This document shows positions 1 to 64,000 of a stretch of DNA of 64,000 nucleotides, one piece after another (the first letter of the stretch is position 1; every line of letters begins with the position of its first letter). The stretch is taken from positions 186,001-250,000 of the forward strand of contig NZ_WOTN01000003.1 in assembly GCF_010993745.1 (NCBI RefSeq), in the 5' to 3' direction. Origin of the DNA: Fodinicola acaciae. Lineage in GTDB: Bacteria > Actinomycetota > Actinomycetes > Mycobacteriales > HKI-0501. The notes under the pieces were generated by a model. The model was not told where the DNA came from. It was given only the letters and a program-made list of their open reading frames with translations, and made no database searches. A program made the position numbers and the translations under genes.

Positions 1-591
1 ATCATCGTTCCCGTCGGCTTCGACAACGGCCCGCGTTACGCGGCCTCCGAGTCAACGTCCAGTTACTACGAGCTCCTCTTGTCACACGATGAAGGCCTTG
101 AGCTTCCTGCCGACGCGTATCGGGCGTGGACCCTTGCGGCGACAGACCTCCAAGCCCATCAAGACTTGGCCTTCACCCGCGAGCGGCTCATCAAGCTCGC
201 GTCAGCCGGCCCGGAGAACGTGGAGCAGGCCGAGGGAATCATTCAAGGTCTGGTCGAGGCCGGCGCACTTGCCGAGTATGAACCGGGCACGCAGTCGGCA
301 ATTGAGATCCTGCGCCGACACCGGATGTTTCCGTTCGCCCAAGGCATGGGAAACACGCCAGATCGGCCGGACATGTTCAGGATCGGCCGCAACGGCGAAG
401 TGTTGCTCGAAGTTTACTCAGATATCTACTCGGTATGGAGTCTCAACCTCGACAACTCGAACATCTGGGAGATGATCGAGGAATTCTGCCAACCGCCAGC
501 GCCGCTGAGCGCCGAAGAGACGGCATACATGTTCGCCCAGGCATTGCCGACGTTGGTGACTCTGCAACTCGGTTATCTGATGCCATCATGA
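1..591 (+). CDS. Hypothetical protein, 5' end outside window
   Basis: The reading frame is open from the first base of the window, so the gene begins upstream; the first possible in-window start is a TTG at 79, which I do not favour because the frame reads through with ordinary codon use before it. About 197 codons are visible. The sequence is soluble, mixed alpha/beta, with no signal peptide or membrane segment. A stretch around window codons 60-100 (helix-rich, with REXLIKLA and a later EAGALAEYEPG) could be a small winged-helix-like domain, but I recognise no family. It overlaps the next gene by four bases (ATGA at 588-591), so the two are probably translationally coupled. Function unknown. 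Confidence 0.6.
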   Translation: MIVPVGFDNGPRYAASESTSSYYELLLSHDEGLELPADAYRAWTLAATDLQAHQDLAFTRERLIKLASAGPENVEQAEGIIQGLVEAGALAEYEPGTQSAIEILRRHRMFPFAQGMGNTPDRPDMFRIGRNGEVLLEVYSDIYSVWSLNLDNSNIWEMIEEFCQPPAPLSAEETAYMFAQALPTLVTLQLGYLMPS

Positions 592-1589
592 GTCAGCCAA
601 CGTTCACAAGAACCCCGACCAAAGGCAGACATCGCGTTGATCGGCCGGCGCGGTGGTGGCAGTTTTTACGCCGGAACAAGCTGACTGATGCGAAGGCCAA
701 GGAGTCGCTGCGGGTCGAGAACCTGATCAATCGCGACAAGGCGTTCTGGGACATACCGACGAGGCTCGCGTTCAGCGGCGCGGTGACGGTCGCGACCTGG
801 GCGCTGGGCAAGTACGTCGGCGCCCTGCCGATCAACGGGGTCGAAGTCTCGCAGTATCTCACCGCCATCGCCGCGCAGATCCAGGCGCTCCCGGGCGGCC
901 GGGCGCTGACCGGCGCCATCGGGTACGCATCCGCCGCCGGGCCGCTGGCAGTCGGCACCGTTGCCGCCAGCTATGTCGGCGATCGCTACAAGTCCGGCCG
1001 CAAAGCCCAGGTCGAGCAGCAGAAAAACCAGGCGGAACAGCAGAAACGCGCGGAGCAGCGGCAACGCGGCGTTGACGTCGACACCGACCCGTACGAGCAG
1101 ATTCACGCGCTGAAGACACAAAACGCCGCTCTCCAGAACGAAAACGCCGGATTGCAGGCGCAGGTGTCCGAGCTGCAACAGTTCAAGGCGTACGTGGAAG
1201 GGCAGTTCGCCGCGATCAACGACAGCCTTCGCGACGCCTACGGGGCACACGTCGCCACCAACCAGCGCATCGACAACCTCGAACGACAACCTGTTCCGTG
1301 GTCACGGCCCGACGATGATGATCCCGGCTTCGGCCCCGACGGGCCGCGCCCTCCGGCAGCACCCCCGCCTGGCGCCGGCCCGAAACCACCGGCGCCACCT
1401 CCAGCCGCGCCGTCGCAGATGCTCTCGCGCGAGACCTCCAACCAGGCGCGCAACCTGCTGTCGCGTGCTCAGCAAACCCAGCAGACACTGGGAAAGTCGA
1501 AGGCAGAACCACCGACTCCGCCCGCCGACCGGCAGCGCGGCGCGACGCCGTACCAGGCACCCGCCACCCCGAGTCGCCCCCGCCGATAG
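588..1589 (+). CDS. Hypothetical membrane-associated coiled-coil protein
   Basis: 333 residues from an ATG at 588 that overlaps the stop of the upstream gene (ATGA). The N-terminal 60 residues are basic. A hydrophobic, Gly/Ala-rich region (about residues 65-135) could contain one or two membrane segments. It is followed by a charged Gln/Lys/Arg-rich helix and a clear heptad-type coiled coil (about 165-220, with repeated LQNENAGLQAQVSELQQ-type sequence). The C-terminal third is Pro/Gly/Ala-rich and probably disordered. This plan fits a structural or scaffolding membrane protein, but no family is recognised. The overlap suggests it acts with the protein encoded just upstream. Confidence 0.6.
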   Translation: MSQPTFTRTPTKGRHRVDRPARWWQFLRRNKLTDAKAKESLRVENLINRDKAFWDIPTRLAFSGAVTVATWALGKYVGALPINGVEVSQYLTAIAAQIQALPGGRALTGAIGYASAAGPLAVGTVAASYVGDRYKSGRKAQVEQQKNQAEQQKRAEQRQRGVDVDTDPYEQIHALKTQNAALQNENAGLQAQVSELQQFKAYVEGQFAAINDSLRDAYGAHVATNQRIDNLERQPVPWSRPDDDDPGFGPDGPRPPAAPPPGAGPKPPAPPPAAPSQMLSRETSNQARNLLSRAQQTQQTLGKSKAEPPTPPADRQRGATPYQAPATPSRPRR

Positions 1590-1704
1590 CTCCACCAGAT
1601 TCTGACCATCTGTGCCTGAGCTATCACGTGCCGTGGATAACGATCTAGGAAATAAGCGACAATAGGTGGTGGTGGAGTCTGCGCGGCTGAGGGGAGCCGG
1701 AGCC

Positions 1705-2913
1705 ATGACAGAAGCACCGCCCGCCACCTATCGCAGCGTTTTCGCGGTTGCCGAGTTTCGGAACCTGTGGCTCGCGCACATCCTGTCTGTCGCCGGTGAC
1801 CAGCTGGCGCGGGTCGCGCTGACCGTGCTGGTCTTCGACCGTACGAAGTCGGCCGGCCTGGCGGCGTTGACGTACGCGATCTCCTTCGTCCCCGACCTGG
1901 TCGGCGGCGCGCTGTTGTCCGGCGTCGCCGACCGCTATTCACGTCGCGCGGTCATGGTCGTCGCCGACGTGGCGCGCGCCGCGTTGGTGGCGGTGATGGC
2001 GCTCGGCGGGCTGCCGCTGGCCGGCCAGGTCGTGTTGCTGGTCGCCGTACAGCTGTTGGCCGTGCCGTTCTCCGCGGCCCGGTCGGCGACGCTGCCCAAC
2101 GTGTTGGAAGGCGACCGGCTGATCGTCGGCGTCGGACTGATCAACATGACGTACCAGCTCGGCCTGGTCCTCGGCTTCGCGGCCGGCGGCGCGGTGGTCG
2201 CGGCAATCGGTGTGAACGGTGCGCTGCTGGCCGACGCTGGCACCTTCGTCGTGTCGGCGTCGGTGATCGGTCTGGGGATCCGGCGGCATCTGCCGTCGCG
2301 TACGGCCGAGAGCCGGCCCAGCTGGTGGCATACGACGACGGCCGGCCTGCGGATCGTGGCCGGTCATCCGCGGCTGCGGCTGTTGGTGAGGTTCGCGTGC
2401 CTGTCCGGCTTCTTCGTGGTGCCGGAGGGCCTCGCGGTGCCGTACGCGGCGCAGATCGGCGTCGGCGCGGCTGGCGTCGGGTTGCTGTTGGCGGCCAATC
2501 CGGTCGGGACGGTGGCCGGGATGCTGGCGTTGAAGGCCGTACGGCCGGATCGCCGGCTTCGGCTGCTGGGACCACTGGCAGTGGCGACCTGCCTGGTCCT
2601 GCTGCCGACCTGGCTGGCGCCAGGACTGGCGCTGTCGGCACTGCTGTGGACGGTGAGCGGCGTGGCGAGCGCCCACGACATGATCACCAACGCGACCTTC
2701 GTGCAGACCGCACCGGATCACGTACGCGGCCAGGCGGTCGGCTTCGCGGTCGCGGCGTTGCGAGCCAGCCAGGGCTTCGCGATCGTGATCGGCGGCCTGC
2801 TCGCCCAGCTGTGGCGGCCGGCCGCGGTGATCGGCCTGGCGGCGGCCGCCGGCGTGGTGACGGCGTCCGTGATCGCCGTACGTTGGTCGCGCGTCGTAGG
2901 GCGTGGCGGCTGA
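1705..2913 (+). CDS. MFS exporter (EntS/MFS_3-like)
   Basis: 402 residues; the ATG at 1705 is preceded by a GGGGAG ribosome-binding site near 1691. The start is typical of the MFS_3 / enterobactin-exporter-like group: an N-terminal FRNLWLAHILSVAGDQLARVA segment followed by about 10-12 hydrophobic segments. The loop after the second segment holds the GVADRYSRRAVMVV version of the MFS motif A. These proteins export small molecules, such as siderophores, macrolides or other drugs, using the proton gradient. No biosynthetic genes sit beside it, so the substrate cannot be inferred. A longer in-frame start at 1666 has no better ribosome-binding site. Confidence 0.85.
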   Translation: MTEAPPATYRSVFAVAEFRNLWLAHILSVAGDQLARVALTVLVFDRTKSAGLAALTYAISFVPDLVGGALLSGVADRYSRRAVMVVADVARAALVAVMALGGLPLAGQVVLLVAVQLLAVPFSAARSATLPNVLEGDRLIVGVGLINMTYQLGLVLGFAAGGAVVAAIGVNGALLADAGTFVVSASVIGLGIRRHLPSRTAESRPSWWHTTTAGLRIVAGHPRLRLLVRFACLSGFFVVPEGLAVPYAAQIGVGAAGVGLLLAANPVGTVAGMLALKAVRPDRRLRLLGPLAVATCLVLLPTWLAPGLALSALLWTVSGVASAHDMITNATFVQTAPDHVRGQAVGFAVAALRASQGFAIVIGGLLAQLWRPAAVIGLAAAAGVVTASVIAVRWSRVVGRGG

Positions 2914-3152
2914 CGCGGTGCTGGCCTGTCGCACGCCGCTGGACGACAGGCGGACCGGGGCCGGTCACCAGTTGGAGTCGCGCATGGCTGTTCACCTCCT
3001 CCGGGCCAAGGATGTGAATAGCTCGCAGCAACGGGCTGCTCTCTCAGAGTGTTTTCTCCCACAGGATTCGTCAAATCAGCGGAAAGTAATTTACTTTCCG
3101 TGCTCACTCGACTACTCTTAGCTGCGGATTTGCATCCATCACGGGGCTGTAG
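2914..3152. other. Intergenic region upstream of the diguanylate cyclase gene
   Basis: No convincing gene. It contains the AT-rich palindrome described separately at 3080-3100, which stands out against the GC-rich background and lies about 50 bases before the diguanylate cyclase start. Confidence 0.5.
3080..3100. promoter_or_regulatory. 21-bp palindrome, candidate operator for the diguanylate cyclase gene
   Basis: The sequence has two perfect 10-base arms (CGGAAAGTAA and TTACTTTCCG) around a single central T. It is short, AT-rich, and ends 52 bases before the GTG of the diguanylate cyclase gene, a usual position for a repressor or activator site. It lacks a T-tract, so a terminator is less likely. 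The binding protein is unknown. Confidence 0.45.
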
Positions 3153-4448
3153 GTGAGTACAGTGGGGGCACTGGAGCATCCGCGAACATGGTTCGCTAAC
3201 TGGCGGCTATGGCAGGCGTCACGACAAGTCCTGATCTTTGTGGCGGTGATCGAAGCTGTCGCGGTCATCGCGTCGGCCGGTACGGCCATGCTGCTGCCGG
3301 TCAGCGGGGCCGACTGGGCCCGGTTCGGCGTGTTGGCCGTCGGAGCCGCGATCTACATCGAGCTGACCCGGTCGATCGAGCGGCAACGCGAGTTCGTCGC
3401 CGGCGCCGGGCCGTACGTCGACACCAAGTCGGTGTGGTCGTTCGCGGCCGTACTGGTCTGTCCGCCGGCGCTGGCCACGCTGATGGTGGTCTTCACGTAC
3501 GCGCTGGCCTGGTTCCGGATCTGGCCGCGCCGGCGACCAAGCCCGCTCTACCGGTGGATCTTCTCCGCCGCGACCGTACTGTGCGGCACGCAGCTCGCGG
3601 TCGCCGTCCTGCACCTCGGCATGAGCCACTACCCCGGCATCCCCAGCGCACAGCTGCCGGCCGGCATCATCGACGTCGGCATCGTGGCGCTGGCCGGACT
3701 GGCGCGCTTCGCGGCCAACTACGGACTGGTCATCGTCGCGGCCCTGATGGCGTCTCCTGACCTCAAGCTGGCGAAGCTGATGGAGACCTTCGGCGAGCAG
3801 TCCCTGGAGGCCGCCGCGCTCGGCCTCGGACTGGTCGCCGCCACGCTCGTCACCCTGCAACCGGTCGTCCTCGTCGGTGTCGTCATCGCGCTGGTGGCGC
3901 TGCACCGCTGCGTACTGCTGGCGCAGTTTCGCCAGGCGGCGCGGATCGACGCGAAGACAGGGCTGTACGCGTCAGGCTGGTGGCCGCAGCTGGCGGAGCG
4001 AGCGCTGGACCGCGCCAAGGTGCGCGGCACCGGCCTGGCCGTACTCATGCTGGACCTCGACCATTTCAAGGACGTCAACACCAACTTCGGCCACCTCGGT
4101 GGCGACGAGGCCCTGCGCGCGGTGGCGCGGGAGATCGCGGCTGAGACCCGCGACTATGACATGACCGGCCGTTTCGGCGGCGAGGAGTTCATCGTCTTCC
4201 TGCCGGAGGTCGACACCAGCGAGGTGCACCGCATCGCGGAGCGGATCCGGCGCCGCATCCATGGCCTGGCCATCCCGAACGGCGCGTCGGACGAGCCGAT
4301 CACCGGGCTGACCATCTCGATCGGCGCGGCGATCTATCCGGACGAAGGCATCGCGACGCTGGACGACCTGATCCGCGCGGCCGACAAGGCGCTGCTGCTC
4401 GCGAAGGACAGCGGCCGCAACCAAACCCGTATCGCCAACACCTTCTGA
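3153..4448 (+). CDS. Membrane-bound diguanylate cyclase (GGDEF domain)
   Basis: 431 residues, GTG start. It makes cyclic di-GMP from two GTP. The first ~250 residues hold about eight hydrophobic segments, a membrane sensor region I cannot name. The C-terminal ~170 residues are a GGDEF domain: the active-site signature is GGEEF at residues 342-346, a functional variant. An RxxD inhibitory site (R333-D336) lies exactly five residues upstream, so product feedback inhibition is expected. The conserved LDLDHFKDVN metal/GTP-binding stretch is present near residue 300. No EAL domain follows, so it should be synthesis-only. In actinomycetes c-di-GMP controls development. The gene is convergent with ddl, with a perfect hairpin between them. 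Confidence 0.92.
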   Translation: MSTVGALEHPRTWFANWRLWQASRQVLIFVAVIEAVAVIASAGTAMLLPVSGADWARFGVLAVGAAIYIELTRSIERQREFVAGAGPYVDTKSVWSFAAVLVCPPALATLMVVFTYALAWFRIWPRRRPSPLYRWIFSAATVLCGTQLAVAVLHLGMSHYPGIPSAQLPAGIIDVGIVALAGLARFAANYGLVIVAALMASPDLKLAKLMETFGEQSLEAAALGLGLVAATLVTLQPVVLVGVVIALVALHRCVLLAQFRQAARIDAKTGLYASGWWPQLAERALDRAKVRGTGLAVLMLDLDHFKDVNTNFGHLGGDEALRAVAREIAAETRDYDMTGRFGGEEFIVFLPEVDTSEVHRIAERIRRRIHGLAIPNGASDEPITGLTISIGAAIYPDEGIATLDDLIRAADKALLLAKDSGRNQTRIANTF

Positions 4449-4453
4449 GTCTC

Positions 4454-4510
4454 AGGTTCGCATGGCCACCATGCGTGCGTCTGACGCACGCATGGTGGCC
4501 ATGCGAACCT
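4454..4510. terminator. 57-bp perfect inverted repeat, bidirectional terminator
   Basis: Two 28-base arms are exact reverse complements (AGGTTCGCATGGCCACC... on the left) with one central T. It sits between the converging stop codons of the diguanylate cyclase gene (4448) and ddl (4515), so it can serve both transcripts. It lacks a U-tract, as is common in actinobacteria. Confidence 0.75.
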
Positions 4511-4514
4511 GTGG

Positions 4515-5618
4515 TCAGCGCAGGCCGGTGCCTCGGCGCAGGGCCGCGCGGACCAGCCGCGCCAGCAGCTCCGGATATGGCAGGCCGGTGGCGGCCCACA
4601 TCGCCGGATACTGCGAGATCGAGGTGAAGCCGGGCATCGTGTTGACCTCGTTGACCAGCAGCTCACCGTCGTCGGTGTAGAAGAAATCGACCCGCGCGAG
4701 GCCGGCGCCGTCCAGCGCGGCGAAGGCGCGGCAGGCCATGTCCTGGATGCGGTCGATCACCTCGGCCGGCACGTCCGGCGGGATGTCGAACTCGGTGGCG
4801 TCGTCGAGATACTTGGTCTCGTAGTCGTACCAGCCCTGCCGCGAGCCGATCACCCGGATCTCGGACGGCAGGCTCGCCTCCGGACGGCCGCCGTCCTCGC
4901 CTTCCAGCACGGCGCATTCCATCTCGCGGCCGACGACCGCGGCCTCGATGAGCACCTTCGGGTCGACCTGGCGGGCGGTGGCGATCGCCGTCTCCAGCTC
5001 GGCCCAGTCGGACACGCGCGAGATGCCGATGCTGGAGCCGCCGCGCGCCGGCTTCACGAAGACCGGCAGGCCGAGGCGGTCGCGGTCGGCCTCGGACAGC
5101 GTCTTGTCGTGCGGCCGCAGCACCGCGTACGGTCCGCTGCGCAGCCCCTCGGCGGCGAGCAGCTTCTTGGCGTATTCCTTGTCCATGGCGACCGCAGAGG
5201 CCAGCACGCCGGCGCCGACGTACGGGATGTCGGCCATCTCCAGCAGGCCCTGGATGGTGCCGTCCTCGCCGTACGCACCGTGCAGCACCGGAAAAACGAC
5301 GTCGACGCCGGACAGCGCGGCGACGCCCTCGTCCGGCCGTACGGCGAGGAAGGCGCGGGTCGTCGCGTCGGCCGGCAGCACGACCTCGGTGCCGGTGGAC
5401 ACCTCCGGCATCTCGCGGCCGGTCAGCCGCAGCTGCTCCGGGTCGCCGCTGGTCAGCAGCCACTGGCCGCGCCGGTTGATGCCGATGGGCACGACCTCGA
5501 ACGCCGGGTTGGAGGCGAGGTGCTCCAGCACGCTCGCCGCGCTCAGTGCCGACACACCGTGCTCGGTGCTGCGACCGCCGAACACGACCGCGACCCGGAT
5601 CTTGCGCTGACCATTCAT
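4515..5618 (-). CDS. ddl: D-alanine--D-alanine ligase
   Basis: 367 residues, ATG at 5618. It is a cytoplasmic ATP-grasp enzyme that joins two D-alanines for the peptidoglycan stem peptide. The N-terminal [12 protein letters not shown] signature is present, as are [12 protein letters not shown], the glycine-rich ATP-grasp stretch [12 protein letters not shown], and the C-terminal [12 protein letters not shown] metal/substrate loop. The length is normal for the family. The usual EHEVS is EHGVS here, a minor change. A 91-base gap separates it from the PLP-enzyme gene transcribed in the same direction, so it may be the last gene of the plsC-gpsA run or have its own promoter. It ends at the strong hairpin 4454-4510. 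Confidence 0.96.
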
Positions 5619-5709
5619 CGCTGCGAGGTTACCTGGACGCCGTGTGTAATCGGCTCCTACCCCGGCGCGAGTCCGGGAAATCGGGTCCCGATTGCGCGGG
5701 TGACGGTCG

Positions 5710-6822
5710 TTACAGAGCGTGATCCAGCGCGGCGCTGACGTCGGCGACGAGGTCGGCGGTGTCCTCGCAGCCGGCGGAGAAGCGTACGAACCCATCGGGC
5801 ACGTCGTCGCCACCCCACTGCGCGCGGCGGTCGACGGTGGAGTGCAGGCCGCCGAACGAGGTGGCGGCGCTGACCAGGGCCGACTCGGCGACGAACCGCG
5901 CGACGGTCTCCGCCGATGGCAGCGTGAACGACACGACGCCGCCGAAGCGGCGCATCTGGCGAGAGGCCAGCGCGTACGCCGGATCCGCCGGCCAACCGGG
6001 ATAGCGCAGGCCGCTGACGCCATCGGTTTTTGCCAGCACCTCCACCAAAGCGAGCGCGTTGTCGGCCTGCCGGCGCAGCCGCAGGTCGAGCGTGCCGAGC
6101 GAGCGGTGCGCCAGCCACACCTCGAACGGCCCGGGCATCGCGCCGGCGGCCCGCCGCCAGGCCGCCAGCCGGTCGGCCAACCGCTGGTCGCGGCAGCCGA
6201 CATGGCCGAGGATCAGGTCCGAATGGCCGGTCAACGCCTTGGTGTCGCTGGAAATCACCAGATCGGCGCCGAGTTCCAGCGCGCGCTGGCCGAGCGGGGT
6301 CGCCGTGGTGTTGTCGACTGCCACGAGCGCGCCGGCACGATGTGCCGCGGTCGAGATTTCGGCGATGTCACAGACATCCAGGCCGGGGTTGGACGGAGTT
6401 TCCAGCAACACCAACCGAGCGCCGTCGACCGCGGCCGAATGATCGGCGGCCGTCGGCACTTCTCGCACCTCGACACCGCGCGGCGCCAGATAGTCCGCCG
6501 CCAGCTGCCGAGTCGTGTAATAGCCGTCCGACGGCAGCACGACCGCGTCACCAGGCCGGAGAGACTCCAGCAGTACGGCCGAAACCGCGGCCATGCCGGT
6601 GGCGAAAGCGACCACCGGTCCGCCCTCCAGGCCGGCCAGCGCGGTCTCGAAATGCCGGATCGAGGGATGGCTGATCCGGCCATAGCCGTCGGCGGTGCCG
6701 GCCGGCTGGTCGCCGAGATGGAAAGGCGCCGCGAAAACCGGGCTCGGCAGCAGCGGCTGACCGGCCTGCGCCGGTGCCATGCCGCCGGTGACCACCCGCG
6801 TGCCGTCACCCCACTCGTTCAC
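5710..6822 (-). CDS. PLP-dependent Cys/Met metabolism lyase (cystathionine gamma-lyase-like)
   Basis: 370 residues. The GTG start overlaps the gpsA stop (GTGA), so translation is coupled. It is a fold-type I PLP enzyme of the cystathionine gamma-synthase/lyase family. The PLP lysine is K195 in [11 protein letters not shown]; the GMAAVSAVL phosphate-binding stretch (from about residue 76) and the YGRISHPS segment are also present. Family members make or cleave cystathionine or cleave other sulphur amino acids. The sequence does not settle which, but annotation as gamma-lyase is usual for this gene position. It is slightly shorter than most family members (about 380-400). The phospholipid-gene context is unusual for a sulphur enzyme. 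Confidence 0.82.
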
Positions 6823-7823
6823 GCCGTCTCCGACTTCGTCTCGCGTCCCATCAGCTGTTTCACCGCCACCGCCGGCAAAACCCCGGAATGGCAGACGCGT
6901 ACGACCTGCTCGGTCAGCGGCATGTCGACGCCGTTCTTGATCGCCAGGTCGAGCACCGAGCGGCAGCTCTTGACGCCTTCCGCGGTCTGCCTGGTGGCCG
7001 CCGTCGCCTCCGCGAGGCTGGCACCTTTGCCAAGCCGTACGCCAAAAGAGTGGTTGCGGGACAGCGGCGACGAGCAGGTGGCGACCAGGTCGCCGAGGCC
7101 GGCCAGGCCGGCGAAGGTGAGCGGGTCGGCGCCGAGCGCCTGGCCGAGCCGCGCGGTCTCGGCAAGTCCGCGGGTGATCAGCGTCGCCTTGGTGTTGTCG
7201 CCGAAACCCATCCCCTCGGCCATCCCGCAGGCGAGCGCGATGACGTTTTTCACCGCGCCGCCAAGCTCGCAGCCGAGCACGTCGTTGTTGGTGTACGGGC
7301 GAAAATACGGCGTTGTGGTGGCACGCTGCAGCCGCTTGGCGCGCGCGTTGTCGGCACAGGCGATGACCGTCGCGGCCGGCTGCCGATCGGCGAGCTCACG
7401 TGCGAGGTTGGGGCCGGACACGACCGCCACCCGGTCGGCCGGCACGCCGGTGACCTCGACGATCACCTCGCTCATCCGCAGGGTGGTGCCGAGCTCGATG
7501 CCCTTCATCAGGCTGACCAGCGTCGCGTCCTCGTCGATCCAGTCGCGCCAGCCTTCCAGCTGGCCGCGCAGCGTCTGCGACGGCACGGCGAGCACCACCA
7601 GCTCCGCACCGCTGATCGCCTCCTTGGCGTCGGTGGTCGCGGTGAGCGTCGCCGGCAGGCCGATGCCCGGCAGGTATTCGTCGTTACGGTGCGTCGCGTT
7701 GACCGCATCGGCGACCTCCGGCCGGCGAGCCCACAGCGTGACGTGGTTGCCGGCCTCGGCCAGGATCTTCGCGAACGTCGTGCCCCACGAACCGGCTCCG
7801 ATGACGGCGCTGTGTTGCGTCAC
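6819..7823 (-). CDS. gpsA: Glycerol-3-phosphate dehydrogenase [NAD(P)+]
   Basis: 334 residues from a GTG at 7823, which overlaps the stop of the upstream acyltransferase (GTGA). It reduces dihydroxyacetone phosphate to sn-glycerol-3-phosphate, the backbone of phospholipids. It has the N-terminal Rossmann motif [10 protein letters not shown], the SLMKGIE and [11 protein letters not shown] motifs, and the catalytic lysine in the [13 protein letters not shown] stretch. The C-terminal domain carries [20 protein letters not shown] much longer open frame upstream is only an accident of the GC-rich overlapping acyltransferase gene. Its place directly after an acyltransferase links glycerol-3-phosphate supply to its acylation. 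Confidence 0.96.
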
Positions 7824-8539
7824 GAGGTTGCCTCCCGGCGGCGTCGCAGTCGGAACAGCGGTCCGGTCGGCGCCGGCTCGCCGCGCAGCTCGGCGACCAT
7901 GTCGCGGAGCCGGAACATCACCTTCTCGGTGATCTCCTCGAGCAGCTCGGCGGTGACCGGCCGGTCCGCGTACGCGCTCAGGTCGATCGGGTCGCCGACG
8001 ACCACCGACACCGGCGTACGCCACCGCGGCCGGAACTTGTTGGTGATCGGATGGTGGATCCGCTGCGCACCCCACTGCACCACCGGCACCATCGGCGCGC
8101 CGGTCAGCAACGCGAGCCGCGCGGCGCCGGTCTTGCCGACCATCGGCCACAGGTCGGGGTCCTTGGTACAGGTGCCTTCCGGATGCATCAGTACGAGGCT
8201 GCCGTCCTTGACCGCGTCGACCGCCGCCGCCAGGGCGAGCGCGGCGTCGGTCGTGTGCCGGCGTACCGGGATCTGGTGTGCGCCGCGCATCACCGCGCCG
8301 ACCAGGCCCTTCTTGAACAGCGTGTCCTTGGCCAGGAACCGTGGATTGCGCGGCAGGTCGACGATGAAGTGGCCGAGCACCAGCGGGTCGACCTTGGAGA
8401 TGTGGTTGGTGACCACCACGCCGCCGCCGGCCGGCACCTTCTCCTGACCGCGCCACTCGCGCCTGGTCATCAGCACCATGACCGGCCGGAGGAGGACGAT
8501 CGCCAGCCCCAACCAGAACCCACGCTTCACTCTGGTCAC
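7820..8539 (-). CDS. plsC: 1-acyl-sn-glycerol-3-phosphate acyltransferase-like protein
   Basis: 239 residues, GTG start (a second GTG four codons downstream is possible). PlsC-family acyltransferase: the acyl-acceptor motif is NHISKVD (the HX4D catalytic pair), followed by the substrate-binding [16 protein letters not shown], which corresponds to the family's FPEGT motif. A short hydrophobic N-terminus (about residues 8-25) probably anchors it at the membrane. It acylates lysophosphatidate or a related lipid in glycerophospholipid synthesis. The 4-base overlap with gpsA supports joint expression and function. Confidence 0.88.
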
Positions 8540-8610
8540 ACGGCCACCCCTGTCGACACACCCATCGACCGATCATTGCTCAGCCGGCGTACGGGTGTCG
8601 AGGCAGGCGG

Positions 8611-9078
8611 TCAGCCGGTCGGCAGGATGGTGACCTGACTGGCCGTACGCGAGGTGCCACCGCTGCCGGGCTCGCTGGTGACCGACACCGTGCTGCCGGC
8701 CTTGAGGTCGGTGGCCGCGCCGGCCGCCGGCTTGTAGACCTTGGCGCCAGGCGCGAGCGTCACGGTGACGCTGCCGGCGCGCGTCTGGAGCACCACGGTG
8801 TTGCCGGACACCGAGGTCACGGTGCCGGTCAGCGCCACGTTCCGGCCGCCGCCAAAGCCCTGGCCGCCGCCAAAGCCCTGGCCGCCCGGTCCGTAGCCGC
8901 CGCGCTGGAACTGGCCGCGCCCGAAGCCGGCCGGTGCGGTGAACCGGCCGGCCGCGAAGCCGCCGCCGAAGACGACGACCAGCGCGACCACCGCCGCGAC
9001 GATCAACAGCGGCTTACGGTTTGCCGGCGGCTTCTGGCCACCGAGAGCTTCGCCGACCAGTGGTGCGGGCTCAGACAT
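8611..9078 (-). CDS. Membrane-anchored Gly-rich protein with DUF5666-like beta domain
   Basis: 155 residues. A short cytoplasmic N-terminus is followed by one membrane segment (about residues 24-46), then a Gly/Phe/Gln-rich linker containing tandem GGQGFGGG repeats. The extracytoplasmic ~75-residue domain has alternating Val/Thr strands (TGTVTSVSGNTVVLQT...), resembling the OB-like DUF5666 fold. It is the last gene of the MacAB-like efflux operon, 15 bases after the permease stop. The membrane-fusion protein of that operon has a similar Gly-rich tail, so the two may act together outside the membrane. Function unknown. Confidence 0.7.
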   Translation of the reverse strand: MSEPAPLVGEALGGQKPPANRKPLLIVAAVVALVVVFGGGFAAGRFTAPAGFGRGQFQRGGYGPGGQGFGGGQGFGGGRNVALTGTVTSVSGNTVVLQTRAGSVTVTLAPGAKVYKPAAGAATDLKAGSTVSVTSEPGSGGTSRTASQVTILPTG

Positions 9079-9093
9079 GGTTTCTCCTCGTTT

Positions 9094-10301
9094 TCACTCG
9101 TGCCGGAGTGCTTCGACCGGGTCGAGCCGCGCGGCCTGCCGGGCCGGCCAATAGCCGGCGACGATGCCGACGACCACGGCGGCGGCCACCGCGAGCGCGA
9201 CACCGGACGCACTCGCGTGCGCGGATACGTTGATCGCCCGGCCGACCAGGCTGGTGGCGACCGCGCCGACCACGGCACCGACGGTCGCGCCGCCGATGGT
9301 CACCAGCACCGCCTCGACCAGAAACTGCAGCCGCAGGTCGCGCTGCCGAGCGCCGATGGCCTTGCGCGTGCCGATCTCACGCGTACGTTCGCGTACGGCC
9401 ACCAACATCGTGTTGGCGATGCCGATCCCGCCGATGAGCAGCGCGATCGCGGCGATGCCGATCAGGAAGTTGCTGATCACCGAGGCCTGCTGGTCGGCCA
9501 CCGCGAGCAGCTGGTCCTGGCTGACCACGGTGAAGTCGTCCGTCGCCGTGCCGGTCAGGCCGTGCCGCTGGCGCAGCAGCGCGGTGATCTGCGCGGTCGC
9601 GATCGTCGTCTGCGACGGATCGCGCAGCGACAGCGACACCGAGCGCAGCGAGTTGCCAGAGACCAGCCGGTCTGCGGCGGTGGTCAGCGGGATCAGTACG
9701 TAGTCGTCGGGGTTGAGACCGCCGCCGCCCTTCGGCTGCGTCACGCCGATGACGGTGAACGGGATGCCGTCGATCTTGACGCTGGAGCCGACCACGGTGG
9801 CCGGCGTGAGGCCGAGGTTGGTCACCGTCGTGGGACCGAGCACGGCGACCGGCAGCTTCCTCGCGTAGTCCAGCGCGGACATGAACGTGCCGACCTGCAG
9901 CGTGTAGCCGCGTACGGTCGCCTCCGCGGCCGTGGTCGCGGTGACGGTCGTCGTGAGGTTGTACTGGCCGCGTACGACCACACCGTTCAGCGCCACTTCC
10001 GGCGCGTACGCGGACACCGTCGGCAGCCGGCCGAGCGCCTGCGCGTCCTGCAGCGTCAGGGTGGTGGCCGAGCCGGCCGCCTGCCGTACGCCGCCGGTCG
10101 TCGTCGCGCCGGCCTGCACCGACACCAGGTTGGTGCCGAGGCTCGCCACGCCCTGGGTGAGCTGCGTACGCGCGCCGTCGCCGACCCCGAGCAGCGCCAC
10201 GACGGCCGCCACGCCGATGATCACGCCGAGCGCGGTCAGCGCCGTGCGCAGCTTGTTGACCGCGAGCCGCCGCAGCGCCAGCCGGAGCGCTTCGGAGACG
10301 C

Positions 10302-10305
<4 letters not shown>
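9094..10305 (-). CDS. MacB-like ABC transporter permease (FtsX domain)
   Basis: 403 residues. The GTG start overlaps the ATPase stop (GTGA). It has the MacB/LolC plan: one N-terminal membrane segment after a LRLALRRLAVNKLRTALTAL lead, a large periplasmic-type core (about residues 45-270), then three C-terminal segments of the FtsX permease domain, with the IGGIGIANTMLVAVRERTREIGTRKAIGA motif. Such transporters drive export by a mechanical movement rather than by a central channel. Together with the upstream ATPase and fusion protein it forms a complete MacAB-like efflux or lipoprotein/peptide-stress system. The substrate is not evident. Confidence 0.92.
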
Positions 10306-11010
<705 letters not shown>

Positions 11011-11021
<11 letters not shown>

Positions 11022-12336
11022 CGGTGCCTCCGCCATTGCCGGTGAACCGGCCACCGCCGCCGCCTCCTCCGAAGCCACCACCGCCACCGCCGAAGCCGCG
11101 GGTGTTGCCACCGGTCGTACCGGTGCTCTGCTGCGGGTTGACCACACCGGTGACGACCGTCTGGCCGACGCGCAGGCCGACCACGATCTCAGTGAGCTGG
11201 CTGGTGGTCAGGCCGATCTCCACCGGCGTGGACACCGGCGTGCCGTCCGGGCCGAGGATCTGCACGGTCGGCTCGGAGTCGGTGCCGCCGACCGCCGAGG
11301 TCGGCACGGCCAGGACGTTGGCATGCGAGGTGATCGTGATGTTCACCGCCGCCGACATGCCAGGCAGCAGGCCGGGCGGCAGCGTCGAGAGGCTGAGCGA
11401 GATCGGGAAGGTGACCACCGACGACGTACCACTGCTGGTGTTGGCCTGCACCGGCCTCGACACCACTGTCGCCGGCGTGGAGGCGCTGCCAAGCGCGGTG
11501 AAGGTGACGCTCGCGGACTGGCCGGCGGTCACGTGGCTCACGTCTGCCTCTGGCACGGACGCCTGGACCGTCATCGTGCTGGACCGCACGTCGATCGCGT
11601 CGGAGCTCGGCGGCGGCACGCCGGCGCTCAGGTTGACCGCGGTGACGACGCCGTCGAACGGCGCCTTGAGAGAGGTCGCGGCCAGCGCGTTCTCCGCGTC
11701 GGTGACCGCCTGCTGCGCCTGCTGGACGGCCACGGCGTCGGCGACGGTCTGCACGACGTACGAGCCGGTGCCAATGGCCGGACGTGCGCTCATCGACGTC
11801 GATGGAGTCGGCTGCGGACTCTGCGTCGGCTTCGGCGGCGGTTTCGCGGTCGTACGGCTGGGGCTCGGCTGGCTTTGGCTCTGGGTGGTCGCGCCGGCCT
11901 GCGCCTGCGCCAGCTGTGCCTGGGCCAGCGTCAGCTGCTGTCGCTGTGTGGTGTCGTCGAGCTTGGCCAGCTGCTCGCCTTTGCTGACCGTGTCGCCGAC
12001 CGCGACCGAGACGCTCGTCACTTTCGCCGCGCCGCTGGCCGCCGACAACGCCGAGTTGCCGCTGCCTTGGCTGGAGCCGTTGCCCTGGTTCGAGCCGGTG
12101 CCTTGGCCACCACCGCTGCCGAAGGACAGCGCGACGTTTTGCGACGCCTGCGCCGTACCCGTCGCCTGGATCGTCTCGGACACCGTCGTCCTGACCACTT
12201 TCGCGGTCAGATAGCTGGTTTTGTCGGTGCCGCCGGACCGGGTCGCCACCGCCCACGCGCCACCGCCGACCGCGACCACGACGATCACGGCACCCGCTAC
12301 CACCCATGCCGGCCTCAGCCGGATGCGACGTTGCAT
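11011..12336 (-). CDS. MacA/HlyD-type membrane fusion protein
   Basis: 441 residues from an ATG at 12336; no strong ribosome-binding site is seen. One N-terminal membrane anchor (about residues 10-32) is followed by a biotinyl-lipoyl-like half (VTSVSVAVGDTVSKGEQLAKLDD), an alanine/glutamine-rich hairpin (TLAQAQLAQAQAG), a Pro/Ser-rich insert, the second lipoyl half (LKAPFDGVVTAVNLSAG), and beta-barrel domains. The last ~30 residues are almost only Gly with Phe/Arg/Thr. It is the adaptor of the efflux operon. In Gram-positives these proteins work without an outer-membrane channel. The first gene of the operon, it diverges from cofC/fbiD with a 94-base gap. Confidence 0.88.
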
Positions 12337-12430
12337 GTGCTGTTTGTAGGGAGCGTGGCTGTGATTGTGATGTGAATCGGCTGAGCGCGTACTGAGAGCG
12401 CTGTCGTCGGCTGGTGGGACAATCGAGATC

Positions 12431-13078
12431 GTGGTGTCGTCCCTGCGGTGGTCGGTGGTCATACCGGTCAAAAGGCTCGCGATCGCGAAGACCCGGCTCC
12501 GTCCGGGGCTGCCTGGCGTCAGCCATCTCGAACTCGTCACGGCGATCACCGCCGACACGGTCGCGGCCTCCATCGCCAGCCGCGCGGTCGGACGCGTCGT
12601 CGTGGTGACCGACGACGACGAGATCCGGCCGTCGCTGGCCGCGCTCGGCGCGATCTGCGTACCCGACCTGCCGGACGCCGGTCTCAACCCGGCGCTGGAG
12701 TACGGCGCGTCCGTCGCCGCCGAGCTGGCGCCGGAGGATGGCGTCGCCGCTCTCGGCGGTGACCGGCCGGCGTTGCGGCCAGCCGAGCTGGCGTCAGCAC
12801 TGGCCGCGGCCGCCGGCGCCGACCGCTGCCTGGTCGCCGACACACCCGGCGACGGCACCGCGCTGCTGACCGCTGTCCCCGGCACGCCGCTGAAACCGGC
12901 CTTCGGACGCGGGTCGTACGAGGCTCATCTGGCCTCCGGCGCGGTGGCGCTGACCGGCGCGTGGCCGTCGCTGCGGCGCGACACCGACACGCTGGCCGAC
13001 CTCGCCGACGCCACCGACCTCGGCCTCGGCCCGCGTACGGCCGCACTCGTCGCCGCGGTCTCGGTGGTCAGTTCCTAG
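12431..13078 (+). CDS. fbiD: 2-phospho-L-lactate / phosphoenolpyruvate guanylyltransferase (F420 biosynthesis)
   Basis: 215 residues, GTG start (a second GTG follows directly). CofC/FbiD family: the nucleotidyl-transferase N-terminus VIPVKRLAIAKTRL is diagnostic, followed by GRVVVVTDDDEI and a LGGDRPAL metal-binding loop near the middle. The enzyme uses GTP to activate 2-phospholactate or, in actinobacteria, phosphoenolpyruvate, giving the precursor that FbiA joins to Fo in coenzyme F420 synthesis. It implies that the host makes F420. Its place between the plsC/gpsA block and ppk1 matches the conserved actinobacterial order. Confidence 0.93.
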   Translation: MVSSLRWSVVIPVKRLAIAKTRLRPGLPGVSHLELVTAITADTVAASIASRAVGRVVVVTDDDEIRPSLAALGAICVPDLPDAGLNPALEYGASVAAELAPEDGVAALGGDRPALRPAELASALAAAAGADRCLVADTPGDGTALLTAVPGTPLKPAFGRGSYEAHLASGAVALTGAWPSLRRDTDTLADLADATDLGLGPRTAALVAAVSVVSS

Positions 13079-13434
13079 TGTGTCCACCCTTCCGACAGCC
13101 TTGCTTGTCGGTGTGGCTTGCGGAGTCCATATATCCACGTTTGATGTCTTGTTAAAGCGGCCTCACCACCGTCACCCAAACCGGCAGGGCGGACATTTGG
13201 CGCTGCACGGCCCATTTTTGCGACGGTGACGCCCCGACTTGGCTTGAACTCAAGACCCCAGGCGATTTGTCCGTGTGCGACCTTGTTGCCCGTACGGATC
13301 GATTCAGCAGGTCAAGAAGGTGACAATGGGGCGCGCCCGGGCCTGTCCGAATGTCACCCGGCCAACTGTTTCCGCAGGTCAGCCCACCGCAGACGACGCA
13401 ATCGGAATCCGATTGCGTCGTCGCTGGCGGGCGG
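13079..13434. other. Intergenic region between fbiD and the anchored protein gene
   Basis: No gene could be supported in these 356 bases. The right end holds the hairpin at 13392-13422 that ends the minus-strand gene. I looked for a tRNA because of a CTTGAACTCAAG-like stretch near 13243, but no cloverleaf can be drawn. Confidence 0.5.
13392..13422 (-). terminator. Perfect 15-bp-arm hairpin after the anchored protein gene
   Basis: GACGACGCAATCGGA and its exact reverse complement flank one base. It starts 13 bases past the stop codon of the minus-strand gene at 13435. No U-tract, as is common in actinobacteria. Confidence 0.7.
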
Positions 13435-13956
13435 TCAGGAGTCGCAGGCGAGGGACTGCTTGGCGCCTTCCGGTGTGCCGGCCGGGAACTGGTCGGGGCG
13501 CAGGCACTGCGGGCCGTACGCGGCGACGGTCACCTTCGAGCCGTCCACCTTGAAGATCATCGCCAGCGGGTCCAGGTCGTTGCCGCCGGCGTCCTGCGCC
13601 TTGAGCACTCCCCACGCGTACGAACCGCCGTCGCACAGCGGACCCGTGACGAATGCCACGTTCTTGACGTCGGGCGCACCGATAGCGCCGTTCGCGGCCG
13701 TCACCAGCCGCGGTTTGAGCGAGCCGACCGACTGCGGGCAGGCACCGGTCTTCACCGGCTTCGGAGACGGCGACGCGGCGGTCGGTGCCGACGCCGCGGC
13801 GGACGCGCTCGGCGTCGGCGTGGCCGTCGTCGTCGTGCTCGGCCGCAGAAGGAAAAACGCCGCCACCGCGCCGACCACGACCACGACCGCGGCGATCGCG
13901 CCGACAATGATCCAGCGCCGTCCACCGGAGCGTGGTTCCGGTCTGACGTGGGACAT
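13435..13956 (-). CDS. Membrane-anchored extracytoplasmic protein of unknown function
   Basis: 173 residues, ATG at 13956. A short basic cytoplasmic N-terminus (RSGGRRW) precedes one membrane segment (about residues 15-37). A Thr/Ser/Pro/Ala-rich linker (about 38-68) leads to a C-terminal domain of about 100 residues with four cysteines (in GACPQ, PLCDGG, PQCLR and LACDS), likely two disulphides. The type is common in actinobacteria as a wall-facing protein. No family name is recognised. It diverges from ppk1 and has its own terminator. Confidence 0.7.
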   Translation of the reverse strand: MSHVRPEPRSGGRRWIIVGAIAAVVVVVGAVAAFFLLRPSTTTTATPTPSASAAASAPTAASPSPKPVKTGACPQSVGSLKPRLVTAANGAIGAPDVKNVAFVTGPLCDGGSYAWGVLKAQDAGGNDLDPLAMIFKVDGSKVTVAAYGPQCLRPDQFPAGTPEGAKQSLACDS

Positions 13957-14074
13957 GCGACATCACTCCTGATCCGGCGGCGGCAACCCGAACCACATTA
14001 CTGAGCCTTCGACACCGGCCGACGCCGGCCGAAGCGTTCCGGAGTTGGTGGTGTGGTGTTCACCAAACCGGGGG

Positions 14075-16231
14075 ATGATGGCCGCCGTGAGTACGACTAC
14101 CGAAACCGCCGACCAGAGCGTCGCGCCGGAGCCGGCCAGGCCGGTGCCGGCGCCGCTGCCGGACGACCGGTTCATCAACCGCGAGCTGTCCTGGCTGGAC
14201 TTCAACGCCAGAGTGCTGAGCCTGGCGGAAAACCCACGGACCCCGCTGCTGGAGCGCGCCAAGTTCCTGGCCATCTTCGCGTCCAACCTGGACGAGTTCT
14301 ACATGGTGCGGGTCGCCGGCCTGAAACGCCGCCAGTCCACCGGCCTGTCCGTACGGTCCCCCGACGGCCTGTCGCCGCGCGAGCAGCTGGAGCGGATTTC
14401 GGTACGCGTACTGGAACTCGTGGCCAGGCACGCCAACTGTTTCGTCAACGAGGTGCAGACCGCGCTGGAGACCGAGGGCGTCCGGATCGTGCACTGGGAC
14501 GACCTCGACTCGACCGAGCAGGACCGGCTGCACACCTATTTCCGCGAGCAGGTCTTCCCGTTGCTGACCCCGCTCGCGGTCGATCCGGCGCATCCTTTTC
14601 CGTACATCTCCGGGCGTTCGCTCAACCTCGCGGTGACGGTACGCGACCCGGACGACGGCGCCGAGCGGTTCGCCCGGGTGAAGGTGCCGAACAACGTGCC
14701 GCGCTTCGTTTCGGTGGCCGACGGCGGATTCCTGCCGCTGGAGGACATCATCGCGGCACACCTTTCGCAGCTTTTCGAAGGCATGGACGTGGCCGAGCAC
14801 CACGTCTTCCGAGTCACCCGTAACGCCGACCTGGAGGTCGAGGAGGACCGCGACGAGGATCTTTTGCAGGCGCTGGAACGCGAGTTGGCGCGCCGCCGGT
14901 TCGGCCCGGCGGTCCGGCTGGAGGTCGCCGAGACGATGACCGAGCGGATCCTGGACCTGCTGGTGCGCGAGCTCGACGTGAGCACCGCGGACGTGCAGCG
15001 GGTGCCGGGTTTGCTCGATCTGACCGCACTTTGGCAGATCTACGACGTGGACCGGCCGGAGCTCAAGGACAAACCGTTCGTGCCGGCGACGCATCCGCGC
15101 TTTGCCGAAGGCGAGACACCGCGCAGTGTTTTCGCCACGCTGCGGGACGGGGACGTGCTCGTCCACCATCCGTACGAGTCGTTTTCCACCAGCGTGCAGC
15201 GGTTCATCGAGCAGGCGGCCGCCGATCCGAACGTGCTCGCGATCAAACAGACGCTCTACCGCACGTCCGGCGACTCGCCGATCGTGGACGCGCTGATCGA
15301 CGCGGCCGAGGCCGGCAAACAGGTCGTGGTGCTCGTCGAAGTGAAGGCGCGGTTCGACGAGCAGGCCAACATCACCTGGGCCAAGACGCTGGAGCGCGCC
15401 GGCTGCCACGTCGTCTATGGCCTGGTGGGCCTCAAAACGCACTGCAAGACCTGTCTGGTGGTACGCCAGGAGGGCTCGCAGATCCGCCGCTATGCCCACG
15501 TCGGCACCGGAAACTACAACCCCAAGACCGCACGCCTGTACGAGGACCTCGGACTTTTCACGGCGGATCCAGCGGTCTGCGCCGACCTCACCGACCTTTT
15601 CAACGTGCTGACCGGATATTCGCGGCAGACCCACTACCGGTCGCTGATGGTGGCGCCGTACGGCATCCGGTCCGGGATCATCCGGCGGATCGAGCGCGAG
15701 GTCGGTCACGTCCGCGCCGGCCGGCCGGGGCTGATCCAGATCAAGGCCAACTCCATTGTGGACGAACAGATCATCGACGCGCTCTATCGCGCCTCGCAGT
15801 CCGGCGTACGCGTCGACCTGCTGATCCGCGGCATCTGCGCGCTGCGCGCCGGAGTGCCGGGGTTGAGCGAAAACATCCACGTGCGGTCGGTGCTCGGCCG
15901 GTTCCTGGAGCACTCGCGCGTGCTGCGGTTCGGCAACGGCGCGTCGCCGGACCAGCCGGAAAGCTCGGCCTACCGGGAGGAGTTCTGGATCGGCTCGGCG
16001 GATCTGATGCACCGCAACCTGGATCGCCGGGTCGAGGCGCTGGTCCAGGTGACCGACGGCAGCGCGCGCCGGCGGCTGCGCGAACTGCTGGATCTCATGC
16101 TACGGCCGGAAACCGGCGGCTTCGACCTGCTGGCCGACAACACCTGGCGGCTGCGCACCGGAGCCGACGGCGAGCCGAGGCGCGATCCGCAGGAAGAGCT
16201 GCTGCACCGTACGGCATCGCGCGCGGACTGA
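14075..16231 (+). CDS. ppk1: Polyphosphate kinase 1
   Basis: 718 residues from the ATG at 14075, next to a GGGGG stretch; the ATG at 14078 and the GTG at 14087 are also possible starts. It reversibly makes polyphosphate from ATP. The family domains occur in order: the N domain ([20 protein letters not shown]), the head domain, and the two phospholipase-D-like C domains. The autophosphorylated histidine is H475 in [21 protein letters not shown]. The second C-domain signature is [21 protein letters not shown]. The order ppk1-mutT1-hup-leuD-leuC is the standard actinobacterial one. Confidence 0.96.
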
Positions 16232-16375
16232 CACTTTGCCAGCAGACGCCAGCAATCCCCACTCAGCGCCACCGAGCCGGCCTGAGCGGGGTTCTCACGC
16301 GCGTTGGAGTGGCGAGCGGCTTTTGTTGCCGCTGCGGCGCTCTGCGCGCCTTCCTGTTAGTCGGAGGTCCGTCCC

Positions 16376-17293
16376 GTGAGTTCTGAGGCTGCCACCGGAG
16401 CCGCCGTACGCGCCGCCGGTGGTGTGCTGTGGCGGCACACCGGCGGCCCGACCGAGATCGCTCTGGTGCACCGGCCGCGTTACGACGACTGGTCGCTGCC
16501 GAAGGGAAAACTGGCCACCGGCGAGCATCCACTCACCGCCGGCGTACGAGAAGTCGTGGAGGAGACCGGCATCCGGCCGGTGCTCGGCCGCCGGCTGGTC
16601 TCCACCACCTATCCGGTCTCGGTCCGCGACACCATCGTCGACAAGCTCGTGGACTACTGGGCGATGCGCGCGGAAAGCGGCGATTTCCAGGTCAACGACG
16701 AGGTCGACGAGCTGCGCTGGCTGACCGTCGCGAAGGCGACAGAGACGGTTTCCTATCGGCACGACCGCGCCGTACTCGCCGACTTCGCGCGGATCGCGGC
16801 CGGGACGACCACGATTGTGTTGGTGCGGCACGGAAGTGCCGGCGACCGGCACCAGTGGCGCGGCGACGACCGGCTGCGTCCGCTCGACCCGACCGGCGCG
16901 AAGCAGGCCGGCCGGGTGGCTGGCGTGCTGCCGGGTTTCGGTCCGCGGCGGGTGATTTCCGCGGACAAGGTGCGGTGCACCCAGACCGTCCGTCCACTTG
17001 CGACAGTGCTGGGCGTGCCGGTGGAGGTCGACGACGACTTCGGCGAGGAACGGCACGCGCGCCGTCCCGGCCACGCCGCACAACTCCTGCGCGCGTTGGC
17101 CGAGGCCGGCGAACCGGTGGTCATTTGCAGCCAGGGTGGGGTGATCCCGGACAGCGTCGAGGAGCTGGCCGACGCCGACGGCGTACCACTCACGGATGTC
17201 CCGGCACGCAAGGGAAGTGTGTGGGCCCTCAGCTTCGCCGGCCGGCGGCTGGTGTCGGCCGACTACTACCGCAGCCTCAAGGCACCGAAGTAA
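16376..17293 (+). CDS. mutT1: Nudix hydrolase with C-terminal histidine phosphatase domain (MutT1)
   Basis: 305 residues, GTG start with GGAGG about ten bases upstream. The N-terminal Nudix domain has a complete Nudix box beginning at G44 (GX5EX7REVVEETGI). The C-terminal ~140 residues form a phosphoglycerate-mutase/histidine-phosphatase domain with LVRHGSAGD. This two-domain plan is that of mycobacterial MutT1, which removes 8-oxo-GTP/8-oxo-dGTP and diphosphates, and can also hydrolyse diadenosine polyphosphates. Its role is to keep oxidised nucleotides out of DNA and RNA. It is convergent with hup, with a shared hairpin. Confidence 0.92.
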   Translation: MSSEAATGAAVRAAGGVLWRHTGGPTEIALVHRPRYDDWSLPKGKLATGEHPLTAGVREVVEETGIRPVLGRRLVSTTYPVSVRDTIVDKLVDYWAMRAESGDFQVNDEVDELRWLTVAKATETVSYRHDRAVLADFARIAAGTTTIVLVRHGSAGDRHQWRGDDRLRPLDPTGAKQAGRVAGVLPGFGPRRVISADKVRCTQTVRPLATVLGVPVEVDDDFGEERHARRPGHAAQLLRALAEAGEPVVICSQGGVIPDSVEELADADGVPLTDVPARKGSVWALSFAGRRLVSADYYRSLKAPK

Positions 17294-17301
17294 CGCACGA
17301 A

Positions 17302-17337
17302 AAACGCCGGACCGGCCGCGCGGCCGATCCGGCGTTT
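17302..17337. terminator. Bidirectional terminator between mutT1 and hup
   Basis: Two 17-base arms (AAACGCCGGACCGGCCG and a near-complement with one mismatch) surround CG. The arms end in A and T runs on both sides (AAAA... and ...GTTT), so both converging transcripts can use it. Confidence 0.8.
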
Positions 17338-17356
17338 GGTGTCGTGCCTTGCGTTC

Positions 17357-17839
17357 CTACCGCTTGCGGGCCGGCGCCTTGCGGGCCGGGGCCTTCTTGG
17401 CGGCGGCCTTCTTGGCCGGCGCGGCCTTCTTGGCGGCAGCCTTCTTGGCCGGAGCAGCCTTCTTGGCGGTCGCCTTCTTCGCGGCCGGGGCCGGTCCGCG
17501 GCTCGCGCCGACGGCGGTGGCCTTGGTGGTGGCCTTGGCGCCCGGCGTCTTCGGCAGCTTCTTCGGGTCGGCGACGACCGTCTTGAAGCCAGTGCCGGGA
17601 CGGAAAGCCGGCACCGCGGTCTTCTTCACCTTCACCGACTCGCCGGTGCGCGGGTTGCGAGCGGTACGCGCGGCACGCACGCGCTTCTCGAAGACACCGA
17701 AGCCGGTGATGGCAACCCGGTCGCCCTTGGCGACCGTGCGCTGGATCTCGTCGACGATCTGCTCGAGAGCGTTCGCCGCGGTCTTCCGGTCCTCGAAGCG
17801 CGTCGTCAGCGCCTCGATGAACTCGGCCTTGTTCACCAT
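17357..17839 (-). CDS. hup: HU family nucleoid protein with Lys/Ala-rich tail
   Basis: 160 residues from the ATG at 17839, with GGAGGGG directly upstream. The first ~92 residues are a standard HU fold: [11 protein letters not shown] at the N-terminus, then [29 protein letters not shown], with the DNA-intercalating RNPRTGE arm. The C-terminal tail consists of PAKKAAAKK-type repeats, as in mycobacterial HupB and streptomycete HupS; it binds DNA and compacts the nucleoid. Open frames upstream of this start carry no HU homology and are not used. There is a long (~550 base) gap before leuD, suggesting a long leader or distant promoter. Confidence 0.96.
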
Positions 17840-18395
17840 TGTCCCCTCCAGGGTACGTGTATCGGCCCCATCGAGGCCGTTCACCGAGGAACGGTAAGGC
17901 CTAACGGCCGAAGACACAAATATTCGTCGGCCGGATGTCGTTGCCAGACAAGGCTTTGGAGGGGTCCGTGGGGGCCTATCGGGGCCCTCGCTGACAAAAC
18001 GGGGCGCCAGTTCCGGTGGCCCTTGGAGAGCCCGAAAAGATGGCTCGGCGGCTCGGAGGTCACGCAAAGATCGTATATATATTTGGAAAATCGGCGCAAC
18101 GGCCGAACCAGTGACCGGCGTTCGGCGAGGTCGGTGCGGGACCTCCGGAGGCGCCGGCCGAAGCGACCCGCCAGCGTGTCATGCAGGCCACCAAAAAATT
18201 TTTCCCACTCTGGCGTGTCGCGAGGTCGTTCGGCGCGTCGCACGGCCCGGTCGGACCCCCTTGGTGGCCCCAAAACCGGCCTTCGCCGACCGCCGCGGCA
18301 CGACCGGACGGCCCCGGTCTGTCCCGATCCGCGCTCTGCAAAGCAAAGTGCCCCACCCGCTTTCGCGGGCAGGGCACATCAACCGTTCGGGCTAC
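17840..18395. other. Long hup leader/promoter region
   Basis: This gap of about 555 bases carries no gene I can support. It should hold the hup promoter on the minus strand. An unusually AT-rich stretch near 18068-18092 (containing ATATATATAC read on the minus strand) could be a -10 region about 220 bases before hup. The leuD terminator occupies 18348-18377. Confidence 0.4.
18348..18377 (-). terminator. leuCD operon terminator
   Basis: GTGCCC-CA-CCCGC and CGCGGG-CA-GGGCAC form a stem around TTT. On the minus strand it starts 18 bases after the leuD stop and is followed by a T-rich stretch (CTTTGCTTT), as in an intrinsic terminator. Confidence 0.75.
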
Positions 18396-18992
18396 TCAGG
18401 CGTCGACGGTCGTACGAGGCAGATATCCCGGCCGGTTGCGCTCAAACTCACCGATCTGGTCGGTGTGCCGGAGCGTCAGTCCGATGTCGTCGAGGCCCTC
18501 CATCAGCCGCCAGCGGGTGTAGTCGTCGATCTCGAAGGGAACGCCCTCCGATCCCCACCGCACCTCACGCGCGACCAGGTCGACGGTCACCTCCGTTTCC
18601 GGGTGGTCGACCAAATCGGCCTGCAGCTGCTCGATGTGCTTCTGGTGCAGCGCCGCGGCGAGCAGACCCGCTTTACCGGCGTTGCCGCGGAAGATGTCGG
18701 CAAACCGAGAGGATAGTACGACCCGGAATCCGTAGTCCATCAGGGCCCACACCGCGTGCTCGCGGGACGAGCCGGTGCCGAAGTCGGAGCCGGCGACCAG
18801 GATCGAGGCGCCGGTGTAGCGCTCATCGTTGAGCACGAAGGACGGATCGTTTCGCCAGGCCGCGAACAGCCCGTCGGCGAAACCGGTGCGGGTCACCCGC
18901 TTCAGGTAGACCGCCGGGATGATCTGGTCGGTGTCGACATTGGATTGCAGCAACGGCACGGCCCGGCCGGTGTGCACGGTGATCTTTTCCAC
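18396..18992 (-). CDS. leuD: 3-isopropylmalate dehydratase small subunit
   Basis: 198 residues. The GTG at 18992 follows the leuC stop with no gap; the ribosome-binding GGAGG lies at the very end of leuC. It is the small subunit that, with LeuC, isomerises 2-isopropylmalate to 3-isopropylmalate in leucine synthesis. The N-terminal [20 protein letters not shown] and the swivel-domain [20 protein letters not shown] are diagnostic. Confidence 0.97.
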
Positions 18993-20396
<1,404 letters not shown>

Positions 20397-20470
20397 TTTC
20401 CTGTTCCTAATCTCTGATAGACTTCCTGCATAGTGGGATGATAGTTTCGTACTGTGGGACAGACTATCAG
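20397..20470. promoter_or_regulatory. leuC/IclR-regulator divergent control region
   Basis: Two arms, CTGATAGACT at 20414-20423 and AGACTATCAG at 20461-20470, match as an inverted repeat in nine of ten positions; the second lies just inside the regulator gene. Between them two direct repeats occur (AGTGGGATGATAGT and TGTGGGACAGACTA). The region is AT-richer than its surroundings. In relatives, NdgR/LtbR-type IclR proteins bind between their own gene and leuC, so this is the likely autoregulatory site. Confidence 0.5.
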
Positions 20471-21209
20471 TGGAACAGCGGCCGCGGGCAGCGCGTCCGG
20501 CGACGGATCCCGACGTCAGACCGCCAGCGGCGTCGGGGTACTGGACAAAGCGGTCGCCATTCTGGCCGCCACGGTCGATGGCGCGAGCCTCGCCGAGTTG
20601 GTCGACCGCAGCGGCCTTCCGCGCGCGACCGCGCACCGGCTCGCGCAGGCACTGGAAGTCCACCGGATGCTCATCCGCGACGCGCAGGGTCGCTGGCGGC
20701 CGGGTCCGCGGCTGGCCGAGCTGGCCAACTCCGCGCCGGACGTGCTGCTGACCGCCGCCGGTCCGGTGCTGAGCGCGCTGCGCGACGCGACCGGCGAGAG
20801 CGCGCAACTTTACCTGCGCCGCGCCGAAGAACGCATCTGCGTCGCCGCCGCCGAGCGCGCGAGCGGCCTTCGCGACACCGTGCCGGTCGGCGCTGCGCTG
20901 CCGATGACGGCTGGTTCGGCCGCGCAGATCCTGCTGGCCTGGGAGCCGCCGGAGTCGGTGCTTCCGTTGCTGCCGCGCGCGAAGTTCTCCGCGCGTACGC
21001 TCGCCGAGGTGCGCCGCCGCGGCTGGGCCGCGACCGCCGGCGAACGCGAGCCGGGGGTCGCCAGCGTGTCCGCCCCGATCCGCGACCGCGGCGGCCGGGT
21101 GATCGCCGCGGTCAGCATCTCCGGCCCGATCGAGCGCCTCGGCCGCCGGCCCGGCGACCGGCACGCCGTCTCGGTCGTACGCGCCGGCCACCGCCTCTCC
21201 GGCCTCTGA
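20454..21209 (+). CDS. ndgR: IclR family regulator (NdgR/LtbR type)
   Basis: 251 residues from a GTG at 20454 without a ribosome-binding site; a GATAGT -10-like box about ten bases upstream suggests a leaderless or nearly leaderless transcript. It has an N-terminal winged helix-turn-helix (about 25-85, with [23 protein letters not shown]) and a C-terminal IclR effector domain. In actinobacteria the divergent neighbour of leuC is NdgR/LtbR, which controls leucine synthesis and amino-acid-dependent growth. The ~25-residue Gly/Ser-rich N-terminal extension suggests the true start may be further in. Confidence 0.88.
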
Positions 21210-21226
21210 CCCGGAGGATGTCCGGA

Positions 21227-21285
21227 TCGAATGTGCTAACCAGGCCCACTTTTCGCGGCAACGGTGGGCCAACTAGCACATTCGA
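21227..21285. terminator. Bidirectional hairpin between the IclR gene and the aldolase-like gene
   Basis: TCGAATGTGCTA ... GGCCCAC pairs with GTGGGCC ... TAGCACATTCGA across a short bulge and a ~16-base loop. It lies between converging stop codons at 21209 and 21310. Confidence 0.65.
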
Positions 21286-21309
21286 CGGCCCCGCACCAAA
21301 AGGTGACGG

Positions 21310-22527
21310 TCAGCCGAAGGCCTTGCCTTCGCCGCGATAGGTTGGCGCGACCGCCACGACGGTGCCGTTGTCGATCAGGTGCAGCTCGTTGACGTGCTCG
21401 CACAGCTCCCCGGCCTTGCCGTGCCGAAACCACACCCTTTCCCCCACCCGCAACGAATCCGCGGCCGCGCCGCGCAGCGGTGTCTGCACCTCGCCGGCGC
21501 CCTCGGACGGGATCATCCGCAGTCCGGCAGGAAAAACCGGCGCCGGTACGCGGTTGGGCAGCTGCGGGCCGGAGGCAATCCAGCCGGCGCCGCCGACGGT
21601 CACGATGCCGGGCGCCGGCCGGCGGGTCACGGCGAGCGCGAACAGCGCCGCCGGATACGGCGTGAAAGCACGGTATTCGTCGAAGAGCCGCGGCGCGTAG
21701 AGGCCGGAGCCGGCGGCGACCTCGGTGATGGCGGACTCGCGTACGGTCCGCTCGACGCTGCCGGTGCCGCCACCGTTGACAAACTCCAGGTCGGCGAGCG
21801 CCGAGACGGCGGCGACGACCGCGGCGCGACGGTGGAACAGCTCGGCCGCCGAGGCCGCCTGTACGGCGCGGATCGCCAGGCCGCGCAACGGATTTCCGGC
21901 CGGCCGGTCGCCGAGGCCGGCGATCTGTCCCTCGTACGACATGATGCCGACCAGCAGGAAACGCGACCGTTGCACGATCCGGCGGGCCAGCGACACCGCC
22001 GACGCCACGCTGTGCACCGGCGAGCGGCGCGTGCCGAGATGGACGCGTCCGCCGGCCAGCCGGAGCGAGGCGTCCAGGTCCAGGCACAGTCGCAGCGGTG
22101 GACCGGAAACTCCGGCGATCGCGGCGTCGATCAGGTCCAGATGCTCGACACTGTCGACCATCAGGGTCACCCGCGCGGCCAGCCGCGCGTCGGATGCCAG
22201 CCGGCGCAACGATTCGGCGTCGGTCGTCGGATACGCGACGACCACGTCGTCGAAGTCTTCGGCCAGCCACAGCGATTCGGCCAGGGAGTACGACAGGATG
22301 CCGGCGAAACCGTCCATCGCGAGCACCTGGCGCAGGATCTCCCGGCAGCGCACCGATTTGCTGGCGACCCGGATCGGCCGGCCGGCCGCACGGCGCACCA
22401 GATCGGCGGCGTTCGCGCGTAAAGACGGCAGATCGACGACCGCGAACGGCGGCGCCAAGCCGGCGGTCGCGACGTCGAGAGCGGCTCGGGTGAGGTGCGG
22501 CACGCGGCGAACGCCGGTCTCGGTCAT
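21310..22527 (-). CDS. D-threonine aldolase / amino-acid deaminase-like PLP enzyme
   Basis: 405 residues, ATG at 22527, one base after the TetR gene stop, so co-transcribed with it. It has an alanine-racemase-like N-terminal barrel with the PLP lysine at K57 (IRVASKSVR), the YPTTD and SYEGQ stretches of the barrel, and a C-terminal D-serine-dehydratase-like domain with metal-ligand-type HVN and a Cys nearby (ELCEHVNELHLI). Family members cleave or dehydrate D-hydroxy amino acids (D-threonine, D-serine). The substrate here is not determined. It belongs to a divergent cluster with a glycosidase and sugar-lactone oxidase. Confidence 0.8.
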   Translation of the reverse strand: MTETGVRRVPHLTRAALDVATAGLAPPFAVVDLPSLRANAADLVRRAAGRPIRVASKSVRCREILRQVLAMDGFAGILSYSLAESLWLAEDFDDVVVAYPTTDAESLRRLASDARLAARVTLMVDSVEHLDLIDAAIAGVSGPPLRLCLDLDASLRLAGGRVHLGTRRSPVHSVASAVSLARRIVQRSRFLLVGIMSYEGQIAGLGDRPAGNPLRGLAIRAVQAASAAELFHRRAAVVAAVSALADLEFVNGGGTGSVERTVRESAITEVAAGSGLYAPRLFDEYRAFTPYPAALFALAVTRRPAPGIVTVGGAGWIASGPQLPNRVPAPVFPAGLRMIPSEGAGEVQTPLRGAAADSLRVGERVWFRHGKAGELCEHVNELHLIDNGTVVAVAPTYRGEGKAFG

Positions 22528-22528
22528 C

Positions 22529-23167
22529 TCACGCCCTGCCGGCCGCGGCCGGCACGCGCCGCCGCGACGACCGGCGCGGCCGCGCCAGCGAAGCGAAATG
22601 TTCGGCGCTGGCGTCCAGGACGGCAAGCGCCTGCTCGGAATCCCGGTCCACCAGCCAGTTGAGCGTGAGTCCGTCGACCAGCGTCACCAGCATCCGCGCC
22701 AAAACCTCGACCGGCAGCCGCCAGTCGACCTCGCACGCGTCACCGATCCGCTCGATCATCTCGCGGCAACCGGCCTGATATCGCGCGTATTGGCGCTGCG
22801 CCAGGTCTTCCAGGCCGGGAGTCCGCAGCGCCACCTGGGTCAGCTCGTACAACACCTGGTGCTCGCCCGGTGCTTCCTCTACGAGTTTCCAGTACGCGCG
22901 CAATGCGGCGCGGATGGTCGCCTGCAAACCCTCGCCGAGCAACAAAACCGTGGATGCCGCGTTGACCTCGCGCGCGACCATCTGGTCGGTCAGCTCGCCG
23001 AGCAGCTCGTTTTTCGACCGGAAACAGTAGTGAAAGCTGGACAGCGGCATGCCGGCCTCGGCGGCGATCGCGCGCGTGGTGGCGGCCCCGATGCCGTCGG
23101 CCGCCATCACCCGGAACGCGGCGGCGACCAGCTGCCGGCGGCGCTCGTCGGCCGGGATTCGCACCAC
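22529..23167 (-). CDS. TetR family regulator of the GH1 cluster
   Basis: 212 residues, GTG at 23167 with GGAGG seven bases upstream. It has an N-terminal TetR helix-turn-helix (about 8-55, ATTRAIAAEAGMPLSSFHYCFRSKNELL), and a C-terminal helical ligand domain of the TetR_C_6-like type. The divergent intergenic region carries an 11-base inverted repeat overlapping the presumed glycosidase promoter, so it probably represses the GH1 operon and itself. The C-terminal ~20 residues are Arg-rich (RPRRSSRRRVPAAAGRA), unlike most family members. Confidence 0.88.
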   Translation of the reverse strand: MVRIPADERRRQLVAAAFRVMAADGIGAATTRAIAAEAGMPLSSFHYCFRSKNELLGELTDQMVAREVNAASTVLLLGEGLQATIRAALRAYWKLVEEAPGEHQVLYELTQVALRTPGLEDLAQRQYARYQAGCREMIERIGDACEVDWRLPVEVLARMLVTLVDGLTLNWLVDRDSEQALAVLDASAEHFASLARPRRSSRRRVPAAAGRA

Positions 23168-23212
23168 GGTGGCCTCCTTCGTGACGAAGTCCCAGCATGC
23201 GGCCGATCAGTT

Positions 23213-23265
23213 GTCCAAGTCAAGCGTTCCGGACAGTTGACTTGGACGTATGACCCAGTCACACT
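23213..23265 (+). promoter_or_regulatory. TetR operator overlapping the GH1 promoter
   Basis: GTCCAAGTCAA (23213-23223) and TTGACTTGGAC (23237-23247) are exact inverted repeats. The right arm also provides a -35 box (TTGACT, 23237-23242), with a weak -10 (CACACT, 23260-23265) 17 bases later. A bound TetR protein would cover the -35 element. The implied transcript start near 23272 supports the downstream GTG (23295) as the glycosidase start. Confidence 0.6.
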
Positions 23266-23294
23266 GGCCGGAACCCAGCGAGAGGAAATGCCTG

Positions 23295-24635
23295 GTGAGA
23301 GCGTTGCGACTGCCGGCCGGCTTCGAGTGGGGGATCTCCACGTCCGCCTTCCAGATCGAAGGCGCGAGCGCCGCCGACGGGCGTACGCCCTCGGTCTGGG
23401 ACACGTTTTGCGCGCAGCCGGGCCGGATTGCCGGCGGCGACCGTCCCGACCCCGGCTGCGATCACTACCACCGCTGGAAAGACGACGTCGACCTGCTCGC
23501 CGGCCTCGGCGTCGACAGCTATCGGTTCTCGGTTTCGTGGTCGCGGGTCCTCGCCGGCGGCCGCGCCGCCAACCCGCGGGGTTTCGCCTTCTACGACCGG
23601 CTGGTCGACGCGCTGCTCGCCGCCGGCATCGAGCCGGTCGTCAACCTCTTCCACTGGGACCTGCCGCAGGATCTGCAGGACGCCGGCGGCTGGCGGTCCC
23701 GCGACACCGCGTACGTTTTCGCCGAGTATGCCGAAAAACTGGCCACCGCGCTGGCCGACCGGGTGACCCGCTGGTCGACGATGAACGAGCCGTTCGAGCA
23801 CTTCGGCCTCGGCCACGTGCTCGGTTTCCACGCGCCAGGCCAGAACCTGACCGGTGTCGCCGCGTTTTCGGTCGCACATCACCTGTTGCTGGCACACGGC
23901 CTCGGTGTCCGTGCGGTGCGCGCCGGCGGCGCCCGGCAGGTCGGCCTGATCAACAGCTATGCGCCCGTACGACCCGTCAACGGCGGTGGCGACGGCGCCG
24001 CTGCCTGCGCGCTGGACGCGATCCAGAACCGCCTGTTCACCGATCCGGTGCTGCTCGGCGAATATCCGGCCGGGCTGGACGCCTTCGAGATGGATCCGGC
24101 GAGCAAGCCGGTGCGCTCCGGCGATCTGGAGATCATCGCCGCTCCGCTGGATTTCCTCGGCGTCAACTACTACAACGTGCTCGCCGTGTCGGCACCGGAG
24201 CCGGCCGACCCGCTGCCCTTCCGGCTGGCCGAGCTGCCTGGCTTCGACCGGACGGCGTCCGGCTGGCCGGTGGTGCCCGACGGCATGCGCGAAACGCTGG
24301 TCATGCTGAAAGATCGCTATCGCGACGCGCTGCCGCCGTTGTACGTCACCGAAACCGGCGCCGCCTACGACGAGAAGCCGGACGCTGACGGCTTCTGCGA
24401 CGACTTCGAGCGGGTCGCCTTTCTCGCCTCGCACGTCGAGGCGATCGCCGAGGCGGTCGCCTCCGGTGTGGACGTACGCGGCGCGATGTTGTGGAGCCTG
24501 CTGGACAACTTCGAGTGGGCCGAAGGGTTTTCGCAGCGGTTCGGCCTGGTGCACGTCGACTTCCAGACCGCGCAGCGTACGCCGAAAGCGTCCTATTACT
24601 GGTATCGCGACCTGATCCGCGGGGTGACACCGTGA
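23295..24635 (+). CDS. GH1 family beta-glucosidase
   Basis: 446 residues from the GTG at 23295, which has AGAGGAAA upstream; an ATG at 23250 is possible but lies inside the promoter. It is an intracellular family 1 glycosidase with a (beta/alpha)8 barrel that releases terminal beta-sugars. The acid/base is E165 in TMNEP; the nucleophile is E353 in VTETGAAYDE (usually TENG; here ETG). The N-terminal FEWGISTSAFQIEGA and the C-terminal WSLLDNFEWAEGFSQRFGLVHVD are canonical. GTGA overlap couples it to the sugar MFS gene, so the substrate is probably a glycoside imported by that protein. Confidence 0.94.
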   Translation: MRALRLPAGFEWGISTSAFQIEGASAADGRTPSVWDTFCAQPGRIAGGDRPDPGCDHYHRWKDDVDLLAGLGVDSYRFSVSWSRVLAGGRAANPRGFAFYDRLVDALLAAGIEPVVNLFHWDLPQDLQDAGGWRSRDTAYVFAEYAEKLATALADRVTRWSTMNEPFEHFGLGHVLGFHAPGQNLTGVAAFSVAHHLLLAHGLGVRAVRAGGARQVGLINSYAPVRPVNGGGDGAAACALDAIQNRLFTDPVLLGEYPAGLDAFEMDPASKPVRSGDLEIIAAPLDFLGVNYYNVLAVSAPEPADPLPFRLAELPGFDRTASGWPVVPDGMRETLVMLKDRYRDALPPLYVTETGAAYDEKPDADGFCDDFERVAFLASHVEAIAEAVASGVDVRGAMLWSLLDNFEWAEGFSQRFGLVHVDFQTAQRTPKASYYWYRDLIRGVTP

Positions 24636-25885
24636 CCGAGCTGCGAGTCGAGCGTCCGTCGGCACTCACGGAGCCGCGCGCACGCGTCGGCAAACTGTGG
24701 ATCGCGTTGCTGTCGCTGTCCAACATCGGCCTGTGGCTGGCCTTCCTGACCCCGGTCGAGGTGCTGCTGCCCAAACAGGTCGCCCTGCTGGATCCGACCG
24801 GCAAGGTCGTCGCGCTCAGCTGGGTGACCGGTGCCGGCGCGGCAGTGTCCATTGTGGCCAATCCGCTGTTCGGCGCGCTGTCGGATCGTACGGTCTCGCG
24901 CTTCGGCCGGCGGCATCCGTGGACGTTCTGCTCGATCCTGGCCGGCGCGGCCGCGGTTTTCCTGGTGAGCCTGCAAACCAGCGTGCTCGGCGTCGCGTTG
25001 TGCTGGATGGCCGTGCAACTCTGCCTCAACGCGATGACCGCGACCCTGACGGCGGCGGTGCCTGACCGCGTACCGACCGAACAGCGCGGCGTGGTGTCGG
25101 CGTGGGCCAGCCTGCCGCAGGTGATCGGACCGCTCATCGGCATCGCCATCGTGACCGTGTTGGTCACCGCGATCGTCCCGGCGTACGGCGCGTTGGCGCT
25201 CATTCTCGTCGCGCTGGCGATGCCTTTCGTGTTTCTCACCAAGGACGATCCGCTGCCGCGCGAGTCTCGGCCGGCCTGGTCGTGGCGCGGTTTTCTGGCC
25301 GGATTCTGGGTCGACCCGCGAGCCTACCCGGATTTCGGCTGGGCCTGGATCTGCCGGTTTCTGGTGCAGCTCGGCAACTTCATGATGACGCTCTACATCC
25401 TCTACTTCCTCACCGACGCCGTGCACTATCCGGACCCGGACACCGGTTTTCTCATCGTCACGGCCACGTTCAGCGCAGGCATCCTGGTGACCTGCGTGGC
25501 CGGTGGCGCGATCAGCGACCGGCTCGGCCGGCGGAAGATCTTCGTGTTCGGCTGTTCGATCGTGCAGGCGATCGGCTCGCTGATCGTCGTTTTCTGGCAG
25601 ACCTGGCCGGCGACGCTGGCCACCGGAGCCGTACTCGGCCTCGGATTCGGCATGTATCTCAGTGTCGACCAGGCACTGATCACCCAGGTGCTGCCGGCCG
25701 CCCGCGACCGTGCCAAGGATCTCGGCATCATCAACATCGCCAACTCGGCGCCGCAGGTGCTCGCACCAGCCGTCGCCGGCGTCGCGATCACCTATCTGGG
25801 TGGCTATCGTGGCATGTTCCTGCTGGCCGCCGTCGTCACGTTGCTCGGAGCCTTCGCCGTCGTACCGATCCGGAGTGTCAAATGA
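24632..25885 (+). CDS. MFS sugar transporter
   Basis: 417 residues. The GTG start overlaps the glycosidase stop, and its own stop overlaps the next start (ATGA). About 12 hydrophobic segments are present. The motif GALSDRTVSRFGRRHPW after segment 2 and AISDRLGRRKIFV in the second half are of the MFS/GPH sugar-symporter type. The position between a beta-glucosidase and a sugar-lactone oxidase suggests uptake of a disaccharide or aryl-glycoside. The specificity cannot be read from the sequence. Confidence 0.88.
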   Translation: MTELRVERPSALTEPRARVGKLWIALLSLSNIGLWLAFLTPVEVLLPKQVALLDPTGKVVALSWVTGAGAAVSIVANPLFGALSDRTVSRFGRRHPWTFCSILAGAAAVFLVSLQTSVLGVALCWMAVQLCLNAMTATLTAAVPDRVPTEQRGVVSAWASLPQVIGPLIGIAIVTVLVTAIVPAYGALALILVALAMPFVFLTKDDPLPRESRPAWSWRGFLAGFWVDPRAYPDFGWAWICRFLVQLGNFMMTLYILYFLTDAVHYPDPDTGFLIVTATFSAGILVTCVAGGAISDRLGRRKIFVFGCSIVQAIGSLIVVFWQTWPATLATGAVLGLGFGMYLSVDQALITQVLPAARDRAKDLGIINIANSAPQVLAPAVAGVAITYLGGYRGMFLLAAVVTLLGAFAVVPIRSVK

Positions 25886-27219
25886 CCAGCGACCGTTGGA
25901 AAAACTGGGCCGGCAACCAGCGCGCGACCGGCCTGACGGTCCATCATCCACGTGGTACGGCGGAAATCGTCGACGTCGTCGACGCGACGCGTAAAGCCGG
26001 CGGCCGGTTGAAGGCGATCGGCAGCGGCCACTCGTTCACCGCGATCGGCAAGCCGGACGGCGGCCAGGTCGCCTTCGACCGGCACGCCGGACTGGTCTGG
26101 CTGGACCGGAAAACCGGCCTGGTCACCGTCGAGGCCGGCATGACGATCCGTACGCTCAACGGGATCCTGCGCCAGGCCGGCCTGTCGATGACCAACCTCG
26201 GCGACATCGACAAGCAGACGATCAGCGGCGCGGTCTCCACCGGCACGCACGGCACCGGCGCGGCTTTTGGTGGCATCGCGACCCAAATCCGCGGCATGGA
26301 GCTGGTGCTCGCGGACGGCTCGGTGCTGACCTGCACACCGGAGGAAAACCCCGAGGTGTTCGCGGCGGCTCGGGTGGGGCTCGGTGCGCTCGGTCTGGTC
26401 TCCACGGTCACGCTGCAGACCGAGCCGGCTTTCGCGCTGTGCGCTGAAGAAGGACCGATGCCGCTGGCCGACGTGCTGTCCGGCTTCGACTCGCTGGCCG
26501 AGGGCACCGACCACTTCGAGTTCTACTGGTTTCCGCACACCGATCTGGCGCTGACCAAACGCAACACCAGGCTGCCGTTCGACACCGAGCTGGCGCCGCT
26601 GCCGCGCTGGAAGTCCATTGTGGACGACGAGGTGCTGTCCAACGGCGCCTTCGGTGCCATCGTGGGGATCTCTCGCCGCGTGCCGGCCGGCATCCCGCGC
26701 TTGAACCGGATATCGGCCCGCGCGCTCGGTTCGCGTACGTTCACCGACTACTCGGCGGAGATCTTCGTGTCACCGCGGCGGGTCCGGTTCGTCGAGATGG
26801 AGTACGCCGTACCTCGTACGGACATCGTTGATGTAGTCAGCGAAATCCAGGCCACCATCGACCGCGACGGCCTGCGCGTACCGTTTCCGATCGAGGTGCG
26901 AGTGGCCGCGGCGGACGACATTCCGCTGTCCACGGCGTCCGGCCGCGCGTCCGGCTATGTGGCCGTACACATGCCGGCCGGCACCGACTTCTGGCCGTAT
27001 TTCCGGAAGGTGGAGGCGATCGCGGTCGAGACCGGCGGCCGGCCGCACTGGGGGAAGCTGCACACGCTGGACGCCGCCGCGCTGCGCGAGCGCTATCCCC
27101 GCTTCGACGAATTCGTTGCGCTGCGCGACAAGCTCGACCCGATCGGCCTGTTCTCCAACGCCTACCTGGATCGCGTGCTCGGAACAGGCCCTAACGCGGA
27201 GGCCGCATCCCGTCGGTGA
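25882..27219 (+). CDS. FAD-linked sugar-1,4-lactone oxidase (D-arabinono/L-gulono-lactone oxidase type)
   Basis: 445 residues, ATG overlapping the upstream stop. The N-terminal PCMH FAD-binding domain includes GSGHSFTAIG, whose histidine is the covalent-FAD position in this family, and GAVSTGTHGTG. The C-terminal ALO domain ends with the HWGKLHT motif. Family members oxidise aldono-lactones or alditols with O2, giving H2O2. With the glycosidase and transporter it would complete an import-hydrolysis-oxidation route for a sugar. Its 3' end overlaps the converging TetR gene by 29 bases. Confidence 0.9.
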   Translation: MTSDRWKNWAGNQRATGLTVHHPRGTAEIVDVVDATRKAGGRLKAIGSGHSFTAIGKPDGGQVAFDRHAGLVWLDRKTGLVTVEAGMTIRTLNGILRQAGLSMTNLGDIDKQTISGAVSTGTHGTGAAFGGIATQIRGMELVLADGSVLTCTPEENPEVFAAARVGLGALGLVSTVTLQTEPAFALCAEEGPMPLADVLSGFDSLAEGTDHFEFYWFPHTDLALTKRNTRLPFDTELAPLPRWKSIVDDEVLSNGAFGAIVGISRRVPAGIPRLNRISARALGSRTFTDYSAEIFVSPRRVRFVEMEYAVPRTDIVDVVSEIQATIDRDGLRVPFPIEVRVAAADDIPLSTASGRASGYVAVHMPAGTDFWPYFRKVEAIAVETGGRPHWGKLHTLDAAALRERYPRFDEFVALRDKLDPIGLFSNAYLDRVLGTGPNAEAASRR

Positions 27220-27811
27220 GTACGTCGACGATGTGGTTGGCCTTTTCGCGCTCCAACTGGTCCTGCGCGCGTACGCAGCCGACCATCAGCGCACGCACGT
27301 CGTCGGGGTCGAGGTCGGCCCGCACGGCGCCGGCTTGTTGCGCACGCCGCAAAAGCTGACCCATCAGGACCCACAACGTGTGCACGGTGTCCGGCTGGTC
27401 GCGGCGACCGCCGGCACCGCAGGAAAGCTCGATCGCGTCGGACAGCGCCTTGTTGAGCGAGGCCTGCTCGACCTTCATCGCGAAGAACTCGAAAAACGCG
27501 GCGCCGGCGTCCTCGGCGGACAGCAGGCTGGTCGCGTCGCCGAGCAACTGCTCCAGCCGCTCACCCACCACCGCCTCGAAAAGCGCCTCTTTGGTGGGAA
27601 AATGCCGATAGACCGTGCCGGCTCCGACGCCGGCGCGACGAGCGATCTCGTCCAGCGGCACGGCGATCCCCTGCACGGCGAACACTTCCTCGGCGGCGCG
27701 CAACACGCGGAGTCGGTTGCGACGAGCGTCCGCGCGCATCGGCGGACCAGCCTGGTCCGATGCTGACCGGACGGCCGACCGGACATCTGAAACCGCGGTT
27801 TCTTCGGCCAT
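27191..27811 (-). CDS. TetR family regulator (upstream of SnoaL genes)
   Basis: 206 residues from ATG 27811 (a GTG directly upstream is also possible). It has a helix-turn-helix with LDEIARRAGVGAGTVYRHFPTKEALFEAVV, and a C-terminal domain of the common SACE_7040-like type. It diverges from two SnoaL-like genes. The palindrome at 27875-27896 sits just after their -10 box, making this protein the likely repressor. The gene overlaps the 3' end of the lactone oxidase, tail to tail. Confidence 0.88.
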   Translation of the reverse strand: MAEETAVSDVRSAVRSASDQAGPPMRADARRNRLRVLRAAEEVFAVQGIAVPLDEIARRAGVGAGTVYRHFPTKEALFEAVVGERLEQLLGDATSLLSAEDAGAAFFEFFAMKVEQASLNKALSDAIELSCGAGGRRDQPDTVHTLWVLMGQLLRRAQQAGAVRADLDPDDVRALMVGCVRAQDQLEREKANHIVDVLTDGMRPPR

Positions 27812-27838
27812 CACCCGAGTATCCCCTCTTTTCGCGCT

Positions 27839-27896
27839 TTGACAAACGGGGCCACCGATCCGTATGGTCGAACTAAGCGGGGCGATCGTTCCGCTT
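27839..27896 (+). promoter_or_regulatory. Promoter and TetR operator for the SnoaL-like genes
   Basis: The -35 box is TTGACA (27839-27844) and the -10 box is TATGGT (27863-27868), with an 18-base spacer. Immediately after it, at 27875-27896, an imperfect 22-base palindrome (AAGCGG..CGATCG..CCGCTT, 18 of 22 positions symmetric) covers the expected transcript start, a typical TetR block. Confidence 0.65.
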
Positions 27897-27925
27897 TGCT
27901 GTCGCCCACGTCCTCAGGGAGAACC

Positions 27926-28345
27926 ATGACCACACCCAACCCTCCGACCCCGGCCGAGGTGGCCGCGCAGCTGCGCCGAGTTTTCGAGATATCCAACGGG
28001 TTCGAGATCTTCCTCGGGCTGTTCGCGGAGGACGGCGTCTTCGAGCTGCCGTTCGATCCGCCGGACCGGCCGACCCGTTTCGTCGGCCGGCAGGCAATTC
28101 GCGACGGCCTGACCGCACGCGTCAGGTCGAGCCGTGCGCGGCTGGACACCCGCGGTGCCGAGATTGTCGTGCATGAGACAACTGATCCCGAGGTCGTCGT
28201 GGTGGAGTTCGAGGCGTACGGCAGTGTAAAGGAAACCGGCGAGGACTACCGCTTTTCCTCCTCCATCGGGATCATCCGGGTTCGCGACGGCCGGATCGTG
28301 CACTATCGCGACTTCCAGAACCCACGCGTCATTTCCGTCGACTGA
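27926..28345 (+). CDS. SnoaL-like / NTF2-fold protein
   Basis: 139 residues from an ATG with AGGGAGA upstream. It has the cone-shaped NTF2-like fold of the SnoaL_2/nuclear-transport-factor family: EDGVFELPFDPPDRPTRFVGRQAIRDGL, a PEVVVVEFEA strand, and DGRIVHYRDFQNP near the end. Such small proteins may be isomerases, hydrolases or simply binding proteins. It is followed 21 bases later by a paralog and is probably derepressed by a ligand of the divergent TetR. Confidence 0.8.
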   Translation: MTTPNPPTPAEVAAQLRRVFEISNGFEIFLGLFAEDGVFELPFDPPDRPTRFVGRQAIRDGLTARVRSSRARLDTRGAEIVVHETTDPEVVVVEFEAYGSVKETGEDYRFSSSIGIIRVRDGRIVHYRDFQNPRVISVD

Positions 28346-28366
28346 GCACAGTTTGGAGTGTGTCCG

Positions 28367-28792
28367 ATGAGTCAGCCAACCGCTGTCGTAGAACGTTTCA
28401 TCGAGGTTTCCGCCGCCGGGGCGTACGACCAGCTCGCCGATCTCTACGCCGAGGACGCGGTCATCGAGATCCCGTTCGCGCCGCCGGGAGTGCCGCGCCG
28501 GTCACAGGGACGCGAGGAGTTTCGCGCTCGTTTCCAGTCGGTGCGGGGACTGTGGACCATCGACGGGATCGAGCCGGTGCGGATCTACCAGACCACCGAC
28601 CCGGAAGTCGTCGTCACCGAGTTCACCCTTCAGCGTACGGTCACCGCGACCGGCGCTTCCTTTGCTAGCGACTACATCCTGGTGATGACGATCAGGGACG
28701 GCCTCATCGCGCATTCGCGTGACTACGCCGATCCGGTGGCGTCGGCGCGCGCTTTTGGCCGCCTGGAGGAACTTGTCGCGGCCTACCGTTAG
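28367..28792 (+). CDS. SnoaL-like / NTF2-fold protein, paralog of the preceding gene
   Basis: 141 residues, ATG with GGAG upstream. It shares the same skeleton as its neighbour (EDAVIEIPFAPPGVPRRSQGREEFRARF, TTDPEVVVTEF, DGLIAHSRDYADP), so the pair arose by duplication and may form a hetero- or homodimer. Enzymatic activity is not established. Its stop overlaps that of the converging protease gene. Confidence 0.8.
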   Translation: MSQPTAVVERFIEVSAAGAYDQLADLYAEDAVIEIPFAPPGVPRRSQGREEFRARFQSVRGLWTIDGIEPVRIYQTTDPEVVVTEFTLQRTVTATGASFASDYILVMTIRDGLIAHSRDYADPVASARAFGRLEELVAAYR

Positions 28793-29655
28793 CTCGGGGC
28801 GACGACCCCGCTGGTCGCGCGGTCGTACAACAGTTGGATGTCGTCACCGAAATACGGACTGTATGACACGTCGTCGGTGTCGCCGCCGCCTTCGTAACCG
28901 CCGATCAGGCCGACGATCGCGCCGGTCTCGGTGGCCGGGTCGAAGGCCGCCTGCCACGGACTCCCGCTGGTGCCGCCGCTGAAACCGGCGCAGGCGAAAC
29001 GTAACTGCGACGCGCTCAGCCGAGATGACCTGTTGACACAGGTGATCGGCGCGTCCTGCGACGACGGATAGCCGGTGACCCGGACGATCTGGTCGGAGTC
29101 GGCGTTGAACACCAGCTCGTTGGCGCCGATGACATCGGCGATCCGGCGGCCGTTGTTTGGCGCCAGCTCGACGAAAGCCACGTCGACGTCGGGATCTTCG
29201 TTGGATTTCCAGCGGTCGTCGACGACGATGTTGGTCGGCGTCCACACACCGTATGGCATCTGGCCGGCGTTGTAGTCCGGCACGAAGGCGATGTCGCTGC
29301 GCGGCGAGCCCTCGCTGTAGACGCAGTGCGCGGCGGTCAGGATCATGTCGCGGCCAGGCGAGTCGACCACGCTGGCCGTACAGAAGTGGCCGCCGTCCAC
29401 GTCGTGGTAGAACAGGCCGCCGACCCGCAGCTCGGTCGCCGCGCGCTCCTCCTTGGCGGCCTGGCCGTCCCGCGCGGTGTGTGCGCGCACCGGCCGTGCC
29501 TCGCGCAGCCGGTGCGCGTTCCAGTATGCGGAGGCCTCCGAGTGCGGCGCTTCCAGCCGGTGCGCCGCCGGCATCGCCGGAGGGGTGGACAGGCCGCAGG
29601 TTGCGAGCACTGTCGCGGACAACGCCGCCATGATCACCATGAACCGCCTGCGCAT
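28789..29655 (-). CDS. Secreted trypsin-like serine protease
   Basis: 288 residues from an ATG at 29655 with GGGGAGGAG upstream. A signal peptide (RRRFMVIMAALSATVLATC) directs export. The chymotrypsin-fold triad is readable: H in LTAAHCVY, D in DVDVAFVEL, and S in GFSGGTSGSPW. The catalytic domain begins with a shortened propeptide region, and a disulphide is possible between the two domain cysteines. It resembles the V8/glutamyl-endopeptidase-like actinobacterial trypsin-type secreted proteases. Substrate unknown. Confidence 0.9.
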   Translation of the reverse strand: MRRRFMVIMAALSATVLATCGLSTPPAMPAAHRLEAPHSEASAYWNAHRLREARPVRAHTARDGQAAKEERAATELRVGGLFYHDVDGGHFCTASVVDSPGRDMILTAAHCVYSEGSPRSDIAFVPDYNAGQMPYGVWTPTNIVVDDRWKSNEDPDVDVAFVELAPNNGRRIADVIGANELVFNADSDQIVRVTGYPSSQDAPITCVNRSSRLSASQLRFACAGFSGGTSGSPWQAAFDPATETGAIVGLIGGYEGGGDTDDVSYSPYFGDDIQLLYDRATSGVVAPS

Positions 29656-29805
29656 GCGCCTCCTCCCCGGCCTCCAAGACGGTACCTCGGCCGAGCCCGC
29701 GACCACCAATCCGACAACTGTGATTATCGCAGGTCAGCGGCCATTGGCCGGATCGAGACGAAACGCTGGCGGCCGGTTGGGAGATCCTTTGGCCGCGACG
29801 CCTCG

Positions 29806-30561
29806 TCACTGGCGGCCAGGGCCGGTAACGAGGCGTTGCGGGTCGTCGGGGACGCCCGGATAGGCGCTGGTGCCGTCCGGCAGGTACGCGGCCGCCGGTG
29901 AGCCGGCCGGCACGAACACGGCGACCTCGACGATCGGCGTGTCACCGGTGTTTTCCACCTGGTGCAACGTACGCGCCGGCAGGTGCACGCAGGTGCCTGG
30001 GCTCAGCGGGTTGTGTTCGTCGTCGACGTGCAGGATTCCGTTGCCGCGCAACACGTAGATGACCTCGTCGTAGAGGTGGTAGTGCACCGGCGCCGGCTCG
30101 CCGGCCGGCACCTCGCCGACGAAATGCGTGCCGGAGCCGAAGCCGGTCGACGGATCGGCCAGGATCCGGTATTGGCGCCCGGCGGTGGCGTGGCCGATGT
30201 CGCGTGCGTGCAACGGAGAAACCCTGCGCCGCTCACCGACGGCCACGTCGCCGGCCGGCCGCATGACGCGTACGCACACGATCTCGACCGGATCGGCGAT
30301 CTCCAGCTGACAGGTCTCACCTGGCGCGATGTGGATGCCGGTCTGCGGACCGAACTCCTGCCGTGTCCGGCCGACCAGGAGGTGGCCGCCGCCGCGTACG
30401 ACGAACAGCAACTCCTCGTGGCCGCCGGGGTCGAATGACGCGGTTGTGCCGGCCTGGAAGGAAAACACCGACTCGGTGAGCAGCCGGCAGCCGAACTCCT
30501 CGGTCAGCACCGCTCCGTCCGGCCGCGCGGCGGACCGGTGCACGACGAACCGCGAGGCCAT
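29806..30561 (-). CDS. Bicupin (two cupin domains)
   Basis: 251 residues, ATG at 30561 with AAAGGAGG upstream. Two cupin barrels: the first around residues 40-100 (PGGHEELLFVVRGGG, then GIHIAPGET), and the second around 165-235, with the metal-site residues in PVHYHLYDEVIYVLRGNG and HLPARTLHQVENTG. The second keeps the HxHx(3-4)E and H pattern, so it likely binds a metal. Such proteins are dioxygenases, isomerases or sugar-binding/regulatory proteins. It precedes no related biosynthetic gene. Confidence 0.75.
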   Translation of the reverse strand: MASRFVVHRSAARPDGAVLTEEFGCRLLTESVFSFQAGTTASFDPGGHEELLFVVRGGGHLLVGRTRQEFGPQTGIHIAPGETCQLEIADPVEIVCVRVMRPAGDVAVGERRRVSPLHARDIGHATAGRQYRILADPSTGFGSGTHFVGEVPAGEPAPVHYHLYDEVIYVLRGNGILHVDDEHNPLSPGTCVHLPARTLHQVENTGDTPIVEVAVFVPAGSPAAAYLPDGTSAYPGVPDDPQRLVTGPGRQ

Positions 30562-30602
30562 CGCGCCCTCCTTTCGCCGGCATTTCCAGGGTAATCTCCG
30601 GA

Positions 30603-31256
30603 TCAGCGCCGCGCGATGACCGGATGCGGAATCGCGCGATAGGCCGCGACCGAGGTGAGCGCCAGCCACAACCAGGTGGCGACCACGGTGATCCAGATGA
30701 GGCCGACGCCGCCAGGAAACGCGGAAAGCGCGCCGCCAGCGACAAAAGCGACGATGATCACGACGCCGGCGAGCCGAGACCACAGGCCGCGTGTGTGCCA
30801 TGAGCCGGCGATGATCGCCGCGACGCCGACGCTGAGAAATCCGATGCCACCGAACACGAAATGAAGCATGCCGGCGGCGGTGAACGCTCCGCCTCCGGCG
30901 CCGGGCGGAAAGTCTTTGGTCGCGTCCGGCGGGAAAATCGCGCTGAGCACCAGGCAGATGCCGTACGCGCCGACCAGCGCCGCCGCTGTGCGCGACCATC
31001 GTGGCGTACGCAGAAGGCCGATCGCGGCCACGACGGTCATCAGGCCGGACAGCACCAGGTTGCACCACTGCAGCCAGCCGAGGTTTCCGATCAACAGCAG
31101 GCTCAACGCATCGCGTGTGAGGTCGAAGCCGGCTCTGGTGAACGCGAGAACGAGGCCGAATACGAGATAGAAGGGGCCGGCGACCACACCCCAGCCGAGC
31201 ATCGAGCGGGTCACCGCGGCGCCGCGGTCGAAGCCGGACGCGGTCGGGTCTGTCAT
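30603..31256 (-). CDS. DUF998 membrane protein
   Basis: 217 residues with six hydrophobic segments. It has the DUF998 pattern: an N-terminal GVVAGPFYLVFGLVLA segment, an FDLTRDALSLLLIGNLGWLQ loop, the IFPPDATKDFPPG loop, and a GMLHFVFGGIGFL segment. The function of this family is unknown. It lies 18 bases downstream of a divergent-promoter TetR gene on the same strand, so it is probably the target operon of that TetR. Confidence 0.82.
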   Translation of the reverse strand: MTDPTASGFDRGAAVTRSMLGWGVVAGPFYLVFGLVLAFTRAGFDLTRDALSLLLIGNLGWLQWCNLVLSGLMTVVAAIGLLRTPRWSRTAAALVGAYGICLVLSAIFPPDATKDFPPGAGGGAFTAAGMLHFVFGGIGFLSVGVAAIIAGSWHTRGLWSRLAGVVIIVAFVAGGALSAFPGGVGLIWITVVATWLWLALTSVAAYRAIPHPVIARR

Positions 31257-31274
31257 GTCGTCACTCCCGTCGGG

Positions 31275-31925
31275 TCAGCGGCCGTACGCCGCCAGGAACA
31301 TGGATGCGGCGGCCTTGGCGATTCTGGTCCGCTCCGCCGGCCGCGGTGTCTGTCCGGATTGGAAAAGCGCGTGATCCTGGCTGCTTCCCAGCACCAGATA
31401 GGCAAACTGCGATGCGGCCAGCCGCAGGTCCGGCGCGGCCAGCAGACCCTGCTCGGACCAGCGGCGCAGCGCCGACTCGATCAGGTCGAGCCCGCGCTGA
31501 GGACCTTGTTGGTAATAGTGCGACGCCAGCTCGGGAAACTGGTCTGCTTCGGCGATGATCAACCGCCGCAACGAAAGCACGGGTTGCTCCATGACGGCGT
31601 CGAGATATCGCCGCGCCAGGCGTTGCAGGGTCTTGCGCAGGTCGTCACCGGTGCTGACCGGCGTCTGCGCGATCGCGGTGAGCTCGTCCAGGATGTGGTC
31701 GGACTTCCCGGTCACGCCACGGGCGATCTCCTCGAACAGCGTTTCCTTGTCCGCGAACTGCTTGTAGACGGTCTGTTTGGAGACACCGGCATCAGCCGCG
31801 ATCTGGTCCATGCTCGTCTTGTCGTATCCGTTGCGCAGGAACAGCGCGAGCGCCGCGTCGGTGATCTGCCGGCGCTTGAGTGCCGTCCGTCCCCGCGCCA
31901 ACTCGGCAGGACCGAGCTCGTCCAT
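31275..31925 (-). CDS. TetR family regulator with perfect palindromic operator
   Basis: 216 residues. The N-terminal helix-turn-helix (about 17-65) reads ITDAALALFLRNGYDKTSMDQIAADAGVSKQTVYKQFADKETLFEEIA, and the C-terminal domain is of the AefR/TetR_C_7-like type. It starts with ATG at 31925 just beside the perfect inverted repeat at 31946-31978, which lies between it and the divergent DUF1905 gene. It probably represses both itself with the DUF998 gene and the DUF1905 gene. Confidence 0.9.
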   Translation of the reverse strand: MDELGPAELARGRTALKRRQITDAALALFLRNGYDKTSMDQIAADAGVSKQTVYKQFADKETLFEEIARGVTGKSDHILDELTAIAQTPVSTGDDLRKTLQRLARRYLDAVMEQPVLSLRRLIIAEADQFPELASHYYQQGPQRGLDLIESALRRWSEQGLLAAPDLRLAASQFAYLVLGSSQDHALFQSGQTPRPAERTRIAKAAASMFLAAYGR

Positions 31926-31945
31926 GTGACCTCCTCGTAGAACTG

Positions 31946-31978
31946 GACCGTACAGTACTCCTCCAGTACTGTACGGTC
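31946..31978. promoter_or_regulatory. Perfect 14-bp inverted repeat, TetR operator
   Basis: GACCGTACAGTACT and AGTACTGTACGGTC are exact reverse complements separated by CCTCC. One mismatch further out the symmetry continues with AGAACT/AGTTCT. It lies between divergent TetR and DUF1905 starts and is the expected shared operator. Confidence 0.8.
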
Positions 31979-32002
31979 TAGTTCTCAGACAGGAGGTCAG
32001 CG

Positions 32003-32455
32003 ATGAGATTCGACGCGGAGCTTCGGCTCAACGGGAAGACGGCGACCGGCATCGCCGTGCCGGAAGCCGTCCTGGACGGACTGGGTGGCGGACGCCGGCC
32101 GCGCGTTTCGGTGTCGTTCAACGGATACACGTTTCAGACGACGCTCGGCACGATGTCCGGCGAGGTGCTGATCCCGGTCAGCGCGGCCGTCCGCGAGGCG
32201 GCCGGCGTACGCGCCGGCGAGCGGCTGACCGTCGAGATCGAGCTGTGCCACGAGCCGGCGCAGGTCAGTGTGCCGGACGACCTGCGAACCGCGCTCGCCG
32301 CCGAACCGGACGTACGCGCGTTTTTCGACGGCCTGACCGCCAGCCAGCGGCGCGGCTACACGGAGTGGATCGAGCAGGCGAAGAAGCCGGAAACCCGGCA
32401 ACGCCGGCTGGAGCAGGCGATGGAGGCTCTGCGCGCACGCCGTACCCGCCGATGA
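32003..32455 (+). CDS. DUF1905 / YdeI-type protein
   Basis: 150 residues, ATG with AGGAGG seven bases upstream. The N-terminal ~80 residues are the DUF1905 beta-barrel (AELRLNGKTATGIAVPEAVLDGL). The C-terminal part is the YdeI/OmpD-associated helical tail (LRTALAAEPDVRAFFDGLTASQRRGYTEWIEQAKKPETRQRRL). Members occur widely in soil bacteria; their function is unknown. Its promoter contains the TetR palindrome, so it is part of that small regulon. Confidence 0.85.
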   Translation: MRFDAELRLNGKTATGIAVPEAVLDGLGGGRRPRVSVSFNGYTFQTTLGTMSGEVLIPVSAAVREAAGVRAGERLTVEIELCHEPAQVSVPDDLRTALAAEPDVRAFFDGLTASQRRGYTEWIEQAKKPETRQRRLEQAMEALRARRTRR

Positions 32456-32690
32456 CCGATCGGCCGGCCGCATATGTCGGAAATGACAAGCGACCAGCCG
32501 TACGTTGCCGTAGACCAGCGGCCTGCCGGACGGATCAGTCCTTGCCGGTCGGCTCGCCGCGATCGGCCGGATGGACTAGACACCTGGTCTAACCGGATTG
32601 CCATCCCCCCTGGTGAGCAGGTCGTTCGTCACCCATGGTGTTGTGCACGTCATCGTGACGCAGGGTTTCTCAGCACCACCTGGAGCGGAC

Positions 32691-33980
32691 ATGGCACGTT
32701 GGAAGACCGCGCTCGCCAGCGCACTCGCCGCGACTCTGGTCGCCGTCGGCCTGACGGCCTGCAGCGGATCGGGTTCCAGCGGCGTGACGACACTGACCTT
32801 CTGGACGCACACACATCCGCCGATGATCGAGCTGAACAAGAAGATCATCGCCGAGTACGAGAAGGCGCATCCCACCGTCAAGATCGACTACCAGACGATC
32901 CCCAACGACGAGTTCGGCACCAAGATGCTGACCTCGCTCAGCAACGGCACCGGTCCGGACGTGCTCAACATGGACGACAGCGCGTTGCGCGGCGAGTACA
33001 TCCCCAAGCGGCTGCTCGCGCCGCTCGACGCGGCCGCCTACGGCGCCGGCTCGGTGCCGGCCGTACGAGCGAAGTACAACGCCGGCACCCTCGGCGGCGC
33101 GACCGGTGACGACGGAACGCTCTATGGCGTACCGAGCGAGTTCAACGCGACCGCGTTTGCCATCAACACCAAGCATTTCACCGACGCCGGCCTCGATCCG
33201 AACAAGCCGCCGGCGACCTGGACCGAGGTGATGGCCGACGCGAAGAAGCTCGTCGCGGCCAAGCACACCCAGGCTTTCAGCTTTCTCTACCTGCATTCGG
33301 GCTGGTACACGCAGCAGCTGCAGACGCTGCTCAACCAGACCGGCGGCACGATCACCGATCAGAAACACGAAAAGTCGACGATCGCCTCGCCGGCGGCGGT
33401 CGCCGCGCTGAAGATCTGGGTCGAGCTGGCGACCGGCGCCAACCGCGCGGCCGATCCGAACAAGTCGTCGCGTGAGGCGACCGCGCCGTTCAGCGACCTC
33501 GCGACCGGCCGGCAGTCGATGGCGATCGTCTATCCGTGGGCGATGGAACAGATCCGGCAGAGCAACCCCGACACGTACAAGCAGCTCAAGGTCGTGCCGC
33601 TGCCGCAGGTCGATCCGGCCAAACCGGCCGGCCGCTGGTATGGCTACTACTGGTGCGTCAACGGGGCGAGCAAGCATCAGAAGGAGGCGTGGTCCTTCAT
33701 TTCGTACCTGTCCAGCCAACACGACCGCTGGCTGTCCGATGTGGACTTCATCCAACCGCTGAAAGGCTGGGAAAGCAGCGCGGCGGCGAAGGCGGTGCCG
33801 GCGCTGCCGGTGTGGTCAGCGGCCTACCAGAACGGAAAGTTCGACCAGGTCGCGCCGCATTACGCGGAGATCCAGGACGCACTGACCGCGATGGTCAACG
33901 ACGCCGTCTTCAACGGCCTGGCACCACAGGCCGCGGCGGACAAGGCGTCCGGCCAGATCCAGCGAAGTCTTGGCAGCTGA
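32691..33980 (+). CDS. ABC transporter sugar-binding lipoprotein
   Basis: 429 residues, ATG at 32691. The signal peptide ends in a lipobox (GLTAC) that anchors the mature protein. It is a family 1 solute-binding protein: TLTFWTHTHPP start, DYQTIPNDEFGTKMLTSLSNGTGPDVLNMDD, and an aromatic-rich binding region (WYGYYWCVNGASKHQKEAWSF). It probably binds a sugar or oligosaccharide. It is followed at once by two MalF/MalG-type permeases. No ATPase gene is present; a shared MsiK-like ATPase elsewhere probably serves this system. Confidence 0.93.
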   Translation: MARWKTALASALAATLVAVGLTACSGSGSSGVTTLTFWTHTHPPMIELNKKIIAEYEKAHPTVKIDYQTIPNDEFGTKMLTSLSNGTGPDVLNMDDSALRGEYIPKRLLAPLDAAAYGAGSVPAVRAKYNAGTLGGATGDDGTLYGVPSEFNATAFAINTKHFTDAGLDPNKPPATWTEVMADAKKLVAAKHTQAFSFLYLHSGWYTQQLQTLLNQTGGTITDQKHEKSTIASPAAVAALKIWVELATGANRAADPNKSSREATAPFSDLATGRQSMAIVYPWAMEQIRQSNPDTYKQLKVVPLPQVDPAKPAGRWYGYYWCVNGASKHQKEAWSFISYLSSQHDRWLSDVDFIQPLKGWESSAAAKAVPALPVWSAAYQNGKFDQVAPHYAEIQDALTAMVNDAVFNGLAPQAAADKASGQIQRSLGS

Positions 33981-33984
33981 TTCG

Positions 33985-34875
33985 ATGGCTACGCTCAGCG
34001 TCCTTCGGCCGGTCCGCCGGCCGAAGGATCCCGCGCAACGGCACCGAAACCTGGTCGGCGTGACGCTCGCCGCGCCGGCACTGGTGTTGTTTGCGGCGTT
34101 CGCGATCTATCCGATGTTGCGGGTCTTCTACCTGTCCGTCTTCGACTACAGCCTGACCGCGCCGCCGGAGTTCGTCGGCCTGAAAAACTTCCAATATCTG
34201 GCAACGGATCCGCGCTTCGGCGCGGCGCTGGCGCAGACGATCTGGTATGCCGCCGGCACGTACGTCCCGGCGCTGGTGCTCGCCCTAGTGCTCGCGCACG
34301 CGTTGAACAGCCGGATGCGCGGTCTCGGACTGGTGCGGCTGCTGTATTTCCTGCCGGTCGCGATCAGCTGGGTCGCCGTGTCGGTGATCTGGCGGGTCGT
34401 GCTGAATCCGGACGGCATGCTCAACCAGACGCTGCACCTGAACGTGAACTGGCTGACCAGCTCGACCAGCGCGATGTGGGGCCTGGTGCTGATGAGCGTG
34501 TGGAAGGAGACCGGCTTTTTCCTTATCCTGTTCTTGGCCGGCCTGCAGACAATCCCGGACGACGTCTTCGAGGCGGCTCGGCTGGACGGCGCCGGCTGGT
34601 GGCACCGCTTCTGGTATGTGACGCTGCCGATGCTGCGGCCGGTCACCGCGGTGTGCTCGGTGATGGCGGTGATCCGCGGCTTCCAGGCGTTCAGTCCGCA
34701 GGCCGTGCTCACCAACGGCTCCTTCGGCACCGAGGTCGTCAACCTTTTCGTCTACAAGACGGCTTTCGAGAACGCCCGGATGGGTCGCGCGTCCGCGGTA
34801 GCGGTCATCATGTTTCTTTTGTTGCTGGCGTTGACGCTGCTGCAGCTGCGAGTTTTCGCGCGGAGGGACCGATGA
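33985..34875 (+). CDS. ABC sugar permease, MalF-type
   Basis: 296 residues from the ATG at 33985, four bases after the binding-protein stop (a TTG at 33970 would overlap). It has six membrane segments. The EAA loop, EAARLDGAGWWHRFWYVTLPML (about residues 197-218), contacts the ATPase. It pairs with the second permease, whose gene overlaps its stop (ATGA). Confidence 0.93.
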   Translation: MATLSVLRPVRRPKDPAQRHRNLVGVTLAAPALVLFAAFAIYPMLRVFYLSVFDYSLTAPPEFVGLKNFQYLATDPRFGAALAQTIWYAAGTYVPALVLALVLAHALNSRMRGLGLVRLLYFLPVAISWVAVSVIWRVVLNPDGMLNQTLHLNVNWLTSSTSAMWGLVLMSVWKETGFFLILFLAGLQTIPDDVFEAARLDGAGWWHRFWYVTLPMLRPVTAVCSVMAVIRGFQAFSPQAVLTNGSFGTEVVNLFVYKTAFENARMGRASAVAVIMFLLLLALTLLQLRVFARRDR

Positions 34876-35786
34876 CGGATCAGGCGACCCGGCCGGCGCG
34901 GACTCCGGTCGTCGAGGTCCCCGCGGAGCCGGTGCGGCGGCGGTCGTACCGGCACCGCCCGGCCGCCATCGCCGGACGTACGCTCGTGGTGCTGCTGGCC
35001 ACCGCCGGCGGGCTGGTTTTCCTTTCTGTGCTGGCGTACGCGGTGCTGACCGCGCTCAAACCCGCCGGTGAGGTGCTGGCCGTACCGTTGAGCTGGCTGC
35101 CGAGCCACTTCGACTGGGGAAACCTCGCGTTGCCTTTCACTCAGACGCCGTTTGCGCGCTATTACGGCAACAGCGTGTTCGTCGGTGTTTGTGTGACGGC
35201 TCTGAACGTGCTGACCTGCACTGCGGCCGGCTACAGCTTCGCGAAGTTTCGTTACCGGGGACGGAATGCCGCCTTCGTGATCGTACTAGCGACGCTGATG
35301 GTGCCGGTCGAGATCATCTACGTGCCGCTCTACACCCTGGTCTATCAGCTCGGCTGGGTCGACAGCTTCGCCGGCCTGATCGTGCCGGCCGGCACCAGCG
35401 CCTTTGGCATTTTCCTGATGCGGCAGGCGATCGACGGCGTACCGGACGAGTTGCTGGAGGCGGCGCGGCTGGACGGTGCCGGCGAGTTGCGAACGCTGGT
35501 CTCGATCGTGGTGCCGGTGGTCCGCGGTCCGATGGCCGCGCTGGCGTTGTTTGTGTTCATGACAAACTGGGACTCGCATTTGTGGCCGTTGTTGGTGGCT
35601 TCGGACGATGACCACCGGACGTTGCCGGTTGGGTTGGCGGCGATGCAGGCCAACAACCTTGGCAGTGCCGGCGTACCCATGATGATGGCGGCGGCGCTGC
35701 TGGCCTTGCTGCCGACGGTCTTGTTGTTTGTCACCCTGCAGAAGCGGTTTGTGGAAGGGGTGACGATGTCGGCCGGGATCCGGTGA
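34872..35786 (+). CDS. ABC sugar permease, MalG-type
   Basis: 304 residues, ATG overlapping the upstream stop. A ~35-residue Arg/Pro-rich cytoplasmic lead precedes six membrane segments. The EAA loop EAARLDGAGELRTLVSIVVPVV is present near residue 195. The C-terminal MSAGIR ends like MalG-type permeases (KG/SA-IR). The gene is the last of the operon; the DNA immediately after contains a fragment shared with the DUF222/HNH elements. Confidence 0.93.
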   Translation: MTDQATRPARTPVVEVPAEPVRRRSYRHRPAAIAGRTLVVLLATAGGLVFLSVLAYAVLTALKPAGEVLAVPLSWLPSHFDWGNLALPFTQTPFARYYGNSVFVGVCVTALNVLTCTAAGYSFAKFRYRGRNAAFVIVLATLMVPVEIIYVPLYTLVYQLGWVDSFAGLIVPAGTSAFGIFLMRQAIDGVPDELLEAARLDGAGELRTLVSIVVPVVRGPMAALALFVFMTNWDSHLWPLLVASDDDHRTLPVGLAAMQANNLGSAGVPMMMAAALLALLPTVLLFVTLQKRFVEGVTMSAGIR

Positions 35787-36035
35787 GCATTTGGCGGTGG
35801 CGTGGTTTTGTCGGTGCGTTAGATGAATTGATGTGGCTCGCTGGATGGCGTCGGAGAGCTGCGACGGCTGGGATGGCCGCTCGAAGCGCCAAACACCGCC
35901 TCGCAGTGGCCATATATCGCGACAGCGGCAATGGGAGTGCGACGACCGATCGCGGACTACGATTTCGCTTGCGGCGAAGGAAAATAGCCAGGTTTGGCGG
36001 CCGGTTTTGTCGGCAAGGCCGGTATTATTGGAGGC
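35787..36035 (+). other. Junction between ABC operon and HNH element copy 1
   Basis: No gene. A 21-base stretch at 35796-35816 is identical to 51377-51397, directly upstream of copy 2 of the HNH element. Here it is separated from the element by about 190 unrelated bases. The short palindrome TTCGC-N5-GCGAA (35964-35978) marks the left edge of homology. Confidence 0.6.
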
Positions 36036-37248
36036 ATGACCACTCCTTCCGTCGCCACCGCGCCAGTCGGTGACCCGTGGCCGGAGGAAGACCCGAACGT
36101 GCTGGCCGCGATGCTGCGTGTCGCCGAGCGGGAGTATCGCGAGGCCGCGGCCAGTCGCCGGGTGCAGCGCGCTCGCGCGTTCTGTCCGGGCATGGCGTTG
36201 AACGGTGAGATGTTGGCGCCGAAGCTGGACCTCGCCGCCCAAGCCATGCGCCGCGGCGACCTCGCGGACTCGCAGTTGGACGCGATCCGTACGGTGATCA
36301 CGAGGTTGCCGGCGCACGTGGACTTCCAGCAGCGCCGCGAAGCCGAAGCGGCCATCGTGGAAGGCGCCAAGCATATGGATGCCGGCCGGCTCTATCGGCT
36401 CGGCACCCGGCTGCATGCCTACCTGGACCCCGACGGCGCCGCGCCATCGGAGAAAGAAGACGCCAAGCCGCGCCGGGAGCTGCACTGCACACCGGTCGCG
36501 ACGGCCGCCTCGCGTTGCGCGGCATTCTCGACGCCGAGACCGGCAGTCTGTTGCAGGACGTGCTCTCGCCACTGGCCAAACCAGAGGGTGAGGACGGTAA
36601 GCCCGATCCTCGATCAGCTGCCGAGCGTAACGGTGACGCGCTTGCCGACATCCTGAATCTCGTGGCTGATGCGGGGAAGTTGCCGATCCAGGGCGCCGAG
36701 CGGCCGCACCTGACGGTGACGATCTCCTGGGAGATGCTCCGCGACTGCCTGGGTGTGGCGCGCGCGTACGAGGGCCCGACCATCAGCCCCGAAACCGCCC
36801 GCCGCCTCGCCTGCGACGCGGACATTATTCCGGTCATCCTCAACTCCGAAGGCGTACCACTGGACGTCGGCCGCAAGGAACGGCTGGCCGGCCCAGAGCT
36901 GCGGAAAGCGTTGATCGCCCGCGACAAAGGCTGCACCCGGCCCGGATGCACGCGGCCCGTCCGGCACACGCGGTCGACCACATCGTGTCGTGGGTGGACG
37001 GTGGCACCACCTGTCTGGAAAATTGCGTGTTGCTCTGCGACCGGCACCATCGCGAAATTCACCACACCGACTGGACCATACGGATGAACAACGGCCACCC
37101 TGAATTCACCCCACCAATCGACGTGGACTACGAGCAAAAGCCGCTCCGAAATGCCTATCACCTGTACGGCTGAACCGAACAGGTGGACCACCAACCAACA
37201 ACACAAACGCTCGCTCCTCGCCTCAGCAAACCGAACGCTGAGGCGAGG
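35964..37248 (+). repeat. DUF222/HNH (13E12-like) element, copy 1
   Basis: This unit is repeated at 51336-52600. The shared block begins with a TTCGC-N5-GCGAA hairpin, includes a decayed HNH gene and ends with a CCTCGCCTCAGC hairpin (37216-37248). The units are close to identical over long stretches, pointing to a recent duplication or gene conversion. No target-site duplication was visible. Confidence 0.8.
36036..37173 (+). pseudogene. DUF222 / HNH endonuclease, copy 1 (two frameshifts, one deletion)
   Basis: It begins MTTPSVATAPVGDPWPEED and ends ...NAYHLYG. Compared with copy 2, one C is lost near 36485, one base near 36975, and an in-frame 117-base segment is missing after residue ~37. 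The reading therefore moves through all frames. The remaining blocks show the DUF222 helical domain, a CTRPGCTRP zinc-type cysteine pair and the HNH nuclease core (DHIVSWVDGGTTCLENCVLLC..., RHHREIHH). 13E12-family proteins are abundant in actinobacteria. The gene is not expected to give a functional product. Confidence 0.85.
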
Positions 37249-37463
37249 AAAGGCATGTCTCGTGCGGCTCGATGAAGCGGCCGAAACCACCAGGTCGCTG
37301 TTGCTTGCGGACGCGAAAGTTGGACACAACCCACGCCGCGTCAGAAAGCGTTGGATTGTCATCGTGTCGCGTTGACTCCGGCGCGGGTCACGGCACGCTT
37401 TCCCGGCACGCCCAGCCGCCTTCTGGATCACCGGACCCGGCATCCCATTTCAGAAACACACCA
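37174..37463. other. Non-coding region after HNH copy 1
   Basis: Holds the hairpin at 37216-37248 (CCTCGCCTCAGC and GCTGAGGCGAGG around nine bases), which is also seen after copy 2. The rest shows no gene or site I can support. Confidence 0.5.
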
Positions 37464-38093
37464 CTAGGACGTACGGGTGAAGGTGACGTGGGTGATGCCG
37501 CTCGGCGCGGACGTCGCCTCGACCTGGTAGTCGTTTTCCAGGCCCTCCAAGCCATCCCACAGACGTACGCCACGGCCGAGCAGGATGGGGACGATGGCGA
37601 CGTGCAGGTGGTCGACCAGGCCGGCGGCGAGGAACTCGCGGATGACGGTGGCGCCGCCGCCGAGGCGCACGTCCTTGCCGTCGGCGGCTTTCCGCGCGGC
37701 CTCCAATGCCTCGGCCGGTGAGGCGTCCAGGAAATGGTACGTCGTGCCGCCTTCCATTTCGATCGACGGCCGCGTGTGGTGCGTCAGGACGAAAACCGGC
37801 GTGTGGAACGGTGGATTGGGGCCCCAGGCGCCTTTCCAGTCGGGGTCCTCGTGCCAGCCGGGGTGACCAAACTTGCCGGCGCCCATGATTTCCGCGCCGA
37901 TGCCCGGATCGTGCTGCTGGACGAAGGCGTCGTCGACACCACCGCTGCCGCCGGCCTGCCACCAGCGGGTCGCGAACATCCATTGGTGCAGGCGCTCACC
38001 GGCGTGACCGAAATGTGCGTCGGCGCTCTGGCCGGCGCCGGTGCCGAAGCCGTCGAGTGAGATGGCGAAGTTGTGGACGCGCAGGAGTGACAT
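37464..38093 (-). CDS. RibD/dihydrofolate reductase-fold protein
   Basis: 209 residues, ATG at 38093. It has the DHFR/RibD_C fold: N-terminal VHNFAISLDGFGTGAGQS, FVLTHHTRPSIEMEGGTTYHF, and the nucleotide-binding LGGGATVIREFLAAGLVDHLHVAIVPILLGRGVRL. These proteins are NADPH-dependent reductases of unknown natural substrate; true folate function is unlikely because the active-site pattern differs. A second, more distant paralog is at 55466-56044. Confidence 0.85.
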   Translation of the reverse strand: MSLLRVHNFAISLDGFGTGAGQSADAHFGHAGERLHQWMFATRWWQAGGSGGVDDAFVQQHDPGIGAEIMGAGKFGHPGWHEDPDWKGAWGPNPPFHTPVFVLTHHTRPSIEMEGGTTYHFLDASPAEALEAARKAADGKDVRLGGGATVIREFLAAGLVDHLHVAIVPILLGRGVRLWDGLEGLENDYQVEATSAPSGITHVTFTRTS

Positions 38094-38229
38094 CGTCGCC
38101 GTTCCTTCGTGAGATCGGGATGGGTGCCAATGAGCCTGCGACGGATCGGCTCATACGTCCAATGCCAAAGTTCATGCGGTTCCATAGATAAGGTCAATAC
38201 GCGCTGGACAGCGATTGGAGAATGACGGC

Positions 38230-38835
38230 ATGTTGCGGGTTCTGGTCGCCGAGGACATGCGGATCCTGCGCGACACGCTGGTTGCCGTCATCAACCTGGA
38301 GGACGACCTCGAGGTGGTCGCCGAGGTGGCCAGCGGAGACCAGATCGTGGCAGCGGCGCTGGAACACCGGCCTGACGTGGCCGTGCTGGACGTCGACCTG
38401 CCCGGCGTGGACGGGCTGACCGCCGCGGCGACGCTGCACGACGAGCTGCCGGCCTGCCGCGTACTGATCCTGACCGCGCTCGGCCGGCCGGCCCATCTGC
38501 GGCAGGCGGTCGCCGCGCACGTCGCCGGGTTCATGGTCAAGGACACGCCGTCCGACCAGCTGGTCGCCGCTGTACGCCGAGTCGGCGCCGGTGAGCGGGT
38601 GTTCGACCCGGCGCTGGCGGTGGCCGCGCTGGAGACGGCGACCAGTCCCTTGTCCGATCGCGAGCGCGAGGTCCTCAAACGACATGCCGAAGGTGCGTCG
38701 GCGGTGGAGATCGCGGCCGCGCTCCACCTGTCGTACGGCACCGTACGCAACTACCTGGCGGCAGCCGTGACCAAGCTTGGAGCGCGCAACCGCGTCGACG
38801 CGGCACGCATCGCGCGCGAAGCCGGCTGGCTCTAG
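38230..38835 (+). CDS. NarL/LuxR-type response regulator
   Basis: 201 residues from the ATG at 38230 (a TTG at 38215 is less likely). The receiver domain spans residues 1-120, phosphoacceptor D54 in VLDVDLPG, acid pocket near E8-D9, and conserved K101-type residue in VKDTPSD. The C-terminal LuxR helix-turn-helix (about 140-200) reads LSDREREVLKRHAEGASAVEIAAALHLSYGTVRNYL. It probably receives phosphate from the kinase at 39185-41164. Its stop codon lies in the palindrome GTGCA-N3-TGCAC, which heads the next gene. Confidence 0.92.
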   Translation: MLRVLVAEDMRILRDTLVAVINLEDDLEVVAEVASGDQIVAAALEHRPDVAVLDVDLPGVDGLTAAATLHDELPACRVLILTALGRPAHLRQAVAAHVAGFMVKDTPSDQLVAAVRRVGAGERVFDPALAVAALETATSPLSDREREVLKRHAEGASAVEIAAALHLSYGTVRNYLAAAVTKLGARNRVDAARIAREAGWL

Positions 38836-38847
38836 TGCAATCTGCAC
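38835..38847. promoter_or_regulatory. GTGCA-N3-TGCAC palindrome, site 1
   Basis: GTGCA-ATC-TGCAC lies 59 bases before the truncated response-regulator gene. The same palindrome occurs at 41198-41210 in the kinase promoter. A LuxR-type regulator commonly binds such short palindromes, so this is a candidate site for the intact response regulator. Confidence 0.55.
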
Positions 38848-38905
38848 ATTGACGTCGTGCCGGTGACACTGGCTGGCCGGCCGCGGCGCGGCCGAGACTG
38901 AGGCC

Positions 38906-39292
38906 ATGGGTACGAGGGTCCTGATCGCCGAGGACGTGGCCGTGCTGCGGGAGACGCTGGTCGCGCTCCTGCAGCTGGAGGCCGACCTGGACGTCGTGGC
39001 CGCGGTCGCCGGCGGCGATCACATCCTGCCGGCCGCGCTCCGCCACCGGCCCGACGTGGCGCTGCTCGACATCGACCTGCCGGCCGTCGACGGCCTCACC
39101 GCCACCGCCGAGCTGCGCGTACGGCTGCCGGCCTGCCGCGTCCTGATCCTCACCGGGCTGGCGATGCCGGACCGCGTCGACCGGTCACGTGCCGCCGGAG
39201 CCGCCGGCCTCCTGGTCAAGGACACTCCGGCCGACTTCCTCGCCGACGCCGTACGACGCGTCGCGCGCGGCGAGCGTGTCTTCCCCGGCTGA
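38906..39292 (+). CDS. Receiver-only response regulator, lacking the LuxR DNA-binding domain
   Basis: 128 residues. It matches the receiver domain of the preceding response regulator along its whole length (D55 in LLDIDLPA; VKDTPAD), but stops at GERVFPG, exactly where the linker to the LuxR domain would begin. The stop sits within the 3' end of the converging kinase gene. It may be a remnant left by a rearrangement, or it may work as a stand-alone phosphate sink or competitor in the same signalling pathway. Confidence 0.75.
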   Translation: MGTRVLIAEDVAVLRETLVALLQLEADLDVVAAVAGGDHILPAALRHRPDVALLDIDLPAVDGLTATAELRVRLPACRVLILTGLAMPDRVDRSRAAGAAGLLVKDTPADFLADAVRRVARGERVFPG

Positions 39293-41164
39293 TGGCACGC
39301 GTACGGTCAGCTCGAACCGATCGCCGTCGCGGCTCGCCGACACCTCGCCGCCGAGCGCCGAAGCTCGGCTGGACATGTTGGCCAACCCACGGCCCCGCCG
39401 CTCAGTCGCCTCATCGCGTACGCCGTCGTTGACGACTCGCACGCCATCGATGGCGACCTCGATCTCGCACCATCTGGCATCAGAATGGCGCAGCACGTTG
39501 GTGACCGCCTCGCGCAACACGGTGGCCAGCACCGCATCGACCTGCTCAGGGAGCGCCGCCGTGCCGCGTACGTCCACCGACACGCCGGCGGAGGTCAGCA
39601 GCGTACGAGCGGCCGCCAGCTCGCTCTGCAACGAGACGGCGCTCTCACCGACGGTGACCGAGCGGAGATCGGCGCGCGCCTGTCCGGCCAGCCGCAACAT
39701 CGCCGCCAGCTCACCGGATGCACGCTCGTCGTCGCGGCCGACCAGCTTGCCGGCCAGGTCGCTTTTGAGTGCCAGCGCGGACAAACCGAGGCCGAGCAGG
39801 TCGTGCGTGTCCTGCGCGACGCGCTCTCGCTCGCGGGCCAACGCGGCACTGGCCAGCTGCCGGCGGACCGCCTCGACCTGCTCGGCGAGATCCGGCAGCC
39901 GTGACAGTCCGTAGACGACAATGCCGGCGGTCGCCGCCGCACCGGCCTGATAGAGGACGGTCGCGCTGTCCGTGGCGACCCCGTAGACGGCCCGGTTGCC
40001 GATGCCGTAGTAGAGACCGAGCACCGGCAGGCTCCACGCCACGCCGACGCCTGTGACGACCGCGACGAAGGCGCTCCACCCCCAGCGTCGTGGCAACAGC
40101 AGAACGGCCGAACCGGCCGCGAAACCGGCCAGCGTGAGGATGTTCCAGTCGTACGCGGGAAACCACGCGAACGGCAGCAACGTCTGGACGGCCAGCGTGA
40201 AAGGCCAGCCGCGTGGCCGGGCGGCGGCCCGCCAGCCGAGGCTGTGATGGAGCTGCAGCGCGACCAGCACGGCGATGCTGGCGATCGCCACCGCGGAGCC
40301 GCCGGCGACCAGGACGTTCGCGGTCAGGATCACCGCCTGGCCGGCGAGTACGACCGCGAGCGTCACCCTCGCCAGCCGAGGCGCGACGCCGGAGGTCGAC
40401 GGCAAGGACGCAGGTCGCGGCTGGTCGGCGGCGACGGCCGTACGCACCTGCTCGAGACCGCGGCGCGCCGCCTTCGCCGCCGCCGTCAGCTCGGCACGAG
40501 CCGCGTCACGGTCGGTCGGCAGCACCGCGATGGCCGCGCGGACGTGCTCGGTCGTCGCCTCAAGGTTGTCGCCGATGGCCGTACGCAGCCGGTCGGCCGA
40601 CCAGCGCCGCTCCGCTGCGACAGCCAGCTCGGCGAGCTCGGTCCTGGCCGCGCGCAGCGTGGCGACCAGGTCGGCCGGCCGCACCAGTCCAAACAACGCC
40701 AGGCCGGTGACGACCGGCGCGACCAGCATCCAGGTGTAGAACGCGCTTTTGGGACCATTCCACGGAATTCCCAGCACCGCGATGCGTGCGGCCTCGACGA
40801 CGACAACCGCGCCGAAGAGCGGCCACGACCTCGGCGCTCGTACGGTCAACAGCAACAGACCGGCCAACAGACCGGCCGCCGCGTTGATCCAGCGTTGACC
40901 GAAAACCGCGAGCGGCGCGTACGTCAGCATCGCCTGCACGGCCAGCAGCCAACCGGCATGCCGCGCCCAGAACGCGCGACCGAGCGGCACCGCGTAGAGC
41001 AGCGGCAACACGAACAGCGCCGCCAGCACCGCGCCACCGCCGGGGCCGCTCCAGTAGATCGCGTTGCCGAGCCGGGTCAGCAGCGTCAGGCCGAGAAACG
41101 CCACCGGAAGCACCTGCACGAGTCGGTACGCCGGCGTGAGCCGCTCGCTGTCCGTCAACCGCAC
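39185..41164 (-). CDS. Membrane histidine kinase (HisKA_3 type) with internal duplication
   Basis: 659 residues, GTG at 41164. The first ~160 residues hold about five membrane segments, then a soluble helix (about 175-255) that looks like a degenerate dimerisation domain without its histidine. A second set of about five segments follows (about 260-415), then the true H-box with H454 in AQDTHDLLGLGLSALALK. The ATPase domain has N-box REAVTNVLRHSDA and G-box GRGLANMSSRASALGGEV. The last ~30 residues are read from DNA antisense to the truncated response regulator, so the original stop is probably lost. It partners with the LuxR-type regulator. Confidence 0.9.
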   Translation of the reverse strand: MRLTDSERLTPAYRLVQVLPVAFLGLTLLTRLGNAIYWSGPGGGAVLAALFVLPLLYAVPLGRAFWARHAGWLLAVQAMLTYAPLAVFGQRWINAAAGLLAGLLLLTVRAPRSWPLFGAVVVVEAARIAVLGIPWNGPKSAFYTWMLVAPVVTGLALFGLVRPADLVATLRAARTELAELAVAAERRWSADRLRTAIGDNLEATTEHVRAAIAVLPTDRDAARAELTAAAKAARRGLEQVRTAVAADQPRPASLPSTSGVAPRLARVTLAVVLAGQAVILTANVLVAGGSAVAIASIAVLVALQLHHSLGWRAAARPRGWPFTLAVQTLLPFAWFPAYDWNILTLAGFAAGSAVLLLPRRWGWSAFVAVVTGVGVAWSLPVLGLYYGIGNRAVYGVATDSATVLYQAGAAATAGIVVYGLSRLPDLAEQVEAVRRQLASAALARERERVAQDTHDLLGLGLSALALKSDLAGKLVGRDDERASGELAAMLRLAGQARADLRSVTVGESAVSLQSELAAARTLLTSAGVSVDVRGTAALPEQVDAVLATVLREAVTNVLRHSDARWCEIEVAIDGVRVVNDGVRDEATERRGRGLANMSSRASALGGEVSASRDGDRFELTVRVPSAGEDTLAARDASYGVGEEVGRSVLDQEAGGSGGT

Positions 41165-41197
41165 TCCTCACCGATCGACCTGACGATACGGCCTGAT

Positions 41198-41210
41198 GTG
41201 CAAAGTGCAC
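41198..41210. promoter_or_regulatory. GTGCA-N3-TGCAC palindrome, site 2
   Basis: GTGCA-AAG-TGCAC lies in the 157-base region between the divergent kinase and DJ-1-like genes, with a further TGCAC half-site at 41222-41226. It matches the site at 38835-38847, and suggests that the kinase, DJ-1-like and receiver genes form one regulon. Confidence 0.55.
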
Positions 41211-41321
41211 ACCAACTCCGATGCACATTCCACGCGCTCCTGATGATCGCAGGCACTGGTCGCGTATCCGCAGGTCAGAAGACACTTACGGCACACAGAA
41301 GAACGCACTGAGGAGTCAGCG

Positions 41322-43070
41322 ATGCGAGGATGGCGCAGGTTTGCTTTCCACTATCTGGAAATGACCGTGGCGATGCTGGTCGGCATGGCCGTGCTCGGCG
41401 GCGCGCTGCGGCTCGCCCTGGCAGCGGCCGGCGTGCCGTACTCGATGGACCGCTATCCGGTCCTGGTCACCCTGGAGATGGGCGTGACCATGGCGGTCGC
41501 GATGGCGGTGTGGATGCGCGTACGCCGGCACGGCTGGCCGCCGACGGTGGAGATGAGCCTGGCAATGCTGGTGCCGGCGGTCGCGGTCGCGCCGCTGGTG
41601 GCGTGGAACGTGCTGGACGGCATGTCCTCGATGGTCGTCGAGCACACCACGATGTTCGTGCTGATGCTTGTCGTGATGCTGCGGCGGCGCGACGAATACC
41701 TGGCGCATCACCACGGCAGCGGCCGGCTGGCGAAAGCCGTACGACGTGTGCTGCCGGCGTTTGGCCGTGGGCTGTTTGTCCTGCTCTCCATCGCGATCCT
41801 GCCGTCCGCGGCGTTCGCCATCGGCTCGGTCAGCTACGAGCACAGCCGCTATGCCCCTGCCGCGTCGAGCGCCGTCGTCAATGTCGCGGCGCCGGTGTAC
41901 GACCCGAGCAAACCGACCGTCGCGATCGTCGTCGGCAACGATGGCGCCAATGTCGCCGACACTCTCGTGCCGTACGCGGTGCTGTCGGCCACCGGCAAGG
42001 TCAACGTCTACACCGTCGCGGCCGAGCGGCGTCCGGTCACGCTGCTGGGTGGGCTCGACCTGGTGCCGGATCTCAGCTTCGACCAGCTCAGGCAGCGCGT
42101 CGGCGCGCCGAGCGTGACGATCGTGCCGGACATGCCGCCGTCGGACACGGCAGACGCCAAGGTGGCGGCGTGGCTGCGGAGTGTTTCCGGTCACGGCCTG
42201 GTGCTCGGCGTGTGCACCGGCGCGCGGCTGCTCGCCAAAGCCGGCCTGCTCGACGGCCGCCCGGCGACCTCGCACTGGTATCGGCTTTCCGAGCTGCAGC
42301 ACAAATTTCCGGCGGTCAACTGGCAGCGTGGAGTGCGTTACCTCGATGACGGCGACCTGATCACCACCGGCGGACTGTTGTCGTCAGTGGACGGTACGCT
42401 CCGCGTCATCGAGCGGCTGCTCGGCACCGACGCCGCTTCGAAGGCCGCCACCACGGTCGCCTGGCGCTATTACTCGCCCGGCAAGCCGGCCGCGCTGCCG
42501 GTCGAGCGGCTGACCGCCAGCGACGCGATCACCCACATCCTCAACAGCGGCTTTCGTGCCAACGACACCACTGTCGGCGTCGTGCTCTCCGACGGCGTCG
42601 ACGAGCTCGACCTGGCCGCCGCCTTCGACCCGTACGGCGAGATCAAGGCCGCGCGTACGCTCGCCATCAGCGCCGACGGCGGCACCGTACGCTCGCGGCA
42701 CGGCCTGACCTTCGTGCCTCGCGCCGGCATGGACGCGGCCGGCCGCGTCGATCACCTGCTGATTCCGCGCAGCGACAAGGATTCCGATCTCTCCGCGGCG
42801 CGGCGAGCGCACGTGCCGGTCGCGTATCTGGCGCACCAGTCCGGCTTCGCGTTCGACGCGGCGCTGCGCGAGCTGGCGCTCACGACCGACACGACGACCG
42901 CGCACTGGGCCGCAAAAATCCTCGAATATCCCAGTGCCGACCTGGACCTGGCCGGACCCGGCTGGCCGTGGCTGCCGACCGTACGGCCGGCGCTGCTCGG
43001 CCTGACCGGACTCGCGATCGCCCTGCTGGCTGTGTTCCTCTGGCGACGCGGTCATAAGTCGACGGTCTGA
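41322..43070 (+). CDS. Membrane protein with two DJ-1/PfpI-like domains
   Basis: 582 residues, ATG with a weak ribosome-binding region (GAGGAG). The N-terminal ~170 residues contain five hydrophobic segments. Four of them carry a repeated pattern: YLEMTVAMLVGM, TLEMGVTMAVAM, TVEMSLAMLVPA and VEHTTMFVLM, placing Glu-Met pairs inside the membrane. Two DJ-1/PfpI-like (class I glutamine amidotransferase) domains follow (about 195-370 and 385-545). The first has an apparent nucleophile C298 in LGVCTGARLLAKAG; the second lacks a cysteine there. A last membrane segment ends the protein. It diverges from the kinase, sharing its palindrome. Possible roles are a stress sensor or an enzyme such as a deglycase, all inference. 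Confidence 0.85.
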   Translation: MRGWRRFAFHYLEMTVAMLVGMAVLGGALRLALAAAGVPYSMDRYPVLVTLEMGVTMAVAMAVWMRVRRHGWPPTVEMSLAMLVPAVAVAPLVAWNVLDGMSSMVVEHTTMFVLMLVVMLRRRDEYLAHHHGSGRLAKAVRRVLPAFGRGLFVLLSIAILPSAAFAIGSVSYEHSRYAPAASSAVVNVAAPVYDPSKPTVAIVVGNDGANVADTLVPYAVLSATGKVNVYTVAAERRPVTLLGGLDLVPDLSFDQLRQRVGAPSVTIVPDMPPSDTADAKVAAWLRSVSGHGLVLGVCTGARLLAKAGLLDGRPATSHWYRLSELQHKFPAVNWQRGVRYLDDGDLITTGGLLSSVDGTLRVIERLLGTDAASKAATTVAWRYYSPGKPAALPVERLTASDAITHILNSGFRANDTTVGVVLSDGVDELDLAAAFDPYGEIKAARTLAISADGGTVRSRHGLTFVPRAGMDAAGRVDHLLIPRSDKDSDLSAARRAHVPVAYLAHQSGFAFDAALRELALTTDTTTAHWAAKILEYPSADLDLAGPGWPWLPTVRPALLGLTGLAIALLAVFLWRRGHKSTV

Positions 43071-43149
43071 CCGTCAGTCCGACGATGTCTTGGACGACTG
43101 GCAGCGTGCGAGCCAGTGTGGTCGTCGTACCGATAGTGGAGGAGTCGAC

Positions 43150-43929
43150 GTGGACCGCGGTTCGTACGCCGTCAACAGCATCAGCCTGGACAACCACGAG
43201 ACGCTGGCCGCGTCCGTCGGCGACCGCGGTCCGACGGTCGTCCTGGTGCACGGCCTCGGCCTCGACTGGCGGATGTGGCGGCCGGTGATGGACCAGCTGG
43301 CGCGCGGCCGCCGTGTCATCGCCTACGACCTTCGCGGCGACGGCGAGCCGTTCACGATGACGGACGCGGCGGCGGATTTGTTCGGCGTACTCGACGCTTT
43401 CGATGTCCCCCAGGCACATGTCGTCGGCCTTTCCTTCGGTGGTGCGATCGCCCAGACCGCGGCCGTCACCAATCCGGGCCGCTTCGCCTCGCTGTCACTG
43501 CTGGCCACCACCGACATTCCGTTTGCCGGCTTCGAAAACCGCGCCCGGTCGGCCGAGGTCGATGGCATGGCCGCGCAGCTGGAGCCGTCGCTGAGCCGGT
43601 GGTTCACGGCTTCGGCACTCGCCGCCGACGGTGCGGGCGTACGTTATGCCCGCGAGCAGGTGCTGCGCGGCAGTCCGGCGGCCTGGGCCGCGGCGTGGCG
43701 CGCGTTCAGCGGATTGGACGTACGCGGCCGGCTGGCCGATTTTCCGGCGCCGGCGCTCGTACTCGCCGGCGAGGCCGACGTGTCCACCACGCCGGAGCTG
43801 ATGCGTCAGATCGCCGCCGGCATTCCCGGCTCCACGTTCCGTGAGCTGCCGGCCGCTCCGCACATGCAGACACTGGAATGTCCGGACGCGGTCGCGGCGG
43901 CACTTGACGAATTCCTGCCGCAACGCTGA
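43150..43929 (+). CDS. Alpha/beta hydrolase
   Basis: 259 residues from the GTG at 43150, which has GGAGGAG seven bases upstream; an ATG at 43090 has none. It has the alpha/beta-hydrolase fold with oxyanion-hole region VLVHGLGLDW, nucleophile S95 in GLSFGG, Asp in LAGEADVSTTPELM and His in APHMQTLECPD. It resembles the 3-oxoadipate enol-lactonase / haloalkane-type group, but no substrate is suggested by neighbours. The gene lies 79 bases after the DJ-1-like gene on the same strand and could be in its operon. Confidence 0.88.
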   Translation: MDRGSYAVNSISLDNHETLAASVGDRGPTVVLVHGLGLDWRMWRPVMDQLARGRRVIAYDLRGDGEPFTMTDAAADLFGVLDAFDVPQAHVVGLSFGGAIAQTAAVTNPGRFASLSLLATTDIPFAGFENRARSAEVDGMAAQLEPSLSRWFTASALAADGAGVRYAREQVLRGSPAAWAAAWRAFSGLDVRGRLADFPAPALVLAGEADVSTTPELMRQIAAGIPGSTFRELPAAPHMQTLECPDAVAAALDEFLPQR

Positions 43930-43936
43930 CGAACCG

Positions 43937-43964
43937 TTGACACAGTCGCCCCAGTCGGTAATGT
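43937..43964 (+). promoter_or_regulatory. Promoter of the five-cysteine secreted protein gene
   Basis: TTGACA at 43937-43942 and TAATGT at 43959-43964 are separated by 16 bases. The transcript would begin near 43971, leaving a leader of about 50 bases with the AGGAG ribosome-binding site before GTG 44021. Confidence 0.6.
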
Positions 43965-44020
43965 AGCGCTAAACCTCGACGATCTTGACGAGGTCTTCTC
44001 CACCAACTTTCAGGAGTGAC

Positions 44021-44395
44021 GTGACAAACAACGAACAGCTGGCATTTCTCGACAACATCGAGGCCGACCTGGCCACCACCCCGGCGAAGAGCCGCACCCC
44101 GGGCGGGATCCGGCGGCGCATCGGCATGGGGCTGGCGATGGCCGCGACCGGCATCGGATTCCTGGCCATGACCGGCACCGCCGCGCACGCCGACAATCCT
44201 TACTGTGGCGTGCCAAACCCGGTGACCTACGACCACACCAAGTATTGCACCGCGCTCGCCTACTATCATTTCGAATATCTCGGCCAGACGACCGCCGGAC
44301 CCGGCGGCCAGCGGACGTGTTATCAGTTCTGGCGTACGTTCGTCGACTGGGGCTGCGGTTCCGACCCCGGCCGGTTCGCGTCGGTCTGCGTTTAG
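44021..44395 (+). CDS. Small secreted protein with five cysteines
   Basis: 124 residues from the GTG at 44021, with CAGGAG five bases upstream. A ~28-residue acidic lead (EQLAFLDNIEADLATT) precedes an Arg-rich Sec or Tat-type signal (IRRRIGMGLAMAATGIGFLAM) and a cleavage site after AHA. The mature ~67 residues are aromatic-rich and have five cysteines (in PYCG, KYCT, RTCY, WGCG and SVCV), an odd number. No family is recognised. The unusual long lead before the signal and the glycosyltransferase gene downstream suggest a modified secreted peptide, which is inference. Confidence 0.7.
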   Translation: MTNNEQLAFLDNIEADLATTPAKSRTPGGIRRRIGMGLAMAATGIGFLAMTGTAAHADNPYCGVPNPVTYDHTKYCTALAYYHFEYLGQTTAGPGGQRTCYQFWRTFVDWGCGSDPGRFASVCV

Positions 44396-44403
44396 CCTAC
44401 CCG

Positions 44404-44434
44404 GAGGCCGCGTCTCGATCAGGGACGCGGCCTC
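44404..44434 (+). terminator. Hairpin between secreted protein and glycosyltransferase genes
   Basis: GAGGCCGCGTC and GACGCGGCCTC are exact inverse arms around nine bases, nine bases after the stop codon. No T-tract follows; the glycosyltransferase start lies 21 bases later, so some read-through is possible. Confidence 0.7.
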
Positions 44435-44455
44435 TTCGCGTGAACGGAATCCAAA

Positions 44456-45553
44456 GTGGACACTCCAGTCACCGTCATCGTTGTCGCCAAAGACGAACAG
44501 CGGTGCATCGGTCGTTGTTTGGACAGCGTGGCCGGCCTCAACGTACTCGTCGTGGACACCGGCTCGACCGACCAGACACCGGGAATCATCGCCGACCGGG
44601 GCGTACGCCTGGTCCATCAGCCGTGGCCCGGTTCGTTTGCCGAAGCGCGCAACGGCGCGATCGACCTCGTCCAGGACGGCTGGATCTTCTTCCTCGACGC
44701 GGACGAATGGCTGGCCGACCGGAACATCCATCCGCTCCTGGCGTCGGCGGCACGGACGTACGATCCGAGCCGTACGGTCTTCGCGCCGGTCATCCAGCAC
44801 GTCGGGCGCGACACCGCGATGACCGACGTACCAAGGATTTTCCTTGCTTCCAGCGGCATTCGCTATCACGGGCGGGTCCACGAATATCCGGTGGCATCCG
44901 GTCCGCTCGAGCTGGTGGGGCTTGGCATCCAGGTCAACCACGACGGTTACCACCCGGACGTGCTGACAGAAAAAGACAAGCTCACTCGCAACCTCGAGCT
45001 GCTGCGCGCCGCGCGGCAGGAAGATCCCGACAATCCGCGCTGGTGGTATTTCACCGTACGCGACGGCCTGCGCACCTACGACCGCGACCAACTGGTCGAC
45101 CTTTGCGCTGCCTCCAGGGATCTCGCCAAGCGCAGTCCGGTCACCGGCGACCGTCTCGACGCCGTCGACTACTACCGCCGGACGCTTTTCCAGGCCTGCC
45201 AGGCATTCGCCATGATGCAGGACTGGAACCAGGTGCTGCGATCCTGCGCCGAGCTCGACCGTGTCCATGACGGCGACAGTCCGGACGCGCACTATCTGCG
45301 CATGGTCACCGTACTTTTCAACGATGCCGCGGCGGCCGCCGATCTGGTCAAGACAATCCAGCTCCGGCGCGCGTCCGACAACCTGGCCACCAGCGTCATC
45401 GATCCAACCGGCCGCCACCTGGACGCCGTCATCGTCGCTTTGCTGGCACGTCTGAGAACCGAGGACGAGGCCGACCAGTATCGCCGGCTCAGCAAGCCAT
45501 GGACCGATCTCTTCTTCGAGAACTCACACCTGCGCGCCTTGCACGATACATAG
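44456..45553 (+). CDS. Family 2 glycosyltransferase with helical (TPR-like) C-terminus
   Basis: 365 residues, GTG start. GT-A fold: TVIVVAKDEQRCIGRCLDSV start, VVDTGSTDQTP, FAEARNGAIDLVQDGWIFFLDADEWL with the metal-binding D-A-D motif. The C-terminal half is helical and could be a TPR repeat region. This plan (GT2 plus TPR) includes SunS-like S-glycosyltransferases of glycocins, as well as many LPS/glycan enzymes. There is no biosynthetic cluster around it except the small secreted protein immediately upstream. Cytoplasmic; the substrate is open. Confidence 0.82.
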   Translation: MDTPVTVIVVAKDEQRCIGRCLDSVAGLNVLVVDTGSTDQTPGIIADRGVRLVHQPWPGSFAEARNGAIDLVQDGWIFFLDADEWLADRNIHPLLASAARTYDPSRTVFAPVIQHVGRDTAMTDVPRIFLASSGIRYHGRVHEYPVASGPLELVGLGIQVNHDGYHPDVLTEKDKLTRNLELLRAARQEDPDNPRWWYFTVRDGLRTYDRDQLVDLCAASRDLAKRSPVTGDRLDAVDYYRRTLFQACQAFAMMQDWNQVLRSCAELDRVHDGDSPDAHYLRMVTVLFNDAAAAADLVKTIQLRRASDNLATSVIDPTGRHLDAVIVALLARLRTEDEADQYRRLSKPWTDLFFENSHLRALHDT

Positions 45554-45574
45554 ATCATCTTTATATTGGTCGAC
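45540..45574 (+). promoter_or_regulatory. Promoter of leaderless PadR gene
   Basis: TTGCAC and TATATT (45562-45567) are separated by 17 bases. The expected start of transcription is at or next to the GTG at 45575, which has no ribosome-binding site, so the mRNA should be leaderless. Confidence 0.55.
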
Positions 45575-45907
45575 GTGGAAGCACTACGCGAGCCGACTTT
45601 CCTGATCCTGACCGCGCTGGCTGACCGGCCGTTACACGGCTATGGCGTCATCCAGGAGGTCTGCGCGCTGTCCGACGACCGGGTGCGCCTGCAGGCCGGC
45701 ACGCTCTACACGGCGCTGGACCGGCTGGTCGCCGAAGGCCTGGTCAGTCCCGACCGCGAGGAAATCGTCGACGGCCGCAAACGGCGCTATTACCGGTTGA
45801 CCGACGACGGCGCCGCGGCGCTGGCCGCCGATATCGCCCGACAGCGCGCGAACGCGGCCGCGGCCGCTCGCCGGCTGAGAGCTCGCGCCAGCGTACGCAC
45901 CGCATAG
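45575..45907 (+). CDS. PadR family regulator
   Basis: 110 residues from the GTG at 45575; a TTG at 45566 is an unlikely alternative. It is a small PadR winged helix: PTFLILTALADRPLHGYGVIQEV, then LQAGTLYTALDRLVAEGLV and RRYYRLTDDGAAAL. It acts as a repressor of the neighbouring membrane gene, which starts 12 bases downstream and forms the common PadR/membrane-protein pair. Confidence 0.9.
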   Translation: MEALREPTFLILTALADRPLHGYGVIQEVCALSDDRVRLQAGTLYTALDRLVAEGLVSPDREEIVDGRKRRYYRLTDDGAAALAADIARQRANAAAAARRLRARASVRTA

Positions 45908-45918
45908 AAAGGACCCCG

Positions 45919-46977
45919 ATGAGCAACGACGCCGCCGGGTTGGACAGGCGTTATCGCCTGCTGTTGCACGCTTATCCGCGCGCATATCGCCGCGACCGTG
46001 GCGAGGAAATCCTCGACACCCTGCTGGCCGCCGCGCCACCTTCTCGCCGTTTTCCGGCCATGCGCGAAACTTTCAACCTGCTGCGCGGCGGAATGCGCTG
46101 CCGGCTGGGCCGGCCACGCAGCCGGATGATCGTGGTCGTCGCCGCGCTCGCGGTCATCGTCGGCGCGTTTCTCGGCGCCTCCGCCGCTTCGTGGCTCGGC
46201 TGGCAAACCGCACGTGCGTTGCCGGATTCGGCGCAAACCGCCGGCATTTCCCGGCTCATCGGCGATGCACCGACGAATCTCACCCGGCACGACGAGCTTT
46301 TCTACTATCCGTACACCGGTCCGGACACGCCGCTGTTCGGCGAGGACGACTACAACGCCGGCGAGATTTCCTGGGGATATCAGGTCAACGTCACGCCGGC
46401 CAACTTCCCGGCGATCGCCGCCGCCGCGCGCGACCGTCTCGCCGCGGCGGGATGGCAGGTCAGCGGCGTCATCCCGCAGCAGGAAGGCACGATGCCGGAG
46501 GCGAGATTCCTTGCCAGCAAAGACGGACTGACCTTGACGTACTCGGTGCAGCCGGACACGACACCGCCAGGACCGCAGGTGTCACTGGAGCGTGCGGAGC
46601 CGTGGCCGGTCTGGCCGCTGACCGCGCTCGGCATCCTGCTCGGCGGTCTCGCCGGCTGGCTGTTCGCCGGCTGGGTGAGCCGGCGTACGCAAACCCGCGG
46701 CTGGTTCATCCAGGCGCTGACGCTGTCCACCGCGGCCGTCAGCATCGCGCTGACACTTCTGTTCGTGGCCATCATCGTTTCCTCGCAGCTGACGATGTGG
46801 ACGGACCCGGCGACCTGGACGCCGGCCTTCCGGCCATTCGCGCTGTGGACGCTGTTCATGGTTTTTCCGTTCCGGCTGCCGCTGCTGATCGACCTGGCCG
46901 CCATCCTGGCCACCGCCGCGCTGGCCGCGCTGCCACACCGGTCGCGACGCCGCACGGCCGACGCGGCGCGAGCGTGA
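45919..46977 (+). CDS. PadR-associated membrane protein
   Basis: 352 residues, ATG with AAAGGACC upstream. A soluble lead with YRLLLHAYPRAYRRDRGEEILDTLL, a signature seen in actinobacterial membrane proteins linked to PadR regulators, comes first. One membrane segment (about 70-90) precedes an extracytoplasmic domain (about 95-220), then four further segments. The function of this family is unknown; the PadR linkage suggests ligand-controlled envelope response. Confidence 0.8.
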   Translation: MSNDAAGLDRRYRLLLHAYPRAYRRDRGEEILDTLLAAAPPSRRFPAMRETFNLLRGGMRCRLGRPRSRMIVVVAALAVIVGAFLGASAASWLGWQTARALPDSAQTAGISRLIGDAPTNLTRHDELFYYPYTGPDTPLFGEDDYNAGEISWGYQVNVTPANFPAIAAAARDRLAAAGWQVSGVIPQQEGTMPEARFLASKDGLTLTYSVQPDTTPPGPQVSLERAEPWPVWPLTALGILLGGLAGWLFAGWVSRRTQTRGWFIQALTLSTAAVSIALTLLFVAIIVSSQLTMWTDPATWTPAFRPFALWTLFMVFPFRLPLLIDLAAILATAALAALPHRSRRRTADAARA

Positions 46978-47091
46978 GCATCAGGCACCGGTTTCATCAG
47001 ATCTGGTGACGAGTTCCGCTGCCTCTGCGACCAGACTGAAACGCGTCACCGGCCGTGACGTTCGCGGCCCATGGCGGAAAGGGACAGCTTG

Positions 47092-48363
47092 ATGGACAGG
47101 CGAACGCTTTTGACCGGCGCTGCCGCGGTTGGCGCGTCGATAGCGGCCGGCGGTCTGGCGACCAGTGCTGCGCCAGCCTCGGCAAGCAGCGCCGGCACAC
47201 TTGGCGACCTGCGTGAGGCGATGGCGGCGCGAGTCGCGCGCGGCGAACTGGTCGGCATGGTGTACGCGGTCGCGCGGCAGGGCCGCGTACATGTCGACAC
47301 GGTCGGCACGATGTCGCTGGACAGCGACCAGCCGATGCGGCGCAGCACGCCGTTCCGGATCGCCTCGCTGACCAAGCCGGTCGTCTCGACGGCCGCGATG
47401 ATGCTGGTCGAGGACGGCCGGCTGGCGCTGGACGAACCGGTCGACCGGCTGTTGCCGGAGCTGGCCGGCCGGCGCGTACTGACGAAAATCGACGCGCCGC
47501 TCGACCAGACGGTGCCGGCTCGGCGGCCGATCACCCTGCAGGACCTGCTGACCCTGCGGATGGGCTACGGCATGATCTTCGAGCCGAGCTTCGAGCCGTC
47601 GTATCCGGTCATCAAGGCCGCGAGCGACCTGCAGCTGGTGATGGCGCAACCGGATCCGCGTACGCCGTGGCGTCCGGACGAGTGGATCCGCCGCTTCGGC
47701 ACGCTGCCGCTGATGGACCAGCCCGGCGAGCACTGGCGTTACAACGCCGGGATGCTCGTGCTGGGCGTACTGGTCGCGCGGGCCGCTCGCCGTCCACTTG
47801 GCGACTTCCTGGCCGAGCGGATCTTCCGGCCGCTCGGCATGCGACAGACCGGTTTCTGGCTGCCGGCCGCGCAGGCACGCCGGTTGCCGGACCTCTACGT
47901 CGGCGACCCACAGACCGGCAAACTCCAGAAAGACGTCAGCTCGCCGCCGCAGGTGTGGTCGCGGCCGCCGGCTTTTCCGTCCGCTGCCGCCGGTCTGGCC
48001 TCCACCATCGACGATTACCTTGCTTTCAGCCAACTCCTGCTCAACAGGGGCGTCAGTCGGCACCGGCGGCTGCTGTCGGCGGAGTCGGTCGACCTGATGA
48101 CGACCAACCACCTCACGCCGCAGCAGCTCGCCGCGGTCGGGCCGGGACCGCTGGGCAACCGCGGCTGGGGATACGGCATGTCCGTGTCGGTGACACCCGA
48201 CGCCGTCTCCGCTCCTGGCCGCTATGGCTGGGAAGGCGGCTATGGCACGCTGTGGTTCAACGACCCGCACCGCGATCTCACCGTGATCGCCATGACGCAG
48301 ACCGTCGACTTCCTGTTCAACGGCGGAGCCGACGAGTTTCAGCGGCTGGCGGTCACAATCTAG
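47092..48363 (+). CDS. Tat-exported serine hydrolase of the beta-lactamase/esterase family
   Basis: 423 residues from the ATG at 47092 (an upstream ATG at 47071 would lengthen the lead). A twin-arginine signal is present: MDRRTLLTGAAAVGASIAAGG. The class C beta-lactamase/EstB fold has the catalytic S92-L-T-K95 and Tyr in YNAG (about residue 221). The usual HTG-like motif is changed. Members of this family are esterases or peptidases rather than true beta-lactamases. A paralog at 52711-53868 has no signal peptide. Its stop overlaps that of the converging phosphoesterase gene by three bases. Confidence 0.87.
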   Translation: MDRRTLLTGAAAVGASIAAGGLATSAAPASASSAGTLGDLREAMAARVARGELVGMVYAVARQGRVHVDTVGTMSLDSDQPMRRSTPFRIASLTKPVVSTAAMMLVEDGRLALDEPVDRLLPELAGRRVLTKIDAPLDQTVPARRPITLQDLLTLRMGYGMIFEPSFEPSYPVIKAASDLQLVMAQPDPRTPWRPDEWIRRFGTLPLMDQPGEHWRYNAGMLVLGVLVARAARRPLGDFLAERIFRPLGMRQTGFWLPAAQARRLPDLYVGDPQTGKLQKDVSSPPQVWSRPPAFPSAAAGLASTIDDYLAFSQLLLNRGVSRHRRLLSAESVDLMTTNHLTPQQLAAVGPGPLGNRGWGYGMSVSVTPDAVSAPGRYGWEGGYGTLWFNDPHRDLTVIAMTQTVDFLFNGGADEFQRLAVTI

Positions 48364-49313
48364 GCCAGCCGTACGTCCTTGACGGCGAGCGAATGTTGGC
48401 CTTTCTGGTAGGAAACCTCGCGGATGCCCAGCGCCTGCCCGAGCTTTCCGGCCGGCAGCACCACCGGTGTCGGCGCCGGTCCATGACCCGGCGCCGGCAG
48501 CGGGTACGCGGTGGTCGTCGCGCTGTGGAAGGTCACGTTTCCCTCTGTTTTGGTGAAAAGCTGGTGCACATGACCGTTCAGGCAGGTGACGGAGGAAAAC
48601 CGGCGCAGATAGCTGAGGGCCTGGGTGGCGTCGTCGGTCCCCCAGCCCCAGGCCGGATACATCGCGAACAGCGGAATGTGGCTGAAAACCACGATCGGCG
48701 TGTCGGAGGACAGTGACGCCACGTCTTTACGAATGAACTCCAGCTGTTCGGCGCCGAGATGTCCGAGCTTTTCCAGGCTCAGCGTGTTGACCAGCGACAG
48801 GAAATGTACGCCTTTAACGTCGAAGCTGTACCATCCGTCGCCGCGCGTACCGGCACCGAAGAACTGGCGATATTTCTGTCCGGTGTCGTCGATCGAGTCG
48901 TGCTCGCCGGGGACGGTCATCGCCTTTCCGGTGCGCAGTCCGCTCATCATCTGCTTCACCTGGTCAAACTGCGCCTTGGTGGCCAGATGCGTCAGGTCTC
49001 CGGTGTGCATCACGAAATCCGGCCGGCGCGGCAGCGCGTTGATCTGGTTGATCGCATGCGAAAACGACTCGGTGACGGCGGTGTTGGCCGCTCCGGTGAA
49101 ACCGAGATGGCTGTCGCTGACCTGTACGAACCGCAGCGCGTTCGGATCGTCGGCGGCCGGCGGCGCGGACTGGCCGGCCACATGGCTGATCACCTCACCA
49201 CCGGCGACCACCAGCACGACCGCGGAGCCGAACCAGGCCGTGTGCCGCAGCAACTGCCGGCGGCTCATGCCGTGCGGATCCTGTTTCTCCTCCGTGTTTT
49301 CCTCTGTGGTCAT
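48360..49313 (-). CDS. Tat-exported metallophosphoesterase
   Basis: 317 residues, ATG overlapping the cupredoxin stop (ATGA). A twin-arginine signal (MSRRQLLRHTAWFGSAVVLVV) directs export. The calcineurin-like motifs appear in order: VSDSHLGF (DxH), HTGDLTH (GDxx), PGEHDS (where GNHD is usual), FSHIPL and NGHVHQLF (GHxH). The Asn-to-Glu change in the third motif would alter the metal site or select a different metal. It is the last gene of the sigma/Rieske/cupredoxin operon. Confidence 0.88.
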   Translation of the reverse strand: MTTEENTEEKQDPHGMSRRQLLRHTAWFGSAVVLVVAGGEVISHVAGQSAPPAADDPNALRFVQVSDSHLGFTGAANTAVTESFSHAINQINALPRRPDFVMHTGDLTHLATKAQFDQVKQMMSGLRTGKAMTVPGEHDSIDDTGQKYRQFFGAGTRGDGWYSFDVKGVHFLSLVNTLSLEKLGHLGAEQLEFIRKDVASLSSDTPIVVFSHIPLFAMYPAWGWGTDDATQALSYLRRFSSVTCLNGHVHQLFTKTEGNVTFHSATTTAYPLPAPGHGPAPTPVVLPAGKLGQALGIREVSYQKGQHSLAVKDVRLA

Positions 49314-49732
49314 CGCGTCACCACCACGGTCCCGGTCATGAACGGGTGGATCGTACACAGATACTGATATGTCCCCGGAGCGGTGAAAGCGTGCCGGTAG
49401 ACGCCGCCGGTGTTCAGCGTCGGCGACCGCAGCTGGCTGGCCGGCGGCACCGACGTGACCGTATGCGCGTCCTGGTCTGCGTTCGTCCACGTCACGGTCA
49501 CACCGGCCTTCACGGTGATCGTCGCTGGCACGAAGGCGAAGTTCTTGATCGAGACGGTGTTCGTGGCGACCGGTGCGGCGTTCTGGGTCGCGCTCGGCGC
49601 CGGCATGGACATCCCCGGCATCGGCTGGCTGGCGCCGGCCGGAGCCGCCGGCGCGGTCGACCCGCAGCCGGCGAGCAGTCCGAGGCTCACCCCGCCGGCC
49701 GCGCAGGCGACCCCGATGGCAGTTATCCGCAT
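49310..49732 (-). CDS. Cupredoxin-domain lipoprotein (blue copper)
   Basis: 140 residues. The signal peptide ends in the lipobox LLAGC, so the protein is lipid-anchored outside the membrane. A Met/Pro-rich linker (QPMPGMSMPAPSATQ) follows. The cupredoxin domain (about 55-140) holds type 1 copper ligands: His in DAHTVTS, and Cys-His-Met in YLCTIHPFM. It likely carries electrons or copper. It sits 57 bases after the Rieske gene stop and overlaps the phosphoesterase start. Confidence 0.9.
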   Translation of the reverse strand: MRITAIGVACAAGGVSLGLLAGCGSTAPAAPAGASQPMPGMSMPAPSATQNAAPVATNTVSIKNFAFVPATITVKAGVTVTWTNADQDAHTVTSVPPASQLRSPTLNTGGVYRHAFTAPGTYQYLCTIHPFMTGTVVVTR

Positions 49733-49788
49733 GGTGGTTTTCCTCTCCTGGACCGGTTTTTCGGTTCATCTACCGATAGCCGGCCGGG

Positions 49789-50469
49789 TTACGCGTGCGG
49801 AGCGAAAACCTGGATGGCGCCGTCGATCTCACGGACCGCGAGGCGCGGCAGCGGCGGCAGCTGGGTCGGCAGCTGGTGCCGCAACACCTGTCCACCGACC
49901 GAAAACGCGGCGCGATGGCACGGACAGTTGAGCTGGCGGTGCGGCAGGTCCAGCACCAGCCGGCAGCCCAGGTGCGTACACACCCCGGAAACCGCGCGCA
50001 GTTTTCCGTCCGTACGCTGGACGAATCCCAGCACGGTCCCCAGGTCGAACGGTTTCACGCCACCGTCGGGCAGCTCCGCGCTGGCGGCGACCGTACGCCA
50101 CTGGCCGTCGTTGGGCTGCAGTGTGTCGCCTTGGTCGGCCAGCGTTTCCTGCTGGCCCAAGGTGAATCCGGCGGCCGCACCGACCGCCGCCGAGCCGGCG
50201 GCGACACCGGCCACCATGCCGGCCGCCTGCACGAACCGCCGCCGGCCGGTGGTCAGCCTCACCGGCTCGGCGGACTCGTCCTCCATGGCGGCGCTGAGGC
50301 GTTTGCGCAGCGCGTCCACGAACTCCTCGGACGGCCGGTCACCGGCTGCCGAGCGCAACTCGATGGCCGTACGCACGTACGCCTCCTCGTCCGCGTCGGC
50401 GGCAAACCTCCGTGTCCGCCGGCCACGGAGCAGATCGGCGACGAACCGCCGCAGCTGTCGCGTCCTCAC
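49789..50469 (-). CDS. Rieske [2Fe-2S] membrane protein with cytoplasmic N-terminal region
   Basis: 226 residues. The GTG start overlaps the sigma-factor stop (GTGA). Residues 1-72 are charged and helical, of the size and composition of an anti-sigma domain. A Tat-like motif and membrane segment follow (RRRFVQ at 76-81, then hydrophobic to about 105), with an exported Rieske domain at about 120-226. Cluster ligands are C164/H166 and C182/H185, with the disulphide pair C169/C184. Tat export of a folded iron-sulphur protein is normal for Rieske proteins. The long cytoplasmic lead is not. Overlap with the ECF sigma gene suggests that it is the sigma's redox-sensitive partner. Confidence 0.88.
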   Translation of the reverse strand: MRTRQLRRFVADLLRGRRTRRFAADADEEAYVRTAIELRSAAGDRPSEEFVDALRKRLSAAMEDESAEPVRLTTGRRRFVQAAGMVAGVAAGSAAVGAAAGFTLGQQETLADQGDTLQPNDGQWRTVAASAELPDGGVKPFDLGTVLGFVQRTDGKLRAVSGVCTHLGCRLVLDLPHRQLNCPCHRAAFSVGGQVLRHQLPTQLPPLPRLAVREIDGAIQVFAPHA

Positions 50470-51062
50470 GGCCTCATCCCCTCCGCAACCACCGCCGCCT
50501 GACGTAAGGCACGGTGCTGCAGGACCTTCACGTTGCCAACTGTCACGCCGAGCTCGGCGGCGGCCTCTTTCAGCGTGTACGCACGCAGAAACCGCAGCTC
50601 CAGCACCTGCCGATAGCGCGGCGGCAACGCGGCCAGGATCATCTCGGCACGCGCCGACGCCACCCCGTTGGGCCGCGCCGGCTCGAAGACGTCCTCGATC
50701 TGCTCGGTGTCCAGCGTGGTGACCGGCCGGCCGAGCGTACGCCGCCAGTATCCGGCCAGCACCGTCCTGGCCACGGTGAGCAGATACGCGCGCACCTCGC
50801 CGACGCTCGCCGACATGCGCAACGGTCGCAGTGCCGCCAGAAAAACCTCCTCGGTCAGGTCCTCCGCGTCCGGCCGGTTGCCGACCTTGGCGAACATCAG
50901 CCGATACACCCGGTCCACATTCTCTCTATAGATCGTCTCCCAGTCGGGATACACGTCGTCACCGACCACGCGCAGCCTCGGTGGACCGGTGACCACGTCC
51001 GTCGTGGTCCGCTCCGCCTGCTCCGCCGGCCCGCGCCATGCTCGAAACCGGTGCGGCGCCAC
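50466..51062 (-). CDS. ECF RNA polymerase sigma factor
   Basis: 198 residues, GTG at 51062. It has sigma region 2 (YRENVDRVYRLMFAKVGNRPDAEDLTEEVFLAALRPL) and region 4 (ILAALPPRYRQVLELRFLRAYTLKEAAAELGVTVGNVKVLQHRALRQ). There are ~38 extra residues before region 2. First gene of the operon with the Rieske, cupredoxin and phosphoesterase genes; it probably drives this operon under redox or envelope stress, held by the Rieske protein (inference). Confidence 0.92.
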   Translation of the reverse strand: MAPHRFRAWRGPAEQAERTTTDVVTGPPRLRVVGDDVYPDWETIYRENVDRVYRLMFAKVGNRPDAEDLTEEVFLAALRPLRMSASVGEVRAYLLTVARTVLAGYWRRTLGRPVTTLDTEQIEDVFEPARPNGVASARAEMILAALPPRYRQVLELRFLRAYTLKEAAAELGVTVGNVKVLQHRALRQAAVVAEGMRP

Positions 51063-51417
51063 CTCTCACCATCCCCGCAAGTCGCCTGCGGTCCATAACC
51101 GCTTCCATGACGAGATACACGGTCGGGTTACACCCATGGGTTCAAGACGCATCTGGGTGAGGTGTCGACAGCTCGACGGCTCGACGGCTCGGTCGCGGCA
51201 ACGCCGCCGCCGCGGGCGACCGCCGGTCCTCCGGTCGGACCTCACGCGGCCGAGATCAACATCCTCGCAGTCACCCCACGCGGTGGTGATATCGCGTTGG
51301 CGGCGAGGAGGGGCACGACGTACGAGGTCGACTATTTCGCTTGTAGCGAAGGAAAACAGTTATCACAGATGTGTTTGGTGGCGTGGTTTTGTCGGTGTGG
51401 CCGGTATTATTGGAGGC
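51063..51417. other. Region between sigma gene and HNH copy 2
   Basis: The left part should hold the promoter of the minus-strand sigma operon; I could not choose a convincing one. A short GCTCGACG direct repeat lies near 51172. From 51336 it belongs to the HNH element, whose TTCGC-N5-GCGAA palindrome is at 51336-51350. Confidence 0.45.
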
Positions 51418-52600
51418 ATGACCACTCCTTCCGTCGCCACCGCGCCAGTCGGTGACCCGTGGCCGGAAGAAGACGCGAACGTGCTCGCGGCGATGCTGCG
51501 TGACGCCGAGCGAGAGTATCGCAAGGCCGCGGCGCGGGTGTTGAAAATCGTCAAGGCGATCGAGCACAAAGAGGCGTACGAGCAGCTGCAGGCCAAAAAC
51601 ATGCAGCAGTTGCCGGAAGATCAGCTGTTGCTCTCCCCGACCGAAGCCAGTCGCAGGGTGCAGCGCGCCGGCGCGTTCTGTCCCGGCATGGCGCTGACCG
51701 GTGAACTGTTGACGCCAAGCATATGGATGCTGGTCGTCTCTATCGGCTCGGCACCCGGTTGCATGCCTATCTGGACCCGGATGGCGCGGCGCCGTCGGAC
51801 AAGGACGATGCGAAGCCGCGCCGGGAGTTGCACCTGCACACCGGTCGCGACGGCCGCCTCGCGCTGCGCGGCATTCTCGACGCCGAGACCGGTTCCCTGC
51901 TGCAGGAAGTGTTGTCACCGCCGGCAAAGCCGGAAGGTGAAGACGGCAAGCCCGATCCTCGATCAGCTGCCGAGCGTAACGGTGACGCGCTTGCCGACAT
52001 CCTGAATCTCGTGGCTGATACCGGGAAGTTGCCGATCCAGGGCGCCGAGCGGCCGCACCTGACGGTGACGATCTCCTGGGAGATGCTCCGCGACTGCCTG
52101 GGTGTGGCGCGCGCGTACGAGGGCCTGACCATCAGCCCCGAAACCGCCCGCCGCCTCGCCTGCGACGCGGACATTATTCCGATCATCCTCAACTCCGAAG
52201 GCGTACCACTGGACGTCGGCCGCAAGGAACGGCTGGCCGGACCAGAGCTGCGGAAAGCGTTGATCGCACGAGACAAAGGTCGCACCCGGCCCGGATGTAC
52301 GCGGCCGGTCCGGCACACGCGGTCGCATCACATCGTGTCATGGGTGGACGGTGGCACCACCTGTCTGGAAAATTGCGTGTTGCTCTGCGACCGCCATCAT
52401 CGCGAAAATTCACCACACCGACTGGACCGTACGGATGAACAACGGCCACCCGGAGTTCATCCCACCACTCGATGTGGACTACGAGCAAAAGCCGCTCCGA
52501 AATACCTACCACCTGTACGGCTGACCCGAACAGGTGGACCACCAACCAACAACACAAACGCTTGTTTCCTCGCCTCAGCTATCGGAATGTTGAGACGAGG
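51336..52600 (+). repeat. DUF222/HNH (13E12-like) element, copy 2
   Basis: Same unit as at 35964-37248: left hairpin TTCGC-N5-GCGAA, decayed HNH gene and right hairpin at 52568-52600 (CCTCGCCTCAGC against GTTGAGACGAGG, less perfect here). Confidence 0.8.
51418..52524 (+). pseudogene. DUF222 / HNH endonuclease, copy 2 (one deletion, one insertion)
   Basis: It begins MTTPSVATAPVGDPWPEED and contains the helical segment missing from copy 1. It has lost 148 bases near 51717 (corresponding to 36221-36368 in copy 1) between GCGCC-AAG-like microhomologies, which shifts the frame. It has one extra A near 52407, so the last ~38 codons are also out of frame. The central block includes the zinc-type CysProGlyCys-like region and HHIVSWVDGGTTCLENC of the HNH core. 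Neither copy is intact, but together they supply every part of the ancestral gene. Confidence 0.85.
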
Positions 52601-52710
52601 ACCAAGCGTGTCCCATGTCTTTCAGCCTCACACAGCAGGGGCGAAGCACTGCCCGCCGTCGCGCTGGTGCCATACCTGCCACCAAATCCTACGAACACGA
52701 CAACGCACCA

Positions 52711-53868
52711 CTAGTCGTCGATGGCCTGGTAGACCGTCGTCCAAAAATCCTGTGAGCTCGGCAGCCGCTGGTCGCCGGCGTGCGCTCGTTGCATGAACAG
52801 GATCGTCGTCAGGTCCTCGACCGGGTCGTTGTACCAGACGGTGCCGTAATAACCAGGCCAACCATAGCTGCCGACCGAAGGGCCGAGATGTGTACGGCGA
52901 GTACGCACCGACAGGCCAAACCCCCACCCCATGGCACCGAAGTATCCCGGCCAGAATCCGGAAACCGCCTTCTGCGCCGGGGTCAGCTGGTCTGTGGTCA
53001 TCAGCGCCACCGCCGGCCGGGAGAGCGCTCGGCCACCGGCGAGCAACGCGGACGCGAAAGCAAGGTAGTCCGCGGCGGTGGACACGAGTCCACCGCCACC
53101 TGACTCGAAGAGCGGCGGCCGGCTCCATCGTCCGTCGGGACGGTCGTCGACGACCAGCTCGCCGGTGGCTTCGTCGCGCGCGTACGCGGTCGCCAAGCGG
53201 TCGAGGTGTTCGCTGCTGAAGCCGGTGTCGGGCATGCCGAGCGGTTCGCAGATCCGTTGGCGTACGGCCGCGTCGAGGGACGTGCCGGTGGCGCGCGCGA
53301 TGAGTACGCCGGTCACGTCGGCGGCGGTGTCGTACATCCAGCGCTCACCCGGCTGATGGACCAGCGGCAGCGCGCCGAGCCGGCGCATCCACTCGTCCGG
53401 CGCCGGCTCGCCGATGGCATCGAGGGCGTCGGCGATTGGAGCCTCGGCAACGACCATGCCAGTGCCGAAGGTGAAGGTCAGCAGGTCCCGCAGCGTGACC
53501 GAACGATTCGCCGCGACCGTGTCGTCCAGCGGTCCGTACGGGTCGGCCAGCACTCGCATGCCGGTCAACTCCGGCAGAAGGTCGTCGACCGGATCATCGA
53601 GGCGCAGCGTGCAGTCCTCCACGAGCGTCATCGCGCACGCGGCGACGACCGGCTTGCTCATCGAGGCCATCCGGCAGATCGTGTCGGCGGCCATCGGGGT
53701 CGTCGAGCCGGCGCCTTCAAAGGCGAGGTTGCCGACTGCCGCGATGTGGACGTGGCCTTTGCGTGCGAGCACGACCAGCGCACCGGGGACGAAACCGGAG
53801 TCGACCTGACGCGCGAGCAGATCCCACAGCCGCGCCAGCCGTTTCGACGAGAAGCCACCAGAAGTCAC
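52711..53868 (-). CDS. Serine hydrolase of the beta-lactamase/esterase family
   Basis: 385 residues from the GTG at 53868; a TTG at 53892 is an alternative start, and neither has a ribosome-binding site. The class C beta-lactamase fold includes S69-M-S-K72 and the tyrosine YDT motif, plus GYYGTVWYNDPVEDL near the end. No signal peptide, so cytoplasmic, unlike the Tat-exported paralog at 47092. It is probably an esterase or peptidase. The gene starts 32 bases after the ECF42-type sigma stop and may be in its operon. Confidence 0.82.
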   Translation of the reverse strand: MTSGGFSSKRLARLWDLLARQVDSGFVPGALVVLARKGHVHIAAVGNLAFEGAGSTTPMAADTICRMASMSKPVVAACAMTLVEDCTLRLDDPVDDLLPELTGMRVLADPYGPLDDTVAANRSVTLRDLLTFTFGTGMVVAEAPIADALDAIGEPAPDEWMRRLGALPLVHQPGERWMYDTAADVTGVLIARATGTSLDAAVRQRICEPLGMPDTGFSSEHLDRLATAYARDEATGELVVDDRPDGRWSRPPLFESGGGGLVSTAADYLAFASALLAGGRALSRPAVALMTTDQLTPAQKAVSGFWPGYFGAMGWGFGLSVRTRRTHLGPSVGSYGWPGYYGTVWYNDPVEDLTTILFMQRAHAGDQRLPSSQDFWTTVYQAIDD

Positions 53869-53900
53869 CGGTCGAATATGGCCGTAAAGCAAGGCTGTCG

Positions 53901-55097
53901 CTACTGCGACTCCGCCAGTCGCGCTCGCCGCGTCCGCAGGAAGGTCCGCTCGGTGTCGTTGGTGGCCAGGGCGATCGCCTCGTCGTACGCAGTGACGGCC
54001 TCCTCGGCCCGGCCGAGGCGGCTGAGCAGGTCCGCCCGGGTCGCCGGCAGCAGGTGATAACCGGGCAGGTCCAGCTCGTCGATCGCGGCCAACGCCAGTG
54101 CGGGTCCGTGCACCTCGGCCACCGCGACCGCGCGGTTGAGCGCGACGATCGGCGTCGGGGTGTGCGCGAGCAGCTGGTCATAGAGCGCCAGCACCTGCGT
54201 CCAGTCGGTGGCCGGCCCGTCCGTGTGTACGGCGTTGATCGCGGCCTGCAGCTGATATGGCCCCGGCTGATCGCGGCGCAGGCAGCGGCGCACCAGCTCG
54301 TGCCCCTCGGCGATCAGCCGCCGGTCCCACAACGAGCGGTCCTGCTCCGGCAGTACCAGCAACTCGCCGGACGGCCCGACGCGCGCCGGCCGCCGGGCCT
54401 CGGTGAGCAGGAGCAGCGCCAGCAGGCCGAGCACCTCGGGTTCGTCCGGCATCAGCTCGGCCAGCGCCCGGGCCAGCCGTACGGCCTCCAGGCACAGGTC
54501 CGTACGCAGCAACTCCCCCGAGGTCGAGGCGTAACCTTCGTTGAAGACCAGGTAGACGACCGTGAGCACGGAGGCCAGCCGGTCCGGCAGGTCGGCGTCC
54601 GCCGGCACTCGGTAGGCAATGCCGGCGTCGCGGATTTTTTTCTTCGCGCGGGTGATCCGCTGGAAGACGGTCGCCTCCGGCACCAGGTAGGCGCGGGCGA
54701 TCTCGGCCACCTCCAGACCACCGATCAGCCGCAACGTGAGGGCCGTCCGCGCGACCGGCGACAGCGCCGGATGGCAGCAGGTGAAGATGAGGCGGAGCTG
54801 GTCGTCCCGCACCGGTCCCACCTCCACGGGCTCGTCGGGTTGGTGCAACAACATCGCCTGTACGTGCCGGGACTCGCGGGTGGACTCGCGGCGCAGGCGG
54901 TCGATCGCGCGGTTGCGCGCGGTGGTCACGATCCACGCACCCGGGTTGGGTGGCAGCTCGGTCCACCGCTGGACGGCGACCGCGAACGCGTCCTGCACGG
55001 CCTCCTCGGCAAGCCCGATGTCGCCGAGCAGGCGGGTCAGCGTCGCCACGCACCGGCCGTACTCGGCGCGGTAGACGCCGTCGAAATCGAGCGCCAT
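53901..55097 (-). CDS. ECF42-type sigma factor with C-terminal extension
   Basis: 398 residues, ATG directly after the stop of the DGPF gene (no gap). Sigma region 2 (YRAEYGRCVATLTRLLGDIGLAEEAVQDAFAVAVQRW) and region 4 (ALTLRLIGGLEVAEIARAYLVPEATVFQRITRAKKKI) are followed by a ~200-residue helical extension (VVYLVFNEGYASTSGELLRTDLC ... LNRAVAVAEVHGPALALAAID). ECF42 members lack an anti-sigma and carry this extension instead. They are genetically linked to DGPF proteins, as here. The extension is essential for activity in studied members. Confidence 0.92.
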   Translation of the reverse strand: MALDFDGVYRAEYGRCVATLTRLLGDIGLAEEAVQDAFAVAVQRWTELPPNPGAWIVTTARNRAIDRLRRESTRESRHVQAMLLHQPDEPVEVGPVRDDQLRLIFTCCHPALSPVARTALTLRLIGGLEVAEIARAYLVPEATVFQRITRAKKKIRDAGIAYRVPADADLPDRLASVLTVVYLVFNEGYASTSGELLRTDLCLEAVRLARALAELMPDEPEVLGLLALLLLTEARRPARVGPSGELLVLPEQDRSLWDRRLIAEGHELVRRCLRRDQPGPYQLQAAINAVHTDGPATDWTQVLALYDQLLAHTPTPIVALNRAVAVAEVHGPALALAAIDELDLPGYHLLPATRADLLSRLGRAEEAVTAYDEAIALATNDTERTFLRTRRARLAESQ

Positions 55098-55454
55098 CTA
55101 GTCCTCGGAGCCGTCGTGAAACGGACGCACCTCGACCGGTTGTCGGCAGGCCAGCGCACATTTGCTGGCCCACGACAGTGCCTCGTCGAGGTCCTCGCAC
55201 CGGACCACCCACAACCCGCCGAGCTGCTCCTTGGTCTCGGCGAACGGGCCATCGGTCATCGTGGTCGTGCCGTTGCCCGGTCGTACGACAGTGGTCGCGT
55301 GCGAGGGCAGCAGGCCGCCGACGAACACCCACGAGCCGGCGGCCTTCATGTCGTCGGTGACCTTGCCGGTCCTGGCCATCTGCTCGCGCAGCTCGTCCCC
55401 GGTCTCCGGCGGCGCGCTCTCGTCGTACTGGACGGCGATCAGATATTGCTTCAC
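55098..55454 (-). CDS. YCII-related DGPF protein
   Basis: 118 residues, GTG at 55454. The YCII/DGPF fold: MKQYLIAVQYDESAPP start, then TTTMTDGPFAETKEQLGGLWVVRCEDLDEALSWA, with the DGPF signature itself. These small dimeric proteins are the constant partners of ECF42 sigma factors. The exact role (enzyme or ligand sensor) is not settled. Its stop abuts the sigma start (TAG then ATG), implying coupling. Confidence 0.92.
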   Translation of the reverse strand: MKQYLIAVQYDESAPPETGDELREQMARTGKVTDDMKAAGSWVFVGGLLPSHATTVVRPGNGTTTMTDGPFAETKEQLGGLWVVRCEDLDEALSWASKCALACRQPVEVRPFHDGSED

Positions 55455-55465
55455 GGCGGTCTCCT

Positions 55466-56044
55466 TCAGGCGTGCGGAACGGGTCGATAGATGAGTTCCT
55501 GGGTGTGGCCGTCGAGCGTACGGGCCCGCAGCAGCTCGAGGTCGAAGTCGGCGCCGCCGTGGAAAACCGGGTCCGCTCCGGTCTGGCCGGTGATCACCGG
55601 GAACAGCGTCACCTGCACACGGTCGACCAGGCCGGCGGCCATCAGCACGCGGTTGACCGACAGGCTGCCGTGCGAGCGCAGTGGCACGTCCGACTCCTCC
55701 TTGAGCCTCGCGACGATGTCGACAATGTCACCACTCACGACGGTCGCGTCCGGCCAGTCAAGCGGCTCGCGCAGTGTGCTCGAGATGACGGTCGCGGGCA
55801 TCTCTCTCATGAGCGTGACCCACGCGTCGAGCGCCTCGGACGGTGGACTGCCGGCGGCCAGCATCTGGGCGTGCGCGCGGTAGGTGTTGGCACCAAAGAC
55901 CATCCGCTGCTTCCGCGCGTACAGCTGGCGGCGGTGTTCCAGCAGCTCAGGGCCCTGTTTCCCCCAGTAGCCACCCCAGTCGCCAGTGTGCGCGCCGAAG
56001 CCGTCCAGGCTGGTGAACACGTCGAAGGTGTAGGTCGCGGTCAT
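55466..56044 (-). CDS. RibD/dihydrofolate reductase-fold protein, second copy
   Basis: 192 residues, ATG with GAGGAGAC upstream. The RibD_C-like fold includes TFDVFTSLDGFGAHTGDWGG, MVFGANTYRAHAQML and a PLRSHGSLSVNRVLMAAGLVDRVQVTLFPVI nucleotide-binding segment. It is a probable NADPH-dependent reductase of unknown substrate. It is 11 bases upstream of the DGPF gene on the same strand and may be co-transcribed in the ECF42 operon, a common association. Confidence 0.87.
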   Translation of the reverse strand: MTATYTFDVFTSLDGFGAHTGDWGGYWGKQGPELLEHRRQLYARKQRMVFGANTYRAHAQMLAAGSPPSEALDAWVTLMREMPATVISSTLREPLDWPDATVVSGDIVDIVARLKEESDVPLRSHGSLSVNRVLMAAGLVDRVQVTLFPVITGQTGADPVFHGGADFDLELLRARTLDGHTQELIYRPVPHA

Positions 56045-56103
56045 GATGTCTCCTCATAGGTACGGCGGCGCAATTGCGTGGTCATGACGACAATCTCCTG
56101 GCA

Positions 56104-56496
56104 CTAGGGCAGCCGGCGGGCGATGGCCGGGATCACGATCGCCGCGGCGACCAGGTGCGTCACCATCAACAGCACCTTCGTGACCACGGCGGCGTCCACG
56201 AGCAGATCCGGCACCAACGACAGGGCGGTGAGCACCACCGTCGTACGGACGAACGCCGCGCGCGGATGGCGGACCGTACGCCGGAGGACCACGGCGAGCA
56301 CCAGGCCGACCGCGGAGAAAATGGCGGTCAGCATGGCAAACCCGGGCGCCGGGATCGGCGCGCCGCCGACGGCGAGGCTGATTCCGGCGAACTCGCCGGC
56401 CGCGGCGATCAGCGCGGTCGCCCCGGCGGCTGCCGCCGCGGCCAGCAGACCGGTGGTGACCAGGGGTTTCGCGGCAGTGATGGCGATGGTGGACAT
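56104..56496 (-). CDS. Four-helix membrane protein (DUF6069-like)
   Basis: 130 residues, ATG with GGAGG upstream. Four hydrophobic segments: about 10-33, 50-70, 82-100, 105-127. The general plan is DUF6069-like, with AAGEFAGISLAVGGAPIPAPGF between segments. The function of the family is unknown. It diverges from an ECF sigma gene with a 141-base gap, and could be its target or ligand sensor. Confidence 0.75.
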   Translation of the reverse strand: MSTIAITAAKPLVTTGLLAAAAAAGATALIAAAGEFAGISLAVGGAPIPAPGFAMLTAIFSAVGLVLAVVLRRTVRHPRAAFVRTTVVLTALSLVPDLLVDAAVVTKVLLMVTHLVAAAIVIPAIARRLP

Positions 56497-56637
56497 GTGC
56501 GCCTCCAGGTGGCGGACGGCCGGCCCGGTGCCGGCCTCTCACCCTGACTACGAACGCGCGTCGCGCCATTCGACATCGCCGGGAAAAAGTCCGCGGCCGG
56601 GTCGAAACGGCATGCCCGTTGCCGGACAAGAACGGGT

Positions 56638-57138
56638 ATGGGGACGAGCAAGCCCGACAGCCAGGACACGGACAGTCGCCTCGACGACATCTTCCGCACC
56701 ACGCATGGACGGCTGGTGCGTACGACCGCGGCCTTCACCGGCAGCCTCGCCGAGGCTCAGGACGTGGTGGCCGAGGCATTCGTCAGGGTCGTCTCACGGC
56801 CGGAGAAGCTGCTGGCCACCGACCGTCCGGACGCCTGGCTGCACACTGTCTGCCGGCGGATCGCCATCACGCGGTGGCGGCGAGCGCAACGCCAGGCCGG
56901 CATCGCCGAGCGGATCGCCGACCGCGAGCCGGTGGAGGACCGTACGGCCTCCGACCGGGTGGCCGTCATCGCCGCGATCCGGCAGCTGTCCTCGATTCAC
57001 GCCGAGGTGCTCGCTCTGCATTATTTCGCCGACCAGCCGGTCAGGGAGATCGCCGCCAGCACCGGAGTCTCGGAGAACACCGTCAAGTCCCGCCTGCTGC
57101 GAGCGCGTGACGCGCTTGGCAAGGTGCTCGCCTGCTGA
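56638..57138 (+). CDS. ECF RNA polymerase sigma factor, short
   Basis: 166 residues, ATG at 56638 without a strong ribosome-binding site. It has region 2 (LDDIFRTTHGRLVRTTAAFTGSLAEAQDVVAEAFVRVV) and region 4 (AIRQLSSIHAEVLALHYFADQPVREIAASTGVSENTVKSRLLRARDALGKVL). No anti-sigma gene is adjacent; the divergent four-helix membrane gene is the only candidate partner. Confidence 0.9.
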   Translation: MGTSKPDSQDTDSRLDDIFRTTHGRLVRTTAAFTGSLAEAQDVVAEAFVRVVSRPEKLLATDRPDAWLHTVCRRIAITRWRRAQRQAGIAERIADREPVEDRTASDRVAVIAAIRQLSSIHAEVLALHYFADQPVREIAASTGVSENTVKSRLLRARDALGKVLAC

Positions 57139-57252
57139 GTGCGTACGAAACCGGACACGTCCGCAATCGGCAACTCCCTAGCCAGCGCGGACGCCGCCTT
57201 TTTGAATGAACTGCAGCTCGACGTGTTGGTGACCACCTGAGAGGCAGTCCGC

Positions 57253-58578
57253 ATGCCCGACCGCCGCGACCTCTTCCGTATGGCCGGCCTCGGTGCCGCC
57301 GCCACCGTGCTTCCCGAGGCGTTGGCCGGCACGGCGTCGCCGGCCACGGCGGCGCCGGCTGCCGCGGACCTGCCGTTGATCGGTGGGCCGGAGTTTCCGA
57401 TCGGCATTTTCTGGCCGCCGCCTCCGTACGAGACGACCGCCAGCCGGTACGCCGAGATCGCCGCCGCCGGTTTTACCTTCGTGGTGAGCGGAAACTACGC
57501 CGACGACGGCTACATCATCGGCCGCCTGCTGTCGCTCGCCGACCAGGCCGGGCTGAAGGTGCTGGTGTCCGACGACACGCAGGTCCGCAACATGACCCGC
57601 TGGTTCACCATTTCCGACGACCACAGCGTACCGATGTCGATCACCACCGCGGACGCGAGAGAGCTTTTCAAGCGTGCCTTGGACGCATACGGTCCACACC
57701 CGTCGCTGGCCGGCTTCAACCTCTTCGACGAGCCCTGGACCGGCATCTTTCCCAGCCTCGGCAAGGCGTTCGACATCGCGCGCTCGATGGCGCCGCAGCT
57801 GCTGCCGTACGCGAACCTGCTGCCTGGCAACGGTCCGTCCTATGACGCGTACGTCAACGGCTACATCGCCGCGCTCAAGCCGCCGCTGCTGTCATTCGAC
57901 CGCTATCCGCTGTTGACCTCAGGTGAGGATCCCGGATATTTCCAGAACTGGGCGCAGATCCGTGCGGCCGGCCTGGCGCACGGGCTGCCGACCTGGACCT
58001 ACATCCAGACGCTCGCGTACAACGGACACCGCGTGCCGACGGCTGCCGAGCTGCTGTGGCAGGTCAACGTGAGCCTCGCGTACGGCGCGAAAGGGATCCA
58101 GTATTTCACTTACTGGACACCGGATCCGGCTCGCGGCGAGGGTTTCGAGCCGGCGTTGATCACCGTCGACGGTCATCGGACCGACCGATACGCGGCGGCG
58201 AAGAAGATCAACCTTGACTGGCTGCAACCGGTCGGCCGGCAGCTCAAGCCGCTGGTTTCCGAGTCCGTCCAGCACGCCAACGAGCCGGCGCTGCCGGTCG
58301 GCACGACCGGTTTCACCCCCGACGAGCACGTCGCCGGTGTCACCGGCAGCGCCGTTGTTTTGGGACGGTTCACCGAATCCGGCAGCTCGCGGCGTCACCT
58401 GCTGGTCGCCAACCGGTCGTCCGCGAACGCGGCCGCCGCGGTCGTGACCCTCGGCTCCGCGGTCACCGGCACGCAGGTCTTCAACCCGCGGCAGAACCGT
58501 TGGCAGGCGGCGCCGGCACACGAGCTGGCGGTCGCGTTGCAACCCGGCGAAGCCCAGCTTCTCCGACTGCTGCATTAG
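57253..58578 (+). CDS. Tat-exported glycoside-hydrolase-like protein
   Basis: 441 residues, ATG at 57253. It starts with a twin-arginine signal (MPDRRDLFRMAGLGAAATVLP). A TIM-barrel-like domain follows (about 45-340), with FNLFDEPWTGI giving a likely acid-base glutamate, then WTYIQTLAYNGHRVPTAAELLWQVNVSLAYGAKGIQYFTYW. The C-terminal ~90 residues form a beta-sandwich typical of GH accessory domains. The pattern resembles GH42/GH-A-type enzymes, but I cannot place the family. Substrate probably a plant or cell-wall glycan. Confidence 0.78.
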   Translation: MPDRRDLFRMAGLGAAATVLPEALAGTASPATAAPAAADLPLIGGPEFPIGIFWPPPPYETTASRYAEIAAAGFTFVVSGNYADDGYIIGRLLSLADQAGLKVLVSDDTQVRNMTRWFTISDDHSVPMSITTADARELFKRALDAYGPHPSLAGFNLFDEPWTGIFPSLGKAFDIARSMAPQLLPYANLLPGNGPSYDAYVNGYIAALKPPLLSFDRYPLLTSGEDPGYFQNWAQIRAAGLAHGLPTWTYIQTLAYNGHRVPTAAELLWQVNVSLAYGAKGIQYFTYWTPDPARGEGFEPALITVDGHRTDRYAAAKKINLDWLQPVGRQLKPLVSESVQHANEPALPVGTTGFTPDEHVAGVTGSAVVLGRFTESGSSRRHLLVANRSSANAAAAVVTLGSAVTGTQVFNPRQNRWQAAPAHELAVALQPGEAQLLRLLH

Positions 58579-58783
58579 GGTCAATCGCCAAATTTTCACC
58601 AAGTTTTGGTACGACAACTGGCCATGATCAATTCGCGAACCCGCCGGAATGCCGGCCGATTTACGGTTTTCTTAAGGTTATCGGGAAAATCTGGTCCGTT
58701 ACCGGCCAATCGCTGGATCGTCGCGGCGGGGTGTGCCAGCATGCCGCTGCGTCGACGGCGGCGCCCGACGGATCGGGGTCAGC

Positions 58784-61366
58784 ATGGCATTTCCGAAGGC
58801 AGCAACACGTTCGTCGTTATTCTCCCGAGCGCCCGGAACCGGCCGGTTCCGTTATCGGCATCCCGTTGTCGTTCTGGCGACGGTCGGGCTGACCGTCCTG
58901 GCCGGGGCGATGCCAGCGAACGCGGCACGAAATCCGGATCCGTTGCGTGGGGTGGCGAAAATCCAGGCGGCACAGCACGCCCGCGCCACCGGGATCCACC
59001 CGTTGCAGCGTGGTGAGGGCGAAGGCGACGCGCTCGAGGTAGCCGACCAGGCCGAGCAGTTCGCGGGTGAACGCAGCGCTCCGGCCGACTCGGTGCCGGC
59101 GGCCGCCCTGGTCGCGGCACGCGCACAGGCCGCCGGCCTGCCCCGCGCACAGGGCCGGGCGACCGAGCTCACCGGCCAGCCGCTCGACGCGGAACCAGCC
59201 GGCTACACCGATCCGACCTGGTCCAACGACGGCGCCGGCTTCCGCGACGTCGCCGGTCGTACGACCGCGTTGGCGGTCGACGGCAACACCTACTACCAGG
59301 GCGCGGCCGATGGCGGCGTGTGGAAGTCCACCGACCGCGGCCGGACCTGGCGCTCGATCTGGGACGGCCAGAGCACACTGTCGATCGGCGCTCTGCTGGT
59401 CGCTCCGGACCACTCGCTGTGGGTCGGCACCGGCGAGGCGAACACCAACAGCGACTCCTACCTGGGCACCGGCGTCTACCGATCCACCGACGGCGGGCGC
59501 AGCTTCCGCCGCGTCGGCGGCGACGAACTGCTCGACCGCCAGACCTTCCGGCTGGTCGCCGATGGTCAGGGAAACGTGTACGCGGCCACCAACCAGGGCC
59601 TCTACCGGCATTCCGCGACGACGAGCGCGGGAGCCTGGACCCTGGTCCTCAAACCCGACCCGAATCCGACCGGTTCGCCATACCACACCTCGATCATCAC
59701 CGATGTCGTCGTCCGCCCCGGCACCCACGGTCAGACCGTGCTCGCGGTCCTGGGTTGGCGGCTGGGCACGGCGTACAACGGTTTCTACCTGTCCACGACC
59801 GGCGGCGGCGCCGGGTCGTACCGGTTGATCAACCCGAGCGGCGCCATCGACACCACCGACATCGGGCGTACGACCCTCGCGTACGCCGCCGACGGCTCGC
59901 GGTTGTACGCGATCATCCAGTCGCCGAAGCGACTGGCGGCCAACGGCGCCACCAACCTGCAAGGGGTTTTCGTCTCCACGACCGGCGATCCGACCGGGCC
60001 GTACCAGAAGATCGCCGACTCCGACTCGCTCGGCGCTTCCGGCTCGGCGCTGCAGAACCTGGACGGCTATCACGTCGGCATCCAGTCCTGGTACAACGAA
60101 GCACTTGCCGTCGACCCGACAAACCCGCTGCACGTCTACGTGAGCCTGGAAGAGGTGTTCCAGAGCAACGACGGCGGCGCGACTTTCCAGACGGCGAGCC
60201 AATACTGGAACTACAACCTGAAATGTGGCGACGCGGCCTGCCCACCGGCCACGCACCCGGACCAGCACGCGTTGGCGCTCACCAACGACGGCCAGGTCCT
60301 GATCGGCAACGACGGCGGCGTCTATCGGCGGCCGATGACCGACACCGGATACGGCGACTGGACCGATCTCAACGACACCGTCCGTACGCTGCAGTATTAC
60401 GACGCCGCGGCCGGGCAGAGCGGCCGCGGTTTCGCATACTGGGGCGGCCTGCAGGACAACGGCACCTCGGCGCTTTTCCCGGGCCAGCGCAAGAACATCG
60501 AGCCGGCCGGCGGAGATGGCGGCATGGTGCTGGTGAATCCGCGCGACGGCCAGCAGGCGGTCGGCGAATACACCAACCTGGCCATGTATCGCACCAGCGA
60601 CGGCGGCCACACGTTCACCACGATCAGCCCGGAATGTGGTTACTACGCCGACAAAACCGCCTGTGACCCGTCGGCCCGGTTCATCGCGCCGTTCCAGGCG
60701 GACATCCACGACGCCAACCACTGGGTCGCGGCCGGCAACAAGGTCTGGGACTCCACCCGCGGCTGGGACACCACCTGCGCGACGACCTGTGACTGGACGC
60801 CGGTGCACGGCTTCGGTCTGGACGCGGCCGGCGGATACAACGTCGGCACCGCGTTGGCGGTCAGTGGCGTCGTCACGTACGCGGCCTGGGTGGACAGTGG
60901 CGCGAACCCGTCGCCGTCCTTCGCCAGCGGAATCGACACCAACTACGGCGGCAGCTGGCACCGGATCGCCTCTCCGGTGCTGCCCAACCGGTTCGTCGCC
61001 GGACTCACCGTCGATCCGGCCAATCCCGCGCACGTTTATGCCGTCTACAACGGCTATTCGCGACGCTGGATCCCGGGCGGTGGGCTGGGTACGGTCTTCG
61101 AGTCCACCGACGGCGGGTCGAGCTGGCGCAACGTCAGCGGCAACCTGCCGGACGCGCCGGGCGACGGTCTTGCCGTCATCGGTGGAAAACTCGTCCTCGG
61201 CACCGACATCGGCCTGTTCGTCGCCGACCAGCGCCATCCGGCCGCGTGGTCGCGGCTCGGCGCACTCCCGAACGTGGTCGTCACCAACGTGCGGACCGTC
61301 CCGGGGCGCGCCGCCGTCGTGGTCGCCACCCACGGCCGCGGCATCTGGCAGGTAACCCTCTCCTGA
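58784..61366 (+). CDS. Large secreted BNR/Asp-box beta-propeller protein
   Basis: 860 residues from the ATG at 58784, with a signal peptide that ends AMPANAA (about residue 48). Repeated Asp-box motifs mark propeller blades: STDRGRTWRSI, STDGGRSFRRV, SNDGGATFQTA, TSDGGHTFTTI and STDGGSSWRNV. The family resembles VPS10/sortilin-like and xyloglucanase GH74-like secreted propellers. No catalytic-pair motif could be assigned, so glycosidase activity is open. A pair of cysteines near residues 625-635 may form a disulphide. Confidence 0.82.
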   Translation: MAFPKAATRSSLFSRAPGTGRFRYRHPVVVLATVGLTVLAGAMPANAARNPDPLRGVAKIQAAQHARATGIHPLQRGEGEGDALEVADQAEQFAGERSAPADSVPAAALVAARAQAAGLPRAQGRATELTGQPLDAEPAGYTDPTWSNDGAGFRDVAGRTTALAVDGNTYYQGAADGGVWKSTDRGRTWRSIWDGQSTLSIGALLVAPDHSLWVGTGEANTNSDSYLGTGVYRSTDGGRSFRRVGGDELLDRQTFRLVADGQGNVYAATNQGLYRHSATTSAGAWTLVLKPDPNPTGSPYHTSIITDVVVRPGTHGQTVLAVLGWRLGTAYNGFYLSTTGGGAGSYRLINPSGAIDTTDIGRTTLAYAADGSRLYAIIQSPKRLAANGATNLQGVFVSTTGDPTGPYQKIADSDSLGASGSALQNLDGYHVGIQSWYNEALAVDPTNPLHVYVSLEEVFQSNDGGATFQTASQYWNYNLKCGDAACPPATHPDQHALALTNDGQVLIGNDGGVYRRPMTDTGYGDWTDLNDTVRTLQYYDAAAGQSGRGFAYWGGLQDNGTSALFPGQRKNIEPAGGDGGMVLVNPRDGQQAVGEYTNLAMYRTSDGGHTFTTISPECGYYADKTACDPSARFIAPFQADIHDANHWVAAGNKVWDSTRGWDTTCATTCDWTPVHGFGLDAAGGYNVGTALAVSGVVTYAAWVDSGANPSPSFASGIDTNYGGSWHRIASPVLPNRFVAGLTVDPANPAHVYAVYNGYSRRWIPGGGLGTVFESTDGGSSWRNVSGNLPDAPGDGLAVIGGKLVLGTDIGLFVADQRHPAAWSRLGALPNVVVTNVRTVPGRAAVVVATHGRGIWQVTLS

Positions 61367-61373
61367 TGCACTG

Positions 61374-61414
61374 TGCGCGGTGTGCCGCGAGAGAATTCGG
61401 TGGCACACCGCGCA
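61374..61414. terminator. Bidirectional hairpin between propeller and MFS genes
   Basis: TGCGCGGTGTGCC (61374-61386) pairs with GGCACACCGCGCA (61402-61414) around a 15-base loop, between converging stop codons at 61366 and 61433. Confidence 0.75.
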
Positions 61415-61432
61415 TTCAGTCAGCGCGTACTG

Positions 61433-62629
61433 CTACGGCCGACCCATCGCGACCAACGCGACGACACAGAGCAGGAGAAACGCGACTACGACCGCCGCGG
61501 TCGACATCGGCGTCGTGTCACCGAAAGCGCCAGGCAGCGGCGCGGCGACCGCACCGAGGACGAACTGCGCGCCGCCGAGCAGTCCGGACGCCGCGCCGGG
61601 AGATTCCTTGCCGATGGCCAGAATGATCGTCGTCGACGCCGGCAGCACGACGCCGAACCCAGAGGTCAGGCCGAAAAAACACAGCCAGGTGGTGACCAGC
61701 GTGCTGATGCCGGCCACCAGCAGGACGACGAGCGTGAGCATCGAAACCAACGCCACCGCCAGTCCGGCGGTCAGCAGGACGGGCAGCCGTACCCGTCCGG
61801 CCAGCCGCCCGAACACGATGCTGGCGACGACCGTGCCGACGGCGTTCACCGCGAACACGAAACCATAGCTGGTCGGCGACAGCCCGTACGCCTGCTGGAA
61901 GACGAACGGCGAGCCGGTGATGTAGGCGAACAGGCCGGCCAGGGCGCAGCCCATGACGAGTAGGCAGCCCACCAGTTCGCGACGCCGCAGCAGGCGACCC
62001 ATCGCCGGAAACGCCGTGCGCAGGCCGCGGCTTCTGCGTTGGACCGGCAGGGTTTCCGGGACATGCGTGTAAACCGCCGCCATCAACGCCATCCCGGCGG
62101 CGGCCAGGACCGCGAACACCATTCGCCACGAGCCGACGCCGAGAATGAGGCCGCCGGCCACCGGCGCGATCACCGGCGCGGTCATCGCGATCGCGCCGAG
62201 CGTGGACAGCTGTCGTGCCGCGCTGACGCCGGTGGCCCGGTCGGTGATCACCGCCCGCCCGATGACCAGACCGGCGCCGCCGGCCATCCCCTGCAGCAGC
62301 CGGGCGAGGTCGAACGCCTCGATGGTCGGCGCGAGGACACATGCCAGCGACAGCAACGAAAACAATGTGGTGCCGGCCAGCAGGAGCCGTCGCCGGCCGA
62401 GCGTGTCGCTGACCGGCCCGAGCACGACCTGGCCGACCGCCGTGCCGACCAGACAGGCCGTCAACGACAGCTGGACCGCCGCCGGCGTCGTCCCAAATGA
62501 CGCGACGATCTGCGGCAGGCCGGGCGCGTACATGTCGGTGGCGAACGGCGACACGGCCGACAGGCCACCGAGGACGACGAGCAGCGGTCCCGCTTTTTCC
62601 GCCACGGCGGGGCGCGTACGGACTGACAT
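61433..62629 (-). CDS. Bcr/CflA family drug-efflux MFS transporter
   Basis: 398 residues from the ATG at 62629; the longer open frame upstream overlaps the next gene and is not used. It has 12 membrane segments. The Bcr/CflA lead is clear: LLVVLGGLSAVSPFATDMYAPGLPQIVASFG. Motif A is GPVSDTLGRRRLL, and motif C is GAIAMTAPVIAPVAGG. Substrate probably a bicyclomycin- or chloramphenicol-like drug or metabolite. It lies 23 bases after the siderophore-binding gene on the same strand, so may export a siderophore. Confidence 0.92.
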   Translation of the reverse strand: MSVRTRPAVAEKAGPLLVVLGGLSAVSPFATDMYAPGLPQIVASFGTTPAAVQLSLTACLVGTAVGQVVLGPVSDTLGRRRLLLAGTTLFSLLSLACVLAPTIEAFDLARLLQGMAGGAGLVIGRAVITDRATGVSAARQLSTLGAIAMTAPVIAPVAGGLILGVGSWRMVFAVLAAAGMALMAAVYTHVPETLPVQRRSRGLRTAFPAMGRLLRRRELVGCLLVMGCALAGLFAYITGSPFVFQQAYGLSPTSYGFVFAVNAVGTVVASIVFGRLAGRVRLPVLLTAGLAVALVSMLTLVVLLVAGISTLVTTWLCFFGLTSGFGVVLPASTTIILAIGKESPGAASGLLGGAQFVLGAVAAPLPGAFGDTTPMSTAAVVVAFLLLCVVALVAMGRP

Positions 62630-62652
62630 CGGTCTCCATCCAGGTTTTCGCG

Positions 62653-63606
62653 TCACAACCGGCGTGCGCGGCCGACGACCGCGGCGAGGCGACGAATCTC
62701 GGCCGCCATCCCCGACCAGCTCAGCACGGGCTCGGGATTCCACTCCCCGACCTGGTGTGCGCGTACGGCCGGCAGCGTCGTCCACATCGGATTGGCCGCC
62801 AACTGCACGGCGCGCTGGCTGTATGGCCGCCGGTCCAGAAGCAGCAGGTCGGCCCGGCAGCGATCGGCGTTCTCCCAGGACAGCGAGGTGGAATATCGGG
62901 CGCCGGCCGGTTCCAGGGTGGCCACCGGCAAACCTGACTCTCCGGCCAGTGCGACGATCGGATAGGCCGGGCTGGCGACATCCATGGTGTGCGGCCGTGC
63001 CGCGACAAACGCCGTACGCGCTGTGGCCGGATTTCTCACGCTCGCCGTGAAATCCGTCAGTGCCGCATGGAATCCCGGGCGCTGCGCGTCGGCGCTGGCT
63101 TGCGCGGAACGACCTCCCAGTGACGCCGCGAGATCGGCGACCCTGGCAAGTGTCCGCGACGCCGGATGCGCGTGCATTTCCAGATTGACCACCGGAAGCA
63201 CGGCGCTGACCGCACCGAGGTCATAGTCGGTGAGCAGCGCCGCGCCGCGCATCCGGCCGACGATCACCAGGTCGATCCCCGCGGCGAGCACCTTCTCGAC
63301 TTTCAGTTCTCCCCAGCTGTCACCAAAACTCGGCGTGACCGTGCGATCGAGGTTTCCGGAGGTGCTGCGATCGCCTGCCGTCACGGCGTACGTGCCGGCG
63401 CACCGAACGCCGTAGTCCCACAGGGCTGCGGCGAGATTCAGGTAACACAGGACTTTTCGTGGCCGGTCAGGCGACACGACGGTTTTACCGAGGTCGTCGA
63501 CGAAACGCCAGCGATACATCGGCGCGGTCGTGACCGTACGGGCGCCGCAACCGGCGACGAGCAGGCCACCCGCCGCGGCCGTGAACAGTTGGCGACGGCT
63601 GGTCAT
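62653..63606 (-). CDS. Iron-siderophore-type ABC binding lipoprotein
   Basis: 317 residues from the ATG at 63606. The signal has both a twin-arginine-like start (MTSRRQLFTAAAG) and a lipobox (LVAGC). It is a periplasmic-binding-protein-fold class III (FhuD/FepB-like) protein: WRFVDDLGKTVVSPDRPRKVLCYLNLAAALWDYGV, then FGDSWGELKVEKVLAAGIDLVIVGR, and the second lobe with PVATLEPAGARYSTSLSWENADRCRADLLLLD. No permease or ATPase is adjacent in the window. It stands between two MFS genes, so it may work with exporter-type import of a siderophore. Confidence 0.88.
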   Translation of the reverse strand: MTSRRQLFTAAAGGLLVAGCGARTVTTAPMYRWRFVDDLGKTVVSPDRPRKVLCYLNLAAALWDYGVRCAGTYAVTAGDRSTSGNLDRTVTPSFGDSWGELKVEKVLAAGIDLVIVGRMRGAALLTDYDLGAVSAVLPVVNLEMHAHPASRTLARVADLAASLGGRSAQASADAQRPGFHAALTDFTASVRNPATARTAFVAARPHTMDVASPAYPIVALAGESGLPVATLEPAGARYSTSLSWENADRCRADLLLLDRRPYSQRAVQLAANPMWTTLPAVRAHQVGEWNPEPVLSWSGMAAEIRRLAAVVGRARRL

Positions 63607-63607
63607 G

Positions 63608-64000
63608 TCAGCCGACCCCACGTCGCAGCAGCCAACCGCCCAGCGCTCCGGTGACCAGTGCCAGGACCCCACAGCAGACCATCGCGTTGAGCAGCCCGGC
63701 TGTCGGCGAAAAATGGCCTGTGGCGGCGAAAATCACCCCGCACAGCGCGATGCCGAGGGCGAGGCCGAGCTGGCGAGCGCCGTTGGCGGCGGCGCCCGCG
63801 GTCGCCCCGAAAGCCGGTGGCACGGCGGCGATCGCCACCGCGGGGAACACCGGCGAGACGATGCCGGCGCCGATCCCGGTAAGTACGAAGGCCGGCAGCA
63901 GCGCGAGCCAGCTCGGCAGCGCGAGAATCAGCGCCGCCGACAGGCAGCCGACACCGATCAACACCGTGGCACCGCCCAGCACGCGTGCTGGAGACCGGCC
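63608..64000 (-). CDS. MFS transporter, 5' part outside window
   Basis: The last ~130 residues of an MFS protein are seen; the frame is open to the window's end. It has four hydrophobic segments typical of the C-terminal end of DHA2-like drug/metabolite exporters (GIGAGIVSPVFPAVAIAAVPPAFGATAGAAANGARQLGLALGIA). The stop precedes the binding-lipoprotein ATG by one base, so the two are in one operon, together with the Bcr/CflA gene. This suggests a siderophore export/import set. Confidence 0.85.
   Translation of the reverse strand, partial: GRSPARVLGGATVLIGVGCLSAALILALPSWLALLPAFVLTGIGAGIVSPVFPAVAIAAVPPAFGATAGAAANGARQLGLALGIALCGVIFAATGHFSPTAGLLNAMVCCGVLALVTGALGGWLLRRGVG

What the first reader, a model, noticed from the sequence alone, without database searches (positions are those of the whole stretch)
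41322..43070. Membrane protein fusing a four-fold Glu-Met repeat domain to tandem DJ-1/PfpI domains
Four membrane segments carry the same in-phase motif (L/V)-E-(M/H)-x2/3-(A)M-x2/3-M, giving intramembrane Glu and Met residues that could coordinate copper or another metal. They are joined to two DJ-1/PfpI domains, the first with a nucleophile-elbow cysteine (C298 in GVCTG), the second without. DJ-1 proteins are normally cytosolic. From the position of the membrane segments the DJ-1 region would be on the outer face if the fifth segment is counted as crossing. I know of no characterised protein with this plan. It may be a metal- or oxidant-sensing membrane protein controlled by the adjacent kinase.
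Basis: partly seen in the sequence, partly recalled or inferred. Interest (0 to 1): 0.72.

Follow-up and report, generated by a model that had tools for sequence, protein, structure and literature searches.

The report
Met-laddered membrane module fused to DJ-1
This actinobacterial gene joins a small undescribed membrane protein lined with conserved methionines to a pair of DJ-1-type domains that probably sit outside the cell, and in related bacteria the two halves occur as neighbouring separate genes, which suggests a metal- or toxin-handling device that can be tested.

Summary
Window 41322-43070 (+) is one 582-aa gene: four membrane helices with Met at every fourth position, a fifth helix, a DJ-1/PfpI domain with the only Cys (C298), a second, shortened DJ-1 domain without Cys, and a C-terminal helix. 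The Met ladder is nearly invariant in 95 aligned rows; "Glu in all four helices" is not (only E13 and E77). The DJ-1 tandem belongs to a mostly exported, membrane-anchored subfamily, so the outer-face guess is supported. In 80 named loci the four-helix gene lies within two genes of a related histidine kinase (42), or beside or fused to a DJ-1 protein (33, of which 28 are divergent AraC-type regulators with a DJ-1 domain; 3 have both), 8 neither; genes five or more away show 11 of 747 and 2 of 747. Multicopper oxidase genes lie within three genes in 5 loci. Best reading: an uncharacterised envelope module in which a Met-lined membrane part, probably for Cu(I), works with a surface DJ-1 enzyme or ligand binder. 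Metal, transport and substrate are inferred, not shown.

The parts
41322..43070 (+). fused gene, 582 aa (stop included)
   Evidence: same fusion in L041, L047, L072 and, degenerate, L146
41322..41717 (+). residues 1-132: four-helix Met-ladder domain (family without a Pfam or NCBIfam match at a convincing level)
41349..41417 (+). TM1, H10 E13 M14 M18 M22
41463..41519 (+). TM2, M53 M57 M61 M65; R68 and H70 follow in the loop
41547..41606 (+). TM3, E77 M78 M82 P85
41628..41684 (+). TM4, H108 M111 M115 M119
41760..41825 (+). TM5 (residues 147-168), aligns with the N-terminal anchor/signal of unfused relatives
41907..42485 (+). DJ-1/PfpI domain 1 (about residues 196-388), D213 and C298 invariant in 29 of 29
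42213..42215 (+). codon of C298, nucleophile elbow GVCTG
42549..42941 (+). DJ-1 domain 2 (about residues 410-540), shortened, no Cys, E428 invariant in 29 of 29
42990..43052 (+). TM6 (residues 557-577), C-terminal anchor
39185..41164 (-). divergent HisKA_3 histidine kinase, 659 aa
   Evidence: related kinase within two genes in 42 of 80 loci
38230..38835 (+). LuxR-type response regulator (the ORF may start at 38215)
   Evidence: related regulator within two genes in 41 of 80 loci
38906..39292 (+). receiver-only second response regulator, overlaps the kinase 3' end
   Evidence: a 131-aa counterpart in L041; my gene caller did not call it

Best explanation
It is a cytoplasmic-membrane protein of a regulated envelope module. 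The N-terminal domain is a four-helix Met-lined channel, carrier or store for a soft metal, most likely Cu(I), with E13 and E77 near the cytosolic side and H108 further out. A fifth helix carries the chain out of the cell, where an isocyanide-hydratase-like DJ-1 domain (D213, C298) plus a degenerate second DJ-1 domain act on or bind a small molecule or the metal itself, and a sixth helix anchors the end. Expression is set by the divergent two-component system. Shown by computation: architecture, conservation, fold of domain 1, gene context. Inferred: topology, metal, transport, catalysis and regulation.
For: Met positions nearly invariant: M57, M65, M78, M82, M115 in 95 of 95 rows, M61 94, M53 and M111 93, M119 91 of 95 (the scan selected on a TM1 pattern, so TM1 is judged on the 14 rows of A2, found without it: M14, M18, M22 14 of 14; three weak or truncated hits, in G054, G390 and G379, were left out of A2). 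Fusion in 3 of 80 named loci plus the window plus one degenerate case. As separate genes, the four-helix and DJ-1 tandem genes are next-door on one strand in 7 further loci (L027, L028, L029, L031; L144, L145, L147) and divergent neighbours in an eighth (L044). D213 aligns with the hydratase Asp that the PDB titles call D17 and C298 with its C101; both are 29 of 29. Unfused tandems: N-terminal hydrophobic stretch in 20 of 24, C-terminal in 19 of 24. Kinase, regulator, DJ-1 and a membrane protein of about 186 aa make up 13.3, 13.3, 10.8 and 11.4% of 315 genes at distance 1-2, against 1.5, 2.0, 0.3 and 0% of 747 genes at distance 5 or more. Multicopper oxidase genes: 5, all within 3 genes of a four-helix gene, none further off; all 5 have Cu-oxidase domains; CueO is the best NCBIfam profile for the one tested, below its cut-off. 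The 186-aa partner keeps H147 39 of 39, H154 36 of 39, C169 39 of 39, D173 39 of 39.
Against: No direct metal evidence. Multicopper oxidases occur in only 3 of the 80 systematically taken loci, two of them Jiangella, and the count of 5 includes the loci through which the link was first seen. In the loci with AraC-type regulators no multicopper oxidase was found; other copper genes were not searched for. One fusion (L146) has a weakened Met motif. L143, the closest DJ-1 relative in the tree (69% identity), has no four-helix gene that tblastn could find. T299, the residue after the Cys, is variable (T in 4 of 29), so isocyanide hydratase activity is not implied. The Ensifer tandem as annotated has no N-terminal hydrophobic stretch (0.83), and L044 as called here (1.1), L122 (1.22) and L154 (1.52) fall below my threshold of 1.6.
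Confidence: 0.4

Rival explanations
1. The protein is a co-sensor: the Met-lined helices or the outer DJ-1 domain detect a ligand and pass the signal to the neighbouring HisKA_3 kinase.
For: Kinase gene within two genes in 42 of 80 loci, 35 of them divergent at -1; DJ-1 domains are parts of AraC-type regulators, which are also found here (28 of 80 loci divergent at -1; all 28 with an AraC-type helix-turn-helix).
Against: Of 80 loci 33 have a DJ-1 gene or fusion, only 3 of them with the kinase as well, and 8 have neither, so the four-helix protein does not need this kinase; two unrelated regulator types sharing one neighbour look like regulators of a common target.
Confidence: 0.2
2. The DJ-1 part is the business end: a surface enzyme against electrophiles (glyoxal, isonitrile, quinone), and the four helices are a carrier for the same or a related soft compound rather than for metal.
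For: Cys and Asp of the DJ-1 active site invariant in 29 of 29; fold match to isocyanide hydratase and DJ-1; DJ-1 genes of 221-232 aa directly downstream of the four-helix gene in 4 Actinomadura loci (one of them checked by Pfam).
Against: Does not explain why Met, rather than any hydrophobic residue, is kept at a dozen positions.
Confidence: 0.25
3. The fusion is an artefact of annotation or a one-off gene joining without function.
For: Fusions are few (3 of 80 named loci).
Against: The window fusion and those of two Streptosporangiaceae and one Pseudonocardiaceae genome fall in one supported clade together with one unfused member, and a fifth fusion lies elsewhere in the tree; the halves are neighbours in other lineages.
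Confidence: 0.03

Closest known systems
Isocyanide (isonitrile) hydratase, DJ-1 superfamily (PDB 3non and relatives)
   Same: Domain 1: fold (Z 23.5, 24% identity over 203 residues), Asp and Cys positions, AGLL-G-ATxHW stretch
   Different: Membrane-anchored, predicted outside the cytosol, followed by a shortened second DJ-1 domain; residue after Cys variable; activity unknown
AraC-type regulators with a DJ-1 domain (FtrA, GbdR; GlxA family by recall and by one plasmid annotation)
   Same: Closest curated profiles to domain 1 (FtrA E 9.4e-21, 74 bits, below its cut-off of 425); often the divergent neighbour of the four-helix gene
   Different: No helix-turn-helix in the window protein; surface location predicted
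Plant tandem DJ-1 proteins (Arabidopsis DJ-1d, 4ofw)
   Same: Two DJ-1 domains in tandem; Foldseek alignment over 376 columns (E 1.3e-12, 14% identity, TM-scores only 0.34 and 0.39, rmsd 13)
   Different: The plant protein has two full domains (recalled); here domain 2 lacks the elbow segment
Ctr1/SLC31 copper transporters
   Same: MxxxM motifs in membrane helices (Ctr1 detail recalled; papers with both terms only in the search listing)
   Different: Four helices in one chain with Met ladders in all four; no match to such a family listed
Small multidrug resistance proteins (EmrE)
   Same: Four helices, about 120 residues, Glu in TM1 (EmrE detail recalled)
   Different: No match to such a family listed for 14 members; Met ladders absent in EmrE (recalled)

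Membership tests
DJ-1/PfpI superfamily (domain 1) | Pfam match above gathering score | tested here: met
   57.2 bits against 26.6
DJ-1/PfpI superfamily (domain 1) | fold and nucleophile-elbow Cys | tested here: met
   Z 23.5 to isocyanide hydratase; C298 in 29 of 29
DJ-1/PfpI superfamily (domain 2) | fold | tested here: inconclusive
   profile match E 2.1e-9 to the DJ-1 domains of neighbouring regulators and enzymes and 3.6e-7 to domain 1; structure model only partly confident there
DJ-1/PfpI superfamily (domain 2) | nucleophile-elbow Cys | tested here: not met
   segment missing in the profile alignment; no second Cys
Isocyanide hydratase | Asp17 and Cys101 equivalents | tested here: met
Isocyanide hydratase | Thr102 equivalent | tested here: inconclusive
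   Thr in the window, but T in only 4 of 29 relatives; its importance is recalled
Isocyanide hydratase | activity on isonitriles | not testable with these tools
   needs an enzyme assay
Ctr1/SLC31 copper transporter | sequence match to a family model | tested here: not met
   no such family among the Pfam matches listed for 14 members at E up to 10 (HMMER's filters drop most matches above 0.1)
Ctr1/SLC31 copper transporter | three helices per chain (recalled) | tested here: not met
   four helices in this domain
Ctr1/SLC31 copper transporter | trimer, copper transport | not tested
   no multimer modelling or assay
Small multidrug resistance (EmrE) | sequence match to a family model | tested here: not met
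   no such family among the Pfam matches listed for 14 members at E up to 10
Small multidrug resistance (EmrE) | fold | not tested

The most novel reading that the evidence does not exclude
A single-protein surface copper-acquisition device: the outer DJ-1 domain, an isonitrile-hydratase relative, hydrates or opens an isonitrile copper chelator (chalkophore) and hands the released Cu(I) to the Met-lined four-helix channel fused to it. An isonitrile chalkophore and an isonitrile hydratase are known from Streptomyces thioluteus (titles in the reference list of PMC10971408, seen).
Probability: 0.1. Interest if true: 0.9.

Novelty: new variant of a known kind. Interest (0 to 1): 0.6.

Why it matters
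It gives an actinobacterial membrane family without a convincing Pfam or NCBIfam match (304 relatives in one scan; the 80 that were kept carry actinobacterial names) a first testable role, points to an exported, membrane-anchored branch of the DJ-1 superfamily, and the natural fusion says that the two act together. If the Met ladder carries Cu(I), it would be a new type of bacterial copper membrane protein; how bacteria take copper across the inner membrane is only partly known (my recall).

Tried and rejected
Pfam and NCBIfam on the four-helix family: nothing convincing (DUF202 best E 0.014 in 3 of 14, DUF5823 E 0.0016, MFS_1 E 0.003 and FliP E 0.024 in one member each; NCBIfam no match for 3 members). 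Fold search of the whole first model: DJ-1 proteins plus pre-60S ribosome factors for the four helices (Z 7.7, within the range the tool calls unspecific). Full-length AlphaFold model: DJ-1 part unusable (mean pLDDT 56, only 5 tandem rows), replaced by a second job with DJ-1 domains of neighbouring regulators and enzymes added. Whole-hairpin duplication TM1-2/TM3-4: only a 20-column TM1/TM3 match. Four-helix remnant in L143: none found. Promoter scan: none; two terminator-like sites against a shuffle mean of 0.6 (sd 0.7), not followed. Plasmid search for the four-helix domain: one hit, an 11.9-Mb Nonomuraea record, unannotated there. Literature: searches (open-licence PMC only; one search held no paper) showed no paper on this architecture among the listed titles and abstracts; most subscription papers are not held. 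Seen as passages only: PMC3941957 (a review saying that DJ-1 can bind copper and mercury), PMC10971408, PMC7558416.

Full report
What is there. The frame 41322-43070 (+) is one open gene of 582 codons plus stop. It reads: four membrane helices (residues 2-121; AlphaFold2 confidence 86-95 per block of ten up to residue 120), a basic link with three His (122-146), a fifth hydrophobic stretch (147-168), a DJ-1/PfpI domain (Pfam 200-352, E 2.4e-15), a second region (about 410-540) and a last hydrophobic stretch (557-577) with a short tail. My gene caller prefers a start at 41361, which would cut off H10 and E13; both residues are kept in relatives, so I take 41322.

The Met ladder. Residues 1-132 hold 16 Met, the other 450 residues hold 2. 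The scan of the GTDB species genomes with the family alignment found 304 relatives, of which the best 80 were kept. That scan selected stretches by a TM1 pattern, so TM1 cannot be judged on it. In 95 aligned rows the Met of TM2, TM3 and TM4 are nearly fixed: M57, M65, M78, M82, M115 in 95 of 95, M61 94, M53 and M111 93, M119 91. In the 14 rows of alignment A2 (window plus 13 found by ordinary similarity search; three weak or truncated hits, in G054, G390 and G379, were left out) M14, M18, M22 and E13 are 14 of 14, E77 12, H108 12, M53 and M111 12, but E52 and E107 only 2 each. The Met lie at i, i+4, i+8, that is on one face of each helix; that these faces meet in the bundle is inference.

The DJ-1 half. 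Domain 1 is closest to isocyanide hydratase: Z 23.5, rmsd 2.7, 203 residues, 24% identity for the model of residues 140-582 (mean pLDDT 76.8, blocks mostly 83-96 in domain 1). Its Asp (D213) and Cys (C298) fall on the hydratase's Asp17 and Cys101 and are invariant in 29 of 29 tandem relatives. Domain 2 is a DJ-1 relative by profile (E 2.1e-9 against the DJ-1 domains of neighbouring regulators and enzymes, 3.6e-7 against domain 1, E 0.86 against the unrelated helix domain), but the alignment jumps over about 60 residues that include the nucleophile elbow. It keeps an invariant residue of its own, E428 (29 of 29), and H460 (26 of 29).

Topology. The N-terminus, the loop between helices 2 and 3 and the link after helix 4 hold 3, 2 and 6 Lys/Arg, the other two short loops 1 and 0, which puts both ends of the four-helix domain in the cytosol and the DJ-1 region outside. 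The unfused relatives agree: 20 of 24 have an N-terminal and 19 of 24 a C-terminal hydrophobic stretch, a relative from the window's order begins with a twin-arginine and lipobox-like signal (L026), and Sphingobium, Neorhizobium and Burkholderia relatives begin with signal-like stretches by eye. Against: the Ensifer protein as annotated does not, and L044, L122 and L154 fall below my threshold.

Fusion and separation. In L027, L028, L029, L031 and L144, L145, L147 the halves are neighbouring genes on one strand; in Virgisporangium (L044) they diverge. On a tree of 29 DJ-1 tandems the window and the three named fusions form one supported clade of 5 with the unfused L143; L146 lies outside it, so the tree asks for two label changes, but its starred branches do not rule out one origin. 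L143 lacks a four-helix gene as far as tblastn shows.

Neighbours. In the 80 named loci, a related histidine kinase lies within two genes in 42 (35 divergent at -1; 40 of the 42 match HisKA_3), a related response regulator in 41, a membrane protein of about 186 aa in 36, a DJ-1 protein or fusion in 33 (28 a divergent regulator at -1), a multicopper oxidase within three genes in 3; 8 have neither kinase nor DJ-1; only 3 have both. The 28 regulators and the 9 beside DJ-1 tandems all carry both a DJ-1 and an AraC-type domain (37 of 37). Counts at distance 1-2 against 5 or more: kinase 42 of 315 and 11 of 747, regulator 42 of 315 and 15 of 747, DJ-1 34 of 315 and 2 of 747, 186-aa protein 36 of 315 and 0 of 747. 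Contig ends cut some loci short, related species are not independent, and the kinase, regulator and 186-aa models were built from these same neighbourhoods. Of 17 genomes of the class (of 394) that hold a DJ-1 tandem at E up to 1e-50, 5 have it fused or next to the four-helix gene (window, L144-L147), 9 next to an AraC-type DJ-1 regulator (L148-L155, L030), 3 neither (L143, L032, L156; L156 has a DJ-1 protein of 248 aa next door). Thus the DJ-1 tandem, the four-helix protein and the DJ-1 regulators look like three corners of one functional network, and the window combines two of them in one chain beside a two-component system.

Metal. Met ladders in membrane helices, multicopper oxidase genes (L029, L040, L042, L043, L044: 5 hits, all within three genes, 0 at distance 4 or more; Cu-oxidase domains in all 5; CueO best profile for L042, below its cut-off), and His, Cys and Asp fixed in the 186-aa partner point to copper. 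cueR is the divergent neighbour of the Ensifer DJ-1 tandem, a single case. A cupredoxin gene lies 6 kb away in the window, too far to count. A review says that human DJ-1 can bind copper (passage, PMC3941957). All this is circumstantial.

Verdict. The finding is genuine and better than chance; the domain plan is not a one-off. The best account is a regulated envelope module with a soft-metal-binding membrane part and a surface DJ-1 part. The membrane family has no convincing Pfam or NCBIfam match, and I found no paper on it in the searches listed under Tried and rejected.

Noticed in passing
38906-39292 (+): Receiver-only response regulator (128 aa) whose 3' end overlaps the kinase gene on the other strand by 108 bases; Thermoactinospora (L041 12647-13042) has a similar 131-aa one beside a full regulator.
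   Followed up: partly
39185-41164 (-): The kinase is 659 aa with an extra N-terminal membrane and helix region that by eye looks like a degenerate kinase half; kinases near the other fusions have 611-795 aa, Jiangella and Virgisporangium ones 661-666, while the median of the kinase cluster is 406.
   Followed up: partly
L045 9423-9983 and the other 38 proteins of that cluster: A membrane protein family of about 186 aa with fixed H147, W150, D151, C169, D173 and nearly fixed H154; directly downstream of the four-helix gene in most kinase-linked loci. One member has a weak, below-cut-off match to DUF6010 over that stretch, another none.
   Followed up: partly
L028, L029, L044, L047: DUF899 genes (confirmed by Pfam in all four) recur within a few genes of the four-helix gene.
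   Followed up: partly
36036-37087 (+): Two overlapping frames that look by eye like a broken DUF222/HNH-type gene.
   Followed up: no
48360-49732 (-): Calcineurin-like phosphoesterase with a Tat-like start next to a cupredoxin-like, lipoprotein-like gene (Pfam; signals by eye).
   Followed up: no
43985-44395 (+): Small secreted-looking protein of 136 aa with several Cys, no Pfam match.
   Followed up: no
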